Assembly: GCF_027595985.1 (NCBI RefSeq)
Contig: NC_073304.1
Span: forward strand, 222,509,723-222,573,722
From: Sorex araneus
Taxonomy: Eukaryota; Chordata; Mammalia; Eulipotyphla; Soricidae
Reading direction: 5' to 3'
Length of the DNA stretch: 64,000 nucleotides
In this document: piece by piece, positions 1 through 64,000 of the stretch
How the letters are laid out: each line of letters begins with the position of its first letter
Numbering within the stretch: the stretch's first letter is position 1
Translations under genes and position numbers: made by a program
Notes under the pieces: model-generated
What the model was told of the DNA's origin: nothing
The model's database searches: none
The model's input: only the letters and a program-made list of their open reading frames with translations

Positions 1-308
1 TGCCTGAGTTCCCCTGAAAAGTAGGAATAATTAATAACCCTCCCCCGCCTCCCTTGTGCTCCTCAAAGTACAGGTGCCAGCCCCTGTTAGCTCTTTGTCT
101 CCAGCTGGAGCTCTGAGCACCCCAGGATCAGGCTCTGTCCACACCCCAAAACTGAACGCAGGCCTGGTGTTGCTAAGTGAGCCCCTGTGGAACAAATCAA
201 CTGAGGCTGGGCTGGTAGAAGTAGGCAGGAGGTTAGTTCCCTGCCTTTATTGCCCCCTAGGTACTGCCAGGGTCCCTGGGCAACAGTATAAAAATTATTT
301 TATCAGGT
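1..308. other. Unique sequence, nothing recognised
   Basis: Left edge of the window; no repeat or coding signal that I can name. Confidence 0.5.
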
Positions 309-458
309 GGGGCCGGAACAATAGTATAGCTGGTAGGACATTTGTCTTGCATGCAGCTGACCTGGATTTGATCCCTAGTATCCCATACGGTCCCCATTCA
401 AGTGTAGAGCCAGGAGTAACCCCTGAGCATCACGGTGTGCCCCTCCCCCCCACATAAA
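309..458 (+). mobile_element. SINE A (diverged)
   Basis: Sense copy; head, CCCATACGGTCCCC core and GAGCCAGGAGTAACCCCTGAGCATCA are recognisable, with a short deletion in the middle. Confidence 0.85.
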
Positions 459-470
459 AAAGAAGTTTCA

Positions 471-646
471 GGGGCTGGAGTGATAGTACAGTGGGTAGGG
501 CATGTGCTTTGCACGTGACTGACCTGTGTTTGATGCCCAACATCCCATATGGTCCCCTGAACTCCATCAGGAGTAATTCCTGAGTGCAGAGCCAGGAGTA
601 ACCCCTGAGCATCACCAGGTGTGGCCCAAAAACCAAAAAAAACAAA
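471..646 (+). mobile_element. SINE A
   Basis: Complete sense copy beginning GGGGCTGGAGTGATAGTACAG, ending in an A-rich tail. It follows the previous copy by about 12 bp. Confidence 0.9.
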
Positions 647-2377
647 ATTAAAGACATCCTTTTATTTCCAGCCTCACCAGGAGGCCCCTCATCCCCCCAG
701 TTCCCCACAGCAGCTGTCGGCCCTGTGCCGCCCCTGGCCTCTTGGTGGTCTCTGGTGGGAGTGGACAAAGTTTCCTTGGCAGATTACTGAGGGTTTGAGC
801 CTCAGAGCCTAGAGCTCCAGCCGGTCAGGACGGTGCAGGTGTGTGAAGGCCCGCACCGTGCCGGGTGCTAAGGCAGATGCAGAACGCTGGGCGGGGATGG
901 CCGTCTCCAGGCAGCCCTGTCTCTGGCCTCAGCTGGGGACCCGAGAGTCCAGAGGGGAGTGGGAGGGCTGAGGGAGAAAAACCTGGGGGCTGCTCCCCAG
1001 GGACTGTCCTACACAGTGTGGACACTCCAGGGTCCTCCTTCAATTCTCTGGGCTTCTTCATGCCACAGCTGCCCCGGGACCAGGCTCCTTAGGGGGTGGT
1101 ACGGGGCGCTTGCCTTCCCATAGACAGGCACGCCACCACCACGGCCACACTGCATGGGCCTGTGATGAGCCGGAAGCGGAAGTCCCAGCCTCTCTTGCCC
1201 TGTGATTGACAGAAGCTTAGCAGCAAAGAAAGGGGACGCAGGAGCTGGGGAGAAAGTATAATGGGGCATTAAGCCGGCACTTGCCTCGCACACGGCTGAC
1301 CCAGGTTCACTCCCGGCACTGCATATGATCCCGAGCCACACAGGGAGTGATCCCTGAGTGCAGAGCCAGGAGGAAGCTCTGAGCAAGGAGACAAAGACTC
1401 CAAGTCGCAAGAAGAAGCTGGTCCCAAAATAGGTGACCAGATACTAAACTGGTCATAACCCCCATGACAGATAACAGAGATTGGGACAGGGCCTGGCTCA
1501 GGAGGTTTGGGCTGGAGTCTGCACCCACACCTGTGGGATGGCGCAGGGCGAGTCCTCTCCATATTTCTGACCACCCTGTCCCCCACATCACCCCTGAGCT
1601 CCACCTTCTCCCATTCCTGTGAGTGGCCTCCCTTCTGGGCACATACAGGTGATAACAGAGACAAGGGTCAACGTGAACCTCCCAACCAGCTTGGGAAAGA
1701 GCAGAACAGATAGGTCTCTGCTCGCTCAGGATGCCCAGAGGCCAGGGGTGCCCTGAGCCTGGGGGTATGGGGGACCAGCTGGTTTTCCATCACTCTCCAG
1801 GAGGCCATGGGAGGCGCTGGGCAGGGTCAAGAGGCCCTGGAGTCAGGGTGGCTGTGCCAAGAAGCTAACAGAGGTGCCAGCTTCAGGTTCCTCCTTCTGC
1901 TCCCTTCTGAAGGGGTGGAAATTGATTCGATCAAGGTGGCTGGCATGGGCAGAACTGGGGTTTCAAAGAGAGAGCTAGGAAAACGAAGCTGCATTTTGGG
2001 GTATATCCCCCAAGTCTTACTAATTCATTTCTTGTCTCGGTGCAATCAGGAGCTGGTGAGATCTCAGGTCTTTGGAGTCTTGGCATCCCCTGGGGGCCTG
2101 ATGTTGTGTGTTTTGGACCTCAGCGCTGCCAGTGCTGCAACGTCCACTTGGGCCCTGCCCCAGCGGAGCTCCGGTGCCCGCGTCCTCTGGTCAAACAGAT
2201 GCTGCTAAGAAACGGCCCATGTGGTCCTCGGGTTGGGCACTGTGCCTGTTCCGGGAAAGTCAGATGCGGAAGACGTTGGCCTTATGGGCAACACACCTAC
2301 GCTCTTGTGACAACAATTCGAAGCCACTGGCTCTAGGCCTACGCCACTGGTTCTAGGAATCACTCTGGAAGCCCATT
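647..2377. other. Unique non-coding sequence with one old SINE
   Basis: Apart from the old SINE A at 1247, this is moderately GC-rich unique DNA. Frames up to 133 codons show no homology that I recognise. Confidence 0.5.
1247..1405 (+). mobile_element. SINE A (old)
   Basis: Diverged sense copy; CCCAGGTTCACTCCCGGCA and GAGTGCAGAGCCAGGAGGA are the clearest parts. Confidence 0.7.
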
Positions 2378-2500
2378 TCATTCAAGATCTACCCTCAGCC
2401 TGTGTCTGGATGAAGGATCATCTGCTCCTTGAGTTCTTAGCATGTTCCAGGGCCAGTTTAGGTGCAGGGGACAGGGCGAATACAAACAGACCGAGAGAAT
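2378..2500 (-). repeat. L2 3' end (weak)
   Basis: Antisense order of an L2 tail: CATTTCATTCAAGATCTA, GTTCTTAGCATGTTCCAGGGCC, TTTAGGTGCAGGGGACAGGGCGAATAC. Confidence 0.45.
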
Positions 2501-2759
2501 CTAGAAATGAACAGGCCTGGAAAGGCTGGTTTTCATTTCTTTGCCCATCTCGGTCCCAGGGAAAGAGATGCTGGTGCCTCAACCTTAATAACCTAATTAT
2601 AAATGTAAGGAGAAGGCATTTCCCAGCCCCTTTCCTGTTCACCCCCCAAAAAATTCCCAGCCCCTTTTGAACCCCCACTCAAGGTCACTTTCAAAAATCC
2701 CTGGGTAATCAGCTGGGAGCCTTCAGTCCTCGAGTGCCTGTGGGAATGTCTCAAGAGGA

Positions 2760-3290
2760 AGAGTTTTTTGTGGAAAGAATGCCAGGAGTTTAATTACCGT
2801 GTGGCCCTTGGGGACTGTCTTTGACCGAGCCGAAGTGGAGACAGTTTCTGGGAAGGCTCTGGGGGCTGCTCAAGCCAGGGCAGGCCCAACCCTGGGGGCT
2901 GTGCTCGGGGTGGGTGTGAAGGGAGGCTTTGATGCTCCCTCTGCATGTGGTCTTGGGCTTACCCTGGCCACTGGGGGGCATTTAATTAATAATGTCGATG
3001 GCCTGTCATTTATCATTAACAAAACATGAGGGGTCGGGAGTGGGGGCAGCCAAGAAGGCAGAGGGGGTCCCTCAAAGCAGGGTTTGTAGATAAATTAAAA
3101 GTTCTACCCGTGGTTGGGGGGGTGGGGTGTTACGGTCAGGCCGCTTCAGGCTTTTCTCCCATTGAAGACCAATCTCTTCTCCCCGACATGGCTTTGCTCT
3201 AACTTACAGGTTGAGTTCATCGATGGCTGTGTTTTTCTCCCGTTAAATCCCAGCAAAGGGCAATTCCTGTTTGCTCCAAGCAGGTAGGAG
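2760..3290. promoter_or_regulatory. Candidate conserved non-coding block
   Basis: Repeat-free stretch with AT-rich homeodomain-type motifs (TTTAATTACCG, TTAATTAATAATGTCG, TTTATCATTAACAAAAC) next to GC-rich sequence. Confidence 0.3.
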
Positions 3291-3652
3291 AGAAGGTTTA
3301 ATAAGCCCTGGGGAATGGTTCTCACAGGGAAGGCAAACTAGAATTCCAGGAGAGCGCTCGTCTAACGACGCTTGGCTTCAACGGTATGGGGCACACTGGA
3401 AAACTTTAGAGAAAAAAGAAAAATCGGCTCCTGGGGGCTCTGTGAGGCTGTATGGGTTGCACACTGAACCACGGCAGATGGGCAGGTGTTGGCTGAGTCC
3501 TGGCCAGGCTGCTTGGCCACCAGAGGCCCGAGAGGCAGAACTTGGGGCTTCAACACGGTCTCTCTGCACAATCCTTGCTTTCTTGCTGCCTGCCCTACTC
3601 ATTCATGGTGCCCTCATGAGTTTGATAAGGCACTTTAGGGCTTAAAATGAAT

Positions 3653-3785
3653 TTGGGGGCAAGAGAGGTAGTACAGCAGGTAGGATGCTTGCGTCGCATG
3701 TGGTTGATCCAGGTTCAAGTCTCAGCACCACATGTGTTTGCCTGAGCACCACCAGTAATGATGGTTCTCCTGGGATTACCAGGAC
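3653..3785 (+). mobile_element. SINE A (old, truncated)
   Basis: Head and B-box region (ATCCAGGTTCAAGTCTCAGCACC) are recognisable and the 3' part is degraded. It shares upstream flank with the copy at 4822. Confidence 0.65.
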
Positions 3786-4042
3786 ACTCATGCGTATGAC
3801 AGTTACGGCAGTCACAGTGCCACTGTGCACTAATTTGTGAACAAGTCCGTTGTCCCCCAAGACTTAAAGCTCATTAGAGACAGACCCGACTTATTCCTGC
3901 TTCCCCACTGTCGGGCACGGGGGCACTCCGTCAAGGGGAGCTGGGAGGAGAGCTCTGTGGTCAAATTTACACCAGTCCAAGGAAGTCCCCAAGTGAAACC
4001 CAAATTCCCAAATCATGAAGGTCAGGGGGTGGTGAAATACTT

Positions 4043-4232
4043 TACTTTTTTTTTTTATTTACTTACTTACCTTTTTGCTTTGGGGCCACACATGGCAATG
4101 CTTAGGAGTTATTCCTGGCTCTGCACTCAGGAATTACTCTCACTGCGCTCAGGGATTTGGGATATGGGATTTGGGGGATCAAACCCAGGTTGACCACATG
4201 CAAGACAAGCGCCCTACCCTGGCCCAGCTTTG
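4043..4232 (-). mobile_element. SINE A
   Basis: Antisense copy with a T-rich start; the head end near 4200 is diverged. Confidence 0.85.
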
Positions 4233-4420
4233 TTTTTAAAAAGACCATTCATGGCTGGGGCTAAAGGTCGGGCTAGTGGCTCTCTGGGAGGAGGAATGAT
4301 GGCAGGGAGCAGGATGGGGCATTGGGTGATATAAGTTCTCTGTTGATCACAGGGCTGTTTTCTAGAATATTCCCTTTGTGAAAAGTCATTGAGTTGTACT
4401 CTTAAAAAAAGTGAGCATTT

Positions 4421-4604
4421 GGGGCTGGAGCGATAGCACAGCGGGAAGGGCATTTGCCTTGCACGAGGCCGACCCGGGTTCTAATCCCAGCATCCCATAT
4501 GGTCCCCTGAGCACCGCCAGGGGTAATTCCTGAGTGAAGAGCCAGGAATAACCCCTGTGCATCGTCGGGTGTGACCCAAAAACAAAAACAAAAACAAAAA
4601 AAAA
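4421..4604 (+). mobile_element. SINE A (young-looking)
   Basis: Near-consensus full-length sense copy, with a perfect A box and an AAAAACAAAAACAAAAAC tail. Possible target duplication GTGAGCATTTG on both sides (about 4410 and 4605). Confidence 0.92.
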
Positions 4605-4639
4605 GTGAGCATTTGTCTAATATGATATGCTTTGGTAAA

Positions 4640-4760
4640 AACCGGCTTGATGGCGAAGTAGTTTGGTGGTCGAGCACAGGCCTTGCATGTGTGAGGCCCT
4701 GGGTTCGATCCCCAGCATGGCACTGCCAACTGTAACCCTGTGCTCCCCACAAGCCCCTTC
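4640..4760 (+). mobile_element. Possible ID-like tRNA-derived SINE fragment
   Basis: GGTCGAGCACAGGCCTTGCA followed by GGGTTCGATCCCCAGCA gives a pol III-like head different from SINE A, resembling the tRNA-Ala-derived heads of rodent ID elements. No clear tail. The family is not identified. Confidence 0.4.
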
Positions 4761-4821
4761 CATTTTAAAAAATCTTGAAATAGAACTAAAATATGTTAGC
4801 TGTAGGGTTTAAAATGAATTT

Positions 4822-5024
4822 GGGAGCTAGAGAGATAGTATAGCAGGTAGGACGCTTACCTTGCTTGTGGCTGACCCAGGTTCAATCCACAGCACCATTT
4901 ATGGTTCCCTGAGCACCACCAGCAATGATCTCTGAGCACAGAGCCAGGGGTAAAAATAAGGCTTAAGCACAGCAGTGTGTGGCCTATTTGCTTTCCCGAA
5001 TAAATTAAAAAAAAAAAAAAAAGA
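4822..5024 (+). mobile_element. SINE A (diverged, long A tail)
   Basis: Sense copy with an insertion near the 3' end and a terminal A run of about 17. Confidence 0.8.
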
Positions 5025-5084
5025 AGAAGTGGGTTCCTAGTTCCCTCTGTGTTGCTCTTGAGATATATTTTTTAATTATTTATT

Positions 5085-5262
5085 TTATTCCTTTAATTTT
5101 TGGTTCTGTGGCCACACCCAGCAGTGTGCAGCTTACTCCGGGTTCTGCACTCAGGGAACACTCCTTGTGGGTTCAGGGTTCCCTATGTGAAGTTGGGGAT
5201 TGAATGTGGGTTGGACATTTACAAGGCAAATGCCCTGCCTGCTGTACTATCTTTCCTGGTCC
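5085..5262 (-). mobile_element. SINE A (old)
   Basis: Antisense copy; GGCCACACCCAGCAGTG and TTCTGCACTCAGGGA are clear. Confidence 0.8.
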
Positions 5263-5269
5263 TTAAAAT

Positions 5270-5461
5270 ATTTTAAATAAGTATTCAATTTAACAACATG
5301 TACATATTTAAATATATATAGTTTTCCAGCACCATTTATATATAACTGGCACTTAGCATTGTGTAATTTTCAAGTGTCTGGTGTGTTGACACATCTATAG
5401 AGTGGAAAAGAATTGCTACACTGAGGTTAGTTAACACCTCCAGCTCCACACGTAATTAGTT

Positions 5462-5496
<35 letters not shown>

Positions 5497-5800
5497 ATGT
5501 GACTATTTGAGGTCTACTGGCCTTGAGTTTTTGGATTTCACCTATAGGTGAGATCTTTATGCGGTTTATCTTTCCTTGTCCTATGTCTTTCACTTAGCAT
5601 AATACATTTAAGATACATCCGTTTCTTACAAAAGGCCAAATATGAACCATATTCCATTGTGTTTCTTCTACCCCACATGTTATTTCTCTTATCTCATCCT
5701 CCACTGGTGGACAGAGAGTTTAGGATTCCACATCTTGATTATTATGAATAAATCTGTAGTGAGCCTGGGGGTAAATTATCTCTTTCAGAACCAAACCTCA
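5270..5800 (-). mobile_element. Old LINE-1 3' end
   Basis: Read antisense, this holds the typical L1 ORF2 end / 3' UTR series: TTTCACTTAGCATAATACAT, ATTCCATTGTGT, a CATCTTGATTATTATGAATAA block and a CTCTTTCAGA end. It is interrupted by a TG repeat at 5465-5494. No intact frame remains. Confidence 0.75.
5465..5494. repeat. (TG)n microsatellite
   Basis: Perfect TG run inside the old LINE-1. Confidence 0.95.
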
Positions 5801-5960
5801 CAGTCGGTCATCTGAGTAAGACGAGGTCCTTGAGGCTGGGAAGGGTGGGGAAGAGGGGCAGGGGGTGTAGATGCCAGGATCACCTAGTTCATGTTGCAGT
5901 AACAAGTGTTACCAGAGCTTCTGAGGCCGAGAGCCTGGTGGCCAAGCTCATCTCTCACCT

Positions 5961-5962
<2 letters not shown>

Positions 5963-6020
<58 letters not shown>
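5963..6020. repeat. (CT)n microsatellite
   Basis: Nearly pure CT run of about 58 bp. Confidence 0.95.
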
Positions 6021-6024
<4 letters not shown>

Positions 6025-6467
6025 ACCTCCTGTGGGTTGTGCATCAGCTGCTGGTTTACCCAACCTTTCTTCTTTCCAGTGCCAGGCACTGCCATCCATG
6101 TCACAAAGAGGGAAGAGAGAACATGCAGAGAACCTTACGTAGCCTGGAAAGTTCTGCTCCCCTTGTCCCATCTGTCCCACTGGACTGTATAAGTCACACG
6201 GTCAGTCCTGAACCAAGACAATGTGCAAAATAGAAACTTCCTCCAGTGAGGGAGGAATATTTACAAGCAAAGCAACTGTGTGCTAAGGACATGCAAAGAA
6301 ATCCTTAGAAGGTGGGAGAAGTACCATGGTCTGCAGAGAGCTGGGAAAGATAGCAGCGGCCTGCCTGGAGGAGGAAGCAGGTGTGTTGGGTCTTGAAGAG
6401 GGAGTAGGAGCTCATCCTGGCGGAGAAGACATTTACAACAGAACACGTTTAAGAGTGAAAGGCAGGG

Positions 6468-6630
6468 GACCCCTGCTACAGGTGGGGTAGGGTGTTTGCC
6501 TTGCACAAGCTTACTGTCAATCCCCCAGCATCTCATATGGTCCCCTGAGCACCACCAGGAGTGCAGAGCCAGGAGTAACCCCTGAACGTTGCCGGGTGTG
6601 ACCCAAAAAAAGCCAAAAAACAAACAAAAA
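6468..6630 (+). mobile_element. SINE A (internal deletion)
   Basis: Sense copy lacking one of the two tail units: CACCACCAGGAGTGCAGAGCC is a direct join. Confidence 0.8.
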
Positions 6631-6640
6631 GAGTGAAAGA

Positions 6641-6830
6641 CTGGACCAGAGTGATAGCACAGTGGATAGGGCATTTGCCTTGCGTGTGACTAACCGGTGT
6701 TCAATTCCTGGCACCTGATATGGTCCTTGAGCCTCCCTAGGAGTGACCCCTGAGTTCAGAGCCAGGAGTAAGCCCTGAGCACCACTGGCTGTGCCAAAAC
6801 CACCTCGAAACCCCAAAGAAAAGGGAAAGG
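6641..6830 (+). mobile_element. SINE A
   Basis: Sense copy 10 bp after the previous one; moderately diverged. Confidence 0.85.
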
Positions 6831-7139
6831 AGAAGCTGTGAAATGTTTCCTGGGATCTTGGAATGAATCCCCAAGAAGGGGACTATTAGATTCCTGGGAT
6901 CCAACTGGGTAATTAGGGGAGGGCAGTGAGGCCGGGACACAGGTGCTTTGACAGCGGGGCGAAGGAGGACCTTTCTCTGTGTGAGGCAGAAGCGGGGAGG
7001 CCTCTGAGCTTTGAGGTAGGATTTGGACCCCCCAGGCTGGCCGGGTGAAAGAATCATTTGTCACTCGAAGTGCGGAGAAGCAGCCAAATAAAAGGGCACC
7101 TGCTGCACTCAGGGAGAGCCCCTCAGAAAGTCCAGGTGT

Positions 7140-7490
7140 TCTGCGCTGGCACCCAGCTGGCAACGTTTTCCCCGGGGGGCTCCATCCCGCAGCGGGGAGC
7201 CGTCGGGCCGGGGCCCCCGCGGACCCGCCTGACCCCGCGCTGCGCCCACCCGCACCCGGAGCGAGCCCGACCCGGCCACCGGAGGCCTGGCGTGGCGGAT
7301 ATTTGTCTGTGATACGATTGTAATTTGGGCCCCTTTTGGCCGCCCTAAATTGTCCTGTTTGCACAGCGCCAGGCTGAAATAGCCCGGCGCGCGCGCCCCA
7401 GGAAATGAGCTCAGGGCCGGGCCGCCGCGGAGGGCGCCCTGCAGCCGCCCCGGCGCTCCCCGCGCCCCCGCCGGCCCGCGAGCTGCTATT
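7140..7490. promoter_or_regulatory. Orphan CpG island
   Basis: About 40 CpG by eye in 350 bp, while CpG is rare in most of the window. No gene start is recognisable here. An AT-richer core (7295-7375: GGATATTTGTCTGTGATACG, TTTTGGCCGCCCTAAATTG) sits inside it, and CTATTTTTTC (MEF2-like) follows at 7485. The position is about 37 kb 5' of MEOX1. It could be a distal enhancer or an unannotated promoter. Confidence 0.55.
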
Positions 7491-7521
7491 TTTTCATTTG
7501 ACCGACTTCAACGGGTAATTT

Positions 7522-7645
7522 GAATTATGATCATGAAAAGGGCCCCCGGGGCGCTGTCTGCCGCTGTCAGCTCAGAGCACAGGGGCACTTGGGAGTCCGG
7601 AGCATCTCCCCGAGGGGGCGGGGAGCGCGGGCGCCCGAGCCAGGG
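7522..7645 (+). repeat. Local duplication, copy 1
   Basis: About 124 bp starting GAATTATGATCATGA and ending GAGCCAGG. It aligns to 7909-8028 at roughly 88-90 percent by eye. Confidence 0.85.
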
Positions 7646-7908
7646 CTTGGGCTGAGGCCACTGCTGCTCGCCTCCTCCCGCCACGAAGGTCACCAGCCCA
7701 GTTTACAACACTGCGTCTCACTAGCACGCGTGGAAGAGGACCGGGCACGCGGTTGCACCCTCCAGCCAACGCAAAGCCGAGCTTCCTTTCGGGGGGTGGG
7801 GGGGCTCCCGGCCACCGTCACAGGCGCGCGCTCACCAACTTCGTGGCAACCGTGGTCCGTGGGGCTATGCCCCCGTCCACGTGCTCTCATGTTCGCGCCG
7901 CTGTTCCT

Positions 7909-8028
7909 GAATGATGATCATGAGAAGGGTCCCCGGGGCGCTGTCTGCCGCTGTCGGCTCAGAGAGAAGGGGGACTTGGGAGCCCCGAGCATCTCCCGGA
8001 GCGGGCGGGGAGCGGGCCTGAGCCAGGT
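7909..8028 (+). repeat. Local duplication, copy 2
   Basis: GAATGATGATCATGAGAAGG to GAGCCAGG; shared blocks include GGGGCGCTGTCTGCCGCTGTC and GAGCATCTCCC. The 8-bp palindrome ATGATCAT is kept in both. Confidence 0.85.
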
Positions 8029-8109
8029 CTGTTCCTGAGCCTCGTCTGGGTATCCCCCACTTCACCCCGTGTCCGCCCGCGTCCCGGGGGTTCCTTCCAG
8101 GAGGGCCAT

Positions 8110-8370
8110 TAGTTATAGGCTCCCCCTATTCCTGTCCCCGTTGGCTGGAGCAAATCAGGCCCATTTTTTCCCTATCCTAGCAAATGTCTTTGGCGATATA
8201 GAAAGCTTCTCTCTTCCTGATGAATTATCTCCTTGGAATGAATCCCCAAGAGGGGAATTATTGGGCCAAAGGCTGTGAACATTTTTATGGCACTGGGTAT
8301 TATTGCCAAATTGCCTTCCCAAAGGGCTGTGTCTGATAATTTACAGTTTTAAAAGGAGGAACCAGCCAGA
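8110..8370 (-). mobile_element. Very old LINE-1 3' end
   Basis: The antisense L1 series is recognisable: TGGCACTGGGTATTATTGCCAAATTGCC preceded by a GGAATTATTGGGCCAAAGG block. Confidence 0.6.
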
Positions 8371-8519
8371 TGTGTACTTTGTACTTCCCTCTCTGCACAT
8401 AAAGAGCATGAACTTGGCCAGCGGGTGCCGGGGGCTGAGGGATAAGGGGCAGGCGAATGGGAGGGGCAGTGCTGGGGACCCCTCCATCCGAGGCCAGTGC
8501 TCTATAAGCATAGGCTTTC

Positions 8520-8720
8520 TGGTTTTTTGTTTTTTAGTTGTTGTTTTTCTTTTTTAATTTTTGCAGCGGAAGAGTCTTTGGGGGGGACCATGTAATGTCC
8601 TGAAGTTGAAGTTGGTCAAATGAAAAGACAGCGGCTCGCTGGGGATCAAGCCCAGGGCTCCCCCACCTGCGTCCCTCTGCCAAGGGTCCCTGGGTCAGGC
8701 CCAGCACTGCTCGCTTCTGA
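8520..8720 (-). mobile_element. Possible very old SINE A-like copy
   Basis: A T-rich start, then GGGGATCAAGCCCAGGGCTCCC in the antisense B-box position. Weak match. Confidence 0.3.
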
Positions 8721-8997
8721 AATGGGAACTGGCCTATACCTCTGGCTTCTTGTCATTGGTGCATTTTCTGTGAACGCAGTGTGGAGTCCGCAGTGACCGC
8801 TGGCCAAGGTGAGGGCACACTGGGAGTTTGCTCCAGGAGTGGCCATCACCACCCCCTACCCCCCATATCCCTCATGGCCACCTCATGGCAGAGCTGGGTT
8901 CTGGCGGAATCCCCTGTATTAACGAGGACATGACTGGAAGAAGAAACCAAGGTCCACCGAGCACTGTCTACACTGTGTCCATTCAGGGTGCAGATGC

Positions 8998-9001
<4 letters not shown>

Positions 9002-9038
<37 letters not shown>

Positions 9039-9100
9039 TCTCTCTTCCTCTCTCTCTCTCTCTTTCTCCCCTCCTCTCCTTCTGTCTCTCCCTCCATCCC
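9002..9100. repeat. (CT)n, imperfect
   Basis: CT run becoming a mixed pyrimidine tract after 9034. Confidence 0.95.
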
Positions 9101-9362
9101 TCCCTGTATCCCCTCCTCAATTTCTCCCCTAGCCAAAGCCCATGTATCAACCACCGATGGCTCCAGAAGGGGCACACTGGGCCCTGCCCCCAATTCTTCT
9201 GTGCCCCAAACACTGTGCCCTTTGCAGGATTCCCCCCCCCCTTCATCTTCTTCCCCCATCTCATAGTGCATGGTATAACTTGTCTGACCTTGGTTCTCCA
9301 AGGCCATTCTGAGGAGGTCCCGAGAGCCAGCTCCTATGACCTTATTTAAATGCTAGTTTCCT

Positions 9363-9535
9363 GGGGCTGGCTGGTACCTCAAGTGTTAGAGTTTACACCA
9401 AGAGCCATGAGAGGTCCCGAGTTCAATCCCAGGACTGCACGGCCCTGCCAAGGATGACCCAGGCCTGTCGGGCCCAGCATGGCCAAGCAGGCTCTGGAAT
9501 CTCCTAACACCCCTGGGTGTGGCCCCTTTAAAAGA
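9363..9535 (+). mobile_element. Possible old tRNA-headed SINE
   Basis: Starts GGGGCTGGCTGG, has a B box-like GAGTTCAATCCCAGGACTG and ends CTGGGTGTGGCCCCTTTAAAA. The middle does not match SINE A. Confidence 0.45.
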
Positions 9536-10654
9536 TAACAATAATGCATCAATAAAGCGAGTAACAGCCACACACTCTTCCTGGATAGTGGCAGGTTCTC
9601 CAGATGAGCGAACACAGCCTTCTCCTCTGGCTGGGGCTGGGTCCTTTCTGGGCCCCTGCAGGCAGGGACAGAGGTTTCACTCAGGCAAGAGCCGTGCTGC
9701 CGGGACCTGGGTTCCAACTGCCTCAGAGATAACAACGGCAAGTGATTGCCTGGGCTCAGCCGCTGGTGTGAAACTGCTTCTCAGCACATGGCCAGACAGG
9801 TGTGGAGCGAGCCCCGAGAGGGCGCGGGGACGCCTCTTCCACCGAGTGTCATTGAGATTCGGGTTTTCAAGAACAGGTAGGACTGTAAACTCTTTGGGTC
9901 ATGGCTCTAGTTTTAGAATTGGCAGTGACTGGCAGCTGCCTCTGGTGCAGTTCTTGGAAAGTCACTCACGGAGGTGCTCAGGGGGTCGGTGGGGGGGTGC
10001 CCCAGGAACCAAATCCCTACCTCCCGCATGCAAAACCGCATCCTACCTGCAGAGCTTCCTCTTGAACTCCCCGACATCATCCCCAGTGGAGGGGGACAGC
10101 AGAAAGAAACCAGAAAGCCTTTCACAGCACCCAAATAATCCCTGAGCATATGCCCCCCCAAACCTACAATGAGAGGCCAGTAAGCTTCTCCCCAGACCCT
10201 CCAACCACACTCCGTTGGGCACACATTGGGTACCCTCCCTCCAGAGGCCTCCCCCTACCCTGGGGACTGGCCCAGAGCCAGACATCCAAAGGAGACGCCA
10301 AGTACACAGCACGGGTGCTGAGGCTAACTGCCCCTGGAAAGTTCAGACTGGGGGCTAATTTCTGAATTTCAGTCCCTGCCTGCTGCTCACTGGGTGGTAA
10401 ACTGAGGCCAGTGGCTGCCCTGCTCTGAGCACTGGTTTTTTGGCCTATAAAAGCAGGAGTCTGAGCTGGCACTGGCTTTGTGTGTGGGGGTCCTGGGTCT
10501 CACTCCCAATACCACATGATTCCCCAAGTACCAACTGGAGTGACCCTGGCATGCAGGACCCCGGTGACCTTTGGACATAGCCCAACCTCCCTCCATAAGA
10601 TGAAACCAAAGAGAGCAATCATATCCCCCCCCCCGCCCCCAGGCACTGAGTTTG

Positions 10655-10832
10655 CCTTCCTTTTTGGTTTTGGACCACACCCCTCAGCGATACTTGGGGG
10701 GGTTACTCCTGGCTCTGCTCTTGGGAGTTATTCCTGTGGTACTCGGGGGACCATAAGGGATGCCGGGGATCGAACCCGAGTGGGCCGCGTGCAAGACCCA
10801 CGCCCTCCCTGCTGCACTATCTCTCTAGCCCA
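10655..10832 (-). mobile_element. SINE A
   Basis: Antisense copy; GGGGATCGAACCCGAGTGGGC marks the B box. Confidence 0.85.
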
Positions 10833-11689
10833 GAGTTAGCCCTCACTTGCGATGATGGTTGAGGACCAGGAATTCCTTTGGGAACTTCATCTTGCTGCTT
10901 TCCTCGTTGGGCCAAGGGGCTGCATGACTCAACGAGGAGCTTTGGCGGGGGTGGGCCCCCCCCCCGGGGTGAGTGAAGTGGCAGGGGTTTGATTCTTATA
11001 CCGGTGGTACCTGGTACTACCTGCCGAGGGGTTCAGTCCTGAGACTTGTCTCTTGTCTGTGCGAAGCCTCTCCTGCCTCTTGCATCTGTGAGCAGCTCCG
11101 GACTCTCTGTTTGCAGGAGCTCGCTGGACCCAATCACTCCTCCCGATCCAGCCTCGTACCCCACTCATGAGTTTCTCCTAGAGCTGAGAGACACATGCAG
11201 GGGATTGGCACGTGGCCCGGGTGCCGGGATGGGGTGTTGTCACCCTGACTCGTCTCAGGGAAGTTCCACAATTCCGCCCAGGCTGGGGCCAGTGGCAGGT
11301 GCCCGACTGGCAAATGAGGAGGCAGAGGCTGTAAGGCATGAGCGGGACTCGCACCCCGGCTGTCTCTGGTTCCTGCCCCGGCGTCCCCCACGGTTCTCCC
11401 CAAAGCCCCCCAGGTGCCTCCCAAGCTGGAACAGCTGCCAGCATGTCACCCCACCGCTGACACCATGTGACTGGGGCCTGGGGCTTCTGTCCAGCCCAGG
11501 ATCCAAACCTCAGAGGGGGGCGGGGTGCCACCAAGTGCTTCACGCGAGCTCCCTGCAGCCGGGGGCTTGTCCTTGCTGTCTCAGGTAAAACTTTGGGAAC
11601 CTCAACCCCGTCATTACCGCCTGGCACAGGGCACCCAGTGGTTTCCTGGTGGCTTGTATTGACTCGCGCTGTCTTCATAGGACATGGGT
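10833..11689. other. Unique GC-rich sequence
   Basis: No repeat family, gene or clear regulatory texture recognised; overlapping frames of up to 180 codons on both strands look like GC-rich chance. Confidence 0.5.
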
Positions 11690-11905
11690 CTGGGCTAAAT
11701 TTAAGCACCGTCACAGACAATTTAACAGTTTTTGGTGGGGGGGTAATTTAATGGTCAACCATAATTACTGATACAACTGATCCCTTAATTCCCAAAACAA
11801 TCTGAGGAGGTGTGTGGAATTCAAATCAGTCCAATTAGAATTCCATCGTCTCATAATAAAACATGGCATAATTGCTAATTGCCCCCCGGACTCACCGTAT
11901 TTTTA
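11690..11905. promoter_or_regulatory. Candidate conserved non-coding block
   Basis: AT-rich, repeat-free, dense in TAAT/ATTA cores (GGTAATTTAATGG, ACCATAATTACTG, CATAATTGCTAATTG) with a CAATTAGAATTCCATCG middle. Confidence 0.35.
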
Positions 11906-11934
11906 AGGCAGGAGCTTGGTTTTGTCTTTTATTT

Positions 11935-12112
11935 TATTTATTTTTTTATCTTTTATTATTATTATTATTTTTGCATTTTGGGTCACACCCGGCGATGCTC
12001 AGGGGTTACTCCTGGCTCTGCTCAGGGGACCATATGGGATGCTGGGAACTGAACCCGGGTCAGCCACGTGCAAGGCAAAAGCCCTACCCACAGTGCTATC
12101 GCTCCAGCCCCT
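11935..12112 (-). mobile_element. SINE A
   Basis: Antisense near-consensus copy with an ATT-repeat-containing T-rich tail. One tail unit is missing (CTCCTGGCTCTGCTCAGGGGACC join). Confidence 0.9.
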
Positions 12113-12394
12113 GGTTTTGTTTTTTAATATGCCTTTTATTTGCAAGTATTTGTTTGCAATCTTGGACCAGTGCCCGTCTGAGAGGAAAAAGATCGAGTTC
12201 TCAGGGTGGGGTTGGGGTGGGGGGTGGGGGGCCTTAAGGAAAGAGGCCTGGAGGGACCGGCTCTCAGCAAGGTCCAGAGAAGTGCTCGTGAGTAAAGTAC
12301 TTCCATTCCAGGGCACTGGACAGAACATCCCGATGAGCATGAGAGTCACCTGCAAAGGTTCAGAGCCAGACAGTGGAATGTGGGGAGAGCTTCC

Positions 12395-12500
12395 AGCCTC
12401 TGTGTGACTCTGTTTGCTCAGCTGTACAATGGGTAGAAGAAGTGAACATTCCTCATGGGCTCTGCAGATGGACGTGGTTCCTGGCACACAGTCGCACTCC
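12395..12500 (+). repeat. MIR
   Basis: Sense MIR: TGTGACTCTGTTTGCTCAGCTGTACAATGGG, with TTCCTGGCACACAGT at its end. Confidence 0.6.
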
Positions 12501-12524
12501 CCAGATGGGCTTTGTGCTCCTAAC

Positions 12525-12665
12525 ATAAACTTTCCTCCTTCATTCACTGAACCCTGAGTGCTTTGGGCACTGCCCAGGGTTTTAGGTGCTGGGGGTGCAA
12601 TAGCGGCCAGGGAGCACCCCTTCTCTGGGAGGCTTCTGTTCTGGTTAGGAAACAGATAACAAACA
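12525..12665 (-). repeat. L2 3' end
   Basis: Antisense L2 tail: CTTCATTCACTGAACCCTGAGTG, CACTGCCCAGGGTTTTAGGTGCTGGGGGTGCA, then GGAAACAGATAACAAACAG. Confidence 0.65.
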
Positions 12666-14959
12666 GATGGAAGAGGCAAACTCTGCCTCCCTGCGAGGGG
12701 CCCGGGGTACCAGGGGGACGCTGGTCTCGAGCTGACTGGCCTGAGCAAACAATCCTCAGAGAAGGAAACCCACTTGTGCAGCTGCTGGAAAAGTCTGGAA
12801 ATGGCCGCTGGGGAGAAGAATCTTCGTGGGAAGGCGCTCGGGCCACCAGACCCCCAGGAAGGAAGGCGTGAGACTTCCCCTCCGCCTCCGCCCCAGGGAG
12901 CCTCCTTCTCTCCCGAATTCTGGGGCTCACCACCCAGGAGAAGCTTCCTCGATAGCATCTTCTCCCTGTAACCCGAGGCCAGAGAGAATTCTGCCCCTGT
13001 CGTTGGCACACGAGGCACGGGACTAGGTGTGTCAAGGACGAGGCACATGCTGGGGGCCTGGGCGCTGGCAGCTGGGTCCTGCAGTCTAGACGGAGGCCCA
13101 GAGGGGGCCAGGGGCTTGTCACAGGGCACACGGCTGGTGCGGCCTAGCCAAGATCTGAGGTTCGTCCCACCCTCGTTCCTGCCAGGCCGTGTTTCCTTCA
13201 GTGGCCAGGCTGCAGGGCCCCCCCACCCCAGAGGGGAAGTTCGCAAGGGGGGAGGATGAGGATGAAGGGCCCCTACCTGCTGCGCGTGCGCCTCTGAGTA
13301 TGGCAGAGTCGTGCAGCTCCTAAACTCACTGACTGACCCTCGGGGGCAGGATGCGTTGAAGACGCCCCCAAGGAGCTCTCTGAGGCGGGGCGGGGTGGGG
13401 GGGAGGACGGAGACAGCCCCCTTCTGTTGAGAAACTCTCCCACATTCCCAGACAGGGCCCCCGCCCACCTGCTAAATCCCCCCCTTCCCAGCCGAGACCC
13501 AAGGGGTGTCCTAGATTAAAAACCTGGTCACCCACTGCTTCTGGGGCAACCGGCCCCTATTACAGGGGACTCTGGGGTCCTGGGAACCCAGCAGGGGGTG
13601 GGAGTGCCTGCTGACGCGGCCTTACCCCAGGGCCAAGGCCATTCACGTCCCATGGACGGGGCGGGGAGCTGGGGGAGGGCGCACCTGGGCTCTCTGCCCC
13701 CTCAGGAGGGACCATCGCCCTTTGGTCGTTCACTTCCGAGACCACCCATGAATGAGAATTTGGTTGCAGGGCCCAGAGGAGTTGGCGAGCTTCCCGTTGG
13801 GGTGTATGTGTGTGGGGGGAGGGGTCTCCTTCCCACGACAGGGTCTTGGAGAGTGGAATCGGGGGACAGACTCAGCCAACTAAGAACTGATGGCAGAAGC
13901 AGCAAGATTCAAGGACGGCATCTAAGACCCGGGGCTGGCCAGCTGGGAAGGGTCCTGGGGTTTTACTGGTATTTCTGGGAACCCCCACCCGGTACCCCCA
14001 GAATCTGAGACTCTCGCCTTCATACCTCTGGAGATGGTGCTAGTAACTGGTCAGCTGCATCGACACAGCTTCGTTTCCGCTTCCTCTTCACTCTTAGCTT
14101 TCTTTGGCCAAGGCCGGCTCTCCGGCGTCTTGCCTGTCCCCCTACCCCCAGCGGGCCCTTTCAGGCATAGACAGGGACCACCCCGGCTCTGGGGGTGCAG
14201 CAGAATCGCCGGAGCAGCAAGGGCCCCTTGGCGCCATGGCAGCTCAGAGCAGACCAGGTCACCTTCGTGTTCCGACTGGGTCTCCTCTCCTCACTTCTGG
14301 CAGCCCTGCCCCAGGCGCTTCTGTGCTGGACGGTGGGACAGAGGCTGCGTTCCAGAAGAGCGTCGCCGGCAGGGTGCTGGACCACCGCTCCCAGTTACCA
14401 GCAGCACAGTGACCACACCCCCCCCAACCCCGCACCCCCCGGGGTGGAGAAAGCGTTTCTCTCTCCGCAGAGCGGGAGCGCGGTGCTCTGCAGGCTAGAG
14501 CTGCTCCGCGGTGGCCCCCTTTGGCTGATGGGGAAGCGAAGCGGCCCAGAGGTGGACAGACAAGCCTGACGGTGCTTGATGTTGGTGAGTGACCCCCTTC
14601 TGACCGCCTCCTGAGCTCTCTCTGCTTCTGTCCCCACCTCTTGCGCACTCAGGGCCGTGACCCGACTTTCCGCCCGCTGAGCGGGAGCCGAGTCCAAGGG
14701 CACCTGCGGCCTGAGGACCTCCCCGGGTCCCACCCAGGGCAGCCGGGGCGCAGACACCCTCTGAGCTGAGATACTATCCATGGGAGGAGGGAAGTAGGGG
14801 GACGCGAAGACGTGGACTTATTAGAAACGAAAACGCCACTTGGAAGTGGAGGGACGGGTGCGGTGGCTGCCTGCAGCTCCAGACACCCGCAAAGCACCCC
14901 AGTATTAGGAGAGATTTTTCACCTGTTCCCACGGTTCAGGGAAAAGTCCCAGGGCAGCC
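12666..14959. other. GC-rich unique sequence with a long chance frame
   Basis: Rich in C/G runs with scattered CpG. A 489-codon - strand frame (13468-11999) crosses the left part and ends in L2, MIR and SINE A sequence. No exon recognised. Confidence 0.5.
13085..13165 (-). repeat. MIR (weak)
   Basis: Antisense MIR core: AGGCCCAGAG, GGCTTGTCACAGGGCACACGGCTGGTG. Confidence 0.4.
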
Positions 14960-15062
14960 CCTCATTGGCTCTCTTGGGTCAGGTGTCTCTCACCAAACCA
15001 ATCACTACGGTGGGGAGGTTCTGTGACCTGATTGGTCAGGTCTGGTTTCACGTGATTGGCCT
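14960..15062. promoter_or_regulatory. Cluster of four CCAAT boxes
   Basis: Y-box cores at 14964 (ATTGG), 14998 (CCAAT), 15031 (ATTGG) and 15055 (ATTGG), spaced 34, 33 and 24 bp, the arrangement bound by NF-Y. Confidence 0.4.
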
Positions 15063-15269
15063 GAAAGGTCTCAGGTTGAGGGCAGTGGCCCCTGAAGGAC
15101 AGGGAATGTTATGGGGAAGTGGGAAACCGGGAAATGGGAATTAGCCAGAAAGATAGGAAAGCACAGAGGCTCTTACAACTGGAACATACATGATCAACTT
15201 GGGATGGTAATGAACCATCAATAGTGTCTGTCAAGATAAATCTCCCAGCTAAATGGCAAAATGGCAAAA

Positions 15270-15430
15270 CCTGGTTGTGCACTTTATCACTAATATTGAA
15301 GAAGCTACTTAACTTCTCAGTGCCTCAGTTTCCTCATCTGAAAAATGGGCCTAATAACAATAGCGCTTCCTACGTCAGTTGTGCAGAGAAGTGAATGGAT
15401 CACCATCAGGCTCTTAAAGCAGAGCCAGCT
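15270..15430 (+). repeat. MIR
   Basis: Clear sense MIR: CTACTTAACTTCTCAGTGCCTCAGTTTCCTCATCTG, AAAATGGGCCTAATAACAATAG, AGAAGTGAATGGAT. Confidence 0.85.
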
Positions 15431-17545
15431 AGGGGTCTGATCAGTTCCCAGGAGTTGGGCCACCTCCAGTCCTGAGGGAACCTGGGGCCCCGGGTGCAGA
15501 CCTGACCAGGATGGCCAGGCACGGTACCAACCTGGGCAGTGACCCACTTGCCCGCTGCCCTCCACAGAGTCTCTTGGCAGACAAACAGGAAGGGGGCAGG
15601 GCTGCCTGGGTGCCCCTGCCGCCCCCACAGCCCGTGTCTGGCCCCAGCCCTCGTCTCTCCTCAGGCTGCGGTGAGCTTGGATGGTGCTGGCTCACCGCAA
15701 GCCACATACCTTCACAAATTGCTCTGTGGTGAGTAGCGAGCACATTTATAATTGATGAAATCAGGGGGGCGAGAGCCCATGGCTGAGGTGTTTAGTAAAC
15801 AAACCCTAGGGTGTGGGGTGGGGGCAGGATGCGAAAGGAGGGGCCCCTGCTCCCTCCCTTTGATTAAAAAACAAAAACAAAAACCTATTGGGAAATTATT
15901 CAGTCCTGCAGAAAACGTTGCAAGAATATTCTAGACTCCCACGGTCCCCGATCAGCGCAGTGGGCCCCCTTTTACACCGTCCGTGTTCGCTCTCTCACTC
16001 TCTCAGTGTGCACATGGGCCAGGCGCTAGAAAGACGCGTGTGGCAGTATCCCTCGTCCTTTACTTTGCTCAACGGTTTGAGGTCCGTGGGCGAGACCACG
16101 GCCTCCCACTGTCAGCTATTCTGGGACGTTCTCTCACAGGCCCACGGAGACTCATTAGCATCTGAGAACGCAGGAGCCACCCCACGCTCTGAGCCAGCAC
16201 ACCGGGCGTTTTCGAATGCCACTGATGGTCCACTTCTGTCCTTTTTCCGCAATGTTCTTTTCTCGGGTTTGACAAGCGTTTTGATGGTCAGGCTTGTTTC
16301 CCCCTCTCCTGGGCCCCCTGAGCACCCCCCGCTCCCACTGGCCAGGACTCCCTCAGGAGGGACAAGGCTGAGCTACAACATCAGAGAGCGAGGTCAAGTT
16401 TGCCGTGATGCGGGGAGCCAGAGGCACCACACTGGCTAAGCTTGTGTGTGTGTGTATGTGTTGGGGGGCGGGTGCCAGGAAGGGTGGGAGTCTGGGTGAG
16501 CCAAGGACGGACGCTCAGACTTCCAAAGGTAGCAGGAGCCGGAGGAGGACAGGGGTCCCCACACCTCCAGTGTCTGCAACCTATCCCCGAGCCAGATTGG
16601 TGGGCGCAGGAGAGCCGTGTTAGGGAGATGGGATGGGGGATGGCACAACCCGTCTTTCGGGGTGGGGGATGAGAGGGAGGGGTGTTGCCAGTCTGAACTC
16701 TCAGTAGCCCCCATGATAGGTGTCCTGACTCCTTTGTGTACCTAGTAGGAACTCACTCACCTCCTCTGTGGGAAAGAGTCTCTGCAGATGGGGCAGCAGG
16801 TTAGAGGGTTAGAGGAGATAGAGAGCAGAATCCCAAAGGAAATGGGTGGCATTGTGTGGTTTTCTAGGGGTAAGAGTCAGGGCAGCAGAAGCAGCAAGTG
16901 CAAAGGTCCTGGGGCAGGAATGAGCTTCTGGTAAAACAAGTCTGGAACAGCACGGACAGAGTGAGGGTGGGGTAGGGGTACAGGAGGGGCTGTGCAATAT
17001 GATTCATAGCACCTGGTGTAACCTGTTTCCACTGTCGGATGGGGACAGGGACCGGCATAGCAGAGGGTTGGGGGTGAGGGGCACACTCAGAGCAGCCTCC
17101 TGGGGCCTTTCCACATAATCGCATCCTCCTGTTTCCTCACTTCCTGCCTCTCTGTGACCCCTTCCTACCCAGGTTTCGATACAACCTGTTCTCCAGCCTC
17201 TCCCTCGGCTGGGGGTGGGGGTAGGGGATGGGGGAGCGGGGTCCCGTCACCCCCACTGACCTGAGCATTCTGTTCCTGTCAGTTAGCCCAATCTCTGCTC
17301 TCAGGTGGGTGACCCCAGCTCTCCTGTCTGTGGCATCCTGCTGCCGGCACCCTAATGGGGGAAGTGTGGTCCCCCCAACCGTGGACACGGCTTAGATGGA
17401 GGCCTTGCAGGGGAGGGGCTCGGGAGGCCGGACTTAAAGCCAGGCTCCATGCTGTCCCTCCAGGAGCCCCTCGGCCACAGGCCAGCACTGGCCACACAGT
17501 TTTGACTCTGCTGCGTGAAAATGCTGGACTCAAAGAGGCATCCTT
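15431..17545. other. Unique non-coding sequence
   Basis: Includes one possible ancient repeat near 16860; otherwise nothing recognised. Confidence 0.5.
16860..16950. repeat. Possible ancient repeat (L2-type)
   Basis: GCAGCAAGTGCAAAGGTCCTGGGGCAGGAATGAGCTT is a phrase common in old interspersed mammalian repeats. The family is not assigned with confidence. Confidence 0.4.
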
Positions 17546-17745
17546 GGGCCCGAGTGATAGCGCAGTGGGCTGGTCACTTGCCTTGCAAGCAGCCGACCCA
17601 GGTTCAATCCCCGGCATCCCATATGGTCCCCTGGACCCCTCCAGGAGTGATCCCAGAGCGCAGAGCCAGGAGTAAGCCCTGAGCACTGCTGGGTGTATCC
17701 CCTGGGCAACCCCCCCAAAACCCCCTCCCTTCCCAAACCACAAAG
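17546..17745 (+). mobile_element. SINE A
   Basis: Sense copy with near-consensus head and core; the tail is C-rich (CCCCCCCAAAACCCC) instead of A-rich. Confidence 0.85.
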
Positions 17746-18069
17746 TGGCATCATTTTGGCGGGGCTCAGTTTGCCTCTGCATCCCCTTCTTGCCTAGCTG
17801 ATCCCTGTCCCTGCCCTGGCCTCCAGCAGACTCCTGAGAATACCAGAGACTCAAGCATCAAGGGCACTGTCCAGGGTGCTGGGGTGAAAGAGCCTGCAGT
17901 GCTCAAGAACCCCCTAGGCCATGCCCCCAGGTGCCTGGCCTCCCTGCCCCTCCCCCCTCAAAGCCTGCTTCTCCCCTTGCTGTGTCCCCCCACCCCCATC
18001 GACTCCGATATGATTAGTGCAAGAGAGAACATTGCTGGAGATTGGCCGGCATCACTTGCTTAGTTTAAG

Positions 18070-18216
18070 GTTGTTTTTTGTTTTTTTTAATTTGGGGGGC
18101 AGACCCAGCAGTGCTCAGAGGATGGGGGCACTCATGGCCGTGCTCAGGGGCCCTATTTGATGCTGGGTATCAAACCTGGGCCTCCTGCACGCAAGGCATG
18201 TTCACAATCCATTGAG

Positions 18217-18218
<2 letters not shown>
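18070..18218 (-). mobile_element. SINE A (old)
   Basis: Antisense copy whose head end passes directly into the CT microsatellite at 18219. Confidence 0.7.

Positions 18219-18272
<54 letters not shown>
18219..18272. repeat. (CT)n microsatellite
   Basis: Pure CT run facing the GA run at 18343. Confidence 0.95.
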
Positions 18273-18273
<1 letters not shown>

Positions 18274-18342
18274 GTTTAATAGTTTAGTGATAATCCTAAA
18301 GGAATTGGGAATAAGAATACACTCCCCACCAAACCATATGCC

Positions 18343-18387
18343 CAGAGAGAGAGAGAGAGGAGAGAAAGGAGAGAGAACGAGCGAGCG

Positions 18388-18437
<50 letters not shown>
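18343..18437. repeat. (GA)n microsatellite
   Basis: GA run with a short GAGC-type interruption at 18379-18391. Confidence 0.95.
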
Positions 18438-18439
<2 letters not shown>

Positions 18440-18449
18440 GCCTGTTATA

Positions 18450-18605
18450 GAGGCAGGCCGGGGATTGAGGGTTGGTGGGAGAAAACTGGGGTCATTGATG
18501 GTGGGAAATGTGCCCTGTTTGGCTGTTGGAACATTGTGTGACTGCAGCCTGAGCACAGACAGCTTTGTAACTGTGTATTTCACGGTGACTTGATTAAAAA
18601 TAGAA
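18450..18605 (+). mobile_element. LINE-1 3' end fragment
   Basis: Matches, in sense, the repeated 3' end seen antisense at 48838 and 49040: GTGGGAAATGTGCCCTG, AACATTGTGTGACTG, GCTTTGTAACTGTGTATTTCAC, GGTGACTTGATTAAAAA. It follows the GA tract immediately. Confidence 0.65.
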
Positions 18606-18639
18606 AAATAGCTCCCTCCCCCCCCCCACACACACTTAT

Positions 18640-18715
18640 ATTGGTGGTCATGAGCCCAGGACTTCACCCCTGCCAGGTAAACACCTTCCACTGAGCCGCA
18701 TCTATGGCCCCTCAG
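18640..18715 (-). mobile_element. Possible ID-like SINE fragment
   Basis: Antisense tRNA-like order: GAGCCCAGGACTTCACCCC, then AAACACCTTCCACTGAGCC. Confidence 0.35.
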
Positions 18716-19224
18716 AAATACCAACAAAAATGACCTGACTCCTCCTGTCAGGGCCAACGAGGGCCTCAGAGCCCTCTGGGAGGGGAATGCCGGCAAGGTC
18801 AGGGCTCGCTGCCTGGGCCCGCCCCATCCCTGAGCAGGGCCCCCCCGCCCCTGCACTTCTCCTTTCTCCTGTGGTGTCTGCGTGCCCGCCCCTCGTTAGC
18901 TATGCACCTGCCGGTGTGTCCAGCCCCCTGCAGGGTCCCACCGGGGTCTCGAAGGAGCTCTTAGAGGGGAAATCGGGGTTTACGGAAAGACCTGACCCCG
19001 GGGGAAGCTGTGTGCAGCCCCCAGGAAGGAGAGAAAGGGCGAAAGAAGCAGAACAGGGCAGGAGCTGATGACAGTGAGTGTTGGCTGGGGTGGCAGGGTG
19101 GCTGCCATGGAACGGGAACGCAGACCCCCGACCCGGGGTGCCCAGTCTGCCTCCCTGCTCCAGGGTGCAGGATGCCCCCCCCCCAGCCACCCTGGCCCAG
19201 TTTCTCAGAGGCTGCTGAGGATGG

Positions 19225-19475
19225 CAGTGGCCCAGCCCCGCTATAAATAGCCTCTCCCTGGGCCCCAGACGGCCAGTTGGCAAACACTGTAATTTGCTGA
19301 AAAGTTTGGAATGTGTCTAAAAATGAAGAAGGCAAATGAGCCAGCCTTGGGGGTGCAATGGCGTATCCATTTCAGAGGCCGAGCAGCGCTCCGGCCCGGC
19401 CGTCTCTGCAGCCCAGACTCTGGGGGAGTCAATATTGGCGCCCCCCCTCCCCACCCCGACAGCGGCCACCTCCTG
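19225..19475. promoter_or_regulatory. Candidate enhancer with MEF2 site (possible ECR5 orthologue)
   Basis: Repeat-free block. CTATAAATAG at 19241-19250 is a perfect MEF2 consensus (and could act as a TATA box), and CTAAAAATGA near 19317 is a second, imperfect one. It also has AACACTGTAATTTGCTG and GAGTCAATATTGGCGCC. The ECR5 SOST enhancer is known to work through MEF2. The assignment is an inference from location and motif only. Confidence 0.4.
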
Positions 19476-19839
19476 TATCGGCCTCACTCCTGATCTTCCC
19501 GTCAGAGAGGGGCCGCCCGGGCTGTGTTCCCTCGGGCTCCGTCACGGTGTGGGAAGCATCACGGACCGAGAGACCGAGAGTCGAAGAAAACCCTGCGGGT
19601 GACACCCCGGGCCCCCTTACAGAGGAGGGAGAGATTTGTCACGAGGCAGCAAGTTTGGGGGCATCTAGAGCCCGGTGCCTGGACCCCCCACATTGGTCCC
19701 CAGTGTCAGACCCGTGATCACCTGCCAGGGGTCCCCTTCTCTGAGGGATATGGGAAAAGATCAGGGGGTCTCTGAGTGGCTGATTGGGCCGCTGCACTGG
19801 CCCTGCCTTTCTGCTGTCTCAGCCTCGCTGGGGGCGCGG

Positions 19840-19985
19840 GGTGTGTAAGAAAGTGTGCGTGAGTGTGCACGCACGCATGTGAGAGAGTGTATGCACATTT
19901 GCATGTGTGTGTATGCATATATGCTTGAGCGTGTGCATTTATGTGCGTGAGTGTCTGCATGTGTGTGTTTGAGTGTGTGTATGCA
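19840..19985. repeat. TG-rich simple sequence
   Basis: Imperfect alternating purine-pyrimidine stretch (GTGTGCATGTATGC type), Z-DNA prone. Confidence 0.8.
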
Positions 19986-20056
19986 TCATAAAAGGACTGT
20001 ATTTTCTTATTTTATGTTTTTTAATCATGTTTCTATTTTTTTTTAAGTTTTATTCT

Positions 20057-20285
20057 GGGTAGGGTGTTTGCCTTGCACACAGCCGACCCGGGTTTGATTC
20101 CTCTGTCCCTCACAGAGAGCGCGGCAAGCTACCGAGAGTATCTCCCCTGCACGGCAGAGCCTGGCAAGCTATCGTGTCATATTCAATATGCCAGAAACAG
20201 TAACAAGTCTCACAATGGAGACATTACTGGTGCCCGCTTGAGCAAATCGATGAGCAACGGGATGACAGTGATACAGTGATACAGT
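20057..20285 (+). mobile_element. SINE B embedded in TG-rich sequence
   Basis: Body motifs of the family are present; the start of the head is lost. Its 3' CAGTGATACAGTGATACAGT tail runs straight into a long TG/CA-rich simple stretch, and similar TG-rich sequence lies upstream. Confidence 0.85.
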
Positions 20286-20575
20286 ATGCATACATGTATG
20301 TGTGCATGCATGTGTGTGCATATACATGTTTGGATGTGTGCATATATGTGTATGCATACATGTGAGTGTATGTGCATGCATGTGAGAGTGTCCGTATGTG
20401 GGTATGCGTGTATGTGTAAGCGTGTGTGTGAGTTGTGTGTATGTAAGTCTATGTGAATGCATGACTGCATGTGTGTGTGAATGTGTGCATATGTATGTGT
20501 TCGAGTGTTGCATGAGTGCATTTGTGAATGTATGTGCAAGTGTGTGTGTGACTGTGTGTGTGTGTATTCATCCTC
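20280..20575. repeat. TG/CA-rich simple sequence
   Basis: About 300 bp of TGTGCATATATGTGTATGCA-like repeats following a SINE B tail. The open frames across it are repeat artefacts. Confidence 0.85.
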
Positions 20576-20739
20576 ACCCAGAGCCGGAGAAGGGCTGGAG
20601 CGGGTTCGCTCCTCTGCCCAGGGCCAGGATCGGCAGCCCAGGCCAGGCTTCTCGCTCTATGACCTGGGCCCAAACAGCCCCTCACCAAGCTTCCTGCATG
20701 GAGCACCCACCCCCTATCCGGCACTCATCGCTTCAGAAT

Positions 20740-20812
20740 GGAACCCATCCCATTTTACAGATGAAGAAACTGAGGCAGAGAGTAGATACCTTGTTCGAGA
20801 TCACATGAATAT
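20740..20812 (-). repeat. MIR fragment
   Basis: The antisense MIR core is visible: CCCATTTTACAGATGAAGAAACTGAGGCA, then a ..GATCACA.. block. It is cut by the following SINE A. Confidence 0.65.
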
Positions 20813-20814
20813 TT

Positions 20815-20985
20815 TTTGTTTTGTTTTGAGGACACACTTGGCGGTGCTCAGGGCTTATTCCTGGCTCTTCACTCAGGGATCACTTGTGGCAGGATCTGGG
20901 GGGACCGTATGGGGTGCTGGGAGTCAAACCTGGTCTGCTACTTGCAAGGCGAGTGCCCTGCTACTGCACTATCGCTCCAGCCTCG
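20815..20985 (-). mobile_element. SINE A
   Basis: Antisense copy inserted in or beside a MIR; ends CACTATCGCTCCAGCC. Confidence 0.85.
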
Positions 20986-21404
20986 GGGTCACATCCACGG
21001 TTTTATAAAACAGCTCCAAACGCTCTTTCAGCTTCCTGCTGCCCCGATCCTCCACCTGCTGAGGGTCGGCACACAGCAGGGGCCAGAGGCGGAGACTCGC
21101 TGGGAGGCCCCACTCCTTGTCTGTCAAAGGCTCTGTTCGTGCCAGGACAGAGGGAGTAGGGACAGTAGTCTCAGACCATGACGGAGATGGGGTGCAAGGA
21201 GGGGAGCCCCCACACCTCCCCTGTAGCCCTCCAGTAGTTCCTCTCTGCACTGAGCATGTGTCCCCACTAGCCCCCCACCAAAAACTGTGGTTGAAAAGCG
21301 ACATCTCGTGGTCAGTTATAGAAATGCACTCCAGAAAAGCCGGAGGGGGTCGGGGCGGGTTTCAGGGAAGGCAGTCAGAACAATGAAGAATGGGGGAATT
21401 TGGT

Positions 21405-21576
21405 TTTGTTTTTGTGCTTGGGGCCACACCCAGTGGTTCTCAGGGATTACTCCTGGGTCAGTGCCCAGGGATCACTCCTGGTGAGTTCAGGGGACCACAT
21501 GGGATGCTGGGGACCAATCTGGGTTGGTCACCTGCAAGGCAAGCTCCCTCCCTGCTGTACCATCGCTCTGAGCCCA
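21405..21576 (-). mobile_element. SINE A (diverged)
   Basis: Antisense copy; GGGGCCACACCCAGTGG to TACCATCGCTC. Confidence 0.85.
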
Positions 21577-22074
21577 GAAAGAGGACAAATTTTATTGCAT
21601 ATTATGGCATGTTATGTTTTTATGCTATATCACAGCATATACCATATTGTGAATATTCATATTTATGACTTTTATGGTCATCTAAATTTTCTGCAGAGTT
21701 TGAAAAAAACATGCAGATGCCAGAATCACCCCAAACTTCAAGTCACAGATCCCCGAGAAGAGGGAGGGGGAATTTGTATTTTTCAGTTCCGACTGGCTCC
21801 CTAGCTTTCTCGCTGAGAATCCCCTCTACAGATACTTCTAAGGGCTGCTGGAACACCGCTCAGAACTTTGCCACCAACTGGCGTTTTATTTCCATCTGAA
21901 CTCTCAGAACTTTCTAGGTGGACGACAGAATCACATCCGAGAGGTGTTATTTGCAAAAGGAAATCAAGCTGCACTTTAGGTGGCTCTTGTGCATTATTAG
22001 GAAAGAAATGGACAGCCGGTCAGCAAATGTCACCTGGAGACAGAATTGGTCACTTCAAGTCCTAAAGACTGAGA

Positions 22075-22440
22075 CTTCCCATTGGTGGAGATTTTGTTTG
22101 CCAGGGGACATTTGATGATGTCTGTGGGTACTTGGGGCGGGGAGGGCACACTCTGCAGTGCTCAGGGATTACTCCTGGCTCTGCACTCAGGAATTATGCC
22201 TGGTGGTCCTCGGGGGACCATATGAGATGCTGGGGATCGAGCCCATACTGTCGGTACTGTTCTAGCTCTCCGGCCTGCTAATGTCTGTGGGTGTTTTTGG
22301 TTGTCACAACAGAGGGTGCTATGATGTTAGGGAACGGAGGCTGAGGCGCTATGCAACACCCTACAATCAAGGACAGCTCGCACGACAAAGGCCACCAGCA
22401 GAATGTTCTGGGCCCCTCACAGGATTGTGCTCTCAGAACC
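22075..22440 (+). mobile_element. MER5A-like DNA transposon remnant, split by a SINE A
   Basis: The two halves outside the SINE read like the non-autonomous hAT-Charlie element MER5A: CCAGGGGACATTTGATGATGTCTG before it, and GGTGTTTTTGGTTGTCACAAC, GGGTGCTATGATG, ACACCCTACAATCAAGGACAG and ACGACAAAGG after it. Non-coding. Confidence 0.75.
22128..22278 (-). mobile_element. SINE A inside MER5A-like remnant
   Basis: Antisense copy flanked by the ATGTCTGTGGGT target duplication (upstream copy about 22118-22129, downstream about 22280-22291). Confidence 0.8.
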
Positions 22441-22670
22441 CTGGGGGCGGGAGACTATGAGGAGAAGGACCTGGGGTTTGTGTGTCCACATCATCCTTTG
22501 CCATCTGGGGGGCTCTGGGTAAGGAAGTCCCCTCTCTGAGCCTTGCCTCCCCCGCCCTCAAGAAGGGACACTCCCCTAGCCTTTCACACTGGGGTTTGAG
22601 GGGCCAGGAGTGGAGTTAGAGGATTTCAGGGCCCTCCAAACCATCTGCCGAACCTGCACAGGGTAACATG

Positions 22671-22671
<1 letters not shown>

Positions 22672-22714
<43 letters not shown>
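22672..22714. repeat. (TG)n microsatellite
   Basis: Pure TG run next to a candidate conserved block. Confidence 0.95.
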
Positions 22715-22716
<2 letters not shown>

Positions 22717-23085
22717 AACTCCCACATTTGGCTGCGGTCCTAATCCAATAAATGCTTAGGAGATTTCGATAGAATAGATTCATTTTTGCTAGAAAAAAAT
22801 ATAATTGGCTGATGTTAAGGCTACGGCCCTGACAAATCTCCCCGGCCATATATCTGAGAGAGGCAAGGGGCCACTCATAGGCACATAAATATGCCACCAT
22901 CCACGCGGGCCCGGCCAAGCACTCTGGGGACGCCTCCCACGGTGATTGATTCTTCATTAATAAGCTCTCTGCTGTATTAGGAGCAGATTTATGACTCTGC
23001 CTTCCCGAGCCTCCTGACATGGCATCTGTGGAAAATGACAAATGTGATCGGGAGCCGTGGACGCTTCTCTCTGTTGGCTGTGCCC
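22715..23085. promoter_or_regulatory. Candidate conserved non-coding block
   Basis: Repeat-free 370 bp with many factor-like motifs: CCAATAAATGC, AAAATATAATTGGCTG, CCGGCCATATATCTG, GGTGATTGATTCTTCATTAATAAG. Confidence 0.4.
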
Positions 23086-23104
23086 AAAGTTCGGGTGTTC
23101 GGGG

Positions 23105-23266
23105 GCCAGAGTGATAGTACAGCAGGTAGGGCATTTGCCTTGCACACAGCCAACTGGATTCAATGTCTTACACATAGAGAGACCCCCAAGCCTCTCCAGG
23201 AGTGATCCCTGAGCTCAGAGCTGGAGGCGAGCCCTGGAACGCTGCCAGGTGCAACCCAGAGAACCA
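23105..23266 (+). mobile_element. SINE A (diverged)
   Basis: Sense copy, head well kept (GGGGGCCAGAGTGATAGTACAG); the tail runs into TA repeats. Confidence 0.8.
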
Positions 23267-23340
23267 AACTATATATATTTATATATACAAATATATATAG
23301 TAATATATTGTATATATATATATGTATTGTAATATATATT
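23267..23340. repeat. (AT)n-rich tract
   Basis: TATATA-rich stretch between a SINE A tail and the SINE B 3' end. Confidence 0.9.
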
Positions 23341-23544
23341 CACTGCATCACTGTCATCCTGTTTTTCATCGATTTGCTTCAGTGGGTGCCAGTAACATCT
23401 CCATTCATCCCTGTCGCATGCTAGTGTAGCCCAATGGCACACTGGGGTCTTCCAGGATCAGGGGAATGAGGGGAATTCAGGATTGTTGTTAGTGTTTTGG
23501 ACCTATCGAGTATGCAATGGGTAGCTTGCCAGGCTCTGCCATGC
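23341..23544 (-). mobile_element. SINE B, 3' half only, fused to MITF 3' UTR
   Basis: This copy is antisense to the window and has the same orientation as the MITF 3' segment. The tRNA-like head is absent. The sequence starts inside the body at the GGCAGAGCC motif, immediately next to MITF 3' UTR, and ends in an AT-dinucleotide tail (23267-23340). Confidence 0.85.
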
Positions 23545-24908
23545 AAATAAAATATATCTTATGAAAAAAATGAATCATACTAATTGATAAGGAAAACTGT
23601 AACAGAGCACATAGTAAAAAAAGCCAGAGTAGATGCTACATTTCTGGGCCTCGTTCTGTCTCCTTTCCATTCCAATTGTACCTAAGTAAGGGATAAGTTA
23701 TGTTCTCTAACCAGACTATCCTCAAAGAAATTGTAGTATATTTTTTTTCTCTGACTGAATATAGTATTTCTTTAAATAGTTTGTAGTACAAAGACTGAAT
23801 GATGCTAGATACTGTATCTTTAAGGCAGTACCAACGAGTGAATACATTTATAAAATAGGAAAGAATAAAATTGCAAGAATTTCTTTTCTTCTCCCTTTCT
23901 TTCTCTCCTCTCTCATCTCTCCCCACCCCTCTGCCACCTTACATTTAATTAAATTTTACATTTAATTTTCAAGGAAGTCACAGGCATCAAAATCTCAAAC
24001 CAAATTTCCCCTGAATAAAAATGGACAAAAATTGCTCTGATGCAAAAATCCTTTTGCTCAGAAAGCTAAAATCCAGGGTGAATTCAGTTCCCAGATATTG
24101 TACACACATTGCACAATACTCTGGAGGCATTTGTAGTTGTAAAATAGAATATACAAGTCTTATTTCACAACATTCTAAAAATAAAATACATCTCGGGCTA
24201 TTGATAAAGCATGAAAAAATGCATATTAAAGGGAAATTCTTGTATCACTTGTATCGCTTGTTTTCCTTAATAAGGAAAGTTATTAAGGAAAAAAAAACCC
24301 ATCAGGTAAATTATGAAATCTACTCATCAAGAGAGGAAGCAGCCTGTGAGGGCAGGGCAGGGCGGGTTTGCTAACAAGCGTGCCCTGTGTCTTCTGTGCG
24401 CAGACCGCCCCTGCGGCCGGCCGCTCCTTTTGGAGACTTCCAGAGACACAGACGACAGAAGTGGATCCGTGACTCCGACAGAGGAAAGGGTATCATCCAT
24501 GAGGATGTCTCCCAGTTTGGATCCCATTTGGGGGGGACACTGTAGACCTGGCTGTTCTTGGTTCCCATTCCCAGGTTGTTGCGGAAGGAGAAGGTGCCGC
24601 CGGTGAGATCCAGTGTGGTGGTACAGGTCAGGGGTGCATGGTGCTGGAGACGGTCTTGGTTGCAGTTCTTCAAGGCCGGTTCTTTTTTTTATTTTTTTTG
24701 CTTTTTGGGTCACACCCGGCGATGCACAGGGGTACCTCCTGGTTCTGCACTCAGGAATTACCCCTGGCGGTGCTCAGGGGACCATATGGGATGCTGGGAT
24801 TTAAACCTGGGTCGGCCGCGTGCAAGGCAAACGACCTACCCGCTGTGCTATCACTCCAGCCCCTCAAGGCCGGTTCTTGCTTGATGCGTCGATTCCCCAT
24901 TGAGCACA
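23545..24908 (-). pseudogene. MITF: MITF processed pseudogene, 3' segment with 3' UTR
   Basis: On the - strand this segment continues MITF just after the break in the companion + strand segment: NRIIKQEP-like codons at about 24898, then [34 protein letters not shown] and a final HAC plus stop at 24373-24371. Frameshifts separate these pieces. About 820 bp of MITF-like 3' UTR follow down to 23545. Between the two segments about 12 codons are missing (human IPSTGLCSPDLV), typical of a twin-priming junction. A SINE A at 24685-24863 splits it with a 15-bp target duplication (TCAAGGCCGGTTCTT). No poly(A) is seen; the UTR runs straight into SINE B sequence. Confidence 0.93.
24685..24863 (-). mobile_element. 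SINE A inside the MITF pseudogene
   Basis: This is a nearly intact copy. Target duplication TCAAGGCCGGTTCTT is seen at 24670-24684 and 24864-24878, so the insertion came after the pseudogene. Family features seen across the window are: an A box TAGCACAGCGGG and a B box GGTTCGATTCC in a tRNA-like head, a tail half built from two similar units around CCAGGAGTAA, and a 3' end GTGTGACCCAAAAA plus A-rich tail. Confidence 0.92.
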
Positions 24909-24919
24909 AGTCACCAGCA

Positions 24920-26468
24920 GACCGGCGGGCTGAGGTTAGCCACTCGGCTGGGGCGCACGACTCCCGGGAGACCCGGCCCCGGCCACGGGCTCTGCTCACA
25001 CTTTCAAGCCATCCGAGTACGGGGTGCCGGAGCCATGCAGTTGGAATCGGGTATCGTGCTGGATTTTGAAGTCGGGGAGGAGCTTCACGAAGAGCCCCAA
25101 ATCTATTATGCACTCAAAAGTCAGCCCCTGAAGAGCACAGCAGTTCCGAGGAGCATCCTGGGGCCTCCAAGCCTCCGGTAAGCTCCTCCAGTGTGACATC
25201 ACGCATCTTGCTAAATTAGCAACTCACGCGTGAGCAGATGCAGGAGCTGGAGCGCGGGGAGCAGCGGCAGAAGCTGCAGGCAGCCCAGTTCACGCAACAG
25301 AGAGCGCCCATGAGTCAGACACCAGCTATAAACGTCAGTGTGCCCACCACCCTGCCCTCTGCCACCCAGGTGCCCATGGAAGTCCTACCAAGTACCAAGT
25401 ACCACATACAGCAAGCCCAGAGGCAGCAGGCAAAGCAATATCTTTCTACCACGTTAGCAAATAAACATGCCAACCAAGTCCTGAGCTTGCCATGTCCAAA
25501 CCAGCCTGGCGATCATGTCATGCCATTGATGCCCGGGACCAGAGCAGAGTACCCAACAGCCCCAAGGCCTTGGAGCAGAGCAGAGCACCCAACAGCCCCA
25601 AGGCTATGCTCACACTTAATTCCAACTGTGAAAAAGAGGGATTTTTATAAGTTTGAAGAGCAACACCAGGTGGAAAGCGAAGGCCCCAGTATGAACACGC
25701 ATTTACGAGCATGCTGCATGCAGATGGATGATGTAATTGATGACATCATTAGTTTAGAATCGAGTTCTAATGAAGAAATCCTGGGCTTGATGGATCCTAC
25801 CTTCCAAATGGCAAATATGTTACCGGTGTCTGGAGATTTGATTGAATCTTGATGGAAACCAAAGTCTGCTCCCTCCCGGTATTACCATCAGCAACTCCTG
25901 TCCATCGAACCTTCCCAACATCAAAAGGGAGCTAACAGGGGGGCTGGAGTGATAGCACAGTGGGTAGGGCATTTACCTTGTATGCTGCTGACCCGGGTAC
26001 AATTCCCAGCATCCCATATGGTCCCCTGGGCACCGCCAGGAGTAATTCCTGAGTGCAGAGCCAGGAGTAACCCCTGTGCATCACCGGGTGTGACCCAAAA
26101 AGCAAAAAAAGCAAAAAAAAAAAAATAGGAGCTAACAGAGTAACAGAGTCTGAAGCGAGAGCACTGGCTAAAGAAAGAAAAAAAAAAGGACAATCACAAC
26201 TTCTTGATTGAACAAAGAAGAAGATTTAATATAAATGACCGAATTAAAGAACTAGGTTCTTTGATTCCCAAGTCAAATTATTCAAACAAGCGCTGCAACA
26301 AGGGAACCATTTTCAAATGCGTCCAAAGACTATATCAGAAAGTTGCCTTGAGAACAGCAACATGCAAAAGAACTTGAAAAGCGGCAGAAGGAGCTGGATG
26401 CCAACCAGCATTTATTGCTCAGAATCCAGGAACTTGAAATGCAAGCTCGAGCACATGGACTTTCCCTT
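24920..26468 (+). pseudogene. MITF: MITF processed pseudogene, inverted 5' segment
   Basis: This is an intronless, damaged copy of the MITF mRNA, a bHLH-zipper transcription factor. It begins in GC-rich sequence that looks like the MITF-A 5' UTR, then MQLESGIVLDFEVGEE (isoform A first exon) at 25034. After frameshifts come [58 protein letters not shown], and the basic-helix-loop-helix and zipper down to QARAHGLSL at about 26468. Exon junctions are crossed without introns. The six-residue ACIFPT alternative exon is absent. A 30-bp tandem duplication lies at about 25545-25605. The longest surviving frame (25238-25852) is broken at both ends. A SINE A interrupts the copy at 25942-26127 with a GGAGCTAACAG target duplication. 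Not functional. Confidence 0.95.
25942..26127 (+). mobile_element. SINE A inside the MITF pseudogene
   Basis: Complete sense copy with an A-rich tail, flanked by GGAGCTAACAG on both sides. Confidence 0.92.
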
Positions 26469-26722
26469 GATAGCACAGCGGATAGGGCGTTTTGCCTTGC
26501 ACGCGGCCAACCTAGGTTTGATTCCTCCATCCGTCTCGGGGAGCCCGGCAAGCTACCGAGAGGATCCCGCCCACACAGCAGAGCCTGGCAAACTACCCGT
26601 GGCATATTCAATATGCCAAAAACAAGTAACAACAAGACTCACAATGGAGACGTTACTGGTGCCCGCTCGAGCAAATCGATGAACAACAGGACGACAGTGC
26701 TAGCGTGCTACAGTGCTACAAT
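26469..26722 (+). mobile_element. SINE B, adjoining the MITF pseudogene
   Basis: SINE B starts with the same tRNA-like head as SINE A (A and B boxes) but continues with a different body: two GGCAAGCTACC units, then ATATTCAATATGCC, a GGAGACGTTACTGG block and AGCAAATCGATGA, ending in CAGTG(A/C)-type repeats instead of poly(A). This copy lacks about the first 12 bases and joins the last MITF codon directly. Confidence 0.85.
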
Positions 26723-28139
26723 AAATAATTAAAGGATGGGTGTTCAGAAGAGGCACAACCCTGGGCGTCCTGAGGCAGAGTGTGGGAGGGACCAGCAGGC
26801 GGCAGCTGTGGCTGTGGTACCCCTGGCATCCAAAAAGCCAGAAGTCCTCCCTGCTGGCCTTTGGCAATGTGACCTTAAACCTCTGAGATACTCCAGGTAT
26901 CTGGGGTACCTGCCTGGCTTTTGAGGTGCTGGGACTGGGACCCCGGCTGCCCCCTGGCTCAGAGCAGGTCCCAGCCTGTGTCACTGCAGCAGGCGGGGAG
27001 AGAGAGGCCTCACGGGGCTGGGGAGGGGCCTTCTCCGGGGACCTCTGTCTTACCCCTGTCGGGGGCGGCTCCAGTTGGCGCGTTCCTCCTGGGCTCTCCC
27101 ACTGTGGTCTCCTGTCTCCCGGTTCTGTCTACACCTTGTCTGAGGTTCCAACCTGGAGTTTCCGCTCCCCCTCTCTGGGACCCGAAGAACAGAGCTGGGG
27201 CTCCGAGAGTCCCCGGGGGGGAAGGGCGGGGGGAGGTCAGACCCAGGGAGAGGAGAATATCAATGCTCGTACCACTGAGCACTTCGCCCCGCTGGCCTGG
27301 CTACAGCAGGTCCCAGAGTCCAGAGCACCGGAAGTGCCCAGTGCAGGCCAGAGTCTGAAGGGCCCCAGGATCTTCCGCTGAACAGCTTCCGGGGTGAGTC
27401 CTGCCGTGTGGACATCAGGCGAGGGGCCGGGCCTTGAGCTCAGGCGGCCTCTATAGCTGGAGCGTCTCTCCCCACCCAGCGCTGGTTCACATGGGGTGTG
27501 ACCCATGAGGATCACTGCCAATGCTGACGCTGAGGGGCCCTGTCCGCCCGCTCCCCAGGACCCCAATTTCTTGGCTGGGGGTCGGAGGGCAGGAACTCAA
27601 GCCTCACCCCCATGCCACAGACTCATGCTGGAGTCTCGAGTTCGAGGCTGAGTCTCCCCCAGGGCCAGAGACGTGACTGAGGGGCTGGGGGCCAAGTCTG
27701 CTGATCCTCGGCCCCCCCCGGCCCCTGGAACCACTCCAAAGCACCCCTAAAGCAGATGACGCCTCCTGGGCTAGCTGCCTTCCCTTCTGGGCGCTCCTGC
27801 TGGACTCAATGATGGGTCCCTCCCGCTCCCCACCCCCAGCTTGGCCGCAGGTGGCCATTGGGGCGCCCCCAGCTGAGCGGAAACTTGAGCCTGGTGGCCA
27901 GGAGGGGGCGCACTGGCCCGCCTCATCCTTTGGCCCTCAGCGTGGATGGGTAAAGGCACCACGGGTTTTTGGGACCCCGCCTCCTGCTGGCCCCAAGACC
28001 ACCTCCTCTCACCCCAGCTCCCTTTCCAGGCCGGTCCTAGAGGATGGGCCCTGCCTGTGGGGAGGAAGCCGCCGGGCGCGCAGAAAGCAGACCCACGCCC
28101 CTCTGCCTTCCTAGATCCCAGTCCCAGGTCTGCTCGCTA
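26723..28139. other. GC-rich unique sequence, nothing recognised
   Basis: Frames of 90-150 codons on both strands have no recognisable domain. Confidence 0.5.
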
Positions 28140-28735
28140 GGGAGACTGTCCGTCCCCCACTCCCCTGCCCCTGACCTGCCTGTCCCCCTTTCCCCTGCCT
28201 CTGTCCTGTCCATCCCCCCTCTCCCCTGCCCCCAGTCCTGCCTGTCCCCCTTCTCCCCTAATCCTGTCCTGCCCAGACCCCTCTCCCCTGCCCCAGTCCT
28301 CCCATCCCCACTCTCCTCTGCCCCAGTCCTGCCTGTCCCCCACTCCCCTGCCCCTGTCCTGCCTGTTCCCCTCTCCCCTACCCCAGTCCTGCCCATCCCC
28401 CCTCTCCCCTGCCTCTGTCCTGTCCATCCCCCCTCTCCCCTGCCCCAGTCCTGCCTGTCCCCCTTCTCCCCTAACCCTGTCCTGCCCAGACCCCTCTCCC
28501 CTTCCCCAGTCTTCCCATCCCCACTCTCCCCTGCCCAAGTCCTGCCTGTCTCCCTTCTCCCCTAACCCTGTCCTGCCCAGACCCCTCTCCCCTGCCCCAG
28601 TCCTCCCATCCCCACTCTCCCCTGCCCCAGTCCTGCCCGTCCCCCTTCTCCCTTGACCCTGTCCTGCCTTCCCCCTCTCCCCTGCCCCAGGCTTGCCTGT
28701 CCCCCCCTCTCCCTGCTTCTGTCCAAACCAGCCCC
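28140..28735. repeat. CT-rich minisatellite (VNTR)
   Basis: Tandem units of about 28-30 bp around CCCCTCTCCCCTGCCCCAGT and CTGCCTGTCCCCCTTCTCC. Longer blocks of several units recur (for example from about 28238, 28457 and 28548). The glycine-rich reading frames on the - strand are the translated repeat and not a gene. Confidence 0.9.
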
Positions 28736-28914
28736 AAGGCAGCTTCCTCTCATCCCAGCTCCCTTTCCAGGCCTGACAAAGCAAGCACCCCTTCCCAACC
28801 TCACCCCTAAATCTTGAAACCAAGGGCTCCAGCTGCCTGCCCACTCCCTCTCCTCCCCCCACCCACCACACACATGAATCCTAGCCCCTGGGGCATCCAA
28901 GTCCCCTCCCCGAG

Positions 28915-29310
28915 ACAGACCTATGATTTCATCTTCTATTTCATCTTTATTTCGCCTCATACTTTTTAGAACTTCAAATAATTTCTCATTTGTAGTAACT
29001 AGGAAGCCATAAATCAGCCCTTTATGTCTGAGGAAAATCAATCGTTATTTGACATTTTACCTTAATATTCCCGACTTCCTTCAACTGTAATAAAGCTTCC
29101 ATCTGCCTTTTATTTTACAGGCAATTAGTAAGTCACCTTTTAAAAAATTCTCCACATTTTCTATCAGATGAACGGCAGGATGGAGCGGGGAGCGAGGTTT
29201 TATGGCCTTGAACTGTTGAGTGGAAGGAGTTTATCTGTAGCCTTCCAGGTACCAACACCCATTAATGGGTTTTATTGATTCGGGAGCTTTTTAACCCTTA
29301 GCAATAATAC
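28915..29310. promoter_or_regulatory. Candidate conserved non-coding block
   Basis: AT-rich repeat-free 400 bp directly after the minisatellite: AATCAATCGTTATTTGAC, GGCAATTAGTAAGTCACC, CCATTAATGGGTTTTATTGATTCG. Its texture is typical of a deeply conserved enhancer. Confidence 0.45.
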
Positions 29311-29996
29311 AGGTGTCCCTGCCTTGGGGGTGGGGGGGGCTGGGGGCAGGGAGAAGCAGCCCTTGGTTCTGCCTCCAGGCCCAGACGGGGAGAGTTTGAG
29401 TTCGGGCTTTGAAAGGTGATCACACCTGCCCACCGGTAAATCACCACCAGGGCCTTTTTCCTAGAGAGAAAGTTTGCAGGGAGCTTTTTTCCCCTCAAAG
29501 GACTCCCGGGAATGCGACAGACACCACACCGGCAGACCTCCTGCCCTCCCCTCCAAGGATCAAAAGCAGCAGCCAAGTGCCCTGGGGCCTGGGGAGCTGG
29601 AGCAGGGCAGGGTGGTGGTGGTGGGGGGAGAAACTGAGGCTCGGGAGCAGAATCTCCCGGCTCCCTGAGGTAGGGTCCAGGGGTTCCAATTGCCTCCTAC
29701 TCTGAGGGGGAGTCGAGGTAGGGGGCAACTGGGGCCCAGCAAGTTCTCCAGAACCTTCTCAGCTTCTCATCTACCACTTCCCTGCAGGCCACCGTCTGAG
29801 CCCCGAGTCTGAGAGACCCCTGTGAGGACAAGCAGGTGGCCAGGGAGCCACAGGAGCCTCGCCTGGCTGCAGGGCGGCGGGGTGGGGGTGGGGTTAGGGG
29901 AGGCAGTGCAGTGCACCTTAACCTTGCAGACTGTATGAGTCTGACCCTTGTCGGGACATGGGACTGCGGAGGGACTGACAAAACATGCTCTGCTGG
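29311..29996. other. Unique sequence beside the 28.9-kb block
   Basis: A weak MIR-like phrase near 29630 (GAGAAACTGAGGCTCGGG); nothing else recognised. Confidence 0.45.
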
Positions 29997-30190
29997 GGGC
30001 TGGAGCAAGAGCGCAGCGGGTAGGGTGTTTGCCTTGCACGTGGCCAACCTGGGTTCGATTCCCAGCATCCCATATGGTCCCCAAGCACCGTCAGGAGTAA
30101 TCCTGAGTGCATGAGCTAGGAGTAACATCTGTGCATTGTCGGGTGTAATCTAAAAAGCAAAAAAGAAAACCCAAAAAAACAAACAAAATA
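29997..30190 (+). mobile_element. SINE A
   Basis: Near full-length sense copy. ACCATGCTCTGCTG after the tail repeats the ACATGCTCTGCTG before the head, giving a target duplication of about 12 bp. Confidence 0.9.
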
Positions 30191-30727
30191 CAAACCATGC
30201 TCTGCTGAGGCCACAGCTCCCGGGTGGGGTTCTGTGGGAGCGGAGGATGGGAGGGGCGAGTGGAGGAGGAAGGCTGTGCCCCCCAGAAAGCCACCAGCTG
30301 CTGGTACTGCTCTGCTGAGCTGGGTTCAGTGCAGATGAAAAAAATAGTGGGGTGCCTCCGAAAATGACTACGAGTCAGTCATAAGGCGGCAATCGTGGGC
30401 TGGATCTGGCTGGAGGGTCTTCTAAGTTGGGGTCCCGCACCAGATGGGGGTGTTTCCCGAAGCACTGTCTCCTCACTGTGATGGCAATCCTGCCCCTGAG
30501 GCTAGTGGGGCTCCTCACAGAACAGCCCCTCAGGGAAATGCTCCATACCCTTCTCCTGTGTCGGGGACTCACAAGTCCTAGCGAGCGGTGAGTTCAGCCC
30601 CCATCCTGCCGCCAACACCACGTGAGAAGACTTAGTTCTCATCTGCACATGGGGCAGGAAGTGAGCAGCAACAGAGCCAGGCTCATCATCGCTCTGCCTC
30701 CTTGCTAGAGAGAAGACAGCCAGCTGG

Positions 30728-30884
30728 GGGCCAGAAAGATAGTTCAGTGGGTAGGGTGCTTGCCTGGCATGCGACCGACCTGGGTTTCATTCTGGGTATC
30801 CCATATGGTCCCCCAAGCACCACCAGGAGTAATTCTTGAGTGCAGAGCCAAGAGTAACCCCTGAGCATCACTGGGTGTGGCCCC

Positions 30885-30889
<5 letters not shown>
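30728..30889 (+). mobile_element. SINE A with GA-repeat tail
   Basis: Sense copy whose 3' tail has expanded into a GA microsatellite (30890-30930). Confidence 0.85.

Positions 30890-30930
<41 letters not shown>
30890..30930. repeat. (GA)n microsatellite
   Basis: Pure GA run grown from a SINE A tail. Confidence 0.95.
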
Positions 30931-30932
<2 letters not shown>

Positions 30933-31061
30933 CCTGCATCCCAGGTGGATTCCCAGGGGACCCAGGCACCAGGGAATATTATCAAAGGGGTGGTGGGTGC
31001 TGGAGAAGCAAGAATGGATATTAACCGTGTTCATATAAATATGGGGGAGGGATGATTTGTC

Positions 31062-31228
31062 CAAAAAGCAAAGCTTTTATCGCCGGTCCCCTCTAACAGG
31101 TACCCCGGATCTCTGCGCGCTCCCCTCCCGTCCAGCCCTGTGTCCCCTACGTCCACTGCCTGGGGCTTCCCAGCTGCGGACATCGGACAACGCCTTCACC
31201 TGAGCCCTCTGCAAAAAGCAAAGCTTTT
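31062..31228. other. 133-bp GC-rich segment between 17-bp direct repeats
   Basis: CAAAAAGCAAAGCTTTT is present at 31062-31078 and again at 31212-31228. The segment between is GC-rich and not recognised as a repeat family. Confidence 0.7.
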
Positions 31229-31659
31229 TAAAGCTTTATGCGCTTCCGCGTGCGACACAGCTGCCCCGGGGACACCACTGACGCCTGGTGGTCACTAGTG
31301 GGACTGCAGATCTAGAGGGACCTGGAGTTTCTCCTGCTGGTTGGGAGCCCCGCTGTTCCCCAAACTCCAACAACCTCACCCCTTCAGCAACTAAACCCAT
31401 TCAGCTGTCTCCGATCACTTCCGTATTCTTTCCTAGTTTTGCCATCACGAAGCAAACTCTGTCATGTCTGCGCTTCCAAGGTACCGTGCCGCCAAATCTT
31501 GAAAACACTGGGCCAGAAGGGTCACCTCAGTGTGGCAGGAAGCAGGGGACCAGGGCTAATCGTCCTGTGGAGTGGAGCCCCAGGAGAGGGAGCTCACCCC
31601 AGGAAGAGAGGCCCGAATTTGCATCAGGCTGTGAACCCAAAGCTGGTTGTGAGCCTGGT

Positions 31660-31799
31660 TTTTTTTTTTCTAATTTTATTTTATTTTTATTTTTTTTGCT
31701 TTTTGGGTCACACTCAGCGATGCACAGGGGTTACTCCTGGCTCATTCACTCAGGAATTACTCCTGGCGGTGCTTACCTGCTGTGCTATCGCTCCAGCCC
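31660..31799 (-). mobile_element. SINE A (internal deletion)
   Basis: Antisense copy; the segment between the tail unit and the A-box end is deleted (GGCGGTGCTTACCTGCTGTGC join). Confidence 0.85.
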
Positions 31800-31830
31800 T
31801 ATTTTATTTTTAGAAAGTAGTTCACAGTAG

Positions 31831-32018
31831 GGGCTGGAGCGATAGCACAGCGGGTAGGGCATTTGCCTTGCATGTGGCTGACCCAGGTTCGATTCCCAGC
31901 ATCCCATATGGTCCCCCAGCACCGCCAGGAATAATTCCTGAGTGAATGAGCCAGGAGTAACCCCTGTGCAATGCTGGGTGTGACCCAAAAAAAGAAGAAA
32001 AAAAGAAAAAAAAAGAAA
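31831..32018 (+). mobile_element. SINE A (young-looking)
   Basis: Full-length sense copy with target duplication AGAAAGTAG(T/A)TCACA on both sides. It forms an inverted pair with the copy about 30 bp upstream. Confidence 0.92.
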
Positions 32019-32270
32019 GTAGATCACAATATTTGATTACATTTAATATTCAAACACCAATCCCACCACCATATTTTGGATGTTTCTATCCCAAACCCCT
32101 GCCCCAAAGTAGAACTGAAATAGTTTATTTTGTATTGTTTGTTATGAATAAGCTGCTGAAAATGCTCCAAAAAACTTTCCTTAGAGGAGAGTGTGGGAAT
32201 ATTGTTGTATTTCACCCAGGGGCCATTAAGCCCTTCTATAAAAGATTACTAACATGTTGTTAAAGGTTGA
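32019..32270 (-). mobile_element. LINE-1 3' end fragment
   Basis: Antisense copy of the recurring L1 3' end: AACACCAATCCCACCACC and the flanking TTTGATTACATTTAATATTC. The downstream 130 bp fit 3' UTR. Confidence 0.55.
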
Positions 32271-32276
32271 GTTTTG

Positions 32277-32346
32277 TGTGCATATATATACATATATATA
32301 TACACACACATATATATATATATACATATATATTCTCTGTGTGTGT
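32277..32346. repeat. (AT/AC)n tract
   Basis: ATATATATACACACACATATA-type alternating sequence. Confidence 0.9.
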
Positions 32347-33824
32347 AAAAATATATTTTCCTCTAAGATTGGTTGCCTTCTACTTTAAACCCCATCAAAT
32401 GTGGCGCACTACTCTTAGAATATGATTTGTGTGAGGTAAGAGATGTCCAGGGATAGATTTACTCGAGGGTGAGGCTCAGCCCGAGCGTGTGGAGAGCAGC
32501 CGTGAGCATGGTGGTGGTTGAGTTCTGGAGGTTTTTGGCTGCTGGGGCTGGGCCCCTTGGAGTGGGGAGGGGCCTCATCGGCCCCCCTCAAGGTGCCCCG
32601 ATTGAAACAGCCTGGCGCGGGGTCCCGTGGCATGGCTATGGCAAGTCATTTTATGCTCTCTTCTGAGAGAAGGACAATGAGTCTCTGGACTGTGGCCGTT
32701 GCTGAGATTTCCTCATCATGGGCCCGTTTGGGCTGTTCCGTGTCACCCTTCCTCTCACATGCAGCCTTAGCTTGGGAATGATTACTGCTCACGCTTTAAG
32801 GTGAAGAAAGGAAGATTTGGGGGAGCCCCCTGGCCTGGCTGGGCCGTGGAGGGTTGAGCTGGTATCTAGAGGGTGGGATTCATGGCCATCCCCAGTACAA
32901 CTAAATGCACAGTGCAGGGGGTTCAGGTGCCCTCCCAGCCATTGGCACATCAAGATGCTGCCAGGGGCTGCAAATGCTTCCCGGCCGTGGCGCGTGCTGG
33001 CTGGTGGCATCTTCCCGCAGGACAGGGCTGCAGAGAGGAGATTTACTATGGCCGTGGCCTCCGGGGCTCAATGGTCAGTTGTGGAGCTATTTCATCTCAT
33101 CCTACACGTTTGCCTCTGGGAGCTTTCCCTCTGGGGTGACCCGCATATCTCCTAAATCACGCTGATGCCCAGGGCCACGACCTGGCTGGACTTCCCTCGG
33201 GGTGCCCTGCCTCCAGCGGGGAGTTCTCTGTCTCAAGGCAAGTTGTTCTGGGCGGGCAGTGCAGGGGGCACAGAGGAGAGGCATGAAGGCTCCGCTGGGG
33301 TGGCCCCACACCCCCAGTAGAACTCAGCATATGAGGGACCCCCATGCCATCTCTGAGATGAACCTTAGCAAGCCCCTCTGTCCTCCTCTGCACCTCATCA
33401 TTCCTCTCTCCCTTCTCAGCTCTTCCCCATGCCTCACTGTCCCCCTCTCCACCAGGTGAAGACATCGCCAAGGGGCCTGAGGGCCTTCCAGAAGCTCTGT
33501 GGGCAAGGGGCCTTCCCCTGAGGACATGGAGCCCCCCTCCACGCTGACTGAGGTGCCCAGGGGCACAGAGAGTCCCCAACAGGCAATGGACAGAAGAGCA
33601 AAATATCCCATCCTGGGTGCAGGCTGGGGGGTTCAGTGGTGGGGGGTAGGACAGACACAGGGCCTGGTCAGTCTCAGCTGTGGGCACGGGCTGGTAGTGA
33701 CTGGGCACCCTGTCCTCGGCAGTCCTCTCCCTGCCCACTCGCTCAGAGAAGGACTTTGTGTCTCTCTACAGACCTGACCATGAGTCTGAGACCCCCTTGT
33801 TTTCTTCTCTTCTCCTGGGCCCCT
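32347..33824. other. Unique non-coding sequence
   Basis: No repeats before the CCT tract; no exon recognised. A - strand frame of 193 codons (33738-33157) lacks any known domain. Confidence 0.45.
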
Positions 33825-33899
33825 CCTTTTCCTCCTCCTCTTCCTTGTCCTCCTTCTCCTCCTCCTCCGCTTCCTCTTCCTCCTCCTCCTCCTCCTTCT
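33825..33899. repeat. (CCT)n imperfect
   Basis: TCC/CCT triplets leading into the tail of an antisense SINE A. Confidence 0.9.
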
Positions 33900-34034
33900 T
33901 TTTGGGCTACACCCAGTGGTGCTCAGGAATCACTCCTGGCACTCCTGGCTCCAGGGACCATGTTGTGCCAGTGATCAAACCCAGGCTGTCTGCATGAAAG
34001 GCAGTGCCCACCCCTGCACTATCTCTCCAGCCTC
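33897..34034 (-). mobile_element. SINE A (old)
   Basis: Antisense copy directly after a CCT-rich tract; TACACCCAGTGGTGCTCAGGA to CACTATCTCTCCAGCC. Confidence 0.8.
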
Positions 34035-35639
34035 ATTCTTCTTTTAGTCTGTCACGATGGCTCCTAAGAGCCAAAGCAAGACCATAATCCATGAGAGTTT
34101 CCCTTTACCCAAAGCAGTGGGGCGGGGTGCTGGTCTTCAGAGCAGTTGTGTTCTCCCTGCTGAAGTCACCTTCAGTTGCCCAATAAATAGGCAAAAAAAT
34201 TTAAAACAAACCAAAGCAAAAAAAAATTCAAAACAAAACAACCCCAGGTTCCCTAACAAAATAGAGGATTGTCCTGAGCGCCTCCCCAAAGCCCCCCGAC
34301 CTGGGATACCTCAGGAGCACTCGGGAAATGGCATTATTAATCAGGGTTACTAATCAATATTATTAGGAACTCTGGGTGCTGGAAAGATGAGCACTGGTAC
34401 TGTCACATGTAGAGGAGCTAGTACACGTCAAGTACCTGCTGGGTCATGCAGAGGAAAGATTGCAAGGCGGAACCCGGAGTCCAGATGAAGCCTGGGTCCC
34501 TAGTGCACACTGGGGTTTCGGGGAGATTGCTCGCAGTGAGGCTGCAGGGCTTGGCCAGCAGAGGGCGCTGAGGGCTCCACCCACCGGCGGGGCCCAGAGG
34601 CTTCCTTGCTGTGCTCATAGAATCACTGAGACCCGCTGTTCCTCTCATAGGCTGGTCTGGAGTCAAATTCTGTGGGGGTAGATGGGGATCAAACACGGCC
34701 TGAGTATTTCTACCATCTCCAGAAACTCGGAGCTCCCCAGACAGAGTTTGCCGGCACCCCTGGGTGTGCCCTGGCCAGCTGCAGAGGGCAGAAGTGGCTT
34801 TCCTGACACCTGGGTCCTGGGTCCAGATTCTGGTGGATCATGGAAAAACTGTGGATTTCTCTCCGGCCTGTGAAACTGCGGGGTCCTGCACCCCGGACCC
34901 TGAGAACATGGATGTGGGTGATGGCAGAGGTTCCAAAACACCTGTTCCAGACAAAAAAAAATCTAAGGGAAGGGGCATGTGTAAGGGGGATCCCAAATAA
35001 CGAGGTGCCCAGGGCTGACCATCCCCCAGACACCAGAGATCACTCTGTTTCCAAAGTAAGAAATGTCTCCAGTGAGAAAAAGAAGTTAAATACGGAGACA
35101 CACCACTCCCCCTACGGATAAGATGGTCAAATGGGAGTTAGGGGTTGGTGTGGGGGTCACTGCAAAGGCGGGGTTCCCTTCCAGCTCTCCACACCTGTTG
35201 GTCTTCAGAACCCTGGCTTCAGTTCCACCCGGCACCTCAGATGGAGTGGGTGTGCCCTCTCTGCCCACTCCAGATGAAACCCCAGTGGCCACTAGCTTCT
35301 AGAAGTAAAACCCAGGTATGCGGGTTAAGGGACTAAGACTCCAGGCCACATGGCGGCAGGGAAGACTGGCCGTCCCTTCCCGTCTCCCCACCGACTTGGG
35401 GTCCTGGCCGTCACGCCATCTCCTGGCGCCATCTCCGTGCATCAGTGTCCTTGATCCAGAGACTCACAAGTGAATCTCAAAATGGATTCGCTCCCTACAA
35501 AGATGTCTCTGGATTCCAACTATTTACAGTTTTAGAATTTCGGGAGTGCGTGGCTGCTTTTGTGGCTGCGTGATCTCTCATGATATTCATAATAAGCAAT
35601 AGAGAATAAATGATCTAGTATCTGCCCCTGGCAGGGAGG
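34035..35639. other. Unique sequence with an A-rich patch
   Basis: AAAC-rich patch at 34190-34245. A degraded SINE-like start near 34375 is too weak to call. Nothing else. Confidence 0.45.
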
Positions 35640-35765
35640 CTTGAAAGATGATGAGAAAATTTGCAATAATGGTGGTAGGACTGGAATTGAAATATTGAAT
35701 GTAATCAATTAATGTGAACAACCTTATGAAAATAAAATTTTAAAATAAATAATTTTTTTTTAAAA
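35640..35765 (+). mobile_element. LINE-1 3' end fragment (weak)
   Basis: A GGTGGTAGGACTGGAATTG block followed by ACCTTATGAAAATAAAATTT and an A/T-rich end resembles the recurring L1 3' end in sense orientation. Confidence 0.4.
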
Positions 35766-36689
35766 AAGAACAAAAGCAACAAAAAGAACCCTGGCTTTCT
35801 TTGCTTCTGAAAGACAAGTTGCCATGCGCCCCCTGAGCTTGTGTGGTGCTCCCAGCTTCAAAGCCAACAGGATTGATGATCAGAAATGGGGCTCGGTTTT
35901 AAGAGGAACGAGGTGGAACTGAGGGATGAGGTCCCCATAATTGGTTCCCTCACCACAGGGGCTTAGAAAGCGCTGGGGCCCCTTGCAGAATACACTGCAA
36001 TTCTGAGAGTAACCACCAGATGGTGCGCCAAGGCCCCCAAAGCACTGACACTTGCGCTGAATCCTCCCAGCCTTTAACCCGTTTTTTCTTGATCTTCCTC
36101 CTCCAAGCTCCTCAACGGATGCAGCCAGGACCATTGACCAAGGCATGAGAAGCTTTGAAGGTCCAAGGACAGGGAAATTAGCTGTCTGGGCAAGGTGCTG
36201 TATGAGTGTGTGTGGTGGGGCAGGAGGCTGTGTCTGTTCTGTGTGTGAGGGTGTCACGGGGGATTTCTGCCCAGGTGGTGGGCTCTACCAGGTGAGGGAG
36301 TGGACACAAGCAGTTGTATCTGAGTGCATCAGTCATGGACACGCGGCGGCTGGGCTGCTGGGCCTTTGGCTCTGGCTTTTGTCTTATAATTACAATTTCA
36401 TAAAGTCCATAATAGTCCAGAGGTCTCACAATTCCATAAAGACACACAGCCAGGCCTGATCTCCCCGGGCACGGGTCCCAGCAGCTATGAGGGGGTTTTC
36501 CCCCTTAGCAGACACCGGAGGCCCCTGTCTGAGGGCTGAGAAGTCAACCCTTCCCCTCTGTGGCCGAGGCGAGCCTGTCTCTGTCTGCACGTGTGACTGT
36601 GAGTTCATCATTCAGTTCCCCGAGGTCCGTTTCTGCCTTGGGAAGGTACTTGGAAAAGAGTTTAGAAAGCTGGGAACACAGCAACCAGC
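35766..36689. other. Unique non-coding sequence
   Basis: Nothing recognised apart from short purine or TG-rich phrases. Confidence 0.45.
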
Positions 36690-36775
36690 ATCATCGCCCT
36701 GGCTGTGACCCTAGACAAGGCCCCTAACTTCTCTCGCCTTCAGATTCCTCCCTCGTTGAAAGCATGCCCCGTACT
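36690..36775 (+). repeat. MIR
   Basis: Sense MIR: GGCTGTGACCCTAGACAAGGCCCCTAACTTCTCTCGCCTTCAG. Confidence 0.6.
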
Positions 36776-36989
36776 GATCTTCTTGCTTGGGTGCTATGTG
36801 GCCCTTTAAAAAAAAAAGTGTAAATGAGCACAGGTGGGGTTGGCATCAGTCCATTTTCCAGGAGGAGGGAAAGGCCTGGCTCTCCCATAACCCTGCAGTG
36901 ACCAGGACAGAGAAAGCGGTGGAGAATGCAGGCACACGCTTACAGCCATCTGAGCAATCTTCTAGAAGATTCCACAGAGCCAGGAGGGA

Positions 36990-37260
36990 CTGGATGAGAG
37001 CATGTCCCCTGTTGCCCTACACCATAATTATCAGTGTTCGTAATGATGCCCGGAGGCATTACATTCCCCTGAAATGCCATCGGAATCATCAAAGAGAGAT
37101 TAAACCATGTCAGCTATAATTGCTCTTTGAAAGACCTTCTATTTTATTCCCTTGCTTGGAAAATTGATAACCTATGGATTTTCAATTAACTTGAAGTCTC
37201 AAAGAATCTTCAGTTTCCCCAAGTATTCTGTCCACTTACTGTTGTCTTTTCAGAGGAGTT
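36990..37260. promoter_or_regulatory. Candidate conserved non-coding block
   Basis: Repeat-free; ACACCATAATTATCAGTG, GGCATTACATTCCCC, GCTATAATTGCTCTTTG, GATTTTCAATTAACTTG. About 7 kb upstream of MEOX1. Confidence 0.4.
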
Positions 37261-37427
37261 TATTCAACGTCTTGGATTGTATCCTTCAGGGGTGCCAGAG
37301 TTTGGGGGCAGCAAAGTCATGACTCTGTCATCAGAGGTCCTGAGTGTGGACCTTCCTTCGAACCTAATCCTGGAAGCCACTTGCCTCTTTCATTGGTGTT
37401 TCTCATCTATTAAAAGTCAGATTCATG

Positions 37428-37590
37428 AGCTGAAGAGATCGTTCGGAGAGTAGGACACTTGTCATATATGTGGCTGATTTGGGTTCAATCCCCGGCATCC
37501 CATATAGTCCCTTGCCAGGAGTGATCCCTGAGTTCAGAGCCAGGGGTAACCCCTGAGCATCACCAGGTGTGGCCCCCAAACAAAAGTAAG
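37428..37590 (+). mobile_element. SINE A (old)
   Basis: Diverged sense copy; TTGGGTTCAATCCCCGGCATCCC and GAGCCAGGGGTAACCCCTGAG are clear. Confidence 0.8.
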
Positions 37591-37944
37591 TAAAATTTTC
37601 AAAATACCAAAGGATTCATGTGGGGGAGATGACCCAAAGAATAGAAGTGAGTGCCATGGGATCTTAAATTCTATCCCAGACACCACACCTGCATTCCCCA
37701 ATACCGTTGGGTCTGAGCAATCCTGCCCCCAACCTAACCTTTGGGGTGGGCAGTGCCAGATCTGATCATTCCAGTAGGTGTGGCCTCTAGTCCCCAAACA
37801 TCTGGGGAGAGTTTCCCCCAAAAGATAGATGAATGCCAGCCCCAGTCCCTCAGGGTCTTTGAGAGAATCAAGTATATTGTGTCTGTGTAAAAATGGAGAT
37901 GCCGGGGAGCACTGGAGAATTCTTGGTAAAAGAGCACAGAGGGC

Positions 37945-38040
37945 TGGGGCGGGTTGGCATGTTGGGAGCTGGGGATCCATTCCCAGCATCACATGGTCCC
38001 TGGAGCACCACTCCAGAAGTGAACACTATGGCTCTAGTCA
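37945..38040 (+). mobile_element. Possible SINE A fragment
   Basis: GGGGATCCATTCCCAGCATC followed by ACATGGTCCCTGGAGCACCA; the head and end are lost. Confidence 0.45.
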
Positions 38041-39374
38041 AGTTTCCTGGACCTGCACTTCTCCCAGTAGTACCCTGGGTCTCCTGGGGTGATCGCCTGG
38101 TCCCCAACAACCACTTGGTCTGTGAAATGGGAAGCAGGCCAACTCGGAGTAGAGGAGAGGTTACAAAAGGGCTGTTTGAGAACCAGGGCAGCAGTTTCAC
38201 ATCTATAGCCAACATGTGAAAACGCCAAGATGGCCTGTGAGAGCCCAGAGCCATGGAAAGATCCAGAAGAGTTGGGCTCCCACTGCTCCAAGGTAAAAGT
38301 GGCCTGGCCGTGAGCTGTGCAGAGCCCTCCCCTCGCAGCACACCCCTGTGCCTCCCGGGAGCTATGTGGGCTCCATCTCAATGAGATGATTGCAAAATCC
38401 TTGCCCCTCACCCCACCCCTGGAGATGCCGGTCCTCACTTGGGGTCACCCTTCCTGGCCGGGGGAGGGCACATTCCTGCAGCTACCTCCAGGCCAGTGCA
38501 AAGCAAAGCTGTGGCGGACCCCCAGCCCCCAAACTCTCGCAGCCAGAGCCAGTAACTCACAGCTGTGGTTACCCGCACACCGATTTCTGTTTTAGAAATA
38601 CTGCTGGGTAAACAGTGAGGGAAACCCGAGCTGTTTCCACACCACATAAATCCCCAGTTTGCTGTCCTATCTGGTTAGCTGGTTCCCCCGAAAAATGGCA
38701 CTACCGCCTCCCAAGCAAGAGCGGAGATGGAGGAGCAGGGAGGAGGGAACCAGAGGCCCCCAGGTTGGCTCCTGCCCATGGGGCGCCCAGCACCTCAGGC
38801 CTCTCTCTCCCCTTCAGCACTTCCTCCCAGGGGTGCTCACGTTTGCCCCCACTCCTCTGCCTGGCCACCCCTCCTCTCTTCTGCTTTGTCTCACTCCAAA
38901 GGACTCCAAGAAGACCCACCTAGACGCAGGAAATCCACAGCAAAGACAATGCTAGCTGAGGGTCAGGTGGCCCCCTGAGCAGACCCACCATATCCTTCCA
39001 GAACCCTCTGTCAACGTGCAAATATCCCACCCCTGCAGTGGACACCAGAGCTTTCTCTATTCCAACAATGAGGGTAGGTTTTGATTAGAATTTCCAGATT
39101 GGGAGGAAGAGTTGTGCTGGGCGGAAGGATACTCCATTAAATTTATGTATCAAATAAACAACAAATAATATTTTAAGTTAAATGTGTCCCAAATATTGCA
39201 GGGGACACTTTCCTGAGCATTGACTGTTGTGCCATGGTGCCTTTCTTAGAGAAATGGAAGAGTCGGCCAGTGACAAGGACAGGAGTGTCTGGGGAAGGTC
39301 CCCTTGCAGCTACACTAGGTCAAGTGAAGGAAGTTGCCCAAAATCTTTCAGCTTCAAGGGGCCAAGTGAGGTGA
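38041..39374. other. Unique non-coding sequence
   Basis: Nothing recognised before the CCAAT minisatellite. Confidence 0.45.
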
Positions 39375-39600
39375 GCTGGCCAATGATGTTGCAGCTACAT
39401 GGGGCCAGGAAGGCAGCCAGCAATAATATTGCATGGATTGGGTGGGGCTGTGAAGGGAGCCAGCCAATGATGTTGCAGCTACACGGGGCCAGGAAGGGAG
39501 CCAGCCAATAATGTTGCAGCTACTGGGGTGGGTGGAGCCATGAAGGGAGTTGGCCAATGATGTTGCAGCTACCTGGAGCCAAGTGAAGAGAGCTGGCGAG
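39375..39600. repeat. Minisatellite with repeated CCAAT motif
   Basis: The 20-mer GCCAATGATGTTGCAGCTAC occurs at 39379, 39463 and 39553, with a one-base variant at 39504. Spacing is about 41-49 bp, with one degraded unit near 39420. Confidence 0.88.
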
Positions 39601-40314
39601 TGACGCTAAATGGTGGTTGTCCGTCAGAACTTCTAGAAAGCTCCTCGAAGGGGCAGAGAGCAGGGGAGAGAATTCTGAAATTCTGAGACTAGATACTGAC
39701 TTGCTAGACTGTTGGACATCAGGAGTGTGTCCTGGGATGGGGAGTAGGGGTGGGGACTGTTTGTGCAGAAAAAAGAGAACGAAAGCAGTGCGTGCTGGGA
39801 AGGCCAGGGGCGGGCCTGTTGCTGCGGGAGAATAACAAACTCTGATTTTCCACTTTTTTCTGCAGCTTCAATCTAGCCACTATCCCTCCCTCCTGAGACA
39901 AATCCCCCTGCCCCATCCCTGCTGAGGACCTTCCCCCCTCCAACCTCAACACACACTCACCCCTTTGAAAATCAATGCTCCTCCAAGTCTTTTGGGCTCA
40001 GGACCCTGGCAGGACCCACAGGGAATCTGAGGAATCGGAGGCTGGGGACCCCCAGAGTCAGGGTTCCCACACAGGCCACTCTGTGCGGCAGATTTCTCAG
40101 CCCACACCCACACAAGCGATGGAGAGCTGGAAGGTTCAAACAGCTGACACCTTGGGTGAAGTCTTCATCTGAGAGAGCGTATCCCCAAACCCGGTGCCTT
40201 CTGGGAATCAGGGATCCCTGGGGAGCAGTGCTGGCCCCAGGGAGCCCCTGGACAGCAGAGGCCTGCTTTGCAGTGTTCACTCCACTCTACGCTCTTGGTT
40301 CTGTCATTTTATTT

Positions 40315-40490
40315 TGCTTATTTAATTATTTTAGTTTGGGCCACACGCAGTGGTGCTCAGGGCTGATTCCTGGCGCTGTGTTTAGGGATCACTCCTGGCG
40401 GGGCTTGGGGAACATGCAGAGTGCAGGGGATTGAACCTCGATCAGCCCATACAAGGCAAGCATCCCACCCTCTGTACTATTGCTTTCACC
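40315..40490 (-). mobile_element. SINE A
   Basis: Antisense copy, moderately diverged. Confidence 0.85.
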
Positions 40491-40839
40491 TTGGTCCTAT
40501 TATGTGATCCCCCGAGAAGTCCTGAGCTGGGGTCCGAGACGGGAGGCAGAGGACAATCTCCTGCTCCTAACCCGGGACACAGGGCACCTTGGGGCCGGGT
40601 GATCTCTGTGCTCAGAGCCAGGGCTTCCCCTGGAACACGTGTCCCCTCTGATTCCTGAGCCCTGTAAGGGGAGCAAGTGTGAGTGGGTGACTTCCCCCAA
40701 CCCTTCTGAGAGCACATGCCTCTGTCACAGAACATTCTGGAGCCTTCCAGCACAACTCTCAATATTTTCATGCTGCTCATCCAGAGAGAACCACTAAAAT
40801 CTATTTTCTGGATTTCGACAGAGTGCTCCCCCAGATCAC

Positions 40840-40985
40840 CACATTCACTCTCTCAGTGACCCTGTGGGGAAGGAAGCAAACCCCAATCCCTACTAGATGG
40901 CTGAGGAAACTGAGGCTCAGGGGACAAGGCGAGCAAGTGAAAGCGTTTGGCTTATGCAGGGACAGAGCGTGGATTTGAACCCTCC
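40840..40985 (-). repeat. MIR
   Basis: Antisense MIR: GATGGCTGAGGAAACTGAGGCTCAGGGG, GACAGAGCGTGGATTTGAACCC. Confidence 0.8.
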
Positions 40986-41491
40986 CTCCCCCCACCGTCA
41001 CCTCAAGACAAGAGTTTTGACACTGGGCTTATGGCCCTAGAAGAAGCTTGGGGGGTGAGGGGAAGGGCTAGCCTGCACTGGCTCCCCGTCCGTGGAGGCA
41101 GCCCGGCCCAAGGCCCAGCAGAGGGCAGGAAGTGGAGACTTCATGATCCTTCCAGAGAAGCAGCTGCCTGTTCTTTCCACAGATGTGAGTCCATGAATCC
41201 ACTTCAGCTGCCTCAGCCATCGGAGCAGCCCCCACAGGCCCACCTTAAGCCTGCCCCGTGGGCCCCCATTTGTCTCCAGACACCCTAAAACTGCAGCCCT
41301 GGGGGTTGGGGTGAGGTCAAACCCGGAAGCAGGACTAGGGCGCCAAGGACACATCGGCTTGTGCACCAGGAGGGAAATTCCAAAAGCTCCGTGGAACGGC
41401 TCAGGGGTGGCCCAGGTGCCTGCCCTACTCTGTGTCCCTCGGGAACGCGCCTCCTGACTCACCTTTTCCTCTTCCGCCCTGTGTCCTCTTC

Positions 41492-41549
<58 letters not shown>

Positions 41550-41558
41550 GCGCGCGCG
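41492..41558. repeat. (AC)n-(GC)n microsatellite
   Basis: About 56 bp of AC then CGCGCGCGCG, a strong Z-DNA-type sequence 2.7 kb upstream of MEOX1. Confidence 0.95.
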
Positions 41559-42529
41559 CAGAAACGGGGTCCCCTCCCTTCCTGAAGTGAAGGCCCCGTT
41601 CCCTTGGCAGGAGATCACTTCCAACCTTTTCTGATGGGGGCTACGTGGGGCCTTGATGGGGAAACGCTGGCTTTGAGGAGGTTAAAGGTGGGGGCGCCGC
41701 CTTCCCTCTAACAAATGGGTCGCCGCGAGGGGTGGACTCTGGTTGTTTTCTCTGGCCTCAGAAGAGGGCCTGTCAGGAAGATGTAGAGGCCGGCAGCCCC
41801 CTCCCCTCTCCCCACAGGGAGGCTGACAGACACCGGCAGCTGGGCGGGCGCCGGGGTGCCCTGCTCCTCGGTGTCGGGTGCCCCCACTCCCTGCCCCCCC
41901 TGACCTCTCCACCCACCCCGCCGTGACCCAGGGCCCACCCCTGCCAGGGGCAAAGGGCCAGGCGGGATGGGGTCCTGGGGCCAGATGCGAAGGCCCAAGT
42001 GGGAATCTGGTTACAGCCTGCTGGGCCCCTGGGAAGGTTTTTCCTCGCAGAGCCGACAGGCCTGATCTCCCCCAGACCCCCTCCAGAGCCCCTTCAGCCT
42101 CGCAAGGCTGTTTCTGCTGAGCGCCCCCATCCTCCCTGCGCACCCCCTGAGGACGATGAGCGCATGGTGCCTGCACAAGAGGCGACAGGCTCCGTCCCCA
42201 GACCGGCTGCTGTCCCGAGACAGGCCTGAATCCTGGTTCCTCCACTTCCCACACGGGGCCCCCCCAGTGGGTCACACAGTCACCGTGCCTCAGTGTCCCC
42301 TCCTGACAAGTCAGGAGGAGAAAGTGTTTGGCTTGGAGGAGGTGGTGGGCAGCCCTGAGGGTGGTGGGAGTGGCGCTATAGCCAGTGGACAGACTCAGCC
42401 CTGGCGGGTGTCGGGTCAGGAGGTCGCTCAGCCCAGGGACACTGGCGGGCAGGTCAAGGCCAAGCTTTGAACTCAGTGTCACCTCGCCCCGAGCAGAGCA
42501 CCTGGGAGGGGTGTCCCTGGGTTCTATTT

Positions 42530-42593
<64 letters not shown>

Positions 42594-43379
42594 CTCATTT
42601 GGTGAGTCGTCACTTAAGCCCGTGTACGGGAGTCGGGAGGATGGGAAGAGAAGCGTGTGCAAGATGATGAAATCCTGGACCGAGTGGGGAGAAGAATCCG
42701 GGCTTTGGCCACGAGCCAGCTCCCCTCCCGGCCCCTGGCACGCTGGTGACCCCCCCGCAGAAAACAGGCTCCCGAGTCCATGAAGCTCGTGTGCAGCCGC
42801 CGGGAGCCCTGGGGTCTCCGGGTTCAGCCAGAGGAGCTCTGCTAGGAAGGTCCCACTGCCCCGGCTTCTGGACACATTTAGTGGGAGAGGATGTGGCCAA
42901 GAAATGCCACTAACCCTCCGGCGTGACCACAGGGCAGGGGCCTTGTGCTAAATGGTCCCCGGGCTGCCACCAGCTAAGAGAACCCTCGAGAATGTTGGTG
43001 TGTGAGAACTCTGGTGGGGAACTGTGTGTCCCCCCCTCACGTCTCGCTCTACACCAGCCAGAGACCCCATGGCCTTGGAGGTGAGGAGAGGGAAAGAGGT
43101 GAATGAAGGGCAGGAGAACAGGCAGGAACTCATCTAAGAGCCTGTCTCCTGTTTCTCCTTTGACCCGGAGAAAAGTGGCTTGAAAGCGCAGTGGCTAATC
43201 CGCGTGTCGGCTGGGGGCGCGGGCGGAAGGAGGAACACGTTGTCTTCCTCAGTCACCCAGAAAGTGGGATGTCACTTTGGACAGAGAGAAAAAAAAAATT
43301 TTTTTTTTTTCCTGGACTGAGTCTTCCTTTCTACTACAGACCATGGTGGGTCACTGAGACTTTAAAAAAAAAAAAAATC
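41559..43379. other. GC-rich MEOX1 upstream flank
   Basis: Repeat-poor apart from the CT run at 42534. A 266-codon - strand frame (42482-41682) and overlapping + frames show no homology. Proximity to MEOX1 makes regulatory content plausible. Confidence 0.45.
42534..42591. repeat. (CT)n microsatellite
   Basis: Pure CT run. Confidence 0.95.
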
Positions 43380-43592
43380 CCTTTTCATCTATTTTTGTGA
43401 AGGCAGCAGAAGGGCCGTTAAATCAAATGCAATCAGCAAACTTGTCTCTTACGCTTACTCACCGCGTCGCTCCCTGGAATTTGGCCTTTGATGGATTCTG
43501 GATCTGACTTAAAACTTTTTCCAAATCCAAGTCTTGGGGAATTTTGTTAACAGTGCAGTAAAATAACTTCATAGTGTTACAGGAGGCACTTT

Positions 43593-43654
<62 letters not shown>

Positions 43655-43790
43655 GCTGCTTGCTCCTTAAAAAAAAAAAAATACAGACAATGTTTCTTTA
43701 AAAGTCTCCATCTGCAAATCCCATCAGATGTGCATATAAGGTTTCTGATGATTAATAGTTGCCTGCTTCGGGTTTTGGTTGGAGGGGAGC
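43380..43790 (+). promoter_or_regulatory. Candidate MEOX1 proximal regulatory block
   Basis: This repeat-poor AT-rich block lies 0.5-0.9 kb upstream of the MEOX1 start codon and is split by a TG microsatellite at 43598-43653. It holds a MEF2-like CTATTTTTGT, several homeodomain-type ATTA/TAAT cores and two E-box CATCTG/CAGATG motifs near 43708-43728. Position and texture suggest promoter-proximal conservation; no alignment was possible. Confidence 0.35.
43598..43653. repeat. (TG)n microsatellite
   Basis: Pure TG run about 640 bp upstream of the MEOX1 start codon. Confidence 0.95.
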
Positions 43791-44099
43791 GTGTGCTCGC
43801 GGGTTAACCCCTCCCTCTCCTCTCTCACATTTCACTTCAGAAATTTGTCACTCTCTCCCCACCGCAGGATTTAAAAGTGTCTCCCCGGCCCTGGCTCTGG
43901 GTGGGCATTTGCTGCGGGCTCCAGGACGCACTCCACCTCTGGGCTGGGGACAGTGACAATGTCTAGTGTCATGGGCGACAAATACACGCACAGGGGCCCC
44001 CACTGAGCAGGCTGGTGTGTCGGGGGACAGGACCCAGGAGAACCCCCCACCCCAGGCGTGTGCACACGCAGCTGTGTGACCGGCCCCACGTGTGCCGAC

Positions 44100-44289
44100 T
44101 CTAAGGAACAGGCGTTAGTTGGGATTTTTGTTTTGGTGTCTGGGGTGAATTTTCTATTGAACAGTTTTCCTTCCTATTTTTTTTTTTAAAAAAAAGGTGT
44201 TTTTTTTTTGCATTAAAAAATATTGAATCAAAAAAAAAAAAGTTTAAGACGCAAACCTCTGCAGAGACCGGGGCCACGGCGGACAGCAG
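44100..44289 (+). promoter_or_regulatory. MEOX1: Presumed MEOX1 promoter / 5' UTR zone
   Basis: The 190 bp before the start codon consist of an extreme A/T homopolymer stretch (runs of T and A at 44177-44242, with a TTAAAAAATATT TATA-like element near 44213) followed by a short GC-rich leader ending in the ATG. The transcription start cannot be placed from sequence alone. The ATG context has C at -3 and G at +4, so it is only moderate. Confidence 0.45.
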
Positions 44290-44746
44290 ATGGATCCCAT
44301 GGCCAGCAGCTGCATGCGGAGTGCTCACCCCCCGGCCCCGGTCTGGGGCTGCCTCCGTAACCCCCACGCGGAAGGCGGCGGGGCCTCGGGACTCCCCCAC
44401 TACCCGCCAACCCCGTTCTCCTTCCACCAGAAGCCAGATTTCCCGGCGGCGGCGACAGCAGCGTACCCCGATTTCTCAGCCTCCTGCTTAGCAGCCACCC
44501 CACACAGCTTACCCCAGGAGGAGCACCTCTTTGCTGAACAGCACCCAGCCTTTCCGCAGCACTTCCCCGTCTCTGACGCCCCACGCAAGCTCACCCCGGG
44601 TCCTACTGGCAGCTCCCAGGACATGGGGGCCAGCAGCCCCGGCCTGGTAGATGCCAGGGGAGCCGCCGGTGAGGACTACGAGGGCCCCGGGAGCACTGGC
44701 AGTGAGACGGAGAAGAAGGCAACCAGGCGGAAGAAGGAGAGTTCAG
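44290..44746 (+). CDS. MEOX1: MEOX1 coding exon 1 (mesenchyme homeobox 1, N-terminal half)
   Basis: This exon encodes residues 1-152 of MEOX1, a nuclear homeodomain transcription factor of somite, sclerotome and dermomyotome development. It starts MDPMASSCMRS and continues with the PPAPVWGCLRNPH and FSFHQKPDF blocks, which I recognise from human MEOX1. The chosen ATG at 44290 gives the family N-terminus; a second in-frame Met is residue 4. A Pro/Ser-rich middle part is followed by an acidic stretch and a basic TRRKKESS end. Compared with human MEOX1 as I remember it, four residues (SPNW) before HFPVSD are missing, which accounts for a total of 250 instead of 254. The exon ends in phase 1 at TCAG|GTAGGT, a strong donor. 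The open frame continues past the donor, but that tail is intron. I am very sure of the identity. Confidence 0.97.
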
Positions 44747-44764
44747 GTAGGTGCCGGAGGAGCC

Positions 44765-44850
44765 CTGGATCATTCCTTTACTGTGTGATCTCAGGGGGAT
44801 TGCTTGCCCTCTCTGAACCTAGCTGTATGGGGCAAATATTATTTCACCCC
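44765..44850 (+). repeat. MIR directly after MEOX1 exon 1
   Basis: Sense MIR: ACTGTGTGATCTCAGGGGGATTGCTTGCCCTCTCTGAACCT, about 20 bp into intron 1. Confidence 0.65.
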
Positions 44851-45896
44851 ACCCAAAGACCAGGTTACCCTTGGGGGTTTCTTCTTCGAGTTCTAGCCTT
44901 CTCTAGCATCTCCCACACTTCTGGGCCCCGAGAAGGTAGTGCCAGCCAAAGGATGAATTGGGTTTGAGGGGGCTCCCCTAAGGCAGACAGAGCCGGGACC
45001 CTCTTGTCCAGGAGGCAGAGAAGCGGCTTAGGGCACAGCGGGCGGGGAGCGAAGCCTGATGGATTCAGGGCAGGCTGCCCCCGCCCGGGCTTCACCTGCT
45101 GGACCCAGTCTCAGGGGTAGCTGAGGCTGGGTGAGGCTCGGGAAAGCCCCCTCCTCTGAGCCCTCCTGAAGAATCACTGATCTTGGGGGGAAGCAGCCAG
45201 CCCAACACCTAGCGGGCAGGTAAAGCCCCAGAGGAGGCAGAGGGTGGGGTGGAGTCTGACACCTCCCCCATGGGGCCCTCCTGGGTTTCCCCTGACTCTG
45301 TCTGCTGGTAGTCTGGTTCTCTGTACCCACCCTGCGTGGTATGAGGCAGTGCCCATCATGCTCCAACCCCACTGGCCTGCTATACGCCCTTCTGATGATC
45401 TCTTTGGGATGCTATCTGTCTGAACCTGCAGAAAACTTTCCTCAGAGTTTATTTAGGGGCAGGAGAGAGCAAAAGTCCTAGTCATCCCCAGAGTGCTCTT
45501 GGGAGCAGAGGGCGTGCAGGTGTGAGGAAGTGGATCTGTCCCCACGGAGCACAGGCCGAGGGTGGAGAGACCGCTGGGGAATGTCCCATGGCTGTGCTGT
45601 CGTTCGGGGCGTGGGGGGTGCTGGATGCAGGCAGATCAGCCCTTTGGGGTGCCACCAATTTGTGGGTTTGGTCTGGCAGGTCTTACCGTATCTCAGTTCT
45701 TCCGCTGTGGAAAGGAGAAACGGGGAGTTTGCTGGCGGGGAGTCCATCCCAATAAAGTGACTGACCCATCTCAACTTGTCCTGATACTCCCAGTTTCAGC
45801 CTCAAAAGTTCAGTGACCCAGAAAATCCCTCAACCCCAGGCAAACCCAGACCACTGGCCCCCACCCTAGGAAGGGAACTTGAACGCCAGACTTTCT

Positions 45897-46066
45897 TTTC
45901 TTTTCTTTTTTCTTTTTTTTGCTTTTGGGTCACACCCAGCAGTGCTCAGGGCTTATTCCTGGTTCTGCCTCACAGATTATGCCTCACAGATCATGCCAGG
46001 GATCCAACCTGGGTCGATTGTGTGCCAGGCAAGTGCCTTACTCGCTAGACTATTGCTCCGGCCCCT
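45897..46066 (-). mobile_element. SINE A (MEOX1 intron 1)
   Basis: Antisense copy with a short local duplication (CTCACAGATTATGC / CTCACAGATCATGC). Confidence 0.85.
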
Positions 46067-46994
46067 TAAATTCCAGACTTCTGTTGATTTCAGAGTCTCG
46101 CTTTGCCCTTCTCAGAGTCTCTGCTCGAAGAAGCCCAGGGCATGGCAGTGACCCCGCGGGCGGCGGCTCCAGGGAGGGCCCTTTAAGCCCTGGCACGTTC
46201 ATTCCCGAACTATTCCTAGCCCTGGTTGGAGACTAATGGCTGAGGATGGGACTTTTGGCTGCTCCTCTCCCGGGAGTGCTCAGAAGCTGGCTCAGTGCCT
46301 CACGGCAGTGCGCTCCCCTCCCTGGCGCCTGCCACGGTAGCGGACCCCACACCCCCACCCGCCCTCGCCTCTGCCCACATGTCCCATGGCTGCATCCTGC
46401 CACTTTCCAGGGAAACAGGAGCCAAGGGCACTGGGGAGAAATGGGCCAAGCCAAGCCAAGGGCGGGAGCAAAATCCTTCCGTTTTTCAGTACAACCAGAT
46501 GCTGTTCTTCCTGCTGGGTCGTGGCTCACAGCCTGCCCTGGGGAGTGAGCTGACACGCTCCAGAGCTGCCCAGCCCACCTGAGCGCTCCTCCTTCCTGCA
46601 CTCTGTGGGGTGGCAGGGGAGGCTACCAGGAGGCGCTTCGCCAGCCAGGTCCACAATAAGCAGCAGCCCCCCCCCCCCCCCCCGCATTGATCCCCGATCC
46701 CTGGAGGCAGGAGGGCATGGGCTGAGTTTCATTTGTTCTCGCTGGGCAGGGAAGTCTTTGGAGCCCCGGTCTCTGGATTCTGCCGCTGGAACTTAAACTG
46801 AGGGTGGGAAAGATGGGTTCAGGGAGCCGGAGCAGAGGCCAGACCCAGGAGCCAAGCTCAGGACCGGCTCCAGGAATCCTGAGTTGGGTTCACAGGAAAT
46901 GACCCTTTCCCCCGATCCCTGCTGGATTTTCTATTTCAGTTTTTGATATTTTGATCACAGGTGACTATTCTTACTTGTTTTTTTATTTACCATG

Positions 46995-47187
46995 GTCTAT
47001 TTTTGGGGGGAGGGGGAGGTGTTTGGGGGTCATACCCAGATGTACTCAGGGCTTCCTGGCTCTGCACTCAGGGACCATCACTTACTTGAAGGAGGCGGGG
47101 CTTGGGGGACCCTATGTGGTGTCTGTTTATCAAACGCACGGATGCTTGCAAGGCAAACGCCGTAGCCCTGGCTTATCTCTCCAGCCC
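46995..47187 (-). mobile_element. SINE A, old (MEOX1 intron 1)
   Basis: Antisense, diverged, with an extra GGAGGCGGGGCTT segment in the middle. Confidence 0.75.
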
Positions 47188-47384
47188 TACTTACCTTGAT
47201 TTATAAAAACATTGCACGGAATTAGTATTTCCCTTGATATCTAGGGTTTGGGGCCCCCCTGGGGTTCTGCACTTAATCAGGGTGCCCCTCTCTCCCCGGC
47301 TCCCCTCTCTGGAAGGTAAATGAGCTTTGGTCCAAAAGGCATTTCCCACAGGCTTCAGAGCCGGGCACACACGTTCACACGTTA

Positions 47385-47545
47385 GCACAGCAGCTTCAGG
47401 AAACTTCTTAACCTCCTGGTGGCTGTTTCTCCACTTGTAAAATGGGACCATAACAACGGCACCTTCTCGCAGGGTCGCTGTGAAGGTTAAATGCAGCTAC
47501 CCCAATATTAACCCTTGTGCCTTGCCCTGAGTTCAGTATACACAG
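47385..47545 (+). repeat. MIR (MEOX1 intron 1)
   Basis: Sense MIR: AACTTCTTAACCTCCTGG, TCTCCACTTGTAAAATGGGACC, GGTCGCTGTGAAGGTTAAATGC. Confidence 0.75.
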
Positions 47546-48094
47546 CAACTGCTAATACTCTTAGGCCCAAATTTCCCTTACTGGCTTTTAAACACGAGTG
47601 TGACTCTGTACTTTAGAGCACCTTCTGGGGGCTGGGGGAATCAAAGAGTTTAAATGTACTGTCGGCAAAATTCCCAAGTCCGGAATAGGACACGGGAAGT
47701 TCTTGCCGTCGTTATTGGGTCTAAAATCCAGTTATCATCCAGTAAGAGTTGGAAACGAAGAGGTCGGTCTGGGTGGGAGGGAGGGGGTGAGTTGGGCCCT
47801 GCAGGGCCCCCCAAATTGATTGCATCCCACACTGACTGGCGGAACAGCCCCTGGAACCAGAAAGTTACTGAAAAAGTAAGTTTCACCAGAACCTTCTGTG
47901 CTCAGCTTCTCCTGCCACTTTCAATCACTCCCTGTGGGCCCCCACTGCAAGCTGGAACTGATTCACTCAAGAAAATAATCAGGAAAGGTGGTGGTGGAGG
48001 GAGGGGCTGGAGGGGGGGTGCTGGCCCACCCCCACCCCGAGATCTTCTGTTGGCTCACAACACAAAACTGATTTAGGAGACCAGGGGGGATGTT

Positions 48095-48250
48095 ATGTTC
48101 CTCCAGCGGCGGGCCGGTGGGTATAAAAGCCCCCTGCCGGCAGGGACAGCTGTGAGGCCACTTTGTTTGCCCCCAATCTGTCGGTGGCTACCGTGGTCGC
48201 TGTTGATTTATGGGAAGGAAGGATTTCTCGGTGATTTCCTGGTGGGGTTC
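48095..48250 (+). promoter_or_regulatory. TATA-like core promoter motif in MEOX1 intron 1
   Basis: GGGTATAAAAGCCCCCTGC at about 48119-48137 lies in repeat-free sequence 3.4 kb after exon 1, with GC-rich flanks and a CCAATCTGTCGG motif downstream. It could be an internal promoter or a chance match. Confidence 0.3.
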
Positions 48251-48662
48251 AAGGGAAGGTCGCATGTGATCGGCCTGGCTGATCGCAGGGGAATCTGTCC
48301 ATCTGTTTTCTCTGCCCACAGTGGGCCGTTGTGCCGGCCTCTTACCTCCTCGCCCTGCCCCAGAAGACGCCTTTGTCCCATCTGCCCGGGGCTCTCCTTG
48401 CTTCTTCAGGGAGTCCCCTGGCCTGCCAGGTTTCTCTCCTGCAGAATCTGCTCTTCATGAGTCCCATTGAGAATCTTTCCTTCCACAACTTGGTCCCCCG
48501 GCCCCTTCTGTGTTTCCCACCTCATCCTGTTCACAGGTGCCCACGACCACCTGCACTGACCACAAACCACACTCCCTTTCTCCCTCCACCTACCAGGTTG
48601 CTTAGATACTTCTTCCCGGCTCCCAAGGCTTTGCTGCTTGAAGTCCTACTTATTTTATTTTA

Positions 48663-48816
48663 CTTTTTGGGGCTGGGGGCACACCTAGCGGTGCTCACGG
48701 GCTTCTCCTGGCTGGGTGCTCAGGGGTCCTTCCTGGTGGCGCTCAGGGATAGACCCCAGACCTTCCTCATGCAAAGCATATCCTCTAGCTTTTTGAATGA
48801 TCTCTCTGGTCCCCTA
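48663..48816 (-). mobile_element. SINE A, old (MEOX1 intron 1)
   Basis: Antisense; the core is rearranged and the head end is degraded. Confidence 0.7.
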
Positions 48817-48837
48817 CTTATTGTATTTTGCTTTTTA

Positions 48838-48992
48838 AAATGAATTTATTTTTTATCGAATCACCATGAATTACAAAGTTACAGAGATACTTGTGATTGA
48901 GTTTCAGGTGTACAATGATCCAACACCAATCCCTTCACTGGTGTCCACTACCTTCCACCCATGTCATTGGTTTCCCTTCTGTTCTCTACTTT
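48838..48992 (-). mobile_element. LINE-1 3' end (MEOX1 intron 1)
   Basis: Antisense terminal L1 piece: ATCGAATCACCATGAATTACAAAG, GGTGTACAATGATCC, AACACCAATCCCTTCACTGGTG. Confidence 0.7.
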
Positions 48993-48993
48993 A

Positions 48994-48995
<2 letters not shown>

Positions 48996-49025
<30 letters not shown>

Positions 49026-49026
49026 T
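48996..49026. repeat. (TG)n microsatellite
   Basis: TG run between two antisense LINE-1 3' ends. Confidence 0.95.
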
Positions 49027-49029
49027 TGG

Positions 49030-49825
49030 TTTTTTAAAACTTTTTTATTGACTCACTGTGAGATAGATCCTTATAAAGCTGATCATTATTGGATTTCAGT
49101 CATATAGTATTCCAATACCCATCCCTCCACCAGGGTACATTTCCCAGCAGCAGGGTCCCCTGCCCCCCCATTCCCTCCAACCACCCCCATCCCCCACACC
49201 TTCCTGCCTCTGTGGAAGGCATTTTTATTTTCTGTCTTTCTCCCCCCCTCCACCCCCCTCTCCTTTTGGGCATTGTGGTTTGCAATATTGATATTGAAAG
49301 ATTATCAAGAATATCCCTTTACCTACTTTAACCCTCAGATCCTGTCCAGCGTGATCATTCTCCCCTACTGTTGTCATACTGTCTCTTCTCTATCTTACCT
49401 ACCCTCAGCCCCACACACATTTGTGATTAGTTCTAACCTTTGACCAGTCCTCCTGACCCCTGTTTTCCCTGGCCATGGATATTTGTCTTCTACTATATAT
49501 ACATTTTTATATACCACATATAAAAGCAATCATTCTGTATCTGTCCTCTCCTTTGGATTCATTTTCACTCAACATGATACTCTCCATGTCCATCCATTTA
49601 CAGGCAAATTTCATGACTTCATTTTTCCTAACAGCTGCATAGTATTCCATTGTGTAGATGTGCCATAGTTTCTTTATGCATTCATCTGTTCTTGGGTACT
49701 CGGGTTGTTTCCAGATTCTGGTTATGTTGAACAGTGGTGCAATGAACATAGGAGTGCAGATGGTGTTTCTGCTGTGTGTTTTGTGCCCCCAGGAGATGTC
49801 CCCAGAAGTGATATTGCTAGATGCC
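49030..49825 (-). mobile_element. 5'-truncated LINE-1 with ORF2 C-terminus (MEOX1 intron 1)
   Basis: On the - strand, an 80-codon frame (49749-49507) matches the LINE-1 ORF2 protein end: IYTMEYYAAVRKNE, KWMDMESIMLSE, a KGEDRYRMIAFICGI-type end. It is followed by a 3' UTR down to a T-rich (antisense poly(A)) edge at about 49040. A retrotransposon remnant, truncated and not functional. Confidence 0.88.
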
Positions 49826-50024
49826 TTATTTTATTTTATTTTTATTTATTTATTTATTTGCTTTTTGTGTCACACCTGGCAATGCACAGGGGGTTACTCC
49901 TGGATCTGCACTCAGGAATTACTCCTGGAGGTGCTCAGGGGACCATATGGGATGCTGGGAATCGAACCTGGGTCGGCTGTGTGCAAGGCAAACACCCTAC
50001 CCGCTGTGCTATCACTCCAGCCCC
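49826..50024 (-). mobile_element. SINE A
   Basis: Antisense full-length copy with a TTTA-repeat tail; followed directly by another copy in the same orientation. Confidence 0.9.
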
Positions 50025-50026
50025 TA

Positions 50027-50190
50027 TTTTTATTTATTTATCTTTGGCTTTTTGGGTCATATTTGGTGATGCTCAGGGGTTACTCCTGGCTCTGCACTCA
50101 AGAATTACTCCTACTGGTGGTCAAGGAATCGAACCTGGGTCGACCATGTGCAAGGCAAATCCCCTCCCCGTTGTACAATCGCTCAGGCCC
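50027..50190 (-). mobile_element. SINE A
   Basis: Antisense; the GGTCAAGGAATCGAACC join shows loss of the segment holding the CCATATGGGATGC core. Confidence 0.85.
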
Positions 50191-50316
50191 CGTGCTACTT
50201 ATTTAACATCAGCTTGCAATCTGCACCCTTCAAGAATCTTTGCTCTCTTTCTGTGAATGTCTGATTCCACTTGCACAGAATTCCCATTCAGCAAAAGCTA
50301 CGATTTAATTTTGAAC

Positions 50317-50485
50317 CAGAGAGAAGATTCAGCAGACTGGGTGTAAGCATTGCATGCAGCAGACCCAGGGTCATTCCCCAGCACTGCATGGACTCCTGAG
50401 AACTGCCAGCAACAGTCCCTGAGCACAGAACGGGGAGTAGCTGTCAAGCACTGCCAAGAATGGCCCCAAATTAAAAATTTAAAAA
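50317..50485 (+). mobile_element. SINE A (old)
   Basis: Diverged sense copy, GACCCAGGGTCATTCCCCAGCA. Confidence 0.65.
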
Positions 50486-50564
50486 GAAGGAAATTTCAAA
50501 TCAGAAAATCAGAGGGCTTACCCTAGACTGGACTGATCTTATAGACGTCACACCTAATTTCACT

Positions 50565-50718
50565 TTGTGGGGAGTAGGGGCCATACACATCAGTGCTCAG
50601 GGCTCCCTCCTAGTCACTCCTGGTGGTGCTGGGGGAGGCCATGAACATATGGGTGGGGACTGCACAGAGCTGGCTGCGTGCAAAGCCAGTGCCTTCTCTC
50701 TGTACTGTCTCTCCAACC
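50565..50718 (-). mobile_element. SINE A (old)
   Basis: Diverged antisense copy ending CTGTACTGTCTCTCCAACCC. Confidence 0.65.
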
Positions 50719-51029
50719 CGCATCTCACTTCCTGTAGGAGTTCTCTTGAGATACCTTTCATGGGCAATTTGTATTGGAAATCTCCTGGGGTGGTCCAAAT
50801 TAGACCACAAATATACCATTGTAGCCATAGTGGAGTGTGACAACAGTTAACCATGTACATTATTGTTCAATCGATTGAGAACTATTTCATCTTGCAAAAT
50901 TGAACCTGCTTATCCCCTGAATAATAACTTCCCTGTTCTCAGGCCTGGGTCTACTAGCCAGCGCTTGACTTTCCATTTCTAAGAGTTTGACAGCTTTTGG
51001 TATTTTGTATAAAATGGAATCATGTCTTT

Positions 51030-51237
51030 TTTTTGTTTGTTTGTTTGGTTGGGGTTTTTTTTTTACCTTTTTGGGTCACACCTGACAATGCTCAGGGTTT
51101 ACGCCTGACTCTGAATTCAGGAATTACACCTGGAGGTGCTCAGAGGACCATGTGGGATACTGGGGATTAAACCCGGTTCGGCCGCATGCAAGGCAAATTC
51201 CACCTTGCCCTCCCCGCTGTACTATTGCTTCAGCCCC
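51030..51237 (-). mobile_element. SINE A
   Basis: Antisense copy. AATCATGTCTTTTTT on the left and CAATCATGTCTTTTTTG on the right form the target duplication. Confidence 0.9.
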
Positions 51238-51390
51238 AATCATGTCTTTTTTGTAACTGACTTACTTTACTTCAAATAATGTTCCTGAGTTTCATCTGAG
51301 TTGTGTAACAGAATTGCCTTCTTTTCTATTGTGTCAATATGCCATATTTTCTTTATGCATTCATCTGCTGATGAAAACGTGGGTTCCTCA

Positions 51391-51575
51391 GGGGCTGGAG
51401 CAATAGCACAGCAGGTAGGGCGTTTGCCTTGCATGCGGCCCACCCGGGTTCGATTCCCAGCATCCCATATGGTCCCCCAGCACTACCTGGAGTAATTCCT
51501 GAGTGCAGAGCCAGGAGTAACCCCTGTGCATCGCCGGGTGTGACCCAAAAAGCAAAAACAACAACAACAACAAAA
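51391..51575 (+). mobile_element. SINE A inside LINE-1
   Basis: Full-length sense copy. Flanks GAAAACGTGGGTTCCT and AAAAACATGGGTTCCT are the target duplication. Confidence 0.92.
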
Positions 51576-52493
51576 AACATGGGTTCCTTTGCCTCTCAGC
51601 TTGTGTGAGTAATTCTGCAAAAAAAATGTGCAAGTATCTCTTTGAGATCCTAACTTAAATTACTTTGAATATTTACCTCAAAGTAGGGTTGCTTGATCAT
51701 ATGGTAATTCTTGTTTTTGGATTGCTAGGTAGTATGGGAGTTCTAGTTTTGGGATATTGGGTGTTTGTGTGTTTTTTTTTTTTTGAGGAAACTTCATGTT
51801 TTCTATGTAGTTGGATGATTTTATAGTCTCACCAACAATCCACATGACTTTGGTTTTTTATACATCCTCACTACTTACTATGGTTTTGTTCTCATTCTTG
51901 ATGGTGTCAGTCTAACAGTTTCTTCTAAGAGTTATAGGTCTTTTCCACTTGTTGGTCTTACACTTAGGTTATTAACTTATTTTAATTTTTATGTATAAGG
52001 GCCCAATTTCATTCATTTGTGTGGAAAGCCAGTTTTCCCAACTCTGTTAAATATTTATTTTCCCCTTTATGCTGGAGATAAATTTACTAAAGATGTGAGG
52101 TTTCACTTCTTAACTTTCCAGACTGTTCCTTCAATCTGTCTAACAGTACTTTACTATCTTGATTACTGTAGCTTTGTACTCTTTTTTGAAATCAATTAAT
52201 ATAAGGCCTCCAACATTTTTTTCTTTGTCAAGATTGTTTGACATCTTGAGATTTATTGAGATTCTACACAAATTTTAGCATCATTTATTGGGGGAAATGC
52301 CAAGAGGATTTTGATAGGAATTGCATTAAATGTGTAGATAGCTTTGAATGGGCTTATAAAAAATTCATCTTCTGATTTCTAAACATTGTGTGTCTTTTCG
52401 TTAGTATTTTTAATTTATTTCAGCAACATTTCCCAATTTTTAGTATGCCAGCCTTTTGCCTCCTCAATTAAGTTTGTTCCTAAATAGTTGATT

Positions 52494-52659
52494 TTTTGGG
52501 GGGAGGTCACACCCGGTGATGCATAGGGTTTACTCCTGGCTCATGCACTCAGGAATTACTCCAGGTAGGGCTGGGGACCATACGGGATGCTGGGAATCGA
52601 ACCCGAGTCGGCCTCGTGCAAGGCAAACGCCCTACCTGCTATGCTATCGCTCCAGCCCC
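52494..52659 (-). mobile_element. SINE A inside LINE-1 (first of two at one site)
   Basis: Antisense copy bounded by TAGTTGATT at 52485-52493 and 52662-52670. Confidence 0.9.
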
Positions 52660-52671
52660 AATAGTTGATTC

Positions 52672-52859
52672 TTTTTTTTTTTTTTTTTTTTTTTTGCTTT
52701 TTGGGTCACACCCAGCCATGCTCAGGGGTTACTCCTGGCTTTGCACTCAGGAACTACTCCTGGCGGTGCTTGGGGGACCATATGGGATGCCGGGGATCGA
52801 ACCCGGGTCGGCCGCGTGCAAGGCAAACGCCCTACCCGCTGTGCTATCGCTCCGGCCCC
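52672..52859 (-). mobile_element. SINE A inside LINE-1 (second at the same site)
   Basis: Antisense near-consensus copy with about 20 T; bounded by TAGTTGATTC at 52662 and again at 52860. Confidence 0.92.
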
Positions 52860-53213
52860 TAGTTGATTCTTTTTGATGCTCAACAAATGGAATGTTTTTC
52901 TTCATTTCTCTTTCAGATTATCATTAGTGTATTAAAACAACTGATTTTTTTTTTGGTGCTGATTCTGTACCCTGCAACTTTTCTGAACTTACTGATTTGT
53001 TCCAAAAGTTTTCTTGTGAAGTCTTTAGGTTTACTTCATGCATTATCTTATCATCTATGAACACAGATGATTTTAGGTTTTTTGTTTTTTTTTTTTACTT
53101 AGAAGCCTTTCTTTCCTCCCTCGCCTATTACTCTCATGAGGACTTCCAGTATCATGTAGAAAGAGTGGGCATTCTTCCCTATTTCCTGGTCTTAAAGGGA
53201 GAGATTTAAAGAT

Positions 53214-53214
53214 C

Positions 53215-53253
<39 letters not shown>
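53214..53253. repeat. (CT)n microsatellite
   Basis: Pure CT run at the tail side of an antisense SINE A. Confidence 0.95.
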
Positions 53254-53254
<1 letters not shown>

Positions 53255-53255
<1 letters not shown>

Positions 53256-53424
53256 CAAGGGGGGGTTGTGGGCCACACTTGGTGGTGCTCAGGGTTGCCT
53301 CCCAGCTCTACACTCAGAGATCACTCCTGGTGGTCTCTGGGGACCATATGGAGTGCTGGGGATTGAATGCAGGTTGGCCGCGTGCAAGGCTAGTGCCCTA
53401 ACCATTGTACTATCAGTCCAGCCC
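53255..53424 (-). mobile_element. SINE A
   Basis: Antisense diverged copy whose tail side is a CT microsatellite (53214-53253). Confidence 0.8.
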
Positions 53425-53543
53425 AGGTTTTACTTTTTCACTATCAAGTATGATATTAACTATGAACTTTGCTACCTAGGCTTCTAATATACCAAAGAAA
53501 TTTTCTTTCTTGTATTCTTAGTCTGTTCAGTGTTCAAGAATCC

Positions 53544-53724
53544 TTTTTTTTTTTTTTTTTTGGCTTCTGGGCCACACCTGGTGGTGCTTAAGGCTTACTC
53601 CTGGCTCTGTGCTCACGGATTGCTCCTGGTGGGGTTCAGGGCACCGTATGGGGTGCGGGGAATTAAGTTGGTGTCAGCTGGTGCAAAGCAAATGCTCTAT
53701 ATGCTATACTGTCACTGTGGCCCC
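53544..53724 (-). mobile_element. SINE A
   Basis: Antisense. CAAGAATCCTTT occurs before and after the element (about 53533 and 53726): target duplication. Confidence 0.88.
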
Positions 53725-53769
53725 AAGAATCCTTTCTTGGCACATGAGCATGCCTTGCTTATATCTCCA

Positions 53770-54250
53770 TTCTAGCATCAAACCACAGTTGGCGTTGCTT
53801 TCAAAGTGACAAAAGCACAGGCCTTTGTCCTTAAATCAAAGTGTCTGAAAAGAAGGAATGATATCTGATTCACCTGTGCCATCTCCCTGGCACTGACTGA
53901 AATATTTTCATGTGGGAAAACTTCCACCAGTGTCCGGCCTATGACTTCTATTGCCGTGTGGCGTTTCTTCATTGATTCAGAGTGGCTCCCCCGGCCTGAG
54001 AGTTCCTACCGTGTGTGATGTGCTTCTGTGAAATGCATCAGGACGTTTACAATCTCACTCATGAAAAAATGTGTGCAGCAAACCAGACTTCGGTGATAAA
54101 AACCAGCTCCGGGCCAGGGTGTGTAGTGGGGACAGAAAGACACATAAACAGACACATGCGGCTGGTCTATCTCTGCGGAATCCCCACGGGCCACAGGGAT
54201 GAGCTCCAAGAACCAGGCTGGGAAATAAACAGCAGTTCAGCGGCTGCCAT
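53770..54250. promoter_or_regulatory. Candidate intronic regulatory block
   Basis: Repeat-free 480 bp between a SINE and the first CTTT tract: GAAATATTTTCATGTGGGAAA, GGCGTTTCTTCATTGATTCAG, CTCACTCATGAAAAAATGTG. Confidence 0.35.
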
Positions 54251-54439
54251 GGGTTAGCAGCTAGAGGGCTAAGTGGTCACATGAGGCTGAGTTCCCCAGT
54301 CTGGAGGAAGGGGCAATTTTTTTCTTTTAGTTTGCTGAGGGGACCCCTATGGGCTAACCTTGCAAGCAGCCCTCCTGGCCTTGTTCTCTGTTCTGGGGGT
54401 CAGGGGAGGGAGGGTTCTCCTCCTAGGCTGGACTCAGGA

Positions 54440-54542
54440 TTCTCCTTCCTTCCTTCCTTCCTTCCTTCCTTCCTTCCTTCCTTCCTTCCTTCCTTCCTTC
54501 CTTCCTTCCTTCCTTCCTTCCTCCTTCCCTCCTTTCTTTTTT

Positions 54543-54601
<59 letters not shown>

Positions 54602-54670
54602 CTCTCTCTCTTTCTTTCTTTCTCTCTCTTTCTCTCTCTTTCTCTCTCTTTCTTTCCTTCTTCCTTTCTT

Positions 54671-54703
<33 letters not shown>

Positions 54704-54795
54704 CTTTTTCCTTTCTCTCTCTTTTTCTTTCTTTCTCTCTTCTTTCTTTCTCTTCTTTTCTTTCTCTCTTTCTCTTTTTTCTTTCTTCTTTCTTA
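54440..54795. repeat. Long (CCTT)n/(CTTT)n polypyrimidine tract
   Basis: About 355 bp of pyrimidines on the + strand: CCTT units, then CTTT units, then mixed CT/CTTT. In MEOX1 intron 1 it is a U/C tract in the pre-mRNA. Confidence 0.95.
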
Positions 54796-54935
54796 GCAAA
54801 AGACCTTTTATATTTCCTTAATAAAATCAAGAAATAGTACATAGTAAATGAAGTATATAGCACTTAATTGCAACCCTATTTTGTTATGCCAAAAATGTAT
54901 GTGACATTGAATATGAAAAAAAATAATGCATCATC

Positions 54936-55110
54936 GGGGCTGGAGTGATAGCATAGCGGGTAGGGCATTTGCCTTGCATGCAGCCGACCCAGGTTCAAAT
55001 CCCAGCATCCCATATGGTCCCCTGAGCACCGCCAGGAGTAATTCCTGAGTGCAGAGCCAGGAGTAACCCCTGTGCATCGCCGGGTGTGACCCAAAAAGAA
55101 AAAAAAAGTT
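54936..55110 (+). mobile_element. SINE A
   Basis: Full-length near-consensus sense copy with target duplication AAAAATAATGCATCATC (54919-54935 and 55115-55131). Confidence 0.93.
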
Positions 55111-55465
55111 TGGTAAAAATAATGCATCATCTTGCACCTTTTATCGTATCAAAGAATCAAACCCTTGTGTATCTCTCTACATTTTTATTTTTTATAAATG
55201 AGATGATGGGCCTGGGAGATAATTTCAAGTGGGAGCGCACACACATGTTCAAGTACCCAAGTTCTGTTCACTGTGTACACCACTGAGAATGACCCCTGTG
55301 CTTTAAAATGTTCTCTTTGTCCAAACCAACTTAATCAGGTCAAAGATCAGAACAAAGATCAACTTTCTATAAAGAGTCGAGAACAGAGACTGTTCAATTA
55401 AGCCTTATAGTCTAGCTTTCAAAAACGGTGTGTAGAACTTTAACAGATGCAAAGCATCTGGTCTC

Positions 55466-55997
<532 letters not shown>

Positions 55998-55999
55998 GT

Positions 56000-58900
56000 T
56001 TCAACAAGTTTCTTTGCTCACAGCTCCGAGGGTTCCAAGTTCAAGATGACAGGTTTGGTCTCTCGGTCAGCTTCTCCCCTTGGCCTGCAGGCATGTCCTC
56101 ACCTGGTCTTTCCTTTGTGAAATACAGCCATGGGGATCTGTGTGTCCCATCTCCGCATCTTACAAAGTCACCAATCAGACTGGACTCTTCCCCCACCTGC
56201 AACAGCCTCACCTCAGCCTAGCACCTTGCAAAGCCCCTGTTCTCTCCCATGTAGCCAAATCTGGGGGCTGGAGCCATAACTCATGGGGGCAGAGTTCATG
56301 CCCTTCGGGGGGGACCAGAGGAGACCCTCCTCCCACCCCAGACCTCCTGAGCACCACCTGCGAGACACCCCCAATAAAGACATTCTGACTGCCAAGACCC
56401 ATAGGTCAGCAGAGCCTCTCTTTCAGACGGACCCCTGAGTTTATCCACCTGCTGGACTTTTAACCACTAGACATTTCCCACCCAGACAGGGCCTAGTTCT
56501 GGCCCCCAGCAGACCCCTGCTTTCTTATCCTGCACCCACAGGGAGGGGGGCAGGAGAGAAGAGTTAGGAATGAGTCCCTAAAAGCAGGGAGGGGGACTTT
56601 CCAGTGGAAGTGCTCCTGGCCAGCTGGCCATCATGAGCCCATCCCCTGGCCCCTGCAGGACACTGAGCAGCCGGCCAGTGTGCCCGTCCCCACACCCAGC
56701 TTCCTGCTGGACTGCAGCCTGGAAGACACAGGAGCGGGGGCGCATCCCAAGCTCACGTCAAACTGGGGAACACCTGGCTTATGTCCAGGACTTCCGGGCT
56801 GTGTGGACACACGGGGCCAGCTGAGTCCGAGGCTCCTCCAAACACGGACTCTAGAAGGGACCCCGGAGTGTAGAAACCACTGCCTGCACTTGGAAATCCC
56901 CCGAGCCCCTAAACTTAGATCTAACACTCTGGGCATGGGCTGCATCCTAGGGGTCCTGGGCTCAAATCCTGGTGAGGCAGAGACCCCAGCCCAGAGGGAC
57001 CCTTTGCAATCTGCCACCATCCAGGCAGCCTGCTCTGACCCCCGATCCAGCATGTGCAGAGGCTGGAGAAGCCTGAGGACCCAGAGTGGCTGACATGGAG
57101 GGAAGGATGGGCGCTGCCCACATTCTGTCCCTCCACTGTCCCCTCCCTCCCAGCCAGAGTCCTTTTCCTCCTCCCAGAGGCACAGATCAGAGCCCCCAAG
57201 TTGAACCCCAGACCATGACACAGTCTGCACTCAGGCCAGAGCAGGAGTCCTGGGCTGGAGCCTGCTCAGTCTGTTCTGAACAAAAACTGTATCCCCAAGC
57301 CCCGGGGTCCCGCATAGCTTCTGAGCAATCAGGCTTCAAAGTGCTCCTGGACGCGGAGAAGGTCGGCAGAGGAGCACCGCAGCCCTGCCAGCCCTCACCC
57401 ACTCCTGGCCCGGCTGGGAGCTCAGATGCCAGCCTGTTCCCTCACCCATGTCTGCAGATTGAATAAATCAGGGTAGCAGGGACCAAACCCAGCAGCAGAA
57501 GCGCCCTGCTTTCTAAGGGACTGACCTCTGGCCTGGACCCCCCTTCCAGAGGCCCCAGACTTTCCCCCTTTGTCCTGAACCTGGTAGCAGTGGGACAGGG
57601 TAGGGTCTGGGGCCTAAGCCCCCCTTCCTCTGGGGGCTGCTGAGGGTGACATCTGGGATTTATAAACACAAGCAGAGCCTGGGACTGCCCCAGCCCTCTT
57701 GGGTCTCGCTGCAGCTCCCACTGTGGGGAGGAGGGGGCGGGTTTGGGGATTCCACAGAACCCTCGCCCCAGACGTAGGCAGAGGGAAGGGGAGAGGGAGT
57801 GTGTGGCATCAAGCAGGAGGGGATGCAGGGACACTGGTGGTGGCCGGGATGGGCAGAGCTACAGAGCTCCCTGGCTGGGTACCCAGATGCAGAGCAGAGA
57901 AGTGGCACTGCGCCGGCAGCCCGCGCTCCCCTGGCCAGGTGGGTCTGGATTCCGGTTCAGCTGCCTGCCTCAAAGTTAGCCCTGCACCCAGCAACTCTGA
58001 GGGTGATTCCTCCTCGGCAAACGGAGGGCTTTGTGGATATTTAGCCCACAGACGAGGTCTAGCAGCCAGAGAGGACTGTGAATTATTACTGGTGAAGCTC
58101 TCCGGGCCAGAATTGGAAGAACACTGGGGTTCCTGCAGGTCATTCACCTTCTCAATGACCCTGCGGGCAGCGGGCTGTATCTCCACCCCCACCCCCGGGT
58201 TCTAGATCAAGCCACCGGCTGGAGCCGGGAAAGATGAAGTGGCTTCTCTCAAACCAGAGCCAGGATCCAGCCGCAGGGCTGTGACACCCCCTGCCTGCCC
58301 CACCCCTGCCCCCACCCCTGCCCTGCTCACCTCTCTGAGCTAGAATAGGGAGGCCAGCGTGGGTGGGAATCGGTGTCTTCTGATCTTCCTGGCCTCACCC
58401 TCCCCGCCCTGGTGGCCAAGGTCAAGGCTTGCTTGTGACTCCCGACTCGACTCCTCCCAGAGGCTGCCAGCCTCCCCTACCCCGCTGAGACCTCCTGCCG
58501 TTCCCTGCCCTCCCAAAAAAAACGCTTCCCTTAGTGACCCCAACCACGTGCGCAGGTCCCCACGCTCCCCAGTGCTCGGGCATCGGGGTCAGGAAGGGGT
58601 TAATGGTGGCTGGAGGTGGCTCCTCGGTCCTGGGGCATGAGCAGCCCAGTGGCTTTGTGGCAGGCAGAGTGAGAAACCTGAAACTCTGGGGCAGGAGGTA
58701 GGATCGAGGAGCTGGTTGGGTGAAAAGCACTAGAAGGGTCTGCAGGGCCAGAGTTCACACCTAGAGTGTGGGGGAAGGGGAGTGCCAAAGGACTCTCCCC
58801 AGCCTACCCCCCTCTAGGGGCCGCACCCCCTGTGGTCTGGAACATAAGCTCCAGGCTCACTCTCCCCGCTACCTCCTACCCCAGGACCTTCTCCCCACTG

Positions 58901-59107
58901 CACATTCAACCATGGGGCCGGAGTCCTGCTCCATTCCCCGCCAGAAGGGACAAGGCAGAATTCAAGAGAGAATCTGAGTCTAGTAGGACAGGAAGGCTGA
59001 GGGTGGCACCATAGGGGGTGTTGTTCCCCCTTCCTGGGTAAGGGTCTGGAGGGCGGGCACCTCCCGCCCTGCCTCAGGGATAACCATATCGTCCCTTTGT
59101 CCCCTTT
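56000..59107. other. Repeat-poor part of MEOX1 intron 1
   Basis: Three kilobases of unique, moderately GC-rich sequence without SINEs, unusual in this window. No exon with recognisable coding was found; overlapping frames up to 199 codons seem to be chance. Confidence 0.45.
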
Positions 59108-59288
59108 CTGGCTTGTTTTGGTTTGAGGGCCACACCTGGCAATGCGCAGGCCTCACCCTGGCTCTGCACTCAGGGATGATCATTCCTGGCATGCTCAGGG
59201 GACCATATGGGATGCCAAATATCGAACCGGGCTGGCTTCATGCAAGGCAAGTCGCTTCCCCTTCCCTCTGCACTATCGCTCCAGCCCC
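59108..59288 (-). mobile_element. SINE A
   Basis: Antisense. TTGTCCCCTTT and TTGTCCCTTTC on the two sides suggest the target duplication. Confidence 0.85.
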
Positions 59289-59889
59289 CAATTGTCCCTT
59301 TCATTGCAGGGACACTTGGGAGCCTGTAAAGGCTCCGCCATGGGTTTCATGAGAACAGTGAGTTCTGCGGCCTGAATTCCTGTTGCATCTTCAGATGAAC
59401 CATCGTCATGAATGTGGACCATTTGCTTAACAGCTCAGTGCTCGGGTTTCTGGTGCATAGAACAGAGCCAATTCTGGATTCACCTGGCTGAGGGCGGGAG
59501 GGTTGGGCCAGTGCTTGGGACCCCCTACAGTCCTGAGGGGTTTGTGACTGCTTGGTGTTAGAGGTGCAAGGCCTGTGTCAGCCTCACCCCAGACCTACTG
59601 AGTAGGTGGGCTCTTGGCTTTGCCTTGTGAACGGGGCTGGGGTGGCTGTGTCTGTGTAGAGCATCTCACCCCACTGATCCCAGCTAAAGTCCAGGTGGGC
59701 GGGGGCTGGATAGCTGAGATCACCCCTGAGCCAAGGCCAGCTTCTCCTGCTCTGGGAAGACAAAAATGGGGGACCAAAAGTTGAGAGCCAAAGGAAAAAA
59801 TACTCCCTCATTTTCAAGGGATTGAGTCCCTAGAAGAAATAATATTGGGACCATGTGGATTCTTTCTTATCATCTTTTGTTTTTGTTTT

Positions 59890-60080
59890 TGCTTTTTTTG
59901 AGGGGAGGGGTGTGTTGTTTTTTGGCCACACCCAGCAGTGCACAGAGCCTACTCCTGACTCTGTGCTCAGGGATCACTCCTGGCAGACTTGGGGGACCAT
60001 ACGGAGTATCGGGGGTACAAACCCAGGCCAGCCTTGTGCAAGGCTAGCTTCTTAGCCTCTGTCCTGTCTCTCTGGGCCCA
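59890..60080 (-). mobile_element. SINE A (diverged)
   Basis: Antisense copy; GGCCACACCCAGCAGTGCACA to CTGTCTCTCTGGGCCC. Confidence 0.8.
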
Positions 60081-60120
60081 TCCTTGATTACTAAGGGGCT
60101 GTGTCTGAGAAAGAACTGAA

Positions 60121-60395
60121 AGGGCTGGAGCACAGACATGCTCTATGCAGTGCAAGAGGCCTGGAATTGAGAGGCTGGAGAGATAGCACAGTGGGTAGGG
60201 CATTTGCCTTGCACACGGCCCACCCGAGTTCGATTCCCAGCATCCCATATGGTTCCCTGAGCACCGCCAAGAGTAATTCCTGAGTGCAGAGCCAGGAGTA
60301 ACCCCTGTGTATCACCAGGTGTGACCCAAAACAAAAAAAAAAAGAGGCCTGGAATTGATCCCTGACACCACACAGTCCCCTGAGCCCCACCCTGA
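60121..60395 (+). mobile_element. Old SINE remnant interrupted by a younger SINE A
   Basis: GGGCTGGAGCACAGACATG before the insert, and GGAATTGATCCCTGACACC with ACACAGTCCCCTGAGC after it, are parts of one degraded SINE A-like copy. Confidence 0.65.
60171..60341 (+). mobile_element. SINE A 140 bp upstream of MEOX1 exon 2
   Basis: Near-consensus sense copy with a 17-bp target duplication AAGAGGCCTGGAATTGA (60154-60170 and 60342-60358). Confidence 0.93.
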
Positions 60396-60480
60396 CCCCT
60401 GCTCCAACACAGACACAGAAGAAGCTGTCTTGCTGCTGAGGTCACTCACCTCTTCCTGTCCGGGCCTCTCTCTCCCCCAG

Positions 60481-60653
60481 ACAACCAGGAGCCCCGAGGG
60501 AAGGCGGAGGGCGGCAACAAGGCCCGCAAGGAGAGGACAGCCTTCACCAAAGAGCAGCTGCGGGAGCTGGAGGCCGAGTTCGCCCATCACAACTACCTGA
60601 CCCGGCTCCGGAGATACGAGATCGCCGTCAACCTGGACCTCTCCGAGCGGCAG
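60481..60653 (+). CDS. MEOX1: MEOX1 coding exon 2 (homeodomain, helices 1-2 and start of helix 3)
   Basis: These 173 bp encode residues 153-210. The exon begins after a pyrimidine-rich acceptor (tctctcccccag) with DNQEPRGK and carries the homeodomain from about residue 167: [18 protein letters not shown], then [23 protein letters not shown]. With the single base carried over from exon 1 it makes exactly 58 codons, so the exon ends in phase 0 after Gln210. The donor is CAG|GTGTGG, weaker than consensus. Because 173 is not a multiple of three, skipping this exon would shift the frame and remove the homeodomain. A fairly intact SINE A sits about 140 bp upstream of the acceptor. Confidence 0.97.
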
Positions 60654-60914
60654 GTGTGGCCAAGGGACCTCCTCTCCCGCCCTCCCCCACCCCAACTCCT
60701 CCCCGAACCTTCTTCCTCTTCTCCCTCTGTTCCCGTCCACTGATTCTATTCTTCGGCTGTGGTTGAGATTCACTGTGGAGATTTGAACATGCTGGTGTCT
60801 GGGTACCGCCCTCAGGGATGGCTTTCATAGGTCTGGGGTGGGGTCTGGCACCCAGGATCCTCAGGGTCCCCAAGGGGATTCAAACACACAGCCGGCATCA
60901 GCACTTCTGATCCA

Positions 60915-61060
60915 AATTAGAGTGTATTTTGAGTGTGAGGCATCTGTCTTGCATGAGACCAACCGTGGTTCAATTTCAGCACCGCAGAGTCTCTTGAGCA
61001 TTACCAGGAATGACCCTTGAGCACTGCCGAATGTAGCCCACCCCCAAATGCAAATAAATA
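60915..61060 (+). mobile_element. SINE A (old, MEOX1 intron 2)
   Basis: Degraded sense copy; CTGTCTTGCATGAGACCAACC and TGAGCACTGCCGAATGTAGCC are recognisable. Confidence 0.65.
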
Positions 61061-61071
61061 AAATGCAGAGT

Positions 61072-61200
61072 TCCAGGCTGCAGAGATAACTCAATGGGCC
61101 AGGAGCCCATGCTTCACATGCAGGAGCCCCCGGGCCCATGGTTCCCTGACCACCACCAGGAGTATCCCCAGAGCACGGAGTCCAAAATGAACAACAAACA
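61072..61200 (+). mobile_element. SINE A (old fragment, MEOX1 intron 2)
   Basis: Degraded sense copy; GGCTGCAGAGATAACTCAATG and CACCACCAGGAGTATCCCCAGAGC. Confidence 0.55.
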
Positions 61201-61398
61201 AGTAAATAAAGTGAAGATTCTGGTGTGGCAGGAAGTGCTTTCACAGTCATAATGAGCAAGACAGGAAACTTGGTGTTTCTAGTACATTCTCAGGTGATTT
61301 GAATAGGAGGCAGCCTTAAGGCACCCTGAAAAACACTACCTCCCACTTGCCTGCTCTGGCATGCAAGAAAGTGGGATTAATATTCTTATTACCATCAC

Positions 61399-61655
61399 TG
61401 GGCTGGAGCAATAGCACAGTGGTTGGGTGTTCGCCTTTCATGTGGCCAACCGGTGTTCAATTCCTCCGCCCCTCTCGGAGAGCCCGGCAAGCTACCGAGA
61501 GTATCGAGCCCTCTCGGCAGAGCCTGGCGAGCTACCCGTGCGTATTGGATATGCCAAAAACAGTAACAATAAGTCTCTCAATGAGAGACGTTACTGGTGC
61601 CCGCTCGAACAAACTGATGAGCAACGGGATGACAGTGACAGTGATTTACCATCAT
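61399..61655 (+). mobile_element. SINE B, full length (MEOX1 intron 2)
   Basis: The best full-length copy in the window: head from GGGCTGGAGCAATAGCACAG, B box GTGTTCAATTCC, both GGCAAGCTACC/GGCGAGCTACC units, and the terminal GATGACAGTGACAGTGA repeat. Confidence 0.9.
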
Positions 61656-61687
61656 TATTATAAATATTTTGAATACCATTGACTTTT

Positions 61688-61869
61688 TATGTTTTTTTTT
61701 CTTTTGGCTTTTTGGGTCATATCCAGTGATGCTCAGGGGTTACTCCTGGCTCTGAACTCAGGAATTACTCCTGGCAGTGTTCAGGGACCATATGGGATGC
61801 TGGGGATTGAACCTGGGTCAGTCACATGCAAGGCAAATGCCCTCCCCACTGGACTATTGCTCCAGACCC
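61688..61869 (-). mobile_element. SINE A (MEOX1 intron 2)
   Basis: Antisense full-length copy. ACCATCATTATTAT before the SINE B end and CCCATCATTATTAT after this copy suggest a shared local repeat. Confidence 0.88.
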
Positions 61870-61904
61870 ATCATTATTATATTGATAGCAGCTTAGAGAT
61901 GCTC

Positions 61905-62050
61905 ATGCTTTCTGCCAGAGTGCTGGATTTGGAGAATCAAAAGGCTTCAATTCAAATACTGCCTCCACCACCTCCTGGCCCTGTGACTCTGGGTTATGAA
62001 TCTAAGACCTCCCTGCAGAGAGTAATAAAACTCAGAAGGGAAAGAATGCA
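61905..62050 (+). repeat. MIR (MEOX1 intron 2)
   Basis: Sense MIR: AATTCAAATACTGCCTCCACCAC, then TGTGACTCTGGGTTA. Confidence 0.6.
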
Positions 62051-62095
62051 AACCAGAGCTATGGAAGCTGAAAGTGCTTTAGAAATATTCCTGGT

Positions 62096-62242
62096 GGGGC
62101 CAGAGTAAGCAGGTCTGGCATGCAACAGACCTGGGTTCGAACTCTGGTACCCCATATGGTTCCCTGAACACTGCAAGAAGTGATTCCTAAGCACAGAGCC
62201 AGGAGTAATCCCTGAGCATCATTGGGCATAGCCCCCCCAAAC
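62096..62242 (+). mobile_element. SINE A (MEOX1 intron 2)
   Basis: Sense copy with a shortened head; B box CTGGGTTCGAACTCTGG is kept. Confidence 0.8.
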
Positions 62243-62261
62243 AATAATAATAATATATATA

Positions 62262-62437
62262 TATTTTTTTTTGCTTTTCGGGTCACACCCAGAGATGCAC
62301 AGGGGTTATTCCTGGCTCTGCACTCAGGAATTACTCCTGGCGGTGCTGGGGGACCATACGGGATGCTGGGAATCGAATCCGGGTCAGCCACATGCAAGGC
62401 AAACGCCCTACCCGCTGTGCTATCACTCCAGCCCCAA
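62262..62437 (-). mobile_element. SINE A (MEOX1 intron 2)
   Basis: Antisense near-consensus copy; bounded by AATAATAATAAT on both sides. Confidence 0.92.
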
Positions 62438-62446
62438 TAATAATAA

Positions 62447-62620
62447 TTTTTTTTTTGCTTTTTGGGTCACACCTGGCGATGCACAGGGGTTACTCCTGGC
62501 TCTGCACTCAGGAATTACTCCTGGCGGTGCTCAGGGGACCATATGGGATGCTGGGAATTGAACCTGGGTCAGCCGCGTGCAAGGCAAACGCCCTACCCGC
62601 TGTGCTATCGCTCCAGCCCC
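62447..62620 (-). mobile_element. SINE A (MEOX1 intron 2)
   Basis: Antisense near-consensus copy; same AATAATAATAATTTTTTT border as the previous copy. Confidence 0.92.
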
Positions 62621-63041
62621 AATAATAATAATTTTTTTAAATTATTTTTTTTTAAATTTTTAAATTTTTAAAAATTTTTAAAAATTATACAAAAATGTTG
62701 CTGGGATGAGGCTGGTCATGGATTCTCTGCCCAGCCATTGCTGTGTAAGGTTCACTAGAAGTGGGTGCTGGGAGGGGAGGCCCCTGTGTAGGGGGCGGGG
62801 CCTGCGGAAGAAGGTGGGGGAGCAATGCAGAGTCACTTAGAACCTTCCCAGTCTCTATGGGGCGGGGTGTTCTCGGGGCAGACGCTGGGCTGGATCCTGG
62901 AACTTTCAGAGGTGTGAGGAGGTGTGCTCAGAGTTCTGAGCGGGTCCCCCGAGTCGCTCCTGGCTCATTCAGCATCAATATGGGGACGAGGTTCCACTTA
63001 CCCGGAGGTGAGTTGGCTCATTCGCTTTTTCACTTCTTCAG

Positions 63042-63164
63042 GTCAAAGTGTGGTTCCAGAACCGAAGGATGAAGTGGAAGCGCGTGAAGGGGGGTCAGCC
63101 CATCTCCCCCCATGAGCAAGACCCCGAGGACGGGGACTCCGCGGCCTCTCCAAGTTCAGAGTGA
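63042..63164 (+). CDS. MEOX1: MEOX1 coding exon 3 (recognition helix, C-terminus and stop)
   Basis: The acceptor cttcttcag at 63033-63041 precedes [18 protein letters not shown], the DNA-recognition helix. Trp214, Phe215 and Asn217 correspond to homeodomain positions 48, 49 and 51. Gln216 is position 50, as in Antennapedia-like proteins. The homeodomain ends near residue 226 and is followed by the short acidic-serine tail [15 protein letters not shown]...SPSSE, then TGA at 63162-63164. The intron at the Q|V boundary inside helix 3 is the known MEOX gene structure. No frameshift or missing key residue is seen, so the gene looks functional. Confidence 0.97.
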
Positions 63165-64000
63165 GATTCTCCAGAGGGAAAAAACAGACGAGGACTGCAC
63201 CCCTCCTGCTCCCGCCCTGCCCCTCCCCCCAGTCCTCCTCCACCTTCTCCCGCCTCCTCAGAGCAGCCTCTCCACATCTTGAAATGACTCTTGAAGATGA
63301 ACCTGCCCAGTGTTTCCGGGAGCCCAGAAAGTTCCTTCCAGCATTGCTCCTCGAAGCCCCTTTTCTTCCCACAGCTCTCCTGGAGTCAGATCTTTGCCCA
63401 GTGTAGACCCCACTTCTCTGCAAATCCTTGCCATCCTCCACTCCTCCTCCCCCTCCTCCATGCTGACACCACCAGCAGCAGAAGGGGGAAGGATTGCCCC
63501 CCCCAGGCACGTGACCCAGAGAGGAGACACAGCCTGGAAGCCCAAGACTGTCTTTTCGGTGACTTCCGGTTCTCTCGGTTGCCCCCTAACACTGCCCCCC
63601 ACCCCACGCCAATAGTGCAAGGAGGTTGGAGAATAGAAGCTCGGCTCTTGCAAATGAGAAACCAGCCCCTGTCTCAGCCTTTGGCGGCTGTTACATGGCA
63701 AGTTCTGGACAGACACTGGCCAGAAGAGGACAATCTGACCAACAGTAGCATTGGGGCCCTGCTTCCTCCAAATCAGTTCAGGGATATCGCTGTGAACTGC
63801 ACCCCCAAGCTCCCCGGATGTTCCCGTGATTGAGACAAAGTTAGCAAGGTGTTCTCAGGATGGAGGGGTGAGGCCAGGGCAGCTGGGCCAAAGCCCGGAC
63901 GGGACAAAGAGCATCCCTCTCCCTCTGGGGACTGAGCTGGCACCCCTCCCATGTGTACCTCCAAAAACCCTTATCCGGGGAGGATCTGTTGAGATTGTGG
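63165..64000 (+). other. MEOX1: MEOX1 3' UTR (partial, continues past the window)
   Basis: Sequence after the TGA is unique, with no SINE insertion, which fits a transcribed 3' UTR. I find no AATAAA or ATTAAA hexamer followed by a plausible cleavage site before the window ends, so the polyadenylation site is probably beyond 64000. Open frames of 60-180 codons in this stretch have no recognisable homology. Confidence 0.7.

Follow-up and report, generated by a model that had tools for sequence, protein, structure and literature searches.

The DNA analysed here is a 64,000-nucleotide stretch of the Sorex araneus genome (the window, C3:222,509,723-222,573,722), within which lies a retrocopy of MITF in two head-to-head halves: half A on the + strand (24917-26467) and half B on the - strand (from about 24906 down to 23545). 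Pfam profile searches of seven reading frames, three of which scored above the curated cut-off, found MITF_TFEB_C_3_N (2.1e-22) and HLH (5e-8) in + strand frames and DUF3371 (4.7e-11) in a - strand frame, and the best PDB matches of the bHLH frame were MITF chains (1.7e-17). Moreover, tblastn with a human MITF-A query of approximate sequence placed amino acids 1-406 on the + strand (25035-26468) and approximately amino acids 423-526 on the - strand (24688-24374). Together with an alignment to the genome's own MITF gene, the parent of the copy, these results confirm the two opposed halves described in the first-pass annotation. The span given there (23341..26722) holds in part: MITF homology was recovered within 23545-26467, whereas 23341-23544 and 26468-26722 are occupied by repeats that we take to be SINEs. 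Introns are absent from the copy at 9 of 9 exon junctions, as compared with the parental gene, which bears out the claim that it is processed.

MEOX1 probes, likewise of approximate sequence, matched the + strand of the window at 44290-44559 (90% over 90 aa), 60528-60656 (100% over 43 aa) and 63018-63098 (78% over 27 aa), and about 17.5 kb therefore separate the MITF copy from the start codon of MEOX1, which lies downstream of it. The window also contains a minisatellite at 28146-28724 (periods of 30, 91 and 213 bp) and a long pyrimidine-rich simple repeat at 55447-55998, in which open frames read repeated FLSF.

Using the N-terminal portion of the copy as a protein query, we searched the genome (2.4 Gb, 65 contigs) and recovered five places: the locus itself, three exons of the parental MITF gene on contig C4 and one place on C12, 46% identical, which looks like a paralog. 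Ten exons of the parental gene were identified, which we take to be exons 1A (L017), 1B (L006), 2, 3 and 4 (L007), 5 and 6 (L008), 7 and 8 (L009), and 9 with the 3' UTR (L010); the name 6a, used below for a part of exon 6, is likewise assumed. Joined with refined borders, these exons encode an intact MITF-A protein save for 106 N in exon 2, which were skipped in counting the differences between copy and parent. A MITF relative in viral contigs was also considered, and none was confirmed.

Half A (24917..26467, + strand) comprises the 5' UTR, exons 1A-8 and the start of exon 9, and runs on the parent from L017:2487 in exon 1A to L010:4674 in exon 9, in agreement with the earlier description of a + strand part extending from the MITF-A 5' UTR through the leucine zipper. 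Approximately 117 nt of 5' UTR precede the start codon, and since the parental sequence upstream of L017:2487 stops matching the copy, the 5' end of half A probably lies close to the cap site of the mRNA. From exon 6 the 18 nt of part 6a are absent, which points to the shorter MITF splice form as the template. Half A further shows a 21-nt deletion across the 1B/2 junction, a small insertion at 1A/1B, a tandem duplication of a 36-nt unit (25531..25602, + strand) and a later SINE (25939..26122, + strand) with a target duplication around AGCTAACAG.

Half B is likewise interrupted by a later SINE (24685..24864, borders within about 5 nt, - strand; target duplication CAAGGCCGGTTCTT). Its main part (23545..24684, - strand) contains exon 9 coding sequence and about 0.84 kb of 3' UTR, and aligns to L010:4728-5876 with 83% identity over 1201 columns, gaps counted; the start of the half (24865..24906, - strand) is exon 9 sequence and includes the second target-duplication copy of the inner SINE. 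On the parent, half B thus extends from L010 4694, or from 4686 when a poorly matching stretch is included, to 5876 (window 23545), and the MITF C-terminus and 3' UTR lie on the - strand as originally proposed. The proposal of a full-length mRNA is not supported at this end, where half B stops within a longer 3' UTR and passes straight into a neighbouring SINE (SINE L) with no poly(A).

The two halves meet at a 10-nt joint of uncertain assignment (24907..24916). Half A ends at L010:4674 and half B begins at 4686-4694, so that 11-19 nt of exon 9 (4-6 codons) were lost from the mRNA between them, fewer than the approximately 12 codons estimated initially. The copied 5' end meets half B within these 10 nt, and the twin-priming geometry reported before is thereby recovered: the front part is inverted, the inner ends are adjacent and the mRNA endpoints are only 11-19 nt apart. 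A joint at the mRNA 5' end combined with such a gap is the mark of twin priming, and an inversion of later date is hard to reconcile with it. The target duplications of both inner SINEs can still be recognised, one as an exact repeat of 14 nt and the other at 88% identity over 16 nt; hence, recombination between these SINEs was not the cause of the inversion.

The copy is decayed. Half A differs from the parent at 106 of 1184 bases (91.0% identity) and half B at 115 of 1120 (89.7% identity), values at which a chance match to MITF is excluded. The differences are distributed over A coding sequence (89/1069), the 5' UTR (17/115), B coding sequence (44/337) and the B 3' UTR (71/783). Since substitutions are even over codon positions 1, 2 and 3 (27/357, 26/355 and 36/356 in half A; 13/110, 15/111 and 14/110 in half B), in-frame stops are present in A (two; none in B) and frameshifts occur in both halves, no coding constraint is seen. 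The alignment contains 11 indel rows in A, including one end effect and one beside the N stretch, and two in the coding part of B. The coding capacity of the copy is lost. Divergence (K) amounts to 0.056-0.066 for half A, and to 0.0895 for the 3' UTR and 0.104 for the coding part of half B, the values for B including parental change. If neutral change is assumed to proceed at 2-5 x 10^-9 substitutions per site per year, a divergence of about 0.06 would correspond very roughly to 12-30 million years; half B would give more.

The outermost element on the left is SINE P (23101..23268, + strand), which resembles other SINEs; the locus seems to be lodged in its tail. It has a K of 0.38 from the short-SINE consensus and is the most diverged of 63, although another subfamily may contribute to this value. 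SINE P starts right after AAAGTTCGGGTGTTC (23086..23100, + strand), and AAAGGATGGGTGTTC (26731..26745, + strand), which matches it at 12 of 15 positions, stands right after the tail of the rightmost SINE (SINE R). A match as good or better was found in 5 of 4661 random placements at a word length of 15, picked post hoc, while at 12 letters 10% of random placements equal the result. We regard the pair as the probable target duplication of the older SINE P, bracketing the locus, in which case everything from the AT-rich repeat through SINE R lies in the tail of P. Left of SINE P, non-repeat sequence at about 22740-23085 gives the impression, by its letters, of a conserved non-coding element.

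Next to SINE P lies an AT-rich repeat (23269..23340, with tandem repeat rows at 23270-23339) that belongs to the tail of P and/or to that of SINE L (23341..23544, - strand); the 5' end of SINE L adjoins the MITF 3' UTR. At the other side, SINE R (26468..26730, + strand), of the long type and lacking approximately its first 10 nt, is fused to the 3' end of half A. Both outer ends of the copy are thus fused directly to a SINE, each SINE having the orientation of its half. By eye, 15 of 31 long-type SINE rows, about half, retain the head, the rest being cut at various points, some of them because the locus from which they were taken ends there; type L is a mosaic SINE, and the single other close copy of it in the loci examined (L028, about 775-1000) starts, also by eye, within a few nt of the 5' start of L. 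At least four neighbouring SINE pairs less than 20 bp apart occur elsewhere in the window. The frame across L and an open frame across R matched no Pfam family. SINEs L and R have a common RTE-like 3' end, resembled by the 3' end of a decayed LINE fragment (L011:4439-5475; RVT_1 9.1e-8 for L011:4439-4741), which we presume to be of RTE type on the basis of RTE motifs. On the same basis, the fragment and the SINEs with a similar end may be related to RTE1_Sar of the common shrew (PMC6542046).

The outer ends of the copy were also inspected for target duplications, as the first-pass annotation had advised; one probable pair was found, the 12/15 match described above, and it was assigned to the older SINE P and not to MITF. 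No own target duplication was detected for MITF, whether taken by itself or together with L (best 8/15); the match for the insert from L to R (11/15) consists of AT-rich sequence and is uninformative. SINE L alone has a possible AT-rich duplication (8/8, 10/12 or 11/15), of a kind that is cheap in AT-rich DNA. The idea that SINE R entered half A independently at a later time was rejected, with a duplication of 7/10 at best and no MITF sequence beyond R. The K of SINE L to its only close relative is 0.186, from which we estimate about 0.09 per copy if both share one source, and SINE R has a K of 0.034, the lowest of the 31 long-type rows. Comparison of non-CpG differences in R (6/181) with those in half A at codon positions 1 and 2 (36/648) gave a Fisher p of 0.26, and with those in A plus B (55/840) a p of 0.12, neither being significant. 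The ages estimated for L and R do not discriminate between insertion beside older SINEs and joint arrival with MITF.

Several observations bear on the tailless end of half B. SINE L was considered as a piece of the parental 3' UTR and thereby as the source of a tail; in this assembly the parental 3' UTR extends beyond the end point of B and has no SINE there, which rejects this possibility. A natural poly(A) site was rejected as well: the nearest AATAAA/ATTAAA signals in the parent are at L010 5401 and 6301, as against the B end at 5876, even though a variant AATATA is present about 15 nt upstream of that end. The last 20-mer of half B is 95% AT (19/20), equalled in richness by 1.2% of 20-mers in the 3 kb past the stop, and this AT-rich end makes it our first choice that a target strand rich in AT primed within the mRNA. 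When the end of half B was compared with the tail of P, complementarity reached 11/13 on one strand, a value equalled at 1.0% of 3' UTR positions; in five other settings 4-27% of positions do as well, so the complementarity is mostly at chance level.

Collectively, these results suggest, with a probability of roughly 0.55, one twin-primed and tailless insertion of a spliced MITF-A mRNA into an AT-rich cluster of SINEs. The mRNA, without the 18-nt exon 6a, would have been reverse transcribed at an AT-rich break among SINEs, within the tail of an older one. One DNA end would have primed inside the AU-rich 3' UTR instead of on poly(A), giving half B, and the other near codon 406, running to about the mRNA 5' end and giving half A; B would have halted where A began, and the two cDNAs would have been joined by their inner ends. 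SINEs L and R would have been in place already, and a small amount of target DNA would have been lost. The cap-site 5' end, the order of priming, the AU-rich internal priming, the prior SINEs, the target loss and the LINE source are what we infer. According to PMC12016303, the cDNA ends of human L1 insertions with 5' inversion lie within 20 bp of each other in 46% of cases (132/287). LINE-1, named initially as the agent, is not supported, given the lack of poly(A) and of an own target duplication, and the presence of an RTE-like LINE fragment together with SINEs that share its end; a check for LINE-1 TT/AAAA priming found no poly(A) and, as the presumed target, an AT-rich SINE tail from which no priming site could be recovered. 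Thus, of the first interpretation, the processed state, the 5' UTR and the geometry of twin priming stand, but not full length, the number of codons lost or LINE-1 as demonstrated. Against twin priming into pre-existing SINEs it must be said that both outer ends hit SINEs at or near the SINE 5' ends with no spacer, which a random insertion point would not predict, and that R looks younger than the copy, the wrong way round for a SINE already present, albeit not significantly. Moreover, the SINE beside half A shows, by eye, no complementarity to MITF past the break, so the annealing of that primer is unsupported.

Possibly, the SINEs at both ends arrived together with MITF. Reverse transcription would then have started at both ends of the break on the RNAs of SINEs L and R, run up to or close to their 5' termini and switched, on both sides, to the same MITF mRNA, leaving SINE L-B and A-SINE R head to head; a RTE LINE could be the machine, as the 3' ends of L and R suggest, and a RTE-like reverse transcriptase fragment does occur in the genome (L011). 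This is a tentative alternative which we consider doubtful, and its fullest form, a double chimera produced in one event by a RTE-type LINE with both AT-rich break ends primed on SINE RNAs and a messenger of unsuitable tail brought in between the two SINEs as inverted halves, is slightly less credible. It would account for two SINEs that point outward in the orientation of the MITF half that each touches, truncated at the 5' end or close to it and joined to MITF with neither poly(A) nor spacer, and for the similar start of the L-type copy at L028; insertion into the AT-rich tail of P would hide the target duplication, and L, at about 0.09, is as diverged as half B. Switching of transcripts by LINE enzymes is described in PMC2104539 and PMC13174262. 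However, two switches onto one mRNA would be required, at the points of switching the MITF pieces begin inside the mRNA and are not full length, L (on one relative) seems older than half A, and R seems younger than either half.

A co-linear retrocopy that underwent inversion of its front half only afterwards, through recombination or the repair of a break, would yield the identical order of pieces, yet we find it improbable, since it has to produce a joint at the mRNA 5' end with the small exon 9 gap and at most 10 nt unassigned, and the inner inverted SINEs still have their own target duplications. Even less credible, to the point of being nearly dismissed, is the separate insertion of two different fragments of MITF. 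Each half does carry its own SINE at the outer end; but the halves complement each other and almost adjoin on a single mRNA, the genome search with the N-terminal part found, besides the locus, only the three parental exons and the paralog-like place, and separate target duplications for the halves were looked for and not found.

The locus is a real, dead, twin-primed MITF-A retrocopy, and its kind is already known; it is unusual mainly in that the normal tail is missing and the copy is wedged between two outward-pointing repeats. Twin priming and 5'-inverted mRNA retrocopies were reportedly the subject of work by Ostertag and Kazazian in 2001 and by Kojima and Okada in 2009. The earlier characterisation as uncommon was overstated, as 5' inversion is present in 13.0% (3/23) of human polymorphic processed pseudogenes according to PMC12016303. 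Like the 5'-inverted retrocopies of Kojima 2010 (PMC2912911), the MITF copy has an inverted front, a direct rear, joined inner ends, a small loss at the break and no introns; unlike them, it lacks poly(A), and a target duplication belonging to it was not found. Tailless retropseudogenes (PMC5322556) are similarly 3'-truncated RNA copies without an A tail, with mRNAs among their sources, and their integration was proposed there to proceed via complementarity between internal sequence and site; that set has flanking target duplications, whereas the MITF copy is inverted and a search for such duplications around it found none. Template-switch chimeras (PMC2104539 and PMC13174262) resemble the locus in that transcript fragments are fused directly to 3' parts of SINEs or LINEs in the same orientation, but here each of the two outer ends carries such a fusion in a head-to-head arrangement, and simultaneous arrival would be hypothetical. 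By the measure used for chimeric retrogenes, a full-length 5' RNA part, the MITF halves are fragments, and only half A reaches approximately the mRNA 5' end. Among the titles listed for MITF retrogenes, shrew and 5'-inverted retrocopies, we saw no report of this locus.

We herein describe a datable twin-primed copy of a messenger whose parent gene is available in the same genome. If the copying did not start on SINE RNAs, the locus is a dead retrocopy of the ordinary sort, albeit one whose features are unusually combined. If it did, an mRNA without the tail preferred by LINEs would still have been copied, by way of template switching at both ends.
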